IMG/VR virus record: IMGVR_UViG_3300036770_003780
Location: 1-35,385 of that record
DNA from: a virus
Reading direction: 5' to 3' (one strand)
Length of the DNA stretch: 35,385 nucleotides
Made by a program: the position numbers and the translations under genes. Below, piece after piece: positions 1 to 35,385 of the stretch. Under the pieces are notes generated by a model that had not been told where the DNA came from, did not search any database, and was given only the letters and a program-made list of their open reading frames with translations. Position 1 is the first letter of the stretch; each line of letters opens with the position of its first letter.

Positions 1-635
1 TCAGGGACAGTTGTTGTAGTTGTAGGTGGTATTAAAGGTTCATTTGTATACCAAGAAGATGGAACAATATCCCACACCCCTTCACCAACATAGTAGTTAA
101 GGAAAACATTTGCCCCACCACCATTCTCGTAATAATAAGCAGTTAACTGCTTTGGCTGACCGTCTGAAAAGTCAACATCAGCAGTTTGGCCGCATCCACC
201 ACCACGATCAAACCAGTCATTAATAACAAGAGACTCATCTAGATATAGAATAAAACCATCATCGCTAGACCCGCATAAAGAATAACTTTGTTCAATCGGG
301 GCCATAATCCAGCCGGTAAATTTAACAATTACTCTTTCGTATTGTCCCGAATCAAGAATTTCCCCACCCTCCCACGAAAAATTAATTTCATTAACAGCAC
401 CAGAAGACAGTAATTGAGAATCAGAGTCGGGAATCATAGGAGATTCTCCTGAACCCTGATACGTTTCATACATAAGACCATTTTGGTACAACATCTCTGG
501 TACTGATGTAGTTGATGTGGTTGTATCACCGCCCGGCTGTCCCTCATCGGTAGCGCGCAAAGCGCTTGATGGCCACATAAGGATCCATAAAGCGACAGGT
601 AGGAGTTTTATAATTCTAAAATTGTTTTTAAACAT
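1..635 (-). CDS. Secreted PA14-domain protein, 3' end beyond window (partial)
   Basis: I translated this frame by hand: it is open from an ATG at 635 to the left edge, giving 211 complete codons without a stop. The first ~28 residues look like a signal peptide: basic start (MFKNNFRIIK), hydrophobic core (LLPVALWILMW), then SSALRA. A Thr-rich linker (TTTSTTS) follows. Residues ~90-195 read like a PA14 domain, with CGSSDDGFILYLDESLVIND, a DW/FDRGGGC turn and a YYYENGGGA strand. PA14 domains are beta-barrel carbohydrate-binding modules found in adhesins, toxins and glycosidases. Another Thr-rich linker (PPTTTTTVP) runs off the edge, so more domains probably follow. Placement downstream of the fibre genes suggests a role at the cell surface. 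No Shine-Dalgarno is visible. The signal peptide is unusual for a virion protein; a secreted or lysis-related role is possible. Confidence 0.75.
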   Translation of the reverse strand, partial: MFKNNFRIIKLLPVALWILMWPSSALRATDEGQPGGDTTTSTTSVPEMLYQNGLMYETYQGSGESPMIPDSDSQLLSSGAVNEINFSWEGGEILDSGQYERVIVKFTGWIMAPIEQSYSLCGSSDDGFILYLDESLVINDWFDRGGGCGQTADVDFSDGQPKQLTAYYYENGGGANVFLNYYVGEGVWDIVPSSWYTNEPLIPPTTTTTVP

Positions 636-708
636 AATTGTATGTATTAATTATAAAACAATCTTAATTATAAAGGTATTAAATCACCAGGTCACACACA
701 GATTCTGA

Positions 709-714
709 TAAAAT
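709..714 (+). promoter_or_regulatory. Putative -10 element (TAAAAT) for a leaderless transcript
   Basis: TAAAAT lies 7 bases before the ATG at 722 and no Shine-Dalgarno is present, so the transcript probably starts at or next to the start codon. No good -35 hexamer is seen. The same geometry recurs at several genes in this window. Confidence 0.4.
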
Positions 715-721
715 TATCTTT

Positions 722-1354
722 ATGAATAAATTCAGCATGGGAATATTCCCTGGACGACTAGAACCCGACACGACTATTGCTGGTTGCATTGATATATTTG
801 AGAATGCATGGCCTAACCCGCTTGAAACAATAGAAGCCATTGAGACCGAATGTGCTAACCCAGAATCAGATCTACACTGGAGTCGGGCATCGACAATAGG
901 TGAAGGTGTCCATCAAAATGTTAGAACAAATTATGACTTATGTTTGACTGCTGCAGCAGATGTTTATGGCAATCAACTAGCTAAAAACATACATAATCAG
1001 ATGTATTTTTTATTGGCCGCATCATTAGCTCCATATATAGATAAATATCAGATAAGTGGAGAGTTTATGCATGAATATTACAGCGTATTAAAATATTCTA
1101 GCGGTCAAAAATATGATGCTCATTATGATGGTGGCACTGCGGATGGTCGATCAATTTCAGCAATAGCATATTTAAATAATGACTATATTGGTGGAGAAAT
1201 AGAGTTTGTAAATTTTGGTATTAAAATAAAACCAGAGCCTGGAATGTTACTTCTTTTCCCTTCAAACTATGCTTATAAGCATATTGCTCATCCCATTGTT
1301 GAAGGTACAAAATATGCAATAGTGACATGGATAAAAGATAGATGGATGCAGTAA
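722..1354 (+). CDS. 2-oxoglutarate/Fe(II)-dependent oxygenase (prolyl 4-hydroxylase-like)
   Basis: This 210-aa protein has the double-stranded beta-helix signature of the P4Hc/2OG-Fe(II) oxygenase superfamily. The HxD iron ligands are H134 and D136 (in YDAHYDGG). The distal His is probably H187 (in YKHIAHPI), and K197 (in GTKYAIVTW) sits where the residue that binds 2-oxoglutarate is expected. These enzymes hydroxylate proteins or small molecules using O2 and 2-oxoglutarate. Phage members are common but their substrates are mostly unknown. It is transcribed divergently from the PA14 gene and overlaps the next oxygenase by 13 bases, so the two are probably co-translated. The start follows a TAAAAT hexamer by 7 bases. 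The region is very AT-rich compared with the capsid genes, consistent with an acquired accessory gene. Confidence 0.8.
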   Translation: MNKFSMGIFPGRLEPDTTIAGCIDIFENAWPNPLETIEAIETECANPESDLHWSRASTIGEGVHQNVRTNYDLCLTAAADVYGNQLAKNIHNQMYFLLAASLAPYIDKYQISGEFMHEYYSVLKYSSGQKYDAHYDGGTADGRSISAIAYLNNDYIGGEIEFVNFGIKIKPEPGMLLLFPSNYAYKHIAHPIVEGTKYAIVTWIKDRWMQ

Positions 1355-1938
1355 AAGAATTTAAAGAAAAAAAATATACAGTTGTACGATCTGTTATTAG
1401 CGAGGAAATGATCGAATTTATTAGTCAATATACTTTGTTTGATGAAATACAAAATCCACTAGTCGGAGATCCTCAGGTTCCTAAGGCACATTCAAAATAT
1501 GGCGATCCAGCAATGGAAACATTATTATTAATGTTACAGTCAGTAATGGAAAATTATACTGGATTGGAACTATATCCGACATACTCTTACTATAGGATAT
1601 ACAGAAATGGAGATGATCTAAAGAAGCATTCGGATAGGGAATCTTGCGAGATATCAGCAACTCTATCTTTTAGATATACTTATGAATCAGACCCCTGGCC
1701 AATTTTTATGAATGACTCACCAATATATCTAAATCCTGGTGATCTAGCTATTTATCGCGGATACGAGGTTGAGCATTGGAGAGATGAACTACAATGCGGC
1801 CAAAATGACTGGCATGTGCAAGGGTTCTTTCATTACGTTGATCGTAATGGCCCATTCTCAGAATTCAAATTTGATAAAAGAGATTTTGTCGGACAACCAT
1901 TGAAAAAGAATAAAAAATATATACACTATTTACAGTAG
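1342..1938 (+). CDS. Second 2OG-Fe(II) oxygenase-like protein
   Basis: This 198-aa protein contains YSYYRIYRNGDDLKKHSDRE with HxD ligands H96 and D98, then a strand resembling GDLAIYRGYEVEHW with the probable third ligand H145. This layout fits phage 2OG-Fe(II) oxygenases, though it is not closely similar to the upstream gene. The reaction would be O2- and 2-oxoglutarate-dependent oxidation of an unknown substrate. It starts inside the end of the previous oxygenase (13-base overlap) and its end overlaps the convergent gene at 1926 by 13 bases. No terminator is seen between the convergent genes. The substrate cannot be deduced; the adjacent pair could act on a virion or host surface component. 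Confidence 0.7.
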   Translation: MDAVKEFKEKKYTVVRSVISEEMIEFISQYTLFDEIQNPLVGDPQVPKAHSKYGDPAMETLLLMLQSVMENYTGLELYPTYSYYRIYRNGDDLKKHSDRESCEISATLSFRYTYESDPWPIFMNDSPIYLNPGDLAIYRGYEVEHWRDELQCGQNDWHVQGFFHYVDRNGPFSEFKFDKRDFVGQPLKKNKKYIHYLQ

Positions 1939-3062
1939 TGATCTAAATTATATTCTTTTATATTAAGATTTTGATGATGCTTAAGATATCTTAAATTCCA
2001 ATATTTTTCCGCTGCCCACTCTAGAATTTTTTCACTAGTAATTGGTCTTTGGCCTATATTATAATATTCACTATCACCATTCAAATATCTACGAAGAATT
2101 GATTCTGGTGTTGTATCATAAATCTCTTTATAAATATCATCTGGCATATCTATCGTAGATAGAATATTGTGACATATAGTAGCTGTATTACTTCTATCAT
2201 TGCTATAATGATATTCCAAATCCCAATCTATTATTAGCTTAAATAACTCTGACATTGTTCTACCGCATATAAATGGGTATTGAGCTATATGTTCATTTTC
2301 TAAATCAACTGATATTTCATATATATTATGAACATCGTGATGAGCATTATTTTTTTTAATTGGCTTATTTAAATCACACAAATTTACATGTTGAATAAAA
2401 TAATATGGAGCACCATCAAATATAATTACATAATTTTTATGTGAGTAAAATCTTTCAGGGTTACTATTTAATATATTATATTTTTTACCATAAGTTTCTC
2501 TAAATATTGGATATATGAAACCAGGTTCCCAGTCTGGATGTACATCAACATATACGTATGACTTTGGCAAGCAAACGACATTCATACCATTAACATAATC
2601 AGAAGCATCATTGAATGATTCATTCATTTTTGCTTTTGATATAAAGTAAAATCCATTATCCCTTTCACGCTCGCCAAGAATCCAAGGCGGGACTCCAATA
2701 TGCCCCCACTTTCCTCTCTCTTGGTCCCAAATAAATTGTGGTCCTTCAGATACTTCATTCTCATATCCAAAATTCATATTTCTAAGATTATTTTTTTCAG
2801 GAGGAACCCATAATTCATTTTCATCAAGCACCCAGTTGTCAAATGGTTTATCAATAATAAATTTATTTTTTTCAGGTATAAATGTACATCCAATAGTAAC
2901 ATTGCTATCATATGGCCATTCTTTGCCAGATGTACTAACCCATGTGCCTTTTAATTTTAAAACAAAATTAATAAAATTTGACGCATTTTCATCCTCTTCA
3001 TTAGGAATCTCAATACACTCAACAACTCTATTAACGCTATTTAAACGAACAGCTAAAGACAT
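1926..3062 (-). CDS. Virion-associated-type protein, paralogue of the 3070-4011 gene
   Basis: The product is 378 aa. Residues ~1-87 (MSLAVRLNSVNRVVECI, GCTFIPEKNKFIIDKPFDNW, LDENELWVPP) resemble a small domain found in proteins beside tail fibre genes of aquatic phages, of the general form 'TyDe...FI.P.P.dSW.Ld...W.pP'. This recognition is from memory and of moderate strength. The rest is homologous to the next gene upstream: both have NGFYxIxK, a long variable middle, (G/A)RTxxELFKLIIDWDLxYH, a region ending in TP(E/D)SIxRRYL, and EKYWxLRY. The function of that shared part is unknown to me. It lies last in the fibre operon, 7 bases after its paralogue, and is strikingly AT-rich. A tail-fibre accessory role is inferred from position only. 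Confidence 0.65.
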   Translation of the reverse strand: MSLAVRLNSVNRVVECIEIPNEEDENASNFINFVLKLKGTWVSTSGKEWPYDSNVTIGCTFIPEKNKFIIDKPFDNWVLDENELWVPPEKNNLRNMNFGYENEVSEGPQFIWDQERGKWGHIGVPPWILGERERDNGFYFISKAKMNESFNDASDYVNGMNVVCLPKSYVYVDVHPDWEPGFIYPIFRETYGKKYNILNSNPERFYSHKNYVIIFDGAPYYFIQHVNLCDLNKPIKKNNAHHDVHNIYEISVDLENEHIAQYPFICGRTMSELFKLIIDWDLEYHYSNDRSNTATICHNILSTIDMPDDIYKEIYDTTPESILRRYLNGDSEYYNIGQRPITSEKILEWAAEKYWNLRYLKHHQNLNIKEYNLDHYCK

Positions 3063-3069
3063 AAAAATA

Positions 3070-4011
3070 TTACACTATGCTTCTCTTGTAATAATGCTTA
3101 TCATCAACATCTGGTGTATTATGTATTTCATCCATAGATGTATACCTAAGATCCCAGTATTTTTCTTTGCACCAATCAATTAATATCTGTGGTGTTTCTG
3201 GTCTGTCGCCAAGCTCCAGTGCATTTTTATCATTTTTTAAATATCTTCTTACTATCGAATCGGGTGTTTCTTTAATAATTAGTTCATATAATTCTATCGG
3301 CAAATTAATGCTACCTATAATTTTATGACATAAAATTGCTATTTCTTCTCTATTGCCAAATTCATGATATGCAAGATCCCAATCAATAATTAGTTTAAAT
3401 AGTTCACCAAGAGTTCTCGCACAATTATGAGGCGGTATTTTCATAAACCACGATTCTAATTCATCTGAGACTTCATATGGTGCTAACCATTTTGCAAATC
3501 CAGATGCTGACTCATCTTTTTTATTTAAATTTACAAGATTTGTAAAATCAATATAAAAATTTGGCCTTCCATCATAAATAATTTCAAGATTTTGAAAAAC
3601 CCAATTATATTGATCATTTAATTCTGTCACACCAAACTGAGCAGGAAATTCAAATTCTTTAAACGGTGGATATTTAGTTTCTTTTGGCCAACATGGTTGG
3701 ACAGGATAGTATTTATCAATAAATGGATCACATATAATTTTTTGATTTTTATCTACGTCAGATCCTTTATTATAACTAGTAGCATCTAAACATTTAAGAA
3801 TCATATAGAACCCATTTGTTCTAATATTATCATGATCAAAAAAATCTCTTAAGTTTCCATTAAGATCTTCTCTAATCCAAGAATGCGCCCATTTTTCTTT
3901 TTCATTATCCCAAAAAGTCAATCTTGACTGGACGAACGGAGTTGGCTTACTCCCCCAACCACGGCACTTTAATATATTAAAATCTCTAGATTCTTTAAAT
4001 TCATCAATCAT
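3070..4011 (-). CDS. Conserved fibre-region protein, tandem paralogue of the 1926-3062 gene
   Basis: This 313-aa protein shares about 250 residues of recognisable pattern with its downstream neighbour: WDNEKEKWAHSWI against WDQERGKWGHIGV, NGFYMILK against NGFYFISK, TLGELFKLIIDWDLAYH against TMSELFKLIIDWDLEYH, and EKYWDLRY against EKYWNLRY. It lacks the neighbour's N-terminal ~90-residue module. It starts with an ATGA overlap with the glycine-rich fibre gene, implying translational coupling. There is no signal peptide or membrane segment. The conserved GELFKLIIDWD...CHKI...YELI...P.S..RRYL part looks helical. I do not recognise a function; a virion or fibre accessory role is inferred from position. 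Confidence 0.6.
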   Translation of the reverse strand: MIDEFKESRDFNILKCRGWGSKPTPFVQSRLTFWDNEKEKWAHSWIREDLNGNLRDFFDHDNIRTNGFYMILKCLDATSYNKGSDVDKNQKIICDPFIDKYYPVQPCWPKETKYPPFKEFEFPAQFGVTELNDQYNWVFQNLEIIYDGRPNFYIDFTNLVNLNKKDESASGFAKWLAPYEVSDELESWFMKIPPHNCARTLGELFKLIIDWDLAYHEFGNREEIAILCHKIIGSINLPIELYELIIKETPDSIVRRYLKNDKNALELGDRPETPQILIDWCKEKYWDLRYTSMDEIHNTPDVDDKHYYKRSIV

Positions 4012-4841
4012 TTGTATTTATACCTTATAACAACAATTCCCGGCCCACCAGTATACTGAGTATTGTATCCAAATACAGCAGACCCAGATGCTCCGCCACC
4101 AGTGTTGGGTTTACCATTATAAACACCAGGATTATCTGGTGCTAGACCACCACCACCAATACCTCCAACGCCAAAAGGATAAGTATAGCCAGGTTGTGTA
4201 AATGCGTTGCCACACTTGTCAACTGCTGGATACGGGGGTCTGTTCACACCACCACCAGCACCACCACCACCATACCAAACATTTGTACCTGTTATATTGG
4301 ATTCCACACCCTGGCCACCTGTTTTACTGGCAGTAGACGGAGCAGGAGCTGCAGCGCCAGCGCCACCACCTCCACCACCAGTATAACCACTATCGGCATA
4401 ATCAGCACCCAAAAAGCCGTTGCCAGAAGTACCACCAGCGCGACTATCGCGGCCAGGGGGAGGAGCAGGCGTTCCTGCGTTCGCAGTAACCGTCGTAACA
4501 GGAGTTGTCAAAACGCTTGCTGTTGCAGGACCACCAACAACAACAGGACAAGAAGAAGGCCCAGCAGCGAGAGTCACATTCGATGAGACAACACCACCAC
4601 CACCGCCTCCACCACCACCATAGGTAGGATGTACATAGCCATTACCACCACCACCAACAGCCAAAACTTCCAAATTTAATTTAGTATAAGTTTGAAAAGT
4701 ACCCGATGTGGTAAATGTATGTATGCGGTAATCGCCAGAAGTAGTAATAGTACCACCAGTAATCAAATCTAAAACTAGACCAGTAGAAGTAACACCAGAT
4801 TGCACTCCGTGTACTCCACGCATACTGTTTACAAAAGGCAT
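4008..4841 (-). CDS. Glycine-rich tail fibre-like protein
   Basis: The product is 277 aa with a low-complexity body rich in Gly, Pro, Ala and Thr. Residues ~25-60 (TTSGDYRIHTFTTSGTF...LNLEVLAVGGGG) and the C-terminal GPGIVVIRYKYK are typical of the glycine-rich domain that ends many phage tail fibres and adhesins. One run of nine glycines occurs near residue 80. In T-even-like phages, glycine-rich adhesin tips determine receptor specificity, so a receptor-binding role is plausible. AGGAG lies six bases before the ATG. It sits between the long fibre gene and the paralogous pair, and its own end overlaps the next start by four bases. The repetitive sequence also creates spurious open frames in other phases. 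Confidence 0.75.
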   Translation of the reverse strand: MPFVNSMRGVHGVQSGVTSTGLVLDLITGGTITTSGDYRIHTFTTSGTFQTYTKLNLEVLAVGGGGNGYVHPTYGGGGGGGGGVVSSNVTLAAGPSSCPVVVGGPATASVLTTPVTTVTANAGTPAPPPGRDSRAGGTSGNGFLGADYADSGYTGGGGGGAGAAAPAPSTASKTGGQGVESNITGTNVWYGGGGAGGGVNRPPYPAVDKCGNAFTQPGYTYPFGVGGIGGGGLAPDNPGVYNGKPNTGGGASGSAVFGYNTQYTGGPGIVVIRYKYK

Positions 4842-4853
4842 AATAATCTCCTA

Positions 4854-7271
4854 TTAGAAGTTTAAGTTTGAGCTTCCAAATACCGTCCAAGCACCAGAAA
4901 GCCTCATGATTGTATAGCTAAATATATCTAGTTTATTAGAAGCTTGATTACTAGTTGGTACAGGGGCGGCCCCATTAGCCCATTTGATAGGAATACTTGC
5001 ACTTCCATTAATCGTCATAGTTGCTGGGTAATAACCAGTAGACTGGCCTTGATTAACAATAAAGTTAATAGTAAAAATACGACCATCTGTGGTTGGCACA
5101 TTGCTCAACTGTAGTTCTGGGTTAATTTGAGCGCTAGCAAAGTTAATATAAAAGATGTTTGCGTCCTGGTAGTTAGCAGAAATCGATGTTGCTGCGCCAG
5201 AGAGAGTGCCAAGATCATATACATCTTCATTCATCTCCTGAACTCTGATACCGCCAGTAAATGTGGGAGTACCAGTGAATGCGATATTTCCACTCACAGT
5301 GGCATCACCAGTGATTGTTGGTGCAGTGTTGCCGTTGGCAACCAAAGCCAAACTGTTCAGTTTCATTCTTCCATACGTTAAAGTATTAGAAGACAAATTG
5401 ATATCATTTGTTGGAGGAACATGAATTCCATTCGAACTAGCGGGAGGAATATTACCAATCAAGTACCAGTTGTTACCCTCAGACGAATCACCTCGCACCA
5501 AACCAGAAAAAGCCGTCTTGGTGTTAACCACAATATCGCCCGTAGCAAGGGTATTTGCAATAACAGTACCAAAGTTTGCTGTCACTGTGTTACCAGAAAC
5601 AGCAATCACAAAGTCTCTATTGCCATTAATTGCAGCAATATTAGAGTTAGCAATTGTTATTCTATCGCCATTAACAACGAGTGTATTGCTGATTTGAGGT
5701 GCAACTTCGCCATCGACATCACCAGCAGTAGGAATATCAGCATTTTCAACCGCATAAGAAACAGTATTAGCGCCAACAGTAGTAATTGTATGTGTACCAT
5801 CGAACGGCGCTCCAAGATTAGAAACAATAATCTCCTCACCAGCAACCATTGTGTGTGCAACACCAAGATCAACGGTTGCAACATTGCTGGTCAGAGTCTT
5901 CGTAGAAGTACCATAAGCCAATCTTCTAATCGTCAAAGTTGTATTAGAAGATTCAATAGAGCCGATATCAAAAGTATAATCAGAAGTAGTTCTCTTATAC
6001 TCAGCAATAAATCCTCTCTCAATTGCATCGCCAACAGCACCAGCGCCAGTAGAGAAAATAGGCGCAACAGAGGTAACTGTTTCAGCCTGGAAAGCACCAC
6101 CCGAAACATTAATAGATCCTTGAACAGTCAAGTCACCAAGAAGGTTGATGTTACCCTGCGTACCAATACCGCCAACCACAGTGAGAGCACCGGTCGTCGG
6201 AGACACAGAATCCGTTGTGATTTCAACATGGACGTTCTGATCGGGGAAAATGGTCATCTGAGTATTATCAGAAGCCAAACCACCAGCAGCGAAAACAATG
6301 TAGTTATTATTTCCATGACCACCTGTTGCAATAACAAGGTTACCGCCAGAGTTAGAGTTAGCAAGACCTTCCATGAAGATATAGCCATCACCCTTACCAG
6401 TGATTGTGAACTCTGGGTCATTGAAAGTTTCAGAGGTGATACCCATGTCAATCCAGCCAGTAGTATCATCACCATTTGCCATATAAGCAATAATGTCAGT
6501 AGAAGTATTTGCATCATTGCCTTCATTCTTAAAAGCAATCTGCGCAAAGTCATTCGTATTTACAGTAAATGTTGCAACAGCATCTTGAAGCGTGAGGCCA
6601 AATGTGGAGGCATTAGCACCAACATAAAGATTGGTTGAAAGATCAACAACATTACCATCAGCCTGATCAAAAGAAATATTAGAAACCCACTCAGTGGATG
6701 TACCATTAGTAGAAAGAAGCTTACCGGAGTTTGAAGATTGAGTAGCAACCTCTCCACCAGCAGACCCCTGGGCAAATAAGACCCAATCAGTATCATTATC
6801 AAATGAAACGGTATTTGATGTAAATTGAGCATTCGCTAAATAAGCATTACCAGCATAAGAAACAATGTCATATGGCTGATACAGCGTATTTGCAACCCAT
6901 GCACCTTCCCATTTAAATCCATAAGTTAAAAGCGACCATCTATTTAAATTAAAATCAGTATAAAACCCAATCTGGCTACCATTAGAATTATGGGCAGAAG
7001 AACAAATATACACTGCATTTGCATACACAACAATGTCATTTGGGAAATATTCAGTTGAGGGCGACCATACGCCTCTATAGTCAACGCCCTCTGCAAGTTT
7101 TGACCAATATGTTGCATTAGTAGGTAAATTACCTGATGTATTAGTAGCAAATTTATAGACATATGCGCTACCACCGTATGAAACAACATCATTAATTTCA
7201 TAAGTTGTATTAGCGTTATACGAGTCTCTGTAGTAGAACCTAATTCTACCTAAATCGATTGATTGTGACAT
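4854..7271 (-). CDS. Long tail fibre protein with three chitin-binding-like repeats
   Basis: This 805-aa protein begins with three units at about residues 15, 67 and 121, each of the form (YNANTTYEINDVVSYGGSAY, VWSPSTEYFPNDIVVYANAV, AWVANTLYQPYDIVSYAGNA). These resemble carbohydrate-binding module 5/12 repeats, which are common at the start of phage fibres. A long beta-rich body with many Asn, Thr and Gly follows, including GNINLLGDLTVQGSINVSGG, typical of trimeric fibre shafts. The C-terminus has no obvious chaperone or peptidase domain. The start overlaps the preceding stop (TAATG at 7269-7273), indicating coupling. The role is probably host recognition or virion attachment. The pairing of fibre and downstream glycine-rich protein resembles fibre plus tip adhesin. 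Confidence 0.8.
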   Translation of the reverse strand: MSQSIDLGRIRFYYRDSYNANTTYEINDVVSYGGSAYVYKFATNTSGNLPTNATYWSKLAEGVDYRGVWSPSTEYFPNDIVVYANAVYICSSAHNSNGSQIGFYTDFNLNRWSLLTYGFKWEGAWVANTLYQPYDIVSYAGNAYLANAQFTSNTVSFDNDTDWVLFAQGSAGGEVATQSSNSGKLLSTNGTSTEWVSNISFDQADGNVVDLSTNLYVGANASTFGLTLQDAVATFTVNTNDFAQIAFKNEGNDANTSTDIIAYMANGDDTTGWIDMGITSETFNDPEFTITGKGDGYIFMEGLANSNSGGNLVIATGGHGNNNYIVFAAGGLASDNTQMTIFPDQNVHVEITTDSVSPTTGALTVVGGIGTQGNINLLGDLTVQGSINVSGGAFQAETVTSVAPIFSTGAGAVGDAIERGFIAEYKRTTSDYTFDIGSIESSNTTLTIRRLAYGTSTKTLTSNVATVDLGVAHTMVAGEEIIVSNLGAPFDGTHTITTVGANTVSYAVENADIPTAGDVDGEVAPQISNTLVVNGDRITIANSNIAAINGNRDFVIAVSGNTVTANFGTVIANTLATGDIVVNTKTAFSGLVRGDSSEGNNWYLIGNIPPASSNGIHVPPTNDINLSSNTLTYGRMKLNSLALVANGNTAPTITGDATVSGNIAFTGTPTFTGGIRVQEMNEDVYDLGTLSGAATSISANYQDANIFYINFASAQINPELQLSNVPTTDGRIFTINFIVNQGQSTGYYPATMTINGSASIPIKWANGAAPVPTSNQASNKLDIFSYTIMRLSGAWTVFGSSNLNF

Positions 7272-7678
7272 TATTCAAACTCCATAAGTAAATGACCAGG
7301 CTTACTACCGCCTCCACTATTGTACCATGAAAAGGTTGTTCTGGTATAACTGGTGAACCAGTTTTTATATACATCCTCATTGAATGGTTCAAATGTATCG
7401 CCAGGATCTAAATTAGATATAGCGCTTGCCAAAGTCTCACCACCTTGATAAGTGGTTATATTTCCAGTAATTAAAGAATCCCCAACCCTGTAGTCAGGAA
7501 TTTCAATAGGCACAGTTGCATCATCAATTTCTTGAATCACAAGTTTGCCGTTCGACTGATAGTACTTCAGTCCATAGAACTTATCGCCAATTAAAATTTG
7601 CTCAACAGAAGGATCCCATGTCCTTATCAAGGTTGGATTATTTGTTGAAGAGGCTCCATTATTAACAAGATTAGGCAT
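7271..7678 (-). CDS. Small virion protein in fibre operon
   Basis: This 135-aa protein has no membrane segment and no recognised enzymatic motif. Its middle (KYYQSNGKLVIQEIDDATVP) looks like beta-strands, and the C-terminus (FTSYTRTTFSWYNSGGGSKP) is aromatic- and Gly-rich. It overlaps the preceding gene by eight bases and the long fibre gene by one base, within a tight string of genes that must be translated together. I infer a fibre-attachment or baseplate-type structural role from this context only. Confidence 0.6.
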   Translation of the reverse strand: MPNLVNNGASSTNNPTLIRTWDPSVEQILIGDKFYGLKYYQSNGKLVIQEIDDATVPIEIPDYRVGDSLITGNITTYQGGETLASAISNLDPGDTFEPFNEDVYKNWFTSYTRTTFSWYNSGGGSKPGHLLMEFE

Positions 7679-8003
7679 ACTCCACCCCGCTAATTGTAAA
7701 AGTTACTGTATTTGAACTAGAAGAAACATAAAGATTGCTATTGGCTGGTATAACAATCGATGTATTGTAATACAAAACATCGTTTCTTATAACATTTGCA
7801 TTGCTAATAATTTTATTAGATGCACTTGGCGTATCGCCGTCAACAAGAATGTGGATAGATGCCGATGCATTAGTTGTATTACTAGTATTACAAACATTTA
7901 TTGATTTAATAATAGAATAAAGCGTTGATGTATTTGCAACAGAATAGACATTAGCAGCAACATCATTACCTTGATACATTAATTTTGGTTTTAAAGTTGC
8001 CAT
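7671..8003 (-). CDS. Small beta-rich virion protein
   Basis: I choose the ATG at 8003 (MATLKPKLMYQG), which overlaps the preceding stop as TGATG, over an ATG six codons upstream. The product is 110 aa, rich in Ser, Asn and Thr, with alternating hydrophobic strands (SIHILVDGDTPS, VLYYNTSIVIPANSNLYVSS, VTFTISGVEYA). This resembles small beta-sandwich structural proteins that lie before fibre genes in many aquatic tailed phages. No catalytic motif is present. Function is inferred from position: head-tail, neck or fibre-associated structural protein. Confidence 0.6.
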   Translation of the reverse strand: MATLKPKLMYQGNDVAANVYSVANTSTLYSIIKSINVCNTSNTTNASASIHILVDGDTPSASNKIISNANVIRNDVLYYNTSIVIPANSNLYVSSSSNTVTFTISGVEYA

Positions 8004-8353
8004 CAGTGCGCCTCCATCCAATACATAACTTGTGTATCATATAAAGAGTCATTCATGTCCTGCATCGCAGTTGCATCAAGCACATGATCCACCCTTGTTC
8101 CGTTCGCATGGTTTTGAGGAGATGTTCCATCATAACCACGACTTGACACAGTAAAATCACCACCAACTCTTAAAGAGCAAAGAATTTTTTCTTCCAGCGG
8201 TGTTCCTCTGTTTAAAACAATTACAAAAGGTTTTCCAGAAGAACCATCAGGAAAAGTTGACCCATCAACTACAGATATTGTCATATCAGAAGAAAGCACA
8301 GATGAAGATGTTTGTGTTAAAACAACGCTACCTAAAATCTCTCTTCTTTCCAT
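8003..8353 (-). CDS. Small structural protein with RGYDGT-type motif
   Basis: The product is 116 aa. Its core (SSDMTISVVDGSTFPDG, FVIVLNRGTPLEEKILCSLR, GGDFTVSSRGYDGTSPQNHA, GTRVDHVLDA) has the form 'dg..FP..G.f.i....E.i.......g...v..RG.dGT....H..G..V.hv', which I recognise from small phage structural proteins encoded near fibres. No biochemical role is established that I know of. AGGGG lies five bases before the ATG. It is coupled by a one-base overlap to the next gene in the operon. Confidence 0.65.
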   Translation of the reverse strand: MERREILGSVVLTQTSSSVLSSDMTISVVDGSTFPDGSSGKPFVIVLNRGTPLEEKILCSLRVGGDFTVSSRGYDGTSPQNHANGTRVDHVLDATAMQDMNDSLYDTQVMYWMEAH

Positions 8354-8365
8354 TACAACCCCTAA

Positions 8366-8749
8366 TTAGTTGATGCTGATGTCAAGATCGCCCGTAGCAA
8401 TTCTCAAAGTGTCGCCAGCATCCAACGACTTATTAGCAGTTAAGTCGCCATGAACAAGCAAGTTTCCACCAGTGCTAGCATCGTGCAGTCCAATAGCAAC
8501 CACAACACAGTTAGGCATATCAACAAAGTCAATATCTGTATCATTCTGTGTTGCGCCATTAGCAGCTGCATCAAAAGTAGCAGTCTGTCTTGCGTAAGAT
8601 CCACCAGTTACTTCAGTTCCACCACCTGCATCATTTGGAGATGCAGTATACAATGCAACATAAATAGGTGTAGGCATCGTATAAGCAGTCGTACCCAGGA
8701 AGTGATCCAAAAGTTTATTTTCTAAATAATCACTAAGATTACCAGCCAT
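8366..8749 (-). CDS. Phage virion protein of the widespread small tail-fibre-like family
   Basis: This 127-aa protein matches a common phage family in pattern: start LSDYLENKLLDHFLGTTAYT, then PIYVALYTASPNDAGGGTEV, GGSYARQTATF, and a C-terminus with DASTGGNLLVHGDL followed by a short GDTLRIATGDLDI strand. Database annotations for such proteins usually read 'tail fibre protein' or 'structural protein'; the exact location in the virion is not certain. It overlaps the upstream stop as TAATG and has GGAG eight bases before the start. Confidence 0.7.
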   Translation of the reverse strand: MAGNLSDYLENKLLDHFLGTTAYTMPTPIYVALYTASPNDAGGGTEVTGGSYARQTATFDAAANGATQNDTDIDFVDMPNCVVVAIGLHDASTGGNLLVHGDLTANKSLDAGDTLRIATGDLDISIN

Positions 8750-9102
8750 TAGTTATTCTCCTTATAATGATCTTCTAACTCAAGCTGAGTCGGAAGCCTG
8801 AAATTTGTTAAGCTTAACAAATAGTCAGCTTCTTCATTATCAATTTCATAAATTCTATTTTCTCTTGTAAATCTAAATCCTGCTTTAGTTACATAAGCAA
8901 CTCCAGAATCAAAATAAACAAACTTTTTACCGTCAGATGCAGTAGACACCTTTTTCTTTGGAGTAGGTGACTTTTTTGGCTTAGTTTCTACACTTTCTTT
9001 TTCTACAGTAGATTCGACAGCCTCTACCTTTTCAACAGCAGGCTTTGAAGCCGCCTTTTTCTTTGGTGCTGCATCTTCAGATTTTACAATGTTATCAGTC
9101 AT
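8749..9102 (-). CDS. Small protein with charged low-complexity N-terminus
   Basis: The product is 117 aa. The first ~55 residues are a Lys/Glu/Pro/Ala-rich disordered stretch (for example APKKKAASKPAVEKVEAVES). The C-terminal half is compact: KKFVYFDSGVAYVTKAGFRF, then RENRIYEIDNEEADYLLSL. Proteins of this form, a KPAA-type tail plus a small domain, often follow capsid genes, but I do not know a function. It is the first gene after the hairpin at 9142-9170 and has its own likely promoter: TAAAAT followed by 7 bases and the ATG, with no Shine-Dalgarno. Confidence 0.6.
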   Translation of the reverse strand: MTDNIVKSEDAAPKKKAASKPAVEKVEAVESTVEKESVETKPKKSPTPKKKVSTASDGKKFVYFDSGVAYVTKAGFRFTRENRIYEIDNEEADYLLSLTNFRLPTQLELEDHYKENN

Positions 9103-9109
9103 AAATAAA

Positions 9110-9115
9110 ATTTTA
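9110..9115 (-). promoter_or_regulatory. Putative -10 element for the 8749-9102 gene
   Basis: On the minus strand the sequence reads TGTGATAAAATTTTATTT and then ATG. TAAAAT sits seven bases before the start codon, the same leaderless geometry seen at 722, 13986 and 20195. It lies between the capsid terminator and the next gene, where a new promoter would be expected. Confidence 0.4.
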
Positions 9116-9141
9116 TCACAAAAAACATTCTATATAAAGCA

Positions 9142-9170
9142 GTACGCCCCGATTTTTCATCGGGGCGTAC
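9142..9170 (-). terminator. Hairpin terminator after the capsid gene
   Basis: There is a perfect 12-bp stem (GTACGCCCCGAT / ATCGGGGCGTAC) with a five-base loop (TTTTC), 34 bases beyond the capsid stop codon. The U-tract on the minus strand is weak (TGCTTTATAT), so termination may be partial. Confidence 0.75.
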
Positions 9171-9203
9171 CAGGCTTTTATATGTAACTATAACAGCCTA
9201 AGA

Positions 9204-10235
9204 TCACAAGCTACGAAGCTTGACGTTCTTGGCAATCACATACGACTCAGCGTTCTCAATATTAGAAGCAACTCGCATGTACTGCGTGTACTGAATGGTG
9301 TCAGTCTTCGGCTGGAACTGACGGTACACCGTGATGTCACGATGAATACCAACAATTCTGTTGTTCGGGAAGGTCAACTCAATGTAACCATGCGAACCAG
9401 CAGCGCCAGAGTAATCACCAGTCACCGTTTCCGGCATCAGCGGAACCTCAACCAGCGGGATACCATACGGAGCCAAGCCGGTCGAACCAGGTCCACCGTT
9501 GGCACGCATTGCACCCTGAAGGAATGCGGCATCGCCAACAACCGAGCCAGGTGACGGAGCACCAGCGGTAGCCTCAGTAGCCGAGTTCGGGTTGCCCAGG
9601 CTGTAAATCGAATCCTGAACAATGCCAGGGCCAGTGAAGTAACGAAGCTGATTTCTCTGCTGCAAGTACTTGGTCGGCATGTTTCTCAACACTCTGTCGA
9701 ACGTCGAACGAGAGACAGCATCGCCGGCCTCGTCAACAACGGTTCCGCTAGCAAGAGCCAGCTTGACATATCCATCAAGAGCCTTCAACAGACCATTGGC
9801 CGAAGAAGTATTACCATTGATAAGAAGATCATCCATGTCATTAGCCGTCTGGCGAGCCATCACCTGAGCGATGTGATCCTCCAGCGAGGCTCCTTCAATG
9901 TTGTCCTCCAGCGACTCCGTGCTGATCTCCCAATCAAGGCGAAGTTTCACGCTAGAAAGCGATACCTTGCTGAATGTGACAGCGGAGTTTGCACCAGTGT
10001 CAGTGGCTTCAGTAGCCTTTGCCAGAAGGCGAGTGCCAACCGACAACTTGTCGATATCCATCGACGGGGTACGCATGCGAACCACACGGGCGTTTCGCAT
10101 AAGAACAGACTGGTCAACCACAAAGTCAAGAAAGCGGTTGGCCTGCTCAGCGTTGAGAAGTCCACCAGAAGCGTTGCCAACAACGCTTGTAGTAACTTCA
10201 TTTGCTTTTGCTAAAATATCTTCTTGAGTAGTCAT
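9204..10235 (-). CDS. Major capsid protein (HK97 fold)
   Basis: This 343-aa protein has the order and pattern of HK97-type major capsid proteins. The N-terminal helix region (LNAEQANRFLDFVVDQSVLM) is followed by an E-loop-like segment (RMRTPSMDIDKLSVGTRLLA), then the spine helix and P-domain (ISTESLEDNIEGASLEDHIA, MARQTANDMDDLLINGNTSS). The C-terminal beta strands (GYIELTFPNNRIVGIHRDIT, QPKTDTIQYTQYMRVASNIE) complete the fold. It forms the icosahedral shell. A strong GGAGG lies ten bases before the ATG. It follows the protease/scaffold gene by 17 bases and is followed by a hairpin terminator, as expected for a highly expressed gene. Its base composition is less AT-rich than the fibre genes. 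Confidence 0.92.
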   Translation of the reverse strand: MTTQEDILAKANEVTTSVVGNASGGLLNAEQANRFLDFVVDQSVLMRNARVVRMRTPSMDIDKLSVGTRLLAKATEATDTGANSAVTFSKVSLSSVKLRLDWEISTESLEDNIEGASLEDHIAQVMARQTANDMDDLLINGNTSSANGLLKALDGYVKLALASGTVVDEAGDAVSRSTFDRVLRNMPTKYLQQRNQLRYFTGPGIVQDSIYSLGNPNSATEATAGAPSPGSVVGDAAFLQGAMRANGGPGSTGLAPYGIPLVEVPLMPETVTGDYSGAAGSHGYIELTFPNNRIVGIHRDITVYRQFQPKTDTIQYTQYMRVASNIENAESYVIAKNVKLRSL

Positions 10236-10252
10236 TCTTTATTTTCCTCCTC

Positions 10253-11755
10253 TCACGACTTGTACCCAAGGGTCTTGATCAGACCATCGGGAAGATAGAC
10301 GTTGCCCCAGAATGACTTCTCAGACTTAACGATTTCCTCGTCTTCTCCATCATCTTCGGGATCCACGCTCTTCTTGATTGCTCCAGTTGAAGCGATAGCC
10401 TCCACCTTCTCTTCATGCTCAGCCAGTGCCTTTTCAGCGCTGTCCAGCTTCTCAGAAAGTTCAGCGTTCTTTGCCTCGAAACCCTTAGTGAGTTCATCAA
10501 TCTTTGCAGTCACTGATGCATCAACCTCTTCTTTAATCGAAGCGGCGAAATCAGTAAGCCTTTGATCGATGACAGTGCCGAGGGCTTCTTTGAGAATTTC
10601 TATATCCATTTGTTCCTCCAAATTGTCATCTTCCGCTTCAACATTCTCGGTTGAAGCAAACTTTGCGGCATCTTCCTGAGGATCTTCGGGTAAGAGCCAA
10701 TTAATGAATCTCTTCATTAAAGTTAATTTATTGTCTATATCTTCTGGTTTGGGATCAGGAGTAGACGAATCCATGTTATTTACCTTATCATAATTATCGT
10801 CAATCTGCAAATAATCAGCGATAATTTTAAGTTCACTTATGATATCATATTCCTCTTTGCTTCCGCATCCACAAGAACATTCTTTTTCAAAATTGTTTTC
10901 ATCAAAGCTTTTAGTGCAGTTATCTAGTTGACGAACCTTGGCTCTGGCCCAGACCCAGCCAGGAGTACCGCCCCAAAGATTCCAAGCAATGCGACCATTT
11001 GACGGATAACCATCATCACCTGGATCAGCACCAGTCGCTCTTAAATCAACAGCGTGTCTTGGGAAATACCTTGCAACCTTCCTAACAAACTCAGGACTAG
11101 CAGTTCCACCAGCAGCCAGACGACGAGCAGAACTCATGCCTACACTTGTTCCACCACGACCATGCTCTTTTCTCTGCTCTAAACCTACACGCGCCATTTT
11201 CTGCACAGACGCTGGTATTTTAAGATCGATGTCACCGCAAGCAATCTTTAAAATATAGTCTAAATTGCCATCATCTGCCATTTTAACAATGTCAATCACA
11301 GCATTCTGATTGGCGGGGTTGTCTACTAAACTTAGTTCACCAAGTTCATACTTTTTAATAATAGAAGCCGGTCTGCCTCTAAACATTTTTTTAGAGTCAA
11401 CTTCTCTTTCAATAATTCTACCGCCAATAGAAAAAGATCTCAGCGTGCCATCTAAAACTTTCTCCCATGTGTCTTGAGCTCCTTTTGAAATATAAGCATC
11501 AACTCGCATGGCATTGTATTCTTCACCATCATCGCCCTTAATTTTTACAGGCTCATATTTAATGGCTTTGCCAACCGCAATTGGTGAGTGCATCTCACGG
11601 ATGTTTCCAGCCCAAGAGTTAAAAGCCTCAACTGAGGCTTGAAAATCAACAATATCACCAGATTTATCAATATTATCTGCTGTAGCGATGCCGGAAACAA
11701 TGCGCTCTTCTTTCTTCACCATTGTTATTGGAAATGATAAATTAAAAGTTTCCAT
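10253..11755 (-). CDS. Prohead protease with scaffold-like C-terminus
   Basis: This 500-aa protein has three parts. Residues ~1-158 match XkdF/caudoviral prohead serine protease patterns: GIATADNIDKSGDIVDF, catalytic His probably H56 (REMHSPIAVGKAI), catalytic Ser in LRSFSIGG (S107 or S109), and LGELSLVDNPANQNAV. Residues ~187-300 hold a second module (SSARRLAAGGTASPEFVRKV, YFPRHAVDL, GRIAWNLWGGTPGWVWARAK), ending in a Cys cluster (ECSCGCG). Residues ~385-470 are a Glu/Ala/Lys-rich coiled coil (KNAELSEKLDSAEKALAEHE), typical of an internal scaffold. Such fusions cleave themselves and the scaffold during head maturation. GAGG lies five bases before the ATG. The gene sits between portal and capsid genes, the classical order. 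Confidence 0.88.
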   Translation of the reverse strand: METFNLSFPITMVKKEERIVSGIATADNIDKSGDIVDFQASVEAFNSWAGNIREMHSPIAVGKAIKYEPVKIKGDDGEEYNAMRVDAYISKGAQDTWEKVLDGTLRSFSIGGRIIEREVDSKKMFRGRPASIIKKYELGELSLVDNPANQNAVIDIVKMADDGNLDYILKIACGDIDLKIPASVQKMARVGLEQRKEHGRGGTSVGMSSARRLAAGGTASPEFVRKVARYFPRHAVDLRATGADPGDDGYPSNGRIAWNLWGGTPGWVWARAKVRQLDNCTKSFDENNFEKECSCGCGSKEEYDIISELKIIADYLQIDDNYDKVNNMDSSTPDPKPEDIDNKLTLMKRFINWLLPEDPQEDAAKFASTENVEAEDDNLEEQMDIEILKEALGTVIDQRLTDFAASIKEEVDASVTAKIDELTKGFEAKNAELSEKLDSAEKALAEHEEKVEAIASTGAIKKSVDPEDDGEDEEIVKSEKSFWGNVYLPDGLIKTLGYKS

Positions 11756-11793
11756 AATTCCTCTATTTTATATCAAAAACTATTTAATAACAA

Positions 11794-12054
11794 CTAGCCG
11801 ACTGCGTAAACAGAAACATTAGATGATGCTGTCATCACCTGAATCTTCGTGTAGTCACCAGGAATATGAACATAGTTATGATTGTGATTATTTGCATCTG
11901 GAATCCAGACCGACCAGGGGCCACCGTTAAGCTTTATCTCCACCCAATGGTTTGTATCAACATTTGCAATATAAACATCTGTTGTATGACCAGCAAACTG
12001 AATTTCTCCATCGCTATCTGACAAAGATCCGTTGCTATAAACTATTCCACTCAT
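11794..12054 (-). CDS. Small protein between portal and protease genes
   Basis: The product is 86 aa and appears all-beta, with short strands (DGEIQFAGHTTDVYIANV, HWVEIKLNGGPWSVWIP, YTKIQVMTASSNVSVYAVG) and a His/Asn-rich turn (DANNHNHNYVHIPG). It has no cysteines and no membrane segment. GGAGG six bases before the ATG lies inside the end of the portal gene. Its position suggests a head-associated protein, perhaps a decoration or head-completion factor, but I do not recognise the family. Confidence 0.55.
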   Translation of the reverse strand: MSGIVYSNGSLSDSDGEIQFAGHTTDVYIANVDTNHWVEIKLNGGPWSVWIPDANNHNHNYVHIPGDYTKIQVMTASSNVSVYAVG

Positions 12055-12055
12055 T

Positions 12056-13657
12056 TTAATCCTCCGAATTTATATCTTGATTTTGACCACGCTCAGCCTG
12101 GTCACCGTTTTCCCGATCACCAGTCGCACCATCTTGTCGATCAGAAGGGCTTTTAGCGGGGAAAGCCGATGCGTTATTTGAATTACCAGCAGGAGCGCCT
12201 GGCCCCTCCTTCTTAACTTTTGTCGGGAAAGGAAGAACCTCATCTCCGTCCATTCTTTCAGGGAACCCAAGTTCAGTTCTAACCTCATTTGGCGAAATAA
12301 CTTCAGTTCTTAGATATCTATCATAGATTCTAGATTGAATGTCTTCATCAACAAGATCGATGCGCTCAAACTCAATCTTCAATACATCTGTAAACTCAGA
12401 TATCAGACGATTAAGTTTCTTTTCAATCAGAGCTTGATCTGGCCCAATAACTTGAGTTTTAAAGGTTTTATCTGCATCTCTAGAAACAGCAAGGTTTGCA
12501 TTATCATAAACTCCTACCTTTGGGGCAGGGACTCTGTTAGCAATAAGAATTTCATCTCTATTTGATTTTCTATACTTATCAAAAGATGCATCTTGAACAG
12601 AAGCTTCTAGCTTTTCAAACTTGATATCCGCCGTCTGACCAATAGAGGCAGGTATCGGAATGACGAGTGTTCCGTGATTCCTGCCCTTAACCTCATTTCT
12701 GAAGTAGTTGACAAGTTCTTGTTTTGATCTATGGCTTAATTTAGCTCCCTTAACAAGGACAGCATATCTTGGTATAGCCTTGTTTTCAAAATAGTCAATA
12801 TTATATTCTTTCGCAAATTTATCGCCAACAATGGCCGCAGCTGCTGATATTGCAGGCGGTACTCCATAATATGTATTATTAGGAGAATAAATCTTAAAAT
12901 GAATCAGTTCGTTTGGCATTGGATCTGAGTTAATAGGATCTTGTGTCTCTGTGTCTTGAAAGTTTCTGAAGAACACCGCTTGTATCTTATTGCTTTTTGC
13001 AATCTGCACAAAGCCATCTCTTTTTCTTCTAACCCGTACAAGAGTTGACGGAACATGGCCGACATAACCAATTTTCCCATCATTATTACGACCAATTTCA
13101 AGATAACCGTTGCCAGTGCTAATAACATCCAGCCAGACGCGAACAACTGTTTCTATAAATGTCTCTTCTTGATTTAAATTTTCAAATAAATCTTCTAGCC
13201 CCTCTCTAGCGTCCTGAATTTGCTTTCTAACTCTAGATAGCTTATCAGCAGATACTTGAGCTTTTTCCAGTCGTCTTTTAGATTTTGTCGTTTCTACAAA
13301 TCTATATCCTAATCCAACAGTGTTCATTACTCTTGCATTAATAGCCGCATTATGAATTGCACTAGTATCATACAAGCCAGCAAGATTATCTAAATCATAC
13401 GGCGGAGACACAATATCGTATAATGAATAACCATCAAGTTCTTCGGGGTCTATATACTTTGTACCAACACCGTCAATTCCCTCATACTTTTTATTCAATT
13501 TATAGTATTTTCTCTTCATCTTCGGTGATAAAGAAGTAAAGTTCACTTTTCTAAAGGGATCTGAAGATTCAGACTTAGATAAGACCTGGAAATAATTTAC
13601 GTCATCAATTTCAAGATCTTCTGCCTCATCTTCAACATAATTCATTTCGTGAGCCAT
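12056..13657 (-). CDS. Portal protein (PBSX-like)
   Basis: This 533-aa protein has portal patterns. The N-terminus is acidic. The core begins YIDPEELDGYSLYDIVSPPY and continues with HNAAINARVMNTVGLGYRFV and a coiled segment (VRKQIQDAREGLEDLFENLN). GNGYLEIGRNNDGKIGYVGH and SPNNTYYGVPPAISAAAAIV follow, then DEILIANRVPAPKVGVYDNA. A Pro/Gly/Asn-rich tail ends the protein. Dodecameric portals form the DNA entry vertex and bind terminase. I choose the second of two adjacent ATGs (13657) because AAGGAG is then six bases away and it overlaps the upstream stop as TGATG. No terminase gene is visible nearby. Confidence 0.88.
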   Translation of the reverse strand: MAHEMNYVEDEAEDLEIDDVNYFQVLSKSESSDPFRKVNFTSLSPKMKRKYYKLNKKYEGIDGVGTKYIDPEELDGYSLYDIVSPPYDLDNLAGLYDTSAIHNAAINARVMNTVGLGYRFVETTKSKRRLEKAQVSADKLSRVRKQIQDAREGLEDLFENLNQEETFIETVVRVWLDVISTGNGYLEIGRNNDGKIGYVGHVPSTLVRVRRKRDGFVQIAKSNKIQAVFFRNFQDTETQDPINSDPMPNELIHFKIYSPNNTYYGVPPAISAAAAIVGDKFAKEYNIDYFENKAIPRYAVLVKGAKLSHRSKQELVNYFRNEVKGRNHGTLVIPIPASIGQTADIKFEKLEASVQDASFDKYRKSNRDEILIANRVPAPKVGVYDNANLAVSRDADKTFKTQVIGPDQALIEKKLNRLISEFTDVLKIEFERIDLVDEDIQSRIYDRYLRTEVISPNEVRTELGFPERMDGDEVLPFPTKVKKEGPGAPAGNSNNASAFPAKSPSDRQDGATGDRENGDQAERGQNQDINSED

Positions 13658-13986
13658 CATCTTCTCCTTGCTAGATATTCAATTGCATCTTCGTAGGGGT
13701 CTGCGACCAGGCCGTTAGCCAGGCGTTCAGCCTGCATCTCACGCTCAGAATCAGAAACCTTTCTAGCGCCGTGAACCCAGCGCACAGAACCTTCGGAGGT
13801 TCCAGTCCAATATCTGGCGGCTTCAGCAACCTGCCTTTCAATATTCTTATCCCCAACAAAACCTTCGGCTGAAAGAACACCATCTCCGTCAGACAGCGGA
13901 ACTCCATCCGCTGTTATCCAAATACAGACACCGTAGACTCGCTCTGGAACCCAGATTTTTTTGTTCTTCACCAAATCGTCATTCAT
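13657..13986 (-). CDS. Small conserved protein preceding the portal gene
   Basis: I choose the ATG at 13986 (MNDDLVKNKKIWVPERVYGV) rather than 13998, because the upstream ATG is part of a TATGAT hexamer that lies exactly seven bases before 13986. The product is 109 aa, soluble, with WVPERVYGVCIWITADGVPL near the start and a charged helical C-terminus (SDSEREMQAERLANGLVADP, ending in AIEYLARRR). It is first in the head operon and couples to the portal gene by TGATG. The family is unknown to me; a head-assembly or terminase-associated role is only a guess from position. Confidence 0.6.
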   Translation of the reverse strand: MNDDLVKNKKIWVPERVYGVCIWITADGVPLSDGDGVLSAEGFVGDKNIERQVAEAARYWTGTSEGSVRWVHGARKVSDSEREMQAERLANGLVADPYEDAIEYLARRR

Positions 13987-13993
13987 TCTAGAT

Positions 13994-13999
13994 ATCATA
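13994..13999 (-). promoter_or_regulatory. Putative -10 (TATGAT) of the head operon
   Basis: On the minus strand GTGTATGATATCTAGA precedes the ATG at 13986. TATGAT with an adjoining TG resembles an extended -10, and the distance to the start codon is seven bases. A convincing -35 is absent. Confidence 0.4.
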
Positions 14000-14028
14000 C
14001 ACTAAATTTGATAAAAAAGCACCATAAA

Positions 14029-14065
14029 TGACAAAAAGCGTACCTAGATGATACGCTTTTTGTCA
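14029..14065 (-). terminator. Hairpin terminator between the metabolic and head operons
   Basis: A perfect 14-bp stem (TGACAAAAAGCGTA / TACGCTTTTTGTCA) surrounds a nine-base loop. The T-run lies within the distal arm. It ends the transcript carrying the genes at 14080-18182 before the head-operon promoter, and could act on both strands. Confidence 0.75.
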
Positions 14066-14079
14066 ATCGCACTGTTGAA

Positions 14080-14301
14080 TTAAATTTTTTCAATAAAAGT
14101 AGATGAATTTGGATTATAGAAATATTTATTAATTATTTCATTATTACAATCAAACTCTGATATGTCAGCAAACCAAATTGATGGTTTAAATCCATATATA
14201 GAATCACAACACTGCGCCGCCTCAGTCATAATATCTTCAATTTTTTTATCACTTATTAATTTTATTGGTACTTTAAATTCTATTAAATATTTTTTTGACA
14301 T
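14080..14301 (-). CDS. Small hypothetical protein
   Basis: The product is 73 aa with no membrane segment. It starts with MSKKYLIEFKVPIKLISDKK and has a helical middle (IEDIMTEAAQCCDSIYGFKP) with adjacent cysteines. It begins one base after the stop of the sulfotransferase-like gene and is the last gene before the terminator, so it is probably co-transcribed with it. The segment is very AT-rich, as is its neighbour. I recognise no family. Confidence 0.5.
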   Translation of the reverse strand: MSKKYLIEFKVPIKLISDKKIEDIMTEAAQCCDSIYGFKPSIWFADISEFDCNNEIINKYFYNPNSSTFIEKI

Positions 14302-14302
14302 A

Positions 14303-14980
14303 TTACCAGTACTTTAAATGATTAAGTTGAAAATTTTTATCAGATATATATTCATAATCTAAATTAAGAGATATTATATTTAATTTATTATTTAAATATT
14401 CTAAATCATTTTTCCATAGATCATATTCAATAAATATTGAATTATCTATATTGTTTTTATAAGCTCTATACAAGAAATCAATCCATCTACTTATTTCCAA
14501 TATAGCATTTGGCGTTCTTTTCCATAAACCACTTTTTGAAGTATCAATTTCATTTCTTATATTAAATATAAATTTTATATTTGGAAATATGTTTTTAATA
14601 CATTCTATATATTGAAAGCATTTTTCTTCGCCAAATTTTATTGGCGATATATCATTTTCTTTCCATCCTTTAATTAAAAAATCTTTTTTATAAAAAGAAA
14701 AATGATCTACAAATATTTCTCTTAAATTTTTTTCAATTAAATCAATATTATAATTTTTAAATCTAGATTGTTCTAAAATTTCTCCATTTAAATTATATAA
14801 AGATATAGCAACACTACTCTTTATTTTTAAATATATATTACATATATCAATAATTAAACCATTGCTTTCATTTTGAATATAAGTAAAATTATTATTTATT
14901 AAGTTCGCCAAGGCTGATGAGCCTGACCTTGGGTAGGAAATAATGCATACATATTGACTATTTGATTGGACAGGCTCCAC
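14303..14980 (-). CDS. Sulfotransferase-like protein (PAPS-type P-loop)
   Basis: The open frame extends to 15118, but the upstream part overlaps the RNR gene. I infer a GTG start at 14980, with GGAG seven bases upstream; GTG at 14986 is the alternative. The product is about 225 aa. Near its start is YVCIISYPRSGSSALANLIN, which matches the 5'-phosphosulfate-binding loop of PAPS-dependent sulfotransferases (YP[RK]SG[ST][ST]). Around the middle, IKFIFNIRNEIDTSKSGLW resembles the 3'-phosphate-binding RxxxxxxxS segment. Such enzymes transfer sulfate to sugars, lipids or proteins. The substrate is unknown; a glycosyltransferase is encoded in the same operon. The gene is far more AT-rich than the RNR gene it overlaps, suggesting recent acquisition. 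Confidence 0.65.
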   Translation of the reverse strand: MEPVQSNSQYVCIISYPRSGSSALANLINNNFTYIQNESNGLIIDICNIYLKIKSSVAISLYNLNGEILEQSRFKNYNIDLIEKNLREIFVDHFSFYKKDFLIKGWKENDISPIKFGEEKCFQYIECIKNIFPNIKFIFNIRNEIDTSKSGLWKRTPNAILEISRWIDFLYRAYKNNIDNSIFIEYDLWKNDLEYLNNKLNIISLNLDYEYISDKNFQLNHLKYW

Positions 14981-16886
14981 CTTCACACTCCAGATCCTCA
15001 ATTGACATCGAATTGCCGCTATCAACAAATGCATTAAGATCTTTAATCTTATTCTTTTTCTTAGAGTACTCTTCTTTTGTGATTTCCTCATAGGGAGCAA
15101 GGGCGAAGCCGTGATCACTATGAAGCAAAAAAGAAACAGACTTGATCTTATTAGAATAGTTTTTACTCAACCACTGACGGATCTCAGGAAGTTCTTCTTT
15201 TCTGTAGTAAACAGTGACGCTCACGTTATTGTCGGCCCACTCGGATTGAGCCTTGACCACCCACTCCATCTGCTGAATAGCTGTAAGATCTTTAGCAAGA
15301 GTCGCATGCTCAGGGGTTTCACATGGAAATTCCACCACACAAATCATATGATTTTCCTTACCATCAAGACCAACATCGTAAACAACATTGTATCCTTTAT
15401 CACGGCAATACTGAACTAGAGGATCATTACTGCCCATCCTTACTCGTCTAATATAATACTGAGCATACGCTGGATGGATACCAGGTGTAACGCCCGCCAG
15501 AAGACTCAGCGTTCCACTGGGTTTCACAGTTGTAAGCTTGATAGAAGGATTAATTCCAGACTGGCTGGACCACTCCTTGTCAAACTCCTTAAGAGCTACA
15601 TAGGCATCAGAAACCCAAGACAGTTGCTCTTCTGTTGCTTGAAGCCAACCTGTCACCCCCTGCCCCAGGCGACGATTCCTAGAAATGACATCACGACTCT
15701 TTTTGTATGGATACCAAAGAGTAGTGATTGCCTTCTGCGTCTTGTACAGCAACTTACTTATGTCAACCAGTTCTTCTTTGGAGGAAATATTCGGCAAGAA
15801 AATCTCAGCAAGATTGCATGGCTCCCCATCTTCAAGGCCAATCTCTCCACACGGATTAGTCCCGATCACCTTGCTGTCATTTACCTTTTCACCAAGACGA
15901 CCATTCTTTCTAATTAACTTTCTGTTAATCAACCCATACGGCTCGCCAGAACCATCATAGCCTTTCCAGAATTCGTCAATCATTTCGTCATACGAGTCAG
16001 CAAAGATAGAGTTATTAGAGTTAGCTCTCCAACCAGGGATGTCACCACGACCCCAGTTCTTCGCTCTTAAAAATAAAATGTCATCTGGATCACCAATGGC
16101 AATCTGTGCTGATCTTCGAGCAGAGCCGGCTACAACGATCTTTCCGATGATATTTGCAATATCCAGCGCATCGACGGATCGAATATCTTTTCCAACACGC
16201 TTGTCAAGGATATTACAGATATCATTAATGCCTTCAATCAAAACTTCCGGCCCAGATGCAGTACCACCAAATGTCTTAAGTGGAGCGCCAAACCCTCTAA
16301 TCAAGACAGTACTGTAGGAGAAAGATTCACCTGTATCAAAATAACTTGACAGAACCTTACCAAGAAGCGCAGACCATCCTTGACGAGAGTCAGGAACAAT
16401 AAAGTCTGCGTCATTCGTTCTCTCATGCCTAATAAAGTCAACTTTTTTAATCTTAGGCATCTTGTAAACAATAGATCTTTCGACTGAAAAACCTACACCA
16501 CCACCAACCATCAGGTGGTCCATCAAAAACTGGAAGTCCTCAACCGAAGATATGGTCGTCATCCAGCAGTTAACAAGTGAAACACCACTCATTTTCTCAA
16601 CAAGAGGTGTCCCCAGCTGCCAGAGCGATCTGCCAGCAAAGATTCCTTTTAGATTGAAAATATAATCAAATAGCCTCTTTGCTTCATCTTCCGTATAGCC
16701 AGCGCCAATAGCTTGCGCTCCATTAATACATCGACCAATTGTCTCATGCCAGAACTCTTTTCTACCAAGTTCTTCAATATCTCTAGCATATGTTCTTTTG
16801 TAAACAATCTCTCCCAGACCATTAAAACCCCAGGGTGCTTTTCTGTCAGCATACGAATTAATAAATTCGTCAGATAAAATATTCAT
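14958..16886 (-). CDS. nrdJ: Class II (adenosylcobalamin-dependent) ribonucleotide reductase, monomeric type
   Basis: This 642-aa protein reduces ribonucleotides to deoxyribonucleotides using coenzyme B12. It resembles the monomeric Lactobacillus leichmannii RTPR type. The redox cysteines are C107 (SLVNCWMTT) and C357 (DGEPCNLAE). The thiyl-radical Cys346 and Glu348 lie in GTNPCGEIGLEDG. The C-terminal pair that re-reduces the active site is C634/C639 (CEGGACPIK). Substrate and cofactor regions such as VVAGSARRSAQIAIGD and TTVKPSGTLSLLAGVTPGIH are intact. It is somewhat shorter than the ~740-residue bacterial enzyme and has no intein. AGGAGG precedes the ATG. Class II enzymes need neither oxygen nor a separate radical subunit. 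It supplies dNTPs for phage replication, with ThyX nearby. Confidence 0.95.
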   Translation of the reverse strand: MNILSDEFINSYADRKAPWGFNGLGEIVYKRTYARDIEELGRKEFWHETIGRCINGAQAIGAGYTEDEAKRLFDYIFNLKGIFAGRSLWQLGTPLVEKMSGVSLVNCWMTTISSVEDFQFLMDHLMVGGGVGFSVERSIVYKMPKIKKVDFIRHERTNDADFIVPDSRQGWSALLGKVLSSYFDTGESFSYSTVLIRGFGAPLKTFGGTASGPEVLIEGINDICNILDKRVGKDIRSVDALDIANIIGKIVVAGSARRSAQIAIGDPDDILFLRAKNWGRGDIPGWRANSNNSIFADSYDEMIDEFWKGYDGSGEPYGLINRKLIRKNGRLGEKVNDSKVIGTNPCGEIGLEDGEPCNLAEIFLPNISSKEELVDISKLLYKTQKAITTLWYPYKKSRDVISRNRRLGQGVTGWLQATEEQLSWVSDAYVALKEFDKEWSSQSGINPSIKLTTVKPSGTLSLLAGVTPGIHPAYAQYYIRRVRMGSNDPLVQYCRDKGYNVVYDVGLDGKENHMICVVEFPCETPEHATLAKDLTAIQQMEWVVKAQSEWADNNVSVTVYYRKEELPEIRQWLSKNYSNKIKSVSFLLHSDHGFALAPYEEITKEEYSKKKNKIKDLNAFVDSGNSMSIEDLECEGGACPIK

Positions 16887-16961
16887 TCTTCCTCCTAAAA
16901 ATTGGTAAATTCAATCGTATCAATTAGAAAATTTGTGATAAATAGTAAATGCTAGGGTGCA

Positions 16962-17969
16962 TTAAATTTTTTCGTAAGAATCCAATCTAGAAAGGATCTT
17001 ATCAGCAACTGACGACCAGGAGCGCTCTTCGTGAAGAATTTTTGCTGATTGAATCGTATACTTTTTGAAATCGTCATATTCGTTGACAGCGTGTTCCATA
17101 AGATCACATAATTGATCAAAGTCCGGTACAGCCCAGTCGCCGGTGTCACAAGAGTACAAATGACTGTTCCAGTCAGCGCTACCCCACCTAGCCTCTAACG
17201 GTATAGAATACTTAGCGAAGTCAGCAGTGCCAGTTAAGTTAGTTATTATGCTGGGCATTCCTGTGCAAATTGCTTCAAATGGAATCATTCCAAAACCTTC
17301 ACCACTAGTCGGATAAATGAGGCAATGAGCTTTATGATACAAGCGAATCATTTGCTCAGTGCTTAATTGATCTGGAACACAGATAATCTGAGGATGATTA
17401 GATGGATGAACATATCCATTTTCATGAAAAACTTCTGCATGAATATACTTATTATATTTTAATATAAGTTTGTATTCTTTTTTGGATTCAAAACATTCGA
17501 GAAAAGCATCAATTGCAAGTTGCGCATTTTTTCTCTTAGAATCACCACCAACATGAAGAAAGTAAAACGTGTCTGTTATTTCTCTATCAATTATTTTATA
17601 ATCTGGGTCAATGCCATGAGGAATTATATGAATATTAGGATGAGCATTGTTGCTTTCATACACTTCTTTTACAAAAGAAGACGTTGCCCATATCTCGTCA
17701 CATAAAGACATGTTGTATAACCAACTGCTTGGTATTGAAGTGCTTTCCCAAGGTGTGTAGCCAACAATATAATCGTTGTCAAACTGATAGTAGTGTGGTT
17801 GGCAGAAGTTCACATGAAATGGAACATTTTTTCTATTGTAAAAAACAGCGCATTCTTTATCATTCAATGCTTTAATAATTGATATTGCCGCATTATTGAA
17901 CCCAAGACTGTTCCAAAGTTCTCCAGATGCATCATACGTAGAGGGTGTAAACCAGCTAATTTTTTTCAT
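16962..17969 (-). CDS. GT4-family glycosyltransferase
   Basis: This 335-aa protein has two Rossmann-like halves typical of GT-B enzymes. The N-terminal half includes IVGYTPWESTSIPSSWLYNM and DEIWATSSFVKEVY. HIIPHGIDPD at ~114-123 marks the linker. The C-terminal half has HVGGDSKRKNAQLAIDAFLE and the EX7E nucleotide-sugar motif (E224 and E232 in SGEGFGMIPFEAICTG). It would transfer a sugar from an NDP-sugar to an unknown acceptor: host surface glycan, virion protein or modified DNA base. It lies six bases after the small gene at 17976 and upstream of the RNR gene, probably in one transcript. It is a retaining GT4 by motif; acceptor specificity cannot be read from sequence. Confidence 0.88.
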   Translation of the reverse strand: MKKISWFTPSTYDASGELWNSLGFNNAAISIIKALNDKECAVFYNRKNVPFHVNFCQPHYYQFDNDYIVGYTPWESTSIPSSWLYNMSLCDEIWATSSFVKEVYESNNAHPNIHIIPHGIDPDYKIIDREITDTFYFLHVGGDSKRKNAQLAIDAFLECFESKKEYKLILKYNKYIHAEVFHENGYVHPSNHPQIICVPDQLSTEQMIRLYHKAHCLIYPTSGEGFGMIPFEAICTGMPSIITNLTGTADFAKYSIPLEARWGSADWNSHLYSCDTGDWAVPDFDQLCDLMEHAVNEYDDFKKYTIQSAKILHEERSWSSVADKILSRLDSYEKI

Positions 17970-17975
17970 AGACTA

Positions 17976-18182
17976 TTACTCAAGAGTAAGACATTTTACA
18001 CCACGACTCATGAATATCGCTGCATCTTGCGCTGAAATTTCACAAGTAATGGGTCTTTCCGTATAAGGATCTCTTGTCGCGGCCAAATAGAAGTCTTGCA
18101 TTGACAAAATGCTAATTTGATCAGGGTCCACTATCGCGACTGGTCCAGCATCGTCCGATTCAACAATCGCAATAATTCTCAT
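17976..18182 (-). CDS. Small hypothetical protein
   Basis: I choose the ATG at 18182 (MRIIAIVESDDAGPVAIVDP) over 18188, because TATAAT ends right before 18188 and the 18182 start would then be six bases from it, as at other leaderless starts here. The product is 68 aa and looks like a small alpha/beta protein, ending CEISAQDAAIFMSRGVKCLT. It is first in the minus-strand operon that continues into the glycosyltransferase and RNR. I recognise no family. Confidence 0.5.
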   Translation of the reverse strand: MRIIAIVESDDAGPVAIVDPDQISILSMQDFYLAATRDPYTERPITCEISAQDAAIFMSRGVKCLTLE

Positions 18183-18188
18183 ATTCAT

Positions 18189-18194
18189 ATTATA
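18189..18194 (-). promoter_or_regulatory. Putative -10 (TATAAT) of the glycosyltransferase/RNR operon
   Basis: On the minus strand AAATGGTATAATATGAATATG places a perfect TATAAT six bases before the ATG at 18182. The transcript would be leaderless. No convincing -35 is visible. Confidence 0.45.
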
Positions 18195-18227
18195 CCATTT
18201 ATACCTTTACGCTAATAAAGTATATTT

Positions 18228-18333
18228 GCTTATGAAGCGTATAACGCGTAAGCATGCTTTAGCATGCAGTATACACGGGCCGGTTCAGAAACCTTCTGGA
18301 ATTTTCAATTTTTTTCAAAAATCATGATATCAT
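18228..18333. promoter_or_regulatory. Divergent intergenic region with nested inverted repeats
   Basis: Between the divergent small gene and thyX are several dyads: GCTTA/TAAGC (18228-18253) enclosing GCGT-ATA-ACGC; GCATGC-TTTA-GCATGC (18252-18267); CAGAA-ACC-TTCTG near 18287; and the perfect 10-base palindrome ATGATATCAT (18324-18333), which overlaps the probable thyX -10 (TATCAT). These could be operators or RNA hairpins controlling nucleotide metabolism genes on both sides. Function is inferred. Confidence 0.35.
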
Positions 18334-18342
18334 CGATCTTTG

Positions 18343-19044
18343 ATGAGCACCGATAACAATTTTTCATATGTTTTAAACGCAGGTCATGTAGAGTTGCTTT
18401 CTAAAATGGGAGATGATTTAAGCATTGTTAATGCTGCAAAAGTAAGTTTTTCAGCAGAACTTGATGAGATGAATGAATCAGGAACAAAGTTAATTAATTA
18501 CCTTATAAAAAATAAACATGCTACACCATTTGAGCACGTTGTTTTTAAATTTAGAGTTAAGTGTCCGATATTCGTCGCTAGAGAGTGGTTCAGGCATCGT
18601 TGGTCGTCTTTTAACGAAATGAGTATGAGGTACTATGTACCAGAAAAAATAGACTTCTTTTACCCAGACAAAGAAGATGTCAGAACCCAAGTCGGAAAAC
18701 CAGGCGCATATACTTTTGAACCAATGAAATTTCCTGAAGCGGCGCACTCAGAGGTTAGTCGTCAGTTTGAGAATGTTTATTCAGCGGCAGAAAAGGCATA
18801 TCGACATTTACTTAATATTGGAGTTGCAAAAGAACTGGCTAGGTCTATTTTACCGGTGGGGCAGTATACGGAGTTCATCTGGACCGTGAATGCTCGAAGT
18901 CTGATGAATTTTTTATCCCTTCGGAACGATGACAACGCTCAGATGGAAATAGCTAAATTTGCGTTCGAAATAGAGGAAATGTTTGCTAGTATACTCCCAG
19001 TCACCCACAAGAGCTGGGTGAGCAACGGAAGGGAATCGATTTGA
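18343..19044 (+). CDS. thyX: Flavin-dependent thymidylate synthase ThyX
   Basis: This 233-aa protein converts dUMP to dTMP using FAD and methylene-tetrahydrofolate. The ThyX motif RHRxxSxNExSxR is intact at 84-96 (RHRWSSFNEMSMR), and the second conserved block QYTEFIWTVNARSLMNFLSL is present. The length is typical. I prefer the ATG at 18343 over the TTG one codon earlier. TATCAT lies just upstream with no Shine-Dalgarno, suggesting a short-leader or leaderless transcript. It faces the RNR operon across a divergent intergenic region, so the two parts of dNTP supply could be co-regulated. The stop codon overlaps the TTG start of a small membrane protein. Confidence 0.95.
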   Translation: MSTDNNFSYVLNAGHVELLSKMGDDLSIVNAAKVSFSAELDEMNESGTKLINYLIKNKHATPFEHVVFKFRVKCPIFVAREWFRHRWSSFNEMSMRYYVPEKIDFFYPDKEDVRTQVGKPGAYTFEPMKFPEAAHSEVSRQFENVYSAAEKAYRHLLNIGVAKELARSILPVGQYTEFIWTVNARSLMNFLSLRNDDNAQMEIAKFAFEIEEMFASILPVTHKSWVSNGRESI

Positions 19045-19220
19045 GTAAGATATCAATTTTTATCAATGTTTTAATTTGGACATTTACAAATGTTATTCTT
19101 TTTAGATATGGCCTTAGTTTAGGATTCGACATTGATCCCGGCATCTTGGGTAGCCTACTATGTGTGATTTTTATTCACATGATGATAGGATTGATAGGTG
19201 CAGCTTCAAAAAGATCTTAA
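19041..19220 (+). CDS. Small membrane protein with TTG start overlapping thyX stop
   Basis: I read this 59-aa frame by hand. A TTG at 19041 overlaps the thyX stop as TTGA, and the frame runs to TAA at 19218. The protein has two hydrophobic segments: ISIFINVLIWTFTNVILF (residues ~4-21) and ILGSLLCVIFIHMMIGLIGA (~36-55), separated by RYGLSLGFDIDPG and ending ASKRS. This is a two-helix inner-membrane hairpin, possibly holin-like or accessory; no family is recognised. The stop-start overlap supports translational coupling to thyX. The next frame begins inside its end. Confidence 0.45.
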   Translation: MSKISIFINVLIWTFTNVILFRYGLSLGFDIDPGILGSLLCVIFIHMMIGLIGAASKRS

Positions 19221-19590
19221 TGTAGATTTATCTGGAAAGACGGTGATCCTCGCTTCGGATGACTACATTCCTTATCCTTACATTAAAAATTTTATACCTT
19301 ACATAAAAAATAGTAATATTGTTATATTGGCAAATCCTACAAAATATTATAGATATACTAATATATTGCTTAACTCTTTTGGTATTAAAAATGCTAAATT
19401 TGTAGATATAAAAAATATAGAAAATTATTACAATAATATCTTTATACTTTTCTTTGGTAAAAAAGAAAATGATGACAAAGATTATCTTTTAAAAGTTGCT
19501 AGGTATTTATTAATTAACGAGCAAGAAGTCGTTGCTCTCTCTGAAAAAGGAATCGATATCGATGAGGATAGTCCCGTATACAGATCTTGA
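19198..19590 (+). CDS. Hypothetical alpha/beta protein
   Basis: The frame begins with GTG at 19198, inside the end of the small membrane protein gene, so the start is uncertain. The product is about 130 aa: DLSGKTVILASDDYIPYPYI, then NSNIVILANPTKYYRYTNIL, KNAKFVDIKN, NNIFILFFGKKEN and an acidic end (DIDEDSPVYRS). The alternating strands and helices resemble a small Rossmann-like fold. There are no catalytic motifs I recognise. It overlaps the next gene by 29 bases, so this group is densely packed and probably co-expressed with thyX. Confidence 0.5.
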   Translation: MQLQKDLNVDLSGKTVILASDDYIPYPYIKNFIPYIKNSNIVILANPTKYYRYTNILLNSFGIKNAKFVDIKNIENYYNNIFILFFGKKENDDKDYLLKVARYLLINEQEVVALSEKGIDIDEDSPVYRS

Positions 19591-19852
19591 CGAAGAACTT
19601 GAGGATATTCAGACCCTCCAAATAAACATTAAAAGTATTCCTTTTGAGAATAACTATGCTCCTTCTTTTATAATAGTTACCCCATCAGATGACTATGTAA
19701 TTGCAATTGATGAATTAAATTGTTTGATGGACGGTCTTGAAATTGCTAAAAACGAAATTGATGGGTTAATTAACTATTTACTAAAGTTTAAAATTAAAGA
19801 ATTAGGCTATGATCCATTTGCTGACGACAGTAGCGAGGATGACGATGAGTGA
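19562..19852 (+). CDS. Small acidic hypothetical protein
   Basis: I choose the ATG at 19562 (MRIVPYTDLDEELEDIQTLQ), which has AAAGGAA nine bases upstream. A longer frame from 19532 lies entirely within the previous gene. The product is 96 aa, acidic, with FIIVTPSDDYVIAIDELNCL followed by a helix and an acidic tail (FADDSSEDDDE). It overlaps both neighbours. No family is recognised. The position of the strand-then-helix pattern suggests a small mixed alpha/beta fold. Confidence 0.5.
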   Translation: MRIVPYTDLDEELEDIQTLQINIKSIPFENNYAPSFIIVTPSDDYVIAIDELNCLMDGLEIAKNEIDGLINYLLKFKIKELGYDPFADDSSEDDDE

Positions 19853-20174
19853 CTTTTTCTTAAAAAAGATAAACGATTCCAACCCTAGTCTGATTGGGCG
19901 ACTGATCAAGGATTTTCCGTATCCAGAAAAGTTGTGTCCATTTTGTAATACTAAGTTAAAAATTATTAATGCAATACATTGGGAAGAAGATCCTTATCAT
20001 TTTAAAGCTCTATATCTAGATCCCAATCCAGACTGTCCTGTATACGAAGAGCATTCTAGAAAAGCTTACGCAAGAGTATACTATTCTTCACAAGAAGCAT
20101 ACAATACTTTTGAGGATGTGTATATACCGGTTCAAAGATGGAATCAGGAAGATTTGTACAGCTATTATAAGTAA
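19845..20174 (+). CDS. Small hypothetical protein with CPFC motif
   Basis: I choose the ATG at 19845 (MSDFFLKKINDSNPSLIGRL), since GAGG lies seven bases upstream and it overlaps the preceding stop. The product is 109 aa. Residues ~31-34 are CPFC, followed by NTKLKIINAIHWEEDPYHFK, then a DPNPDCPVYEEH segment with a third cysteine. This may be a small metal-binding fold, but a full set of four ligands is not obvious. The C-terminus is Tyr-rich (ARVYYSSQEAYNTFEDVYIP). Function unknown. Confidence 0.5.
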   Translation: MSDFFLKKINDSNPSLIGRLIKDFPYPEKLCPFCNTKLKIINAIHWEEDPYHFKALYLDPNPDCPVYEEHSRKAYARVYYSSQEAYNTFEDVYIPVQRWNQEDLYSYYK

Positions 20175-20181
20175 TCTATAG

Positions 20182-20187
20182 TATAAT
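20182..20187 (+). promoter_or_regulatory. Putative -10 (TATAAT) for the 20195-21349 gene
   Basis: A perfect TATAAT ends seven bases before the ATG at 20195 with no Shine-Dalgarno, which suggests leaderless transcription. The gene upstream ends at 20174. Confidence 0.45.
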
Positions 20188-20194
20188 TAGACTT

Positions 20195-21349
20195 ATGCCT
20201 ATTCAATCGTGCTCAGATGGAGATAAGCCTGGATACAAATGGGGTGACTCAGGTAAATGCTATACCTACACGCCAGGTAGCGAATCTTCTAAGTCCGAGG
20301 CTCGTAAAAAGGCTCTCGCTCAGGGCATTGCTATTGGCGATGTTGATATTGAAAGAGCAAACGAGGTGACTACTGGATCTATGGGTTCTGGTATCAAAAA
20401 TCCTCAGCAAGGCTATCCTCGGAGGAAAAAAGTGAAAAAAGAGTATGGCGATACGGATTACGACTTTTTAAACGAGTTTTTATTGAAAGACGAAGTTTCT
20501 TCTTACGAAGAGTTTTTAGATCAAATGAGCCTGGAAGAGAATGCTGAGGCCATTGTTTTATCGATTCTTGAAAAAAATGAGCATGTTAATATGCCTCCCG
20601 ATGATCAGGAAGAAGAGGGTCATGATGAGGAAATGCTTAATATGCTTGATCCCGAAGAAAGAATGTTTGCAAATGCTCTTCTCGCTATAACTCAAAAATA
20701 TGGAAAGTTCAATGATGATGGCGATGGTGTTTGGGTGGGTTATATAAGCGCAGAAGAGAATGATAACGCTGAAATTGGTGTTAAATGCGAAAACTGCGCT
20801 CTTCATGAAAGCGAAAATGTGTGTAGAATCATAGTTTCCCCAATTGAACCAGACGGATATTGTCGTTTAGCTGTTATTCCTAAAGGTTACGTCAATGAAA
20901 ATGAAGATGACGAGGACGAAATGGAAGATGATGACATGGAAAAAGTGACATATGGTCGTCCTGGCGCTAACGATCCACGGAAAACACCTGCAAAACCGTC
21001 AGAAAGACGGCGTGGATCACGCAAAAACCCGAAAGGGTCGGCACAATCTGGTTCATCTGTGACTTTTTCTGATGCTGTTACTTCTTCTTTGAAAACAAAG
21101 ATGGAAAATCACAATAAAAAGGTAGATGCTGGCTCAAAAAGAGCTACACTTGCAGCATTAAAAGCTGTTTATCGTCGTGGGGCCGGTGCTTTTTCAACAT
21201 CGCATCGTCCTGGTATGACAAGAGGTCAATGGGCAATGGCTAGAGTTAATGCTTATCTATATCTTTTAAGAAATGGAAGGCCATCGAACCCAAATTATAC
21301 AACGGATAACGATCTTTTACCCAAAGGTCATCCAAAGAGTAGTAAATAA
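20195..21349 (+). CDS. Multi-domain virion-type protein (Cys cluster plus DUF5872-like end)
   Basis: The product is 384 aa. The N-terminus (residues 1-48: CSDGDKPGYKWGDSGKCYTY, then ARKKALAQGIAIGD) is a short module common in phage structural or head-maturation proteins. The middle is acidic. Residues 198-223 hold four cysteines, KCENC...VC...GYC (C198, C201, C210, C223), a likely metal or iron-sulfur site. The C-terminal ~90 residues (KRATLAALKAVYRRGAGAFS, RPGMTRGQWAMARVNAYLYL, then DNDLLPKGHP) resemble the DUF5872 family. A comparable module lies inside the prohead protease (GRIAWNLWGG...WARAK). The role is unknown; a head-associated or injected protein is plausible. It is oddly on the strand opposite to the head genes. 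Confidence 0.65.
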   Translation: MPIQSCSDGDKPGYKWGDSGKCYTYTPGSESSKSEARKKALAQGIAIGDVDIERANEVTTGSMGSGIKNPQQGYPRRKKVKKEYGDTDYDFLNEFLLKDEVSSYEEFLDQMSLEENAEAIVLSILEKNEHVNMPPDDQEEEGHDEEMLNMLDPEERMFANALLAITQKYGKFNDDGDGVWVGYISAEENDNAEIGVKCENCALHESENVCRIIVSPIEPDGYCRLAVIPKGYVNENEDDEDEMEDDDMEKVTYGRPGANDPRKTPAKPSERRRGSRKNPKGSAQSGSSVTFSDAVTSSLKTKMENHNKKVDAGSKRATLAALKAVYRRGAGAFSTSHRPGMTRGQWAMARVNAYLYLLRNGRPSNPNYTTDNDLLPKGHPKSSK

Positions 21350-21359
21350 GGAGAATAAA

Positions 21360-21728
21360 ATGATTATTGAATTACCGTATGACAATGTACAGATTGTCAA
21401 AAGAAAGCATGATGCTATGAAGGCATGGCATGAAGATATGGCCAAGTCACACCAGCAGGCAGCTGAATGGCATGCAGAGCAGTCTGACGAGCTCGGTAAG
21501 GCTATGAAGGAAGTTCCTTTAAATCCCGAAGAGCGCTCTGGCCAGGTTTATGGAACCCGTGGTTCTTCAACTGATAAGCCAGATGCTCCGGCTCCTGCTG
21601 CAACCAAGGTTCCTCTGGATCCGGTTAAGAAGGCCGATCTGATTCAGATTCTTGCTGATCATATTGAGGAGTACGGCGACCTGGGACTTTCACCGGAAGA
21701 GATTGTTGATAAGATTTTTGGTGAGTGA
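21360..21728 (+). CDS. Small helical protein, probable virion or scaffold-like
   Basis: I choose the ATG at 21360 (MIIELPYDNVQIVKRKHDAM) because AAGGAG lies just upstream and the frame further upstream belongs to the previous gene. The product is 122 aa: a helical first half rich in His, Gln and Glu (AWHEDMAKSHQQAAEWHAEQ), a Pro/Ala linker (KPDAPAPAATKVPLDP), and a C-terminal helix pair (DLIQILADHIEEYGDLGLSP). No family is recognised. It has a stronger Shine-Dalgarno and less extreme base composition than its neighbours and overlaps the next start as TGATG. Confidence 0.5.
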   Translation: MIIELPYDNVQIVKRKHDAMKAWHEDMAKSHQQAAEWHAEQSDELGKAMKEVPLNPEERSGQVYGTRGSSTDKPDAPAPAATKVPLDPVKKADLIQILADHIEEYGDLGLSPEEIVDKIFGE

Positions 21729-21934
21729 TGGATGCCGCTATCGCTTCAATCATAGTTGCTTGTATTGCTACCGTAGGTAGTGTTCTTGTTGCTATGATTC
21801 AAAAGTTTAGAACAGAAAATCGCAAAGATCATGGTGCTGTTATGGAGGCGCTCAAGGGTCTTCATGGTGATATCAAAGAGGTTGATGAGAAGATAGATGG
21901 CCATATTGTTTGGCACTTAAACGACAAGAAATGA
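21728..21934 (+). CDS. DUF2746-like small membrane protein
   Basis: I choose ATG at 21728 (TGATG overlap) over GTG at 21725. The product is 68 aa, with one N-terminal membrane helix (AAIASIIVACIATVGSVLVA) followed by a charged coiled region (RKDHGAVMEALKGLHGDIKE, ending HIVWHLNDKK). The pattern of membrane helix, ENRxDHG and terminal HxxWH fits DUF2746 of actinobacteriophages, some of which are discussed as possible holins. It is not next to an endolysin here, so a lysis role is only possible. It directly precedes the P450 genes with four bases between. Confidence 0.65.
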   Translation: MDAAIASIIVACIATVGSVLVAMIQKFRTENRKDHGAVMEALKGLHGDIKEVDEKIDGHIVWHLNDKK

Positions 21935-21937
21935 TTA

Positions 21938-23050
21938 ATGGAAGACTTTAATTTAAATTCTATTGACTTTGTAAATAATAGATTTAAAATATATAAAGAA
22001 TTAAGAGATAATCATCCATGCTGGTGGAGTGAAATCAACCAGTGTTGGATGATTTCTCGTTATAATGATGTTACTAAAGGATTGTCTGATTATAAAACAT
22101 TTTCTACTAAGTATGGTATAACACTTGAGACCAGAAAACCAATTGACTCTAATCGATCAAATATTTTATTTGGCGAGAATGACCCACCGGAACATCTTAA
22201 AGATAAAAAAATTTTAAAAAATATTATTAATGAAGCTAACTTAAATCAATTAATAATTGATATAAAAAAGTATCTTAACAATAGAATAAAGATAGATAGA
22301 GATATCTTTATTTTTAAAGATATTGCATCAGACTATCCATATGAAGCTTTATTTAGTTTAATAAATATTCAAAAAGATCAAGAGCTATTAATTAAACAAC
22401 AGTCAGAACTGCTTTTTAATAAAAGCACTCTTGAAGAACAATCAGACTCAATAATTACAATTGCCAAAAGTCTACTCTACAATCCACCAAGTTTTAAAAA
22501 AGAAGAAAATTTTACTGATTATGAAAGAATGTACTATGCTTCAATAATATTGATGTCTGGTGCAAAAACTGTTTCTGGATCTATATTAAATTTAGTTAAT
22601 GATATTTACAAAAATAAAGATCAATATTGTCAAGTTTTAAACAACAAAAAATGGATTCCTAATTTTGTAGAAGAGTCTTTGAGATTGAACGACACATCTC
22701 AATATATAGTCAGAACAGCATTGAAAGATATTTTTATTCATAATAAAAAAATTTGCACAGGTGATTCAGTCGTGTTCATAACAGGGGCAGCTCAAACTGA
22801 TGGCCCTAATGATTTATCAATATTTAATATCCATAGAAATTTTAAAAACTCAAATTTAGCTTTTGGTCATGGACCGCACCGATGCCCCGGCATATCGTTA
22901 GCCAGATTCCAGCTGCAAGAATTTTTAAAATACATAATAAATAATAACTTATTTATAGATATAAAAAATATTGAATATAAAGATAAAGCTGATTTTTCAA
23001 CAAGTATAATAAAAGAAATAGATGGAGTATTCATAAATTATGAAATTTAA
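21938..23050 (+). CDS. Cytochrome P450, first of three
   Basis: This 370-aa protein is a soluble bacterial-type P450. Recognisable parts: N-terminal CWMISRYNDVTKGLSDYKTF; NDPPEHLKDKK (the usual DPPEH motif); an I-helix region MSGAKTVSGS (~206-215, acid replaced by Lys but Thr211 kept); ExxR at E246-R249 (EESLR); and the haem loop FGHGPHRCPG with the thiolate ligand Cys316. P450s insert oxygen into organic substrates using electrons from a ferredoxin or reductase. No redox partner gene is visible, so host proteins would be needed. Very AT-rich. It follows the DUF2746-like gene by four bases and overlaps the second P450 by 11. The substrate is unknown. Confidence 0.88.
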   Translation: MEDFNLNSIDFVNNRFKIYKELRDNHPCWWSEINQCWMISRYNDVTKGLSDYKTFSTKYGITLETRKPIDSNRSNILFGENDPPEHLKDKKILKNIINEANLNQLIIDIKKYLNNRIKIDRDIFIFKDIASDYPYEALFSLINIQKDQELLIKQQSELLFNKSTLEEQSDSIITIAKSLLYNPPSFKKEENFTDYERMYYASIILMSGAKTVSGSILNLVNDIYKNKDQYCQVLNNKKWIPNFVEESLRLNDTSQYIVRTALKDIFIHNKKICTGDSVVFITGAAQTDGPNDLSIFNIHRNFKNSNLAFGHGPHRCPGISLARFQLQEFLKYIINNNLFIDIKNIEYKDKADFSTSIIKEIDGVFINYEI

Positions 23051-24155
23051 ATTTACTAGCGAGATGACGGATGTTGAATTAATTCAAATGTATAAAATAC
23101 TGCGGCGTGATTATCCAATCCTCTGGAGTGAGGATCATGAATGCTGGGTTATAAGTAGGTACAATGATGTAGTTAATGGTTTATCTGATTATAGTATATT
23201 TACATATAAAAATATAGATGCAGTAGTTGGCCGAGACTTACTATCGCTAACAAATAAAACAGATACATCAAGTTTTTCAATAGACCTGCCGCCGGACTAT
23301 CAGCGTAAAAGAAAAGCTTTAATGAATATATATCAAGATGCTATATCTAATGGAATAGAAGAAAAAATATACATAAATATAACTAATCTTTTTAATTTAC
23401 AAAAAAACAAAGGTGAGTTTGATTTAATAAAAAATGTTACCAACATTATTCCAATTTATACAATATGTGAAATAATCGGTTATGATTATTCTAATAGTAA
23501 AGATATGTTTCAAATAATTAGTAAATTATGGGAAAAAAATGATGTAAATACAAGAATATCTTTGTGTCGTGATGCATATAATTTTATTATATCAAACAAA
23601 CCAGAGATGCTTAAAAAAACTATATATAATAAAGAAGACATAATTTCTTTTATAATCGGTGTTTTTCTTGGCGGTTCAAATTCATTAACTGGCACAATGC
23701 CTAGCATTGCTTACTATTCAAATATATATAAGAAAGAATTTGAAAAAACATTTAAAAATGAAAAAAATAAAAATAACTTTATTCAAGAATCTTTAAGGCA
23801 TGCCCTAATTCAAAGTCATCTTATAAGAACAGCAGATAAAGATATTCAATTATATAATAAACAAATATTAAAAGGCCAAAGAGTTGCTTTTTTGATCGGT
23901 TCTGCTAATTTTGATGAGCAAAAGTTTGGTCCAGACGCAGATACTTTTTGTATCAATAGAAATTTTAATAAAATAAATCTTGTTTTTGGTCATGGAATGT
24001 ATAGATGTATTGGGGCATCTTTGGCAAATATTCAGTTGAAGTGTTTCCTTGATTTTATTATTAATAATAATATTAAAGTTAAAAACTTTTCTCTTAAAAA
24101 AGAAAGAAATTTTACAGGAACTCTTATTGAAAATTTAATAGTTGAATTTTCATAA
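23040..24155 (+). CDS. Cytochrome P450, second of three
   Basis: This 371-aa protein starts inside the end of the first P450. It has CWVISRYNDVVNGLSDYSIF near the N-terminus, SIDLPPDYQRKRKALM (DPPxH-like, His replaced), I-helix FLGGSNSLTG (~209-218, Ser in place of the usual Thr), ExxR at E250-R253 (QESLR), SANFDEQKFGPDADTF before the haem loop, and FGHGMYRCIG with Cys323 as ligand. All core residues for haem binding are present, so it is probably folded and haem-loaded. The altered I-helix suggests unusual oxygen activation. It is clearly a distant paralogue of both neighbours, not a recent copy. Confidence 0.87.
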   Translation: MKFKFTSEMTDVELIQMYKILRRDYPILWSEDHECWVISRYNDVVNGLSDYSIFTYKNIDAVVGRDLLSLTNKTDTSSFSIDLPPDYQRKRKALMNIYQDAISNGIEEKIYINITNLFNLQKNKGEFDLIKNVTNIIPIYTICEIIGYDYSNSKDMFQIISKLWEKNDVNTRISLCRDAYNFIISNKPEMLKKTIYNKEDIISFIIGVFLGGSNSLTGTMPSIAYYSNIYKKEFEKTFKNEKNKNNFIQESLRHALIQSHLIRTADKDIQLYNKQILKGQRVAFLIGSANFDEQKFGPDADTFCINRNFNKINLVFGHGMYRCIGASLANIQLKCFLDFIINNNIKVKNFSLKKERNFTGTLIENLIVEFS

Positions 24156-24161
24156 AAAATT

Positions 24162-25307
24162 ATGAATGATATAACAATTTTTTCATCAAGTAATATTCAA
24201 GAAACAATTGAATATTATAAAAATTTAAGACTAAATTCTCCAATTTTTTGGAGTGAAAAATACAATGCTTGGGTGTTGAGTAGGTATTCGGATATTAAAA
24301 ATATATTAATTGATGATAGTCATTTCCCAATAGGAGCCGGTAACAATATTAATGCTCTATCAAACAGTAGCTCAGAAGAAGAATTAATACAGAATAAATT
24401 AGATGGCTACGATAAGTATCATTTAATAGTAGAGTTTTATAAATTGTATTTTAAAGGGATGCCAACAGAATCTTTTATTCAAAAAAATTTATTATTACTA
24501 AATAAAGTTTTTTCATCAATACCAATTGAGCAAGAAATTAATTTAACACAAAAATTAAACTATCCATCATCTTTATCATTTATATATTCATTTATAAATT
24601 TTTCTGATATTGAAATTAATTTATATAATGAATTAATAAATAATGTAGATTATTTTAATTTTACTGAGATTTACCACAAAATAAGCCCAACAACTAATGA
24701 ATATATTTCAAATTTTAATATCTATAAAAATTTAATAGATTATTTGAATATAAATAATATAAATGAATATGACTATTATAAAAATATTTTAATAGAATTT
24801 GTTAATTCTCATATTAAAGAAACACAGTCAGCAATTACCGGATTGCAAAATGGAATTTTATTTGCAATTAACAATAATAAAAATACATTTTTAAATATGA
24901 ATAGCTCTAATTTATTAAATTTTGTAGATGAATCAATAAGATATATTACATTTAATTCTCACATATCTAGAAAGTGCTTACATGATTATGTTATTTATAA
25001 TCAAAAAATTAAAAGAGGAGATAATATTATATTATTACTTGGTTCTGCTAATTTTGATGAAACAATATTTGGTGAAGACTCTAATACTTTCAATATTAAT
25101 CGAAATATAAATATAAGAACATTAGAGTTTGGCATGGGCAATCATTTTTGTATTGCATACCGAGCAATCAGGCATCACTTACATATATACTTAAAAAATC
25201 TTTTTAAGATAAAAGACTCAATTAATATAACAAATATTATTTATGATAACAATTTTGTATGTCTTGGTTCTCCAATTAAAGAAATTTACGGTATTCTGAC
25301 TAAATAG
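24162..25307 (+). CDS. Divergent cytochrome P450, third of three
   Basis: The product is 381 aa. The same landmarks are present but altered: AWVLSRYSDIKNILIDDSHF; no DPPEH motif; an I-helix-like segment HIKETQSAITG (~217-227) keeping Glu-Thr but lacking the two glycines; ExxR at E257-R260 (DESIR); SANFDETIFGEDSNTF; and the haem loop FGMGNHFCIA with Cys330, where the Gly after the Cys is Ala. The Cys ligand and ExxR indicate a haem fold. The divergent pocket could mean a changed reaction or a non-oxygenase role. It lies six bases after the second P450, with no Shine-Dalgarno. It is the most AT-rich of the three. P450 membership is firm by landmarks; activity is not. Confidence 0.75.
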   Translation: MNDITIFSSSNIQETIEYYKNLRLNSPIFWSEKYNAWVLSRYSDIKNILIDDSHFPIGAGNNINALSNSSSEEELIQNKLDGYDKYHLIVEFYKLYFKGMPTESFIQKNLLLLNKVFSSIPIEQEINLTQKLNYPSSLSFIYSFINFSDIEINLYNELINNVDYFNFTEIYHKISPTTNEYISNFNIYKNLIDYLNINNINEYDYYKNILIEFVNSHIKETQSAITGLQNGILFAINNNKNTFLNMNSSNLLNFVDESIRYITFNSHISRKCLHDYVIYNQKIKRGDNIILLLGSANFDETIFGEDSNTFNINRNINIRTLEFGMGNHFCIAYRAIRHHLHIYLKNLFKIKDSINITNIIYDNNFVCLGSPIKEIYGILTK

Positions 25308-25325
25308 GAAAATAAATGATATAAT
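25296..25325 (+). promoter_or_regulatory. Putative promoter after the P450 cluster
   Basis: TATAAT at 25320-25325 is preceded by CTGACT (25296-25301; four of six bases match TTGACA) with an 18-base spacer. The predicted start near 25332 falls just before the inverted repeat at 25334, so the hairpin would lie at the RNA 5' end. The -35 overlaps the end of the third P450 gene. Confidence 0.45.
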
Positions 25326-25333
25326 AACTCTAC

Positions 25334-25391
25334 GGAGCGCTTTCTGGCTGCAAATATTACGAAAGTTTATTTATGGTGCGGAAAGCGCTCC
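25334..25391 (+). promoter_or_regulatory. 5' leader stem-loop upstream of the 25410 gene
   Basis: GGAGCGCTTTC (25334-25344) and GAAAGCGCTCC (25381-25391) are perfect 11-base inverted repeats with a 36-base loop. GGAGGA follows at 25401 and ATG at 25410. The stem closes just above the Shine-Dalgarno, so it could stabilise the mRNA or control translation. I do not recognise it as a known riboswitch class. Confidence 0.5.
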
Positions 25392-25409
25392 ACTTGATCT
25401 GGAGGAATA

Positions 25410-25784
25410 ATGGATAAATATCCGGCTCTACCGCCGCTTGTGGAGGTCTTCTGGGAAGACCATTTTAGCATTGACGACGATTGGTATGATTTAGGAACAA
25501 AGCACACAATGTGCATTTTAAGTGCGGTGGGCTACCTCGTTGCAGAAGATGATGATTATTACTACATTGCATGCACTTATGAATTGGACACCCAAAAATA
25601 TTCGGCGGGATCCGCCGTTCTCAAGAATTGTGTGCTAAACTTCCGTAAGTACACGGAGGCAGACGCGATCCTTGATGAGGTTCGGAAACCAACAAACACG
25701 AAAGGTAAACCCCTAAATGTTAAGCCCAGTTCAAGCAGAAAGACTAATACAAAGCCTTCCACGGCCAATAAGCCCAGAAGATAA
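25410..25784 (+). CDS. Small conserved phage protein with acidic and aromatic core
   Basis: The product is 124 aa. The ordered part (residues ~1-85) has LVEVFWEDHFSIDDDWYDLG, TMCILSAVGYLVAEDDDYYY and VLNFRKYTEADAILDE. The C-terminal ~35 residues are a basic disordered tail (NTKGKPLNVKPSSSRKTNTK). It resembles small hypothetical proteins in other phages. A strong GGAGG lies upstream, preceded by the structured leader. It overlaps the next gene by 68 bases. Function unknown. Confidence 0.55.
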   Translation: MDKYPALPPLVEVFWEDHFSIDDDWYDLGTKHTMCILSAVGYLVAEDDDYYYIACTYELDTQKYSAGSAVLKNCVLNFRKYTEADAILDEVRKPTNTKGKPLNVKPSSSRKTNTKPSTANKPRR

Positions 25785-26148
25785 TAGAACAGCGTGCTCA
25801 ATCATTACTGGTGTTAGAGATGGAAAGACTTTAAGTCAAATTATTTCCTACTACTCTCTTTCACACGATCTCGCCCAAAAATGGTGGGATAAGTTTAACT
25901 TCTCAGAGATTAGGCCAATCGAAAAGAAAAAGCGTGGTGCTAAAACATCTAAGCTTGATTCATTTATTAAAGACAACATTGGCAAAACACTTAAGTCAAA
26001 TGAAATTATTGAGAAGTGTGAAATCACCACCCCTACTTTATATAATTACATAAATGCTAATAGGGGATTCTTTAAAAAAGTCAGTAGAGGTACATATTTG
26101 ATTATTGACCCTACACAAGAAAGAAAAGCAGAGAAGTCAAATGTTTGA
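25717..26148 (+). CDS. Probable DNA-binding protein with helix-turn-helix
   Basis: The product is 143 aa. It holds two candidate helical DNA-binding units: GKTLSQIISYYSLSHDLAQK (~37-56) and LKSNEIIEKCEITTPTLYNY (~92-111), the latter followed by a wing-like RGFFKKVSRGTYLIID. The linker is basic (EKKKRGAKTSK). This suggests a small regulator, or a DNA-binding subunit. The start overlaps the previous gene by 68 bases in another frame, so the true start may be later. It overlaps the SDR gene start by eight bases. Confidence 0.5.
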   Translation: MLSPVQAERLIQSLPRPISPEDNRTACSIITGVRDGKTLSQIISYYSLSHDLAQKWWDKFNFSEIRPIEKKKRGAKTSKLDSFIKDNIGKTLKSNEIIEKCEITTPTLYNYINANRGFFKKVSRGTYLIIDPTQERKAEKSNV

Positions 26149-26878
26149 GTTTCTTGATAAAAAAGTAATTGTGGTTGGTGCTGGAACTGGCATTGGCAGG
26201 TCAGTTGCAATTAAGTTTGCCAAAAAGGGCGCTAGTGTTGCTTGTCTCAGCAAGAATGAAAGCAACTGTTCAGAGACAGCTTCTCTTGCTGGTAAAAAAT
26301 CATTCGCTGTCCAGACAGATGTACGTGATTATTATTCACTGTTAATGTCAATTAACGATGCAGTTGTTAAACTTGATGGTGTTGATATTCTGGTTAATAC
26401 TGCTGGTATCAATAAAATGAAGCACTCGCATGAAATTCAGCCATCAGAATTTGACGAGATCGTTTCTACAAATTTAAATGGGACTTTTTATTCATGCTCC
26501 ATTGCTTTGGAGCATATGATTAAACAAAATAGTGGTTGTATTATAAACACATCTTCTATGGCAGCCGACATTGCTTTGCCTTGGAGTGCAGCCTATGTCG
26601 CTAGTAAGATGGGAGTTGTTGGTCTAACAAAAGAACTAGCATATGAATACAAAAATACTAATATTCGAGTTAATGCTGTATCCCCTGGTGGTGTAGATAC
26701 TCCATTCGTATCAAAACAGGATCTACCTGAGAATGCCGACTTCAATCTAGTTAGTAGATTTGTTAATGAATTGATCCCCGTCGATGACGTTGCAGAATTA
26801 TATTTGTATTTAGCCAGCGATAAAGCAAAGCATGTTACTGGTTCTGTGTTTAATATAGATTGTGGTGTTTCTATATGA
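26141..26878 (+). CDS. Short-chain dehydrogenase/reductase (FabG-like)
   Basis: I choose the ATG at 26141 (MFEFLDKKVIVVGAGTGIGR). The 245-aa length is classical. The NAD(P)-binding glycine motif is G13-A-G-T-G17-I-G19, the NNAG-type motif is N86-T-A-G, and the catalytic set is S138 or S139, Y152 and K156 (YVASK), followed by PGGVDTP. It would reduce a carbonyl or oxidise an alcohol with NAD(P)H; without a substrate motif the actual reaction is unknown. It is closely packed between the HTH gene and a DUF6065-like gene (ATGA overlap). It could act after the nearby P450s on the same compound, or on sugars or acyl chains; this is inference. Confidence 0.88.
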   Translation: MFEFLDKKVIVVGAGTGIGRSVAIKFAKKGASVACLSKNESNCSETASLAGKKSFAVQTDVRDYYSLLMSINDAVVKLDGVDILVNTAGINKMKHSHEIQPSEFDEIVSTNLNGTFYSCSIALEHMIKQNSGCIINTSSMAADIALPWSAAYVASKMGVVGLTKELAYEYKNTNIRVNAVSPGGVDTPFVSKQDLPENADFNLVSRFVNELIPVDDVAELYLYLASDKAKHVTGSVFNIDCGVSI

Positions 26879-27648
26879 TTAATTTTTTAAATAAAAAAAG
26901 AGATAAAGCAATTAAAATAACACAGCCAAATGATTTAAATAAAATAAAAAAAAATAAATACATAATATTTTCTACTAAATCTATGTTTATGATGTCTAAT
27001 GATGTAATGATTATAGATAACAGTTCAAAAATGCCAGTATGGTGGAAGAATATTAAACGTGGAAACGGATCATTGTCATCATGTCATGGTGTGGTGGACT
27101 ATTTAAAAAATGGTTTTACAATGCCAATGTGGGCCGACATTGAATTTTCATATATTAATGATTCGTGGGCAGCATTCTATGATCTTGATACACCATATGG
27201 TAACTTTGGTATTGATGAATTTTCTTATGATCAAGTAGGAGAATGTCCAGCGACAGATGTTAGAGAAATAAAAAACTCTAGCTTTATTAAGCTACAAACC
27301 CCTTGGGCCATAAAGACACCAAAAGGGTGGTCTTGCTTGATACTTCCTGCGCTGTGGGAGCCAAGAAGTGACTATAGCATTATGCCTGGGGTTGTTAACA
27401 CTGATTATTATCACCATATTAACGTAATAATAAATCCTACGACTAAAGAAAATTTTGAAATTAATTTTAAAGATAATTTAATTCATATTATACCATTCAA
27501 AAGACAAAAGAACTTAAAGCATATATGGGGCGACGATTCTGTATACTCAGTGTTATGGCACAAAAGTTATGGAAAAGTTTTTAAATCGATAAACACAAGA
27601 GGTCTTTATAGAAAATGTCAAAAAGAAATAGATGAGCAAAAAAAATGA
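26875..27648 (+). CDS. DUF6065-like protein
   Basis: I choose the ATG at 26875, which overlaps the SDR stop as ATGA. The product is 257 aa. The core pattern matches a phage family I recall as DUF6065: MPVWWKN, then SSCHGVVDYLKNGFTMPMWA, FIKLQTPWAIKTPKGWSCLI, IMPGVVNTDYYHHINV, IHIIPFKRQK. Its fold and reaction are unknown to me; members occur next to 2OG oxygenases and other modification genes in aquatic phages. It is very AT-rich like the P450s. The conserved PW.I.TPKG.S.L and PGV.NTD.Y motifs suggest a binding or enzymatic site. Confidence 0.65.
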   Translation: MINFLNKKRDKAIKITQPNDLNKIKKNKYIIFSTKSMFMMSNDVMIIDNSSKMPVWWKNIKRGNGSLSSCHGVVDYLKNGFTMPMWADIEFSYINDSWAAFYDLDTPYGNFGIDEFSYDQVGECPATDVREIKNSSFIKLQTPWAIKTPKGWSCLILPALWEPRSDYSIMPGVVNTDYYHHINVIINPTTKENFEINFKDNLIHIIPFKRQKNLKHIWGDDSVYSVLWHKSYGKVFKSINTRGLYRKCQKEIDEQKK

Positions 27649-27842
27649 TCGCATTTTTCCCATATTTAAATGATTTTAGAGATAATGTCCTAAATCAGGG
27701 TTGGTACTTTAAAACTGTGTTTATAATAGTCATGGCTATTTTGATTCCAATGACTTGGGGTCTTTATCAAGAAGTTAAAAGTGTTTTAATGGAGATGAGA
27801 GTTGAACAGCGTAGAAGAAAGTTTGAACAAAATAAGAAGTAG
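27645..27842 (+). CDS. Small single-span membrane protein
   Basis: The product is 65 aa and starts with an ATGA overlap with the previous gene. A membrane helix (TVFIIVMAILIPMTWGLY, residues ~24-41) follows a short outside or periplasmic part, and the C-terminus is strongly basic and helical (MEMRVEQRRRKFEQNKK). This shape is compatible with a holin-like or membrane-anchoring protein, but there is no endolysin next to it. Function unknown. Confidence 0.5.
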   Translation: MIAFFPYLNDFRDNVLNQGWYFKTVFIIVMAILIPMTWGLYQEVKSVLMEMRVEQRRRKFEQNKK

Positions 27843-27843
27843 G

Positions 27844-28173
27844 ATGACTGATGATAAATCCTTACCTGGCCCTGGCTGGAACGAGATCATAATCAGGTGC
27901 AATAGAAAACTTGAAATGCTTGATCCAGACTATAAGATCCTACAGATTAAAGAAAAGTTTGGTACATTAAGATACTATTACAGATCTGATATTAAAACTC
28001 TTTCAATCAAAGAGGCTATGGATCGTTATGTTAGGCAGGCTGAAATTGAATCTGCCAAAACATGTGAGACTTGTGGTAAAGAAGGAACCATTACTAATAG
28101 AAAGATGGGTTGGATGAAAACCAGATGCAGTAGTTGCGCTGTTACTGGCGCTTTTGAGGCTATGTCATCATGA
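27844..28173 (+). CDS. Conserved phage protein with C-terminal zinc ribbon
   Basis: I choose the ATG at 27844; the TTG-initiated extension lies inside the previous gene. The product is 109 aa. The N-terminal part (PGPGWNEIIIRCNRKLEMLD, IKEKFGTLRYYY) belongs to a widespread phage family with an IKEKFGxLR motif. The C-terminus has two CxxC pairs (C74/C77 and C95/C98), a likely zinc ribbon. No activity is known to me. It couples to the next gene by an ATGA overlap. Confidence 0.65.
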   Translation: MTDDKSLPGPGWNEIIIRCNRKLEMLDPDYKILQIKEKFGTLRYYYRSDIKTLSIKEAMDRYVRQAEIESAKTCETCGKEGTITNRKMGWMKTRCSSCAVTGAFEAMSS

Positions 28174-28793
28174 AGAGCATGCATGTTGATTATCATTGGG
28201 AAGATATTTGCGAACAGCAAGTAAAAGATATATATGACCACTACTACCAGTGGTATACAGCACTAGAAAAGCTAGAGGGTATCTACCCCGTTGAGCAACT
28301 TAATGCGATGCTGGAGTACATGATCACAGAAACAGAGGGGCTGTCTAAGCCGCTAACAAATGATATCATTAATCGTATAGATGATAATCCTATCTTTTTT
28401 GACATAGCTGGCTATGCGATACATATTATTGACTCTACTAATAACTATCCTCATATTGATTGGCACTATATAAGTAGTATCTTAATCAATAAGCAGAAGG
28501 ACTATGGCCCTGAGAACATCATGAAGTTCGGGGTGACGGGTATCCTTGTCCGTCTTTTCGATAAGGTTGCCAGATTAAACAATCTTCTTCTTAAGACTCA
28601 GGGTAACATTAAAAAGGCTATTGATTCTAATTCGGTTAATGGTGAGTCTTTGATTGATACTCTTATTGATATTGTCGGGTATTGTACGATTGCGTTGATG
28701 ATTCTTGAGCCGGATAAGAATTATCAGAATAAGTTTCTTACCCCGATGAATTACTCTTCCAGGCCGGCTATTGAAAGCATAGATAATGACTGA
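28170..28793 (+). CDS. DUF1599/nucleotide-modification-associated (Nmad1-like) protein
   Basis: The product is 207 aa. The C-terminal part carries the family pattern: NKQKDYGPENIMKFGVTGIL, VRLFDKVARLNNLL, then SLIDTLIDIVGYCTIALMIL. This matches PF07659 (DUF1599), an all-alpha family linked by context to nucleotide pool or base modification in phages. Residues 1-100 are an additional helical region. With RNR, ThyX and dCMP deaminase nearby, a role in nucleotide metabolism is reasonable, but the catalytic activity is unproven. It overlaps the next gene by eight bases. Confidence 0.7.
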   Translation: MKSMHVDYHWEDICEQQVKDIYDHYYQWYTALEKLEGIYPVEQLNAMLEYMITETEGLSKPLTNDIINRIDDNPIFFDIAGYAIHIIDSTNNYPHIDWHYISSILINKQKDYGPENIMKFGVTGILVRLFDKVARLNNLLLKTQGNIKKAIDSNSVNGESLIDTLIDIVGYCTIALMILEPDKNYQNKFLTPMNYSSRPAIESIDND

Positions 28794-29058
28794 CAATAAT
28801 GCTATTGCAAGCAATCCGGCATTAAAAGATGATCATAATGACGGTTATCTCGTAAGTGGAAATATGGATGACATCGTGACCCGACTAGAAGAGGCCGGGC
28901 GTGTGGGGTCACTCTGCTGGGAGGCTGCTTCCGAAATTGAACGGCTACGGGAATGTCTGCAACACGCTATTGATCATGTAGGCAAATGGCAGTTGTTTAC
29001 TGCAGAAGAAAAACAGAGGATACTTGCCGAGTACGAACAGGCGGTGCGTGGTGAATGA
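28786..29058 (+). CDS. Small hypothetical protein
   Basis: The product is 90 aa: VTRLEEAGRVGSLCWEAASE, then IERLRECLQHAIDHVGKWQL. The 'AxEIERLR' helix is common in small accessory phage proteins of unknown function. It overlaps both neighbours by eight bases. From about here rightwards the base composition is visibly richer in GC than in the P450 region. Confidence 0.5.
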   Translation: MTDNNAIASNPALKDDHNDGYLVSGNMDDIVTRLEEAGRVGSLCWEAASEIERLRECLQHAIDHVGKWQLFTAEEKQRILAEYEQAVRGE

Positions 29059-29458
29059 CGACCCAACTCTCTATCTGATAGCCGAGCTGGACGCTAATTG
29101 TGCGGTGATGGGGGCTTACTACTGCGGAGAATGTCTACAATGTCGGGCATCGGTTGAGCTTAGGCGATTAATTGAAGAGAACTCTATTTTGCGTCAAGCA
29201 GCGGGTGAAGAAGGTCGGGCTAATCGTATGACTTTCTTATATGAAAAAGAAAAAGAGCAAACAGAACGACTTCGGGGGATTATAAGTAATTATATAAAGG
29301 CCGAACAAGATATGAATCATGCTAGTACTGATTATTTTGCTTTGGATTATCATGATGAGATGGCCGGGGCTTTAAAGGTTTGGAAAGATGCTTTTCACGC
29401 TTTAGAGCAAGAAGCTCTTCGTGATGATATTGACCGTGTGGGACCGAAAAATAACTAA
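29051..29458 (+). CDS. Small helical hypothetical protein with Cys cluster
   Basis: I choose GTG at 29051, overlapping the previous stop; GTG at 29048 is equally possible. The product is 135 aa. Near the N-terminus is MGAYYCGECLQCRASVELRR, with a CxxCxxC-like run, followed by a long charged coiled coil (LYEKEKEQTERLRGIISNYI). Function unknown. It is the last gene before a 136-base non-coding gap that holds the promoter of the deaminase. Confidence 0.5.
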   Translation: MNDDPTLYLIAELDANCAVMGAYYCGECLQCRASVELRRLIEENSILRQAAGEEGRANRMTFLYEKEKEQTERLRGIISNYIKAEQDMNHASTDYFALDYHDEMAGALKVWKDAFHALEQEALRDDIDRVGPKNN

Positions 29459-29582
29459 CATTACCCTCTCTACCTGCTGGTTTGTTTTTTGTAGCCTAGT
29501 AAGCCCGCTTTTTGTGTGGCAGAACCAGGTGGCAGACCCGAAACACTATACAGATCCCCCATAATTCACGACATCTTAGGTG

Positions 29583-29588
29583 TATAAT
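29583..29588 (+). promoter_or_regulatory. Putative -10 (TATAAT) for the deaminase gene
   Basis: TGTATAAT ends six bases before the ATG at 29595, with no Shine-Dalgarno. The rest of the gap 29459-29582 shows no gene or clear repeat. A good -35 is not visible. Confidence 0.45.
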
Positions 29589-29594
29589 ATTATG

Positions 29595-30245
29595 ATGAAT
29601 AAGCAGGTTACAAGTAAGCACGAAAAATGGTTGCAAGCATGCGACCACATGGCCCAACTCTTCTCCACATGCAGCAAAAAACAATACGCCGCATTCATCC
29701 TCGCCCCCAACAATCGGGTCGTAGGATTCGGATACAACGGATCACCACCAGGACACCCCCACTGCAACCAAGGAGGATGCCCCAGACTATCAGAACAATC
29801 ATCCCCAGGAACCACCTACGACAACTGTATAGCCAACCACGCTGAAGCAAACGCCCTACTCTGGTCAGATAGTAACTCAAGACAAAATGGCACGCTCATT
29901 ATCAATGGCCCGCCCTGTTTTGGATGCTGCAAGCTCATAGCCTCCTCAGGAATATCTAAGCTCGTACATTATGTTGACCCCGCCTACGAACAATGGCCAG
30001 ACTGCGTAGATTTCCTCCTAGGATCCGATATAGAGATTTTTAGCTACCGAAGAGCAGAAAACCCCCTCACCCCCGAATATTTTACAACCACGATGGCATT
30101 CCCACCCGAATGGACACAAGTAACAACATCATGGCCCGGCAAAGGCATCCCCTACAGCCCGCCCTGCGACATAGACGACTGGGAACCCCCCTCCGGCCCC
30201 ATCCACCGAGGCTTACTCCCCTCATGGCCGCCCAACCACCCCTAA
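29595..30245 (+). CDS. dCMP deaminase-like zinc enzyme
   Basis: I choose the ATG at 29595 (MNKQVTSKHEKWLQACDHMA) because of the TATAAT spacing; starts at 29580 and 29592 are alternatives. The product is 216 aa. The deaminase signature is intact: HAE (H82, E84 in ANHAEANALL) and PCxxC (PPCFGCCKL), which hold the catalytic zinc. A second Cys/His set before it (HPHCNQGGC) resembles the structural zinc site of phage dCMP deaminases. These convert dCMP to dUMP, feeding ThyX. The last ~60 residues form an unusual Pro/Trp-rich tail (PPEWTQVTTSWPGKGIP, then PPSGPIHRGLLPSWPP) not needed for the fold. Composition is much more GC-rich than the P450s. Confidence 0.85.
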   Translation: MNKQVTSKHEKWLQACDHMAQLFSTCSKKQYAAFILAPNNRVVGFGYNGSPPGHPHCNQGGCPRLSEQSSPGTTYDNCIANHAEANALLWSDSNSRQNGTLIINGPPCFGCCKLIASSGISKLVHYVDPAYEQWPDCVDFLLGSDIEIFSYRRAENPLTPEYFTTTMAFPPEWTQVTTSWPGKGIPYSPPCDIDDWEPPSGPIHRGLLPSWPPNHP

Positions 30246-30353
30246 ACCAACCTAACCAAAAATTGAGTATATATTCGTACAGTGTTACTTTGTTTTTTTC
30301 TTCTTACCAATTTTCCTCTGTTAACCATAGTCAATACCTCTTGACATAATAAC

Positions 30354-30395
30354 GCTGGAGTACAAGGGACGCATGCGGCTATCTTGTACTCCAGC
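30354..30395 (+). repeat. Promoter-upstream inverted repeat, unit 1
   Basis: Perfect 13-bp arms (GCTGGAGTACAAG / CTTGTACTCCAGC) flank a 16-base centre with GACGCATGCGGCT. The arm sequence differs from the other units, yet both arms differ together. An AT-rich box (TTGAGTATATATTC) lies about 90 bases upstream here, against 22-31 bases in the other units. Confidence 0.85.
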
Positions 30396-30420
30396 AGAGT
30401 AGGTGTTGTGGTTTGTTCAG

Positions 30421-30452
30421 GTTTAGTGCGGTTTTGTAGCGTTTGCTATGCT
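30421..30452 (+). promoter_or_regulatory. Repeat-family promoter, unit 1
   Basis: GTTTAGTGCG box, then TATGCT at 30447-30452, 18 bases after TTAGTG. It starts exactly 25 bp after the inverted repeat. The leader that follows (ACCAGGGAACAAACGAACTGG) lacks the standard bulged-A hairpin and is the outlier of the set. Confidence 0.7.
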
Positions 30453-30493
30453 AGGTATCACCAGGGAACAAACGAACTGGGGAAGGGATAGAA

Positions 30494-30751
30494 ATGCTGT
30501 ACATCATGGCAGTTTTGATCGGTGCGCTTGCTCTCACACCGATCATTCTCACACTCGGTCAGAAACGACCAGGCGAGGGGATAGCGTTCGGCTTGGTCAT
30601 TGGGAACCTCATCACCACCTCGCTCGGCTGGCTGGTCGGAATGAAGATCGGTTTCGAGGTCGCTGAGATTTGGGGCGCAATGGTCGGACTGTTCGGCACT
30701 CTCGCACTCTCAACATATGCCCTCGTCCTCTCGGACGACATGGCTTCCTGA
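30494..30751 (+). CDS. Small membrane protein (unit 1)
   Basis: The product is 85 aa and almost entirely hydrophobic, with about three membrane segments: LYIMAVLIGALALTPIILTL, GIAFGLVIGNLITTSLGWLV and IWGAMVGLFGTLALSTYALV, separated by short charged turns (GQKRPGEG). GGGAAGGGATAG precedes the ATG. It is a single-gene transcription unit with its own terminator. Possible roles include membrane-depolarising, superinfection-exclusion or holin-like functions, but nothing in the sequence decides between these. The GC-rich composition is shared with the other units. Confidence 0.6.
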   Translation: MLYIMAVLIGALALTPIILTLGQKRPGEGIAFGLVIGNLITTSLGWLVGMKIGFEVAEIWGAMVGLFGTLALSTYALVLSDDMAS

Positions 30752-30756
30752 GACCG

Positions 30757-30784
30757 CACCCCCTGAGCTTCGGCTCAGGGGGTG
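30757..30784 (+). terminator. Terminator, unit 1
   Basis: Perfect 12-bp stem CACCCCCTGAGC / GCTCAGGGGGTG closed by a TTCG tetraloop, five bases after the stop codon. No U-tract follows; GAACCCCCGCCC follows instead, a sequence shared with other units. Confidence 0.8.
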
Positions 30785-30845
30785 AACCCCCGCCCCTATG
30801 CCCTACCAATTACCTTACTTTGAATATATATTCATTACCCGGCAG

Positions 30846-30887
30846 GCTGGCGTGCAAATGACGCATGCGGCTGTTTTGAACGCCAGC
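30846..30887 (+). repeat. Promoter-upstream inverted repeat, unit 2
   Basis: Arms GCTGGCGTGCAAA / TTTGAACGCCAGC (one mismatch) around TGACGCATGCGGCTGT. The AT-rich box TTGAATATATATTC is at 30820. Confidence 0.85.
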
Positions 30888-30912
30888 GTTTGTGGTGTGC
30901 CTTGTTGCGAAG

Positions 30913-30944
30913 GTTTAGTGCGTGTTTCTGACTCATGCTATGCT
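30913..30944 (+). promoter_or_regulatory. Repeat-family promoter, unit 2
   Basis: GTTTAGTGCG box and TATGCT (30939-30944) with an 18-base spacer, 25 bp after the inverted repeat. The predicted start is at about 30951. Confidence 0.75.
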
Positions 30945-30950
30945 GTTATC

Positions 30951-30972
30951 ACGGCAGGGAACACCTGACCGT
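30951..30972 (+). promoter_or_regulatory. Bulged-A leader hairpin, unit 2
   Basis: Lower stem ACGG/CCGT, one unpaired A (30968) on the 3' side, upper stem CAGG/CCTG, loop GAACA. It lies at the predicted 5' end of the RNA, eight bases before the Shine-Dalgarno (AAGGAG). Confidence 0.75.
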
Positions 30973-30989
30973 TCACGAAGGAGTTGATC

Positions 30990-31238
30990 ATGGTCAACAT
31001 CTTTCCCCATCCGATCACGGTGATCACACCACCGTGTGCGCTTTGCGGAGCGCGTTCGAAGATGGAACTTCCCGTCGAACCGTATCTCGAATGGCTCGGC
31101 GGTAAGCACATCTCCGAAACCGGACTGGCTACCCTCTCGCAAGAGGATCGGCTTCTGTTGATCGAAGGAGATCACCAGAACTGCTGGGCGAGGGAAGCCG
31201 AAGCCCTCGCTGAACTCTACGGCGACGACGAATGGTGA
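30990..31238 (+). CDS. Small Cys/His-containing protein (unit 2)
   Basis: I choose ATG at 30990, with GGAG six bases upstream, over TTG at 30984. The product is 82 aa. It has PCALCGARSK near the start, then LATLSQEDRLLLIEGDHQNC, W, and an acidic end (ALAELYGDDEW). The C, C, H, C set (CALC...HQNCW) could bind a metal. Small proteins with an H..CW motif occur in actinobacteriophages, but I do not know their role. Monocistronic, with promoter, leader hairpin and terminator of the repeat family. Confidence 0.6.
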   Translation: MVNIFPHPITVITPPCALCGARSKMELPVEPYLEWLGGKHISETGLATLSQEDRLLLIEGDHQNCWAREAEALAELYGDDEW

Positions 31239-31242
31239 GAGA

Positions 31243-31270
31243 CTCCCCCGACCCGAAAGGGTCGGGGGAG
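31243..31270 (+). terminator. Terminator, unit 2
   Basis: Perfect 12-bp stem CTCCCCCGACCC / GGGTCGGGGGAG with a GAAA tetraloop, four bases after the stop codon, followed by AACCCCCGTCCG. Confidence 0.8.
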
Positions 31271-31335
31271 AACCCCCGTCCGATTGCCCCTATTGCACCT
31301 TCAGATTGAATAGATATATTCTCTACACCGGTTGG

Positions 31336-31377
31336 ATTGGCGTGCGAATGACGCATGCGGCTGCTTTGAACGCCAAC
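31336..31377 (+). repeat. Promoter-upstream inverted repeat, unit 3
   Basis: Arms TTGGCGTGCGAA / TTTGAACGCCAA around TGACGCATGCGGCTGC; the outermost pair is mismatched. The AT-rich box starts at 31306, 30 bases upstream. Confidence 0.82.
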
Positions 31378-31402
31378 TTTTATGATGTGAAGATGTGCTG
31401 AC

Positions 31403-31434
31403 GTTTAGTGCGGTTTCGGGGCTTATGATAAGGT
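31403..31434 (+). promoter_or_regulatory. Repeat-family promoter, unit 3
   Basis: GTTTAGTGCG box and TAAGGT (31429-31434) with an 18-base spacer, 25 bp after the inverted repeat. Confidence 0.7.
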
Positions 31435-31441
31435 AATGGTC

Positions 31442-31463
31442 ACGGCAGGGAAGTCCTGACCGT
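31442..31463 (+). promoter_or_regulatory. Bulged-A leader hairpin, unit 3
   Basis: ACGG/CCGT lower stem, bulged A at 31459, CAGG/CCTG upper stem, loop GAAGT. AAAGGAGG follows five bases beyond. Confidence 0.75.
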
Positions 31464-31480
31464 TCACAAAGGAGGTTGCC

Positions 31481-31717
31481 ATGCGACCTGCTTGTTCCGA
31501 CCGGACGCAGGAGATGTTTCCTGCCTACGGTGAGTTGCGACGGGTCTGGCTCAAACGAGCCAGTGTCCTGATCGAACAACTCTGCTCAACTTGCCCCATG
31601 CGTAGCGACTGCTACGACATGGGCAAGGACGAGGGTCACGGCATCTGGGGTGGAACCACCGAGAAAGATCGGGGCTTCCAGTTCGACGGGTTCCGCAGGG
31701 AGTCACGCAAGAAGTGA
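31481..31717 (+). CDS. WhiB-like iron-sulfur regulator (unit 3)
   Basis: This 78-aa protein has the WhiB signature: an isolated N-terminal Cys (C5), then LCSTCPMRSDCYD (CxxCxxxxxC, ligands C34, C37, C43), then GIWGG. The four cysteines would hold a [4Fe-4S] cluster. WhiB proteins bind sigma-A region 4 and tune transcription, and occur only in actinobacteria and their phages, so this gene is the best host marker in the window. The basic C-terminus (FRRESRKK) suits DNA binding. AAAGGAGG precedes the ATG. It might control the repeat-family promoters around it, which is an inference. Confidence 0.88.
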   Translation: MRPACSDRTQEMFPAYGELRRVWLKRASVLIEQLCSTCPMRSDCYDMGKDEGHGIWGGTTEKDRGFQFDGFRRESRKK

Positions 31718-31721
31718 CCAA

Positions 31722-31743
31722 CTCCCCCGCTTCGGCGGGGGAG
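31722..31743 (+). terminator. Terminator, unit 3
   Basis: Perfect 9-bp stem CTCCCCCGC / GCGGGGGAG with a TTCG tetraloop, followed by AACCCCCGTCC. Confidence 0.8.
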
Positions 31744-31800
31744 AACCCCCGTCCAATCGGACCAGACACTCTCAGCAATTGAATATATATACTTGGGGCA

Positions 31801-31842
31801 GCTGGTGTGCGAATGACGCATGCGGCTGTTTTGAACACCAGC
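31801..31842 (+). repeat. Promoter-upstream inverted repeat, unit 4
   Basis: Arms GCTGGTGTGCGAA / TTTGAACACCAGC around TGACGCATGCGGCTGT. The AT-rich box is at 31779. Confidence 0.85.
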
Positions 31843-31867
31843 ATTTGTGATGGTGATGAATGGCGAC

Positions 31868-31899
31868 GTTTAGTGCGGTTTCTGGACATGGTGTAAGAT
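31868..31899 (+). promoter_or_regulatory. Repeat-family promoter, unit 4
   Basis: GTTTAGTGCG box and TAAGAT (31894-31899), 18-base spacer, 25 bp after the inverted repeat. Confidence 0.75.
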
Positions 31900-31905
31900 G
31901 TTCTC

Positions 31906-31927
31906 ATGGCAGAGAGGATCTGACCAT
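31906..31927 (+). promoter_or_regulatory. Bulged-A leader hairpin, unit 4
   Basis: ATGG/CCAT lower stem, bulged A at 31923, CAGA/TCTG upper stem, loop GAGGA. Two base pairs differ from the other units by compensatory changes. AAGGAGG follows at 31932. Confidence 0.78.
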
Positions 31928-31944
31928 TCACAAGGAGGCGTTCA

Positions 31945-32154
31945 ATGAGCGTCTACTGGCGAGTCAGTTACGTCGATCAGAACGGCGACGATCAGGAGCA
32001 CACCGAGAACGACAACGGTGAGACCCTGGAAGATTCCGTCATGGCGAGCGATCATGCCGAATGGCTGATCGACACGGGCGAGGCGACCCAGGCATTCGTG
32101 GAGAAAGTGAAGACCACGATTGAGGTCTGGGTGCTCAAGGAGATCGTCGCCTGA
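31945..32154 (+). CDS. Small acidic protein (unit 4)
   Basis: The product is 69 aa: VYWRVSYVDQNGDDQEHTEN, DNGETLEDSVMASDHAEWLI, then a strand (TTIEVWVLKEIVA). It is strongly acidic in the middle, with two beta-like ends, which could suit a DNA-mimic or inhibitor type protein, but that is speculation. AAGGAGG lies six bases before the ATG. Monocistronic in the repeat family. No family recognised. Confidence 0.55.
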   Translation: MSVYWRVSYVDQNGDDQEHTENDNGETLEDSVMASDHAEWLIDTGEATQAFVEKVKTTIEVWVLKEIVA

Positions 32155-32165
32155 TCTGGTGTGAA

Positions 32166-32185
32166 GCCCCCGCTTCGGCGGGGGC
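32166..32185 (+). terminator. Terminator, unit 4
   Basis: Perfect 8-bp stem GCCCCCGC / GCGGGGGC with a TTCG tetraloop, followed by GGAACACCGGCCCG. Confidence 0.78.
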
Positions 32186-32252
32186 GGAACACCGGCCCGA
32201 ATGAGCCAGGTATTTACCAGAATTGAATAGATATATATTACATACCCGGCGT

Positions 32253-32294
32253 GCTGGTGTGCAAATGACGCATGCGGCTGTTTTGAACATCAGC
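32253..32294 (+). repeat. Promoter-upstream inverted repeat, unit 5
   Basis: Arms GCTGGTGTGCAAA / TTTGAACATCAGC (one G-T pair and one mismatch) around TGACGCATGCGGCTGT. The AT-rich box starts at 32223, 30 bases upstream. Confidence 0.83.
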
Positions 32295-32319
32295 GTTTAC
32301 GTGTTGGTGAATGTTCTGA

Positions 32320-32351
32320 GTTTAGTGCGATTTCTTGGCATGATGTATGCT
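32320..32351 (+). promoter_or_regulatory. Repeat-family promoter, unit 5
   Basis: GTTTAGTGCG box and TATGCT (32346-32351), 18-base spacer, 25 bp after the inverted repeat. Confidence 0.75.
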
Positions 32352-32357
32352 GTTATC

Positions 32358-32380
32358 ACGGCAGGGGAAACCTTGACCGT
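32358..32380 (+). promoter_or_regulatory. Bulged-A leader hairpin, unit 5
   Basis: ACGG/CCGT lower stem, bulged A at 32376, upper stem CAGGG/CCTTG with one G-U pair, GAAA tetraloop. One base pair longer than in the other units. Confidence 0.72.
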
Positions 32381-32399
32381 TCCTAGGAAAGGTAGTGCC

Positions 32400-32711
32400 A
32401 TGTCCGAACACAATAAGGTGAACGACTCGCTCACCATGATCACCGGTGAGTGCTTGGTCATCGCTTTCACGATGATCATTCGACTCATCGAAGAAGCGCC
32501 CGACACCATTCCGGCGGAGGCTCTCGTCGGCGTTGTGAGCCTCTTCTGCCAGGCTGGGATCGACGGTGAGATGAAGAACATCGAACGTGCCATTCGTGAC
32601 TCGTTCCCCGAAGTTTCTTCTCTCATCGGGACTTTGCCCTGGGGCAACCAGTCCGAACCTGGCTGGCTGTACAACTGGATGAGCCTCGCTGTTCTCGAAA
32701 GCGAACTCTGA
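32400..32711 (+). CDS. Hypothetical protein (unit 5)
   Basis: I choose ATG at 32400 (MSEHNKVNDSLTMITGECLV); the frame stays open further upstream but through the promoter. The product is 103 aa and mostly helical: VIAFTMIIRLIEEAPDTIPA, EALVGVVSLFCQAGIDGEMK, then a Trp-rich end (LPWGNQSEPGWLYNW). AGGAAAGG precedes the start. The hydrophobic stretch at ~20-30 is too short to be a clear membrane helix. No family recognised. Confidence 0.55.
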   Translation: MSEHNKVNDSLTMITGECLVIAFTMIIRLIEEAPDTIPAEALVGVVSLFCQAGIDGEMKNIERAIRDSFPEVSSLIGTLPWGNQSEPGWLYNWMSLAVLESEL

Positions 32712-32730
32712 CGGGACTCGCCATCCCAAC

Positions 32731-32752
32731 CTGCCCCGCTTCGGCGGGGCAG
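32731..32752 (+). terminator. Terminator, unit 5
   Basis: Perfect 9-bp stem CTGCCCCGC / GCGGGGCAG with a TTCG tetraloop, followed by GACACCAGCCCGA. Confidence 0.8.
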
Positions 32753-32817
32753 GACACCAGCCCGATCAACACACCCAGACCTTTAAGTTGAATATATATA
32801 TTCTCTATACCCGGCGT

Positions 32818-32859
32818 GTTGGTGTGCGAAGGACGCATGCGGCTATTTTGAACACCAAC
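32818..32859 (+). repeat. Promoter-upstream inverted repeat, unit 6
   Basis: Arms GTTGGTGTGCGAA / TTTGAACACCAAC around GGACGCATGCGGCTAT. The second arm base has changed on both sides (T with A) relative to unit 4, a compensatory change. The AT-rich box starts at 32788, 30 bases upstream. Confidence 0.85.
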
Positions 32860-32884
32860 TTTCTTGGTTTGAGTTATCTTCTGA

Positions 32885-32916
32885 GTTTAGTGCTGTTTCT
32901 AGGCATAGGCTAAGAT
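32885..32916 (+). promoter_or_regulatory. Repeat-family promoter, unit 6
   Basis: GTTTAGTGCT box and TAAGAT (32911-32916), 18-base spacer, 25 bp after the inverted repeat. Confidence 0.73.
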
Positions 32917-32922
32917 GTAATC

Positions 32923-32944
32923 ACGGCAGAGAACATCTGACCGT
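32923..32944 (+). promoter_or_regulatory. Bulged-A leader hairpin, unit 6
   Basis: ACGG/CCGT lower stem, bulged A at 32940, CAGA/TCTG upper stem (compensatory change), loop GAACA. AGGAG follows at 32951. Confidence 0.77.
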
Positions 32945-32961
32945 TCCCATAGGAGATGATG

Positions 32962-33177
32962 ATGAACTCATCTACTCACCACCACTTCCACAAGAACGAT
33001 TCGATCATGGTGACGATTCGTGACCACGGCAAGACGGTCACGGTCGGCTTCCACGCTATCGGCTCCGGCGACATTACGCTGTACATTCCAGCCGAGAAGT
33101 TGATCGGTGTCGTCACTGCCATTCTCACCCAGCACGCAGCGTTGATGAACGAGCAGGCTGAGAAGGCTCTCCAGTAG
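32962..33177 (+). CDS. Small protein (unit 6)
   Basis: Three ATGs are adjacent (32956, 32959, 32962). I choose the third, which puts GGAG six bases upstream. The product is 71 aa: a His-rich start (NSSTHHHFHKNDS), strands (IMVTIRDHGKTVTVGFHAIG), and a helix (IGVVTAILTQHAALMNEQAE). It could be a small alpha/beta protein. The His-rich start may bind metal. No family recognised. Monocistronic in the repeat family. Confidence 0.55.
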   Translation: MNSSTHHHFHKNDSIMVTIRDHGKTVTVGFHAIGSGDITLYIPAEKLIGVVTAILTQHAALMNEQAEKALQ

Positions 33178-33193
33178 GAAGTGGGGAAAGCAA

Positions 33194-33217
33194 GGGGGGT
33201 CGCTTCGGCGGCCCCCC
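33194..33217 (+). terminator. Terminator, unit 6
   Basis: 10-bp stem GGGGGGTCGC / GCGGCCCCCC (one G-U pair) with a TTCG tetraloop, followed by AACACCCGCCCGA. Confidence 0.75.
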
Positions 33218-33281
33218 AACACCCGCCCGAATGACCCATCCCATCTCAGGATTGAATAGATATATATATAATACTGGGCGT

Positions 33282-33323
33282 GCTGGTGTACAAAGGACGC
33301 ATGCGGCTAATTTGTACACCAGC
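33282..33323 (+). repeat. Promoter-upstream inverted repeat, unit 7
   Basis: Perfect 13-bp arms GCTGGTGTACAAA / TTTGTACACCAGC around GGACGCATGCGGCTAA. The AT-rich box starts at 33252, 30 bases upstream. Confidence 0.87.
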
Positions 33324-33348
33324 ACTTAGGGTGTCTGCCTTCTTCCAT

Positions 33349-33380
33349 GTTTAGTGCGGTTTCCGAGCGTATGCTAATCT
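33349..33380 (+). promoter_or_regulatory. Repeat-family promoter, unit 7
   Basis: GTTTAGTGCG box and TAATCT (33375-33380), 18-base spacer, 25 bp after the inverted repeat. Confidence 0.73.
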
Positions 33381-33386
33381 GTTGTC

Positions 33387-33407
33387 ACGGCAGGAGATCC
33401 TGACCGT
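33387..33407 (+). promoter_or_regulatory. Bulged-A leader hairpin, unit 7
   Basis: ACGG/CCGT lower stem, bulged A at 33403, CAGG/CCTG upper stem, loop AGAT. AAGGAG follows at 33412. Confidence 0.75.
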
Positions 33408-33423
33408 TCACAAGGAGCAAGCC

Positions 33424-33789
33424 ATGTCAGAACCCACTAAGGTGAACCTCGCCAGTCTGCGAGGGGAACGACGCAAGAAGGGACGGGTGGCTACTGCTGA
33501 CCCGGCTCTCATCGCCAACATTCAGGCACTGGACCACCAGGAAGCCCTGACCTACGACGAAGCATTCCTCACCTCATCGACCTACAAGGCCGAAGAGAAG
33601 AAGGCTCTCGCCGTCATCATGCGAGAGAAGCAGTGCGACGAGAACGAAGCACGGGCCGTGTTCGAGAACCGGTGGATTTCACGCTACCGCCAACGAGCAC
33701 AGTCGGCGTGGAGCCTCGCCGGAATGCCCGACAAGGAGATGGATTTCGTCATTCTGAATGACGGACGCATTCTCATCGGGCGCAAGTAG
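33424..33789 (+). CDS. Basic protein with RYRQRAQSAW motif (unit 7), paralogue of unit 8
   Basis: The start is ATG 33424 with AAGGAG six bases upstream. The product is 121 aa. It shares with unit 8: (L/I)RxERRKKGRVA near the N-terminus, a variable helical middle, and a well conserved end (ENRWISRYRQRAQSAWSLAG, then DFVILNDGRILIGRK). The basic clusters suggest nucleic-acid binding. No known family is recognised. It is flanked by two inverted copies of the GACGCATGCGGCT repeat, unlike units 1-6. Confidence 0.65.
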   Translation: MSEPTKVNLASLRGERRKKGRVATADPALIANIQALDHQEALTYDEAFLTSSTYKAEEKKALAVIMREKQCDENEARAVFENRWISRYRQRAQSAWSLAGMPDKEMDFVILNDGRILIGRK

Positions 33790-33812
33790 CACCACTCGCT
33801 CCTGCGGAAGAT

Positions 33813-33845
33813 AGCCCCGTGACCATTCCCCCTGGTCACGGGGCT
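33813..33845 (+). terminator. Terminator, unit 7
   Basis: Perfect 13-bp stem AGCCCCGTGACCA / TGGTCACGGGGCT with a seven-base loop, followed by TATCTTT. It differs in sequence and loop from the TTCG-type terminators of units 1 and 3-6. Confidence 0.82.
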
Positions 33846-33858
33846 TATCTTTGCCCTT

Positions 33859-33900
33859 GCTGGTGTTCAAAGCAGCCGCATGCGTCATTTGAACACCAGC
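33859..33900 (-). repeat. Inverted copy of the repeat, downstream of unit 7
   Basis: Perfect 13-bp arms GCTGGTGTTCAAA / TTTGAACACCAGC around a centre containing AGCCGCATGCGTC, the reverse complement of the core. No GTTTAGTGCG box lies beside it on the minus strand, so it is not a promoter copy. Confidence 0.85.
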
Positions 33901-33955
33901 TCTTGCCATACCACCACTCTCAGGGTTTAATATATACTTTCTCTACACCGGGTTT

Positions 33956-33997
33956 GCTGGTGTACAAAGGACGCACGCGGCTATTTTGTACACCAGC
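33956..33997 (+). repeat. Promoter-upstream inverted repeat, unit 8
   Basis: Perfect 13-bp arms GCTGGTGTACAAA / TTTGTACACCAGC around GGACGCACGCGGCTAT; the core has C in place of T (GACGCACGCGGCT). The AT-rich box (TTTAATATATAC) is at 33925. Confidence 0.87.
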
Positions 33998-34022
33998 AAT
34001 TAGGCTTTGGTTATTCTCTGGA

Positions 34023-34054
34023 ATTTAGTGCGCTTTCCTGACCTATGATAAGGT
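34023..34054 (+). promoter_or_regulatory. Repeat-family promoter, unit 8
   Basis: ATTTAGTGCG box and TAAGGT (34049-34054), 18-base spacer, 25 bp after the inverted repeat. Confidence 0.72.
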
Positions 34055-34061
34055 AAGGGGT

Positions 34062-34082
34062 ACAGCAGGGCAACCTGACTGT
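34062..34082 (+). promoter_or_regulatory. Bulged-A leader hairpin, unit 8
   Basis: ACAG/CTGT lower stem (third pair changed from G-C to A-U on both sides), bulged A at 34078, CAGG/CCTG upper stem, GCAA tetraloop. AAAGG follows before the ATG. Confidence 0.78.
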
Positions 34083-34098
34083 TCTGAAAGGTAATCCA

Positions 34099-34458
34099 AT
34101 GTCCAACCCCAAGGTTATTGACCTGAGTGCGATCAGGGCTGAGCGCAGGAAAAAGGGCAGAGTTGCCAAACACGATCCGCAATTCATTGCTGATCTTTTG
34201 TCCCTGGAACATGGTGAGGGTTTGCCCTACCATGAAGCCTACCTGGACAATGACGAATACCAGCAGGAATTCGCAAAGGCTAAGCCTGGCATTGCCAAGG
34301 CTAATCCTGACGCTGATCCTGAGGCGGTGTTCCAAAACCGTTGGCTCTCCCGCTACCGACAGCGAGCGCAATCCGCTTGGAATTCCGCTGGGCTTCCAAA
34401 GGATGAGTTCGATTTTGTCGTCCTGACTGACGGACGAGTAATTATCGGACGTAAGTAA
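34099..34458 (+). CDS. Basic protein with RYRQRAQSAW motif (unit 8), paralogue of unit 7
   Basis: The product is 119 aa. Shared with unit 7: VIDLSAIRAERRKKGRVA, QNRWLSRYRQRAQSAWNSAG, DFVVLTDGRVIIGRK. The middle (about residues 30-75) differs, so the two are old paralogues. The conserved basic ends suggest an RNA- or DNA-binding protein, so these two proteins are candidates to bind the repeated elements; this is inference. The unit is less GC-rich than unit 7. It is followed by a strong intrinsic terminator and an inverted copy of the repeat. Confidence 0.65.
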   Translation: MSNPKVIDLSAIRAERRKKGRVAKHDPQFIADLLSLEHGEGLPYHEAYLDNDEYQQEFAKAKPGIAKANPDADPEAVFQNRWLSRYRQRAQSAWNSAGLPKDEFDFVVLTDGRVIIGRK

Positions 34459-34461
34459 TAC

Positions 34462-34501
34462 AAAGAGCCAGGTGCTAACAAAGCACCTGGCTCTTTTTTT
34501 T
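34462..34501 (+). terminator. Strong intrinsic terminator, unit 8
   Basis: Perfect 15-bp stem (AAAGAGCCAGGTGCT / AGCACCTGGCTCTTT) with AACAA loop, running into eight or more T residues. This is the most canonical terminator in the window. Confidence 0.93.
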
Positions 34502-34508
34502 GACTTTG

Positions 34509-34547
34509 TTGGTGTACGTTTAGCCGCGTGCGTCAAACGTACACCAA
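34509..34547 (-). repeat. Inverted copy of the repeat, downstream of unit 8
   Basis: Perfect 13-bp arms TTGGTGTACGTTT / AAACGTACACCAA directly abut AGCCGCGTGCGTC, the reverse complement of the unit 8 core variant GACGCACGCGGCT. The arms differ from unit 8's but still pair. A T-run follows, so it might also terminate transcription. Confidence 0.83.
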
Positions 34548-34631
34548 TTTTTTTGTAAAAGACTTTGAGGAAAATTCAGTATGTAATTGGAATCATGGCT
34601 CTTACTAATTATGGATGTCTACAGGGTAATG

Positions 34632-34671
34632 CGGTTGTACAAAAACATGTGGACATGTTTTTGTACAACCG
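34632..34671. repeat. Long perfect palindrome with 2-base centre
   Basis: CGGTTGTACAAAAACATGT and its exact reverse complement are separated only by GG, giving 19-bp arms. It lacks the GACGCATGCGGCT core but shares TTGTACAA-type arms with units 1, 7 and 8. It could be a degenerate family member or an operator. Confidence 0.8.
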
Positions 34672-34674
34672 TTT

Positions 34675-34789
34675 GTAAATGTCTTTTACAAACTCTTTTT
34701 TAATGTATTCGAGTAATGACTCTCTGCGTTTGTATATAAGTGCGGCAAATGTATTACTAATTATGGTAAATGTTTTTTACAAACTCTTT
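34675..34789 (+). repeat. Direct repeat pair
   Basis: GTAAATGT(C/T)TTTTACAAAC followed by TCTTT occurs at 34675-34698 and 34766-34789 (24 bases, one mismatch). A second direct repeat, TTACTAATTATGG, is at 34602-34614 and 34754-34766. The spacing suggests tandem duplication or iterons. Confidence 0.7.
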
Positions 34790-35385
34790 GTAAGAAAAAA
34801 AATGCTAAAAATTTTTGGGGGTTGGATCAGACAGGTCAGTAACCAGGGCTATACGTATAGCTATACCCTCTGAGAACGTAGAGGGATTACCTTGGCCGGC
34901 CTAAGGGGATATTCCTATAGAGATAGAGGAGATATCTAACCCGCCTAGTATTTGACTACACCCATGTAATCTGCGGGTCATTAGGATAATTCTATTCAGA
35001 ATAAGTACCGTCTTATTCTCCATAGATAGAAGGAGGATAGATACCTAGATAGAGAGGAGAGTAGAGACCATCTGACTAGGGAAGATATGATAATTAATAA
35101 TATAGTTTGTTGAAAACCCCTTAATAATGGGCTTGATTCAACTTACTTGATATAAAGTATTATATTATCCTAAGGAATAGACTATTTATCTAGAAAAAAC
35201 ACCAAAAACACACCAAAAACAATAAAAAACAAACAAAAAAACACACAAAAAAATGGGCTTAGGCGACCACAAAAGACCACCTAAACCCATAAATCTGCAC
35301 ACAAACAGAACAACAACAAGAATGGAATATATTCTAGGTAAATGGAGCACACAACACACATGATCTATAGACGTATGTACGTATA
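34790..35385. other. Non-coding, structure-rich right end
   Basis: I see no credible gene here. Features: GCTATACGTATAGC (34848-34861, perfect palindrome); hairpin CCCTCT/AGAGGG (34866-34885); GGCCGGCC within a larger imperfect palindrome near 34890; hairpin AGAATAAG/CTTATTCT (34998-35019); a GA-rich stretch at about 35025-35075; hairpin GTTGAA...TTCAAC (35109-35142); an A/C-only tract (35194-35253, no G, one T); and inverted repeat ATGGGCTTAGG/CCTAAACCCAT (35253-35290) enclosing two GACCAC copies. This may be an origin, packaging or end region, but nothing decides which. Confidence 0.6.

Follow-up and report, generated by a model that had tools for sequence, protein, structure and literature searches.

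Seven of the eight units of a small-gene array in the window (the whole 35,385-nucleotide stretch of viral DNA analysed here, IMG/VR record IMGVR_UViG_3300036770_003780) carry a short hairpin at the predicted start of transcription. We consider this element to be probably a 5'-terminal mRNA stem-loop that follows the principle of Escherichia coli ompA and is likely to stabilise the short transcripts. The arrays of sister phages retain a helix at the predicted +1 whose sequence, loop and bulge are not conserved; at the level of sequence comparison, this supports the '5' protective element' suggested by a first-pass annotation. Since the fold and its place persist across phages whose hairpin sequences differ, shielding of the 5' end is likelier than a landing site for a specific protein.

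The hairpin and its array

The features that the first-pass annotation ascribed to a hairpin shared by units 2–8, with its invariant bulged A, are all present in the sequence, and the predicted folds agree. Each copy spans 21–23 nt and consists of 4 bp, an A bulging from the 3' strand, a further 4–5 bp and a loop of 4–5 nt, and it is the minimum-free-energy fold of every unit 2–8 leader. All seven copies lie on the + strand and are backed by the fold, by covariation and by the covariance model. The 5'-terminal hairpin of unit 2 (30951–30972; ACGG.CAGG-GAACA-CCTG-A-CCGT; model match of 43.3 bits) is followed by those of unit 3 (31442–31463), unit 4 (31906–31927), where both the lower and the upper stem contain double changes, unit 5 (32358–32380), with an upper stem of 5 bp including one G-U, unit 6 (32923–32944), with a double change in the upper stem, unit 7 (33387–33407) and unit 8 (34062–34082), with the lower stem ACAG/CTGT. 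In this order the loops read GAACA, GAAGT, GAGGA, GAAA, GAACA, AGAT and GCAA. All copies in the window share GCAG/CUGAC, the bulged A and a UUC directly after the stem without variation, against an identity of only ~50% between the spacers. Unit 1 has a degenerate 4-bp hairpin (ACCAG...CUGG) that starts at +2. The Shine-Dalgarno sequence is mostly open in the predicted folds of both window and sister leaders, some of which contain weak local pairs. A pseudoknot between the UUC tail and the loop was rejected: the tail would have to cross the stem without a linker, and that of unit 8 is unable to pair.

The ORFs that follow are likewise on the + strand. Units 2 (30990–31238, no assigned family), 4 (31945–32154), 5 (32400–32711) and 6 (32962–33177) contain small ORFs, and the unit 3 ORF (31481–31717) belongs to the WhiB family (Pfam PF02467, E 5e-9). 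The unit 7 ORF (33424–33789) is a member of the KVNL/KINL family, the one protein family found at the end of the arrays in the window and in sister phages alike, and the unit 8 ORF (34099–34458) is its paralogue with 53% identity. Compared with phage records, the unit proteins gave weak WhiB matches only, the other proteins searched being without a match; relatives of the unit 7 protein were sought in IMG/VR and none was found. Every unit ends in a GC hairpin, after which another unit follows. A palindrome with the conserved loop GACGCATGCGGCT lies upstream of unit 1 (30354–30395, + strand), with further upstream palindromes at 30846–30887, 31336–31377, 31801–31842, 32253–32294, 32818–32859, 33282–33323 and 33956–33997, and reversed copies at 33859–33900 and 34509–34547.

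Promoters and the predicted start site

The unit 2 promoter (30914–30944, + strand) combines a TTTAGTGCG box with the -10 hexamer TATGCT (30939–30944), and the same promoter type is present in sister phages. Equivalent promoters precede units 3–8 (31404–31434, 31869–31899, 32321–32351, 32886–32916, 33350–33380 and 34024–34054), and the promoter box of unit 1 is at 30422; the best -10 hexamers in the window are TATGCT, TAAGGT, TAAGAT and TAATCT. The first stem base is separated from the -10 by 6 nt (units 2 and 4–7) or 7 nt (units 3 and 8) and is therefore the predicted +1. This agrees with the earlier placement of the hairpin at the very 5' end of each RNA and refines the gap to 6–7 nt. The first 4 nt from the predicted +1 are paired with a mean probability of 0.70, compared with 0.29–0.38 when the start is shifted by 10–30 nt. 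In one sister phage (G022), two leaderless units have their ATG at the same predicted +1 position, which serves as an internal check on the start site.

Covariation in the window and searches elsewhere

All 54 scorable pair cells of the seven hairpins are paired (54/54, 100%), and double changes occur at three pairs of the alignment. The compensatory changes reported in the first-pass annotation are borne out: C-G to U-A in unit 4, G-C to A-U in the lower stem of unit 8 and G-C to A-U in the upper stem of units 4 and 6, to which we add the G-U of unit 5. This lone G-U pair is consistent with the + strand; the opposite strand would give C-A. The covariation score is 0.250 versus 0.144 ± 0.028 for shuffles, 2 of 500 of which reach 0.250, and the signal is lost in partner-slid controls (score ≤ 0.071). 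The seven copies are not fully independent, because they are paralogous modules.

In the window, a covariance model of the seven copies, the check proposed in the first-pass annotation, recovers exactly these seven, with E 1e-11 to 1.3e-7 against E 0.63 for the next match. It gave nothing credible in 82 loci from related phages or in 34 complete records, Blueeyedbeauty and DSL-LC01 among them. The exact leader pattern has zero matches in IMG/VR; the promoter-to-hairpin pattern has nine, every one due to chance, and the palindrome-core pattern seven, all judged chance on inspection. Rfam, run over 30200–35385, gave nothing near any gathering score.

Sister phages keep the helix but not its sequence

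We located homologous single-gene arrays in sister environmental phages via the upstream palindrome and promoter, independently of the hairpin. The portal protein is 70–71% identical to that of the window in G021, G022 (together with the near-identical G025 and G027) and G033. The phage family of the window is uncultured, and its nearest cultured relatives infect Streptomyces. Promoters in the sister arrays are similar to those of the window, and their leader hairpins have other sequences. For onset statistics, units were placed by the promoter pattern alone (n = 46, window included). A strong helix starts at nt 7–8 after the -10 in 26 of the 46, against a mean of 1.97 and a maximum of 6 in 500 shuffles; the helix-start profile along the leaders peaks at this position. 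With the window units left out, the count is 19 of 38 (null mean 1.45, maximum 7).

Stems covary inside sister phages, while bulges differ in side, base and presence, some stems being unbulged. Stems in G023 read UGUCG, UGUUG, UGCCG and UGCGG, each with a complementary 3' arm, and in G022 all seven leadered units (7/7) begin with GUCGG and have a matching arm. One G022 leader repeats the 3'-bulged A after 4 bp (GUCG-GGGG..CCCC-A-CGAC). Independent covariation was thereby found in the larger set, where the first-pass annotation had held that its absence would speak against the hairpin. An apparent H-type pseudoknot in G023 (GUGUC/GACAC with CGGGA/UCCCG) was rejected since its connecting loops would be 0–1 nt, and we read it instead as an alternative pairing.

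Discussion

The 5'-terminal stem-loop would act as follows. Each small gene, presumably an early gene, would be transcribed from its own promoter, with the start at the first stem base or at most 1 nt off. Because transcription is predicted to begin there, the 5' end of the mRNA would be left with almost no unpaired nucleotides and would be concealed from enzymes that require a single strand, namely an RppH-type pyrophosphohydrolase, the 5'-sensing RNase E and the 5'-3' exonuclease RNase J. With the Shine-Dalgarno sequence a few nt past the stem, the ribosome site would stay free, and the outcome would be long-lived single-gene transcripts. 5' structure stabilises because RNase E and RppH require single-stranded 5' ends, Bacillus RppH needing at least two unpaired nt (PMC3997798); mycobacteria possess both RNase E and RNase J (PMC10641625).

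Known 5' stem-loops, those of E. coli ompA and papA and of Bacillus subtilis aprE and ermC, likewise have their stem at the 5' end or close to it, ahead of an accessible ribosome site, and their effect is described as not depending on the hairpin sequence (PMC3997798, PMC7148126). That structure rather than sequence matters is seen here in covariation within phages and sequence divergence between them. The ribosome site is downstream and mostly unpaired in the folds. If the 5' end is at the predicted +1, a position that the leaderless G022 units support, the stem onset would lie within the roughly 0–4 nt typical of the ompA type. Unlike these known stem-loops, the element is array-wide (7/8 units), covarying and common in sister phages, and its bulged A is invariant in the window phage; here it would stabilise by analogy. 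The 5' stabilising stem-loop itself is known; that a phage array should employ it systematically seems to be new.

The invariance of GCAG/CUGAC, the bulged A and UUC exceeds what simple end protection requires. The bulged A is explained most simply as a lineage-specific form spread by repeated module duplication, and it was possibly kept in the window phage for a second reason. Some array units lack a helix that passes the strong-helix threshold (6 of 12 pass in G023, and 6 of 17 in G021/G033), an observation that also speaks against end protection.

The invariant bases, set amid spacers of ~50% identity directly 5' of the Shine-Dalgarno sequence, would suit a sequence-specific RNA operator at which a phage or host protein reads the bulged A and GCAG/CUGAC to control translation or stability of the seven mRNAs jointly, and the 3'-bulged A after 4 bp does recur in the one G022 leader. 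We nevertheless find this unlikely: the hairpin sequence is confined to the window phage across the IMG/VR pattern search, the 82 loci and the 34 records, in sister phages position and pairing are preserved whereas sequence, loop and bulge are not, and loop size and sequence vary even within the window. The MS2 coat-protein operator, to which the first-pass annotation likened the element, is similarly a short hairpin that bears one bulged A close to a ribosome site. In MS2, however, the A bulges from the 5' strand, 2 bp below a tetraloop, whereas in the window hairpin it bulges from the 3' strand, 4–5 bp from a 4–5-nt loop of non-conserved bases, and the hairpin has a position fixed to the predicted +1. 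With sister bulges absent or on either strand, an MS2-like operator finds no support as a general explanation, although a binder specific to the window phage may exist. No candidate coat-like RNA-binding protein was noticed among the small ORFs searched. It is decidedly unlikely that a phage-encoded RNA-binding regulator makes the seven leadered mRNAs one post-transcriptional regulon, each sister phage having its own hairpin–regulator pair. The uniform, short leaders, with the Shine-Dalgarno sequence in a mostly unpaired stretch after the stem, would also fit a translational insulator or standby element that prevents Shine-Dalgarno masking and boosts translation, with stability as a by-product; we think this rather improbable, as an insulator could occupy any leader position and leaves the exact helix onset at +1 unexplained.

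Repeated palindromes are frequent in the array, and the hairpin is itself an inverted repeat at +1, as expected of a DNA operator for a dimeric repressor with an incidental RNA fold. Double changes inside single copies, a one-sided bulge, a G-U pair tolerated only in the transcribed sense, and loop and arm lengths that shift the half-site distance by 1–2 bp in the window and by far more in G022 and G023 make this very improbable. Least credible is a nascent-RNA transcription signal, such as put-like antitermination past the GC hairpin that ends each unit before the next: the element is far shorter and more variable than the HK022 put site, and read-through is unnecessary because each gene has its own promoter.

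SAS/ESAS elements, which precede many small actinophage genes directly before their start codons, resemble the window hairpin in being repeated in front of such genes. They are not known to form a hairpin at +1; nor do we know of +1 hairpins in the host-takeover module of SPO1. SAS/ESAS elements occur in cluster K mycobacteriophages (PMC3203893), and the SPO1 module, from a different phage group and an analogy for the array alone, is described as a cluster of small genes directed at the host (PMC6873191).

Provided that the start sites are predicted correctly, these phages show that a base-paired 5' end has been selected many times per genome and repeatedly across related genomes. The comparison would then speak for a limit that 5'-end-dependent mRNA decay sets to phage gene expression in the host, which is probably actinobacterial. 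The arrays supply natural leaders for tests of 5'-end protection in actinobacteria, and the succession of palindrome, promoter, +1 hairpin and small gene provides a signature by which such arrays can be recognised in uncultured phages.

The hairpin of units 2–8 and its covariation

The window, a complete IMG/VR record of 35,385 bases, is a tailed phage fragment whose portal shares ~45% identity with the portals of Streptomyces phages such as Blueeyedbeauty (Stanwilliamsviridae). Because of this relatedness, of a gene neighbourhood common to both phages (ribonucleotide reductase, ThyX and a gene that we labelled glycosyltransferase-like in the window by sequence inspection) and of the WhiB-like product of array unit 3, the host is likely an actinobacterium. 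Three cytochrome P450-like genes lie in a row at 21938–25307 (Pfam p450, E 4e-9 to 1e-10). The eight single-gene units span 30.3–34.5 kb, each consisting of an AT-rich box, a 42-bp palindrome, a TTTAGTGC box, a -10, a leader, a small ORF and a GC hairpin.

The leader hairpin of units 2–8 (30951–34082) is real and exactly as the first-pass annotation had described it: a 4-bp lower stem, a bulged A on the 3′ strand, a 4–5-bp upper stem and a short loop. It is the best fold of every one of these leaders, with single-sequence folding energies only modestly under those of shuffles (z -0.3 to -1.8), which is what such a short hairpin would be expected to give. The covariation noted in the same annotation also holds, since all scorable pair cells pair across the seven copies and double changes occur at three of eight pairs, compared with none in slid controls. 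A covariance model picks up the seven copies and no other window match above noise. As the copies are paralogues, this sequence-based evidence is strong but not independent; the spacers flanking the hairpins are just 45–56% identical among copies, and enough time has therefore passed for the structure to be lost.

Predicted transcription starts coincide with the first stem base

The -10 hexamers (TATGCT, TAAGGT, TAAGAT, TATGCT, TAAGAT, TAATCT and TAAGGT in units 2 to 8, + strand) stop 6 or 7 nt short of the first A of the stem. Since a start site usually lies 6–7 nt after the -10, the predicted +1 falls on the first base of the stem. Two of the nine units of the related environmental phage G022 are leaderless, with the ATG 6 or 7 nt past the same -10, where the hairpins of other units start; at the sequence level, these ATGs are an internal calibration of the predicted +1.

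Sister phages carry stems at the same position

The hairpin sequence itself was not found outside the window phage in related loci, in whole records or by an IMG/VR pattern search. Searching with the palindrome arms yielded 16 matches, including further environmental phages; several (e.g. loci L114, L121, L123 and L124) resemble coincidental hits within coding sequence. The same array type is present in G021, G022 (near-identical: G024, G025, G027), G023 and G033, and we found no prior description of such arrays in the open-licence literature searched. Portals of G021, G022, G025, G027 and G033 are 70–71% identical to the window's; the contigs of G023 and G024 contain no portal match. In the window, G021, G022, G023 and G033 the last genes of the array are paralogues, two or three per array, from a single family of small proteins, KVNL/KINL (33424–33789 and 34099–34458 in the window; also loci L148, L153, L109 and L122), which has no Pfam or PHROG name and no match in annotated phages. 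The two window members are tied weakly but consistently to the sister ones (lowest E values near 1e-6 to 1e-5, in a database of 12 sequences).

Of the nine G022 units, seven have a leader that opens with GUCGG and has a matching 3′ arm, and the two arms of the upper stem change in step. Half of the G023 units (6/12) have a stem at the same start (UGUCG, UGUUG, UGCCG or UGCGG with complementary partners), with 100% pairing in the lower stem (double-change cells, n = 4). Such stems occur in about one third of G021 and G033 units, one of them, in G021 (L149:19658), being 12–13 bp long.

We scored 46 units located from the promoter pattern only. The helix-position figures are descriptive because threshold and offsets were set after the first arrays had been inspected: a helix scoring at least 14, with its first base at the 7th or 8th nt past the -10, was found in 26/46 units (dinucleotide-shuffled leaders: mean 1.97, maximum 6 in 500) and, with the window excluded, in 19/38 (mean 1.45, maximum 7); helix starts peak at these offsets and are near zero 14–24 nt downstream; and the first four nucleotides pair with a mean probability of 0.70, versus 0.29–0.38 with the start shifted by 10–30 nt. 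The gap between helix counts and null is too large to hinge on the exact threshold or offset.

In five G023 leaders (L148: 154, 710, 1817, 2370 and 5007) an alternative helix of AGTGTC/GACACT type overlaps the +1 stem; the two pairings would be mutually exclusive, possibly forming a switch or a second site. At L149:18117 (G021) the first leader bases, GTGTAAGGCAAGCAGG, can pair with CCTGCTTGCTTTACAC ~100 nt downstream, a potential long-range version of the +1 stem.

A probable protective element rather than an MS2-like operator

The first-pass annotation had offered two readings, an MS2-like protein-binding operator and a 5′ protective element. The likeness to the MS2 operator fails, as bulge side and loop do not agree. 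A protein particular to the window phage could nevertheless read the bulged A, which is unchanged in 7/7 window copies. However, while a bulge recurs across phages, its base identity and strand are not kept: it is U or A on the 5′ strand in G023 (154, 2370, 5007), A (6966) or C (5103) on the 3′ strand in G022, and absent from some sister-phage stems. Moreover, modules resemble one another more inside one phage than across phages, a pattern that points to repeated duplication or homogenisation and weakens what can be drawn from the invariance of the bulged A.

We favour the protective reading. RppH and 5′-sensing RNase E, which start decay from the 5′ end, require that end to be single-stranded, which explains the long-known stabilisation by 5′ stem-loops; Bacillus RppH requires at least two unpaired nucleotides (PMC3997798). 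Mycobacteria have both RNase E and RNase J (PMC10641625), and work in M. smegmatis has quantified how leaders affect half-life (PMC7148126). A stem running from the predicted +1 to just before the Shine-Dalgarno would be the arrangement that 5′-end protection calls for, and the hairpin is best read as a 5′-terminal protective element throughout the phage gene array.

Palindromes and other repeats

The array palindromes (30354–30395, 30846–30887, 31336–31377, 31801–31842, 32253–32294, 32818–32859, 33282–33323 and 33956–33997, + strand) and two reversed copies (33859–33900, 34509–34547) have arms of variable, largely complementary sequence. Their asymmetric loop, GACGCATGCGGCT, is nearly invariant, with GACGCACGCGGCT in its place in unit 8. 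Sister-phage palindromes have similar arms (CTGGNGTNCAA) and a different loop (GGTGCGCATAGCACC in G023). The palindromes are a possible site of DNA binding or recombination. Ahead of each array palindrome lies a TTGAATATATATTC-like box (30263, 30820, 31306, 31779, 32223, 32788, 33252 and 33926), resembling the G021 promoter box (TTGAGTATATATTC); the relatives L095 and L096 have a similar box, ATTGAGTATATA, after their dCMP deaminase gene. The corresponding region of the relatives L095 (G002) and L120 (G029) is dense with TCTAACGTTAGA repeats, some within genes, which by analogy look like an operator or stoperator system. Past the window's array, an AT-rich non-coding stretch holds a 19-bp inverted repeat without mismatches around a 2-nt loop (34632–34671).
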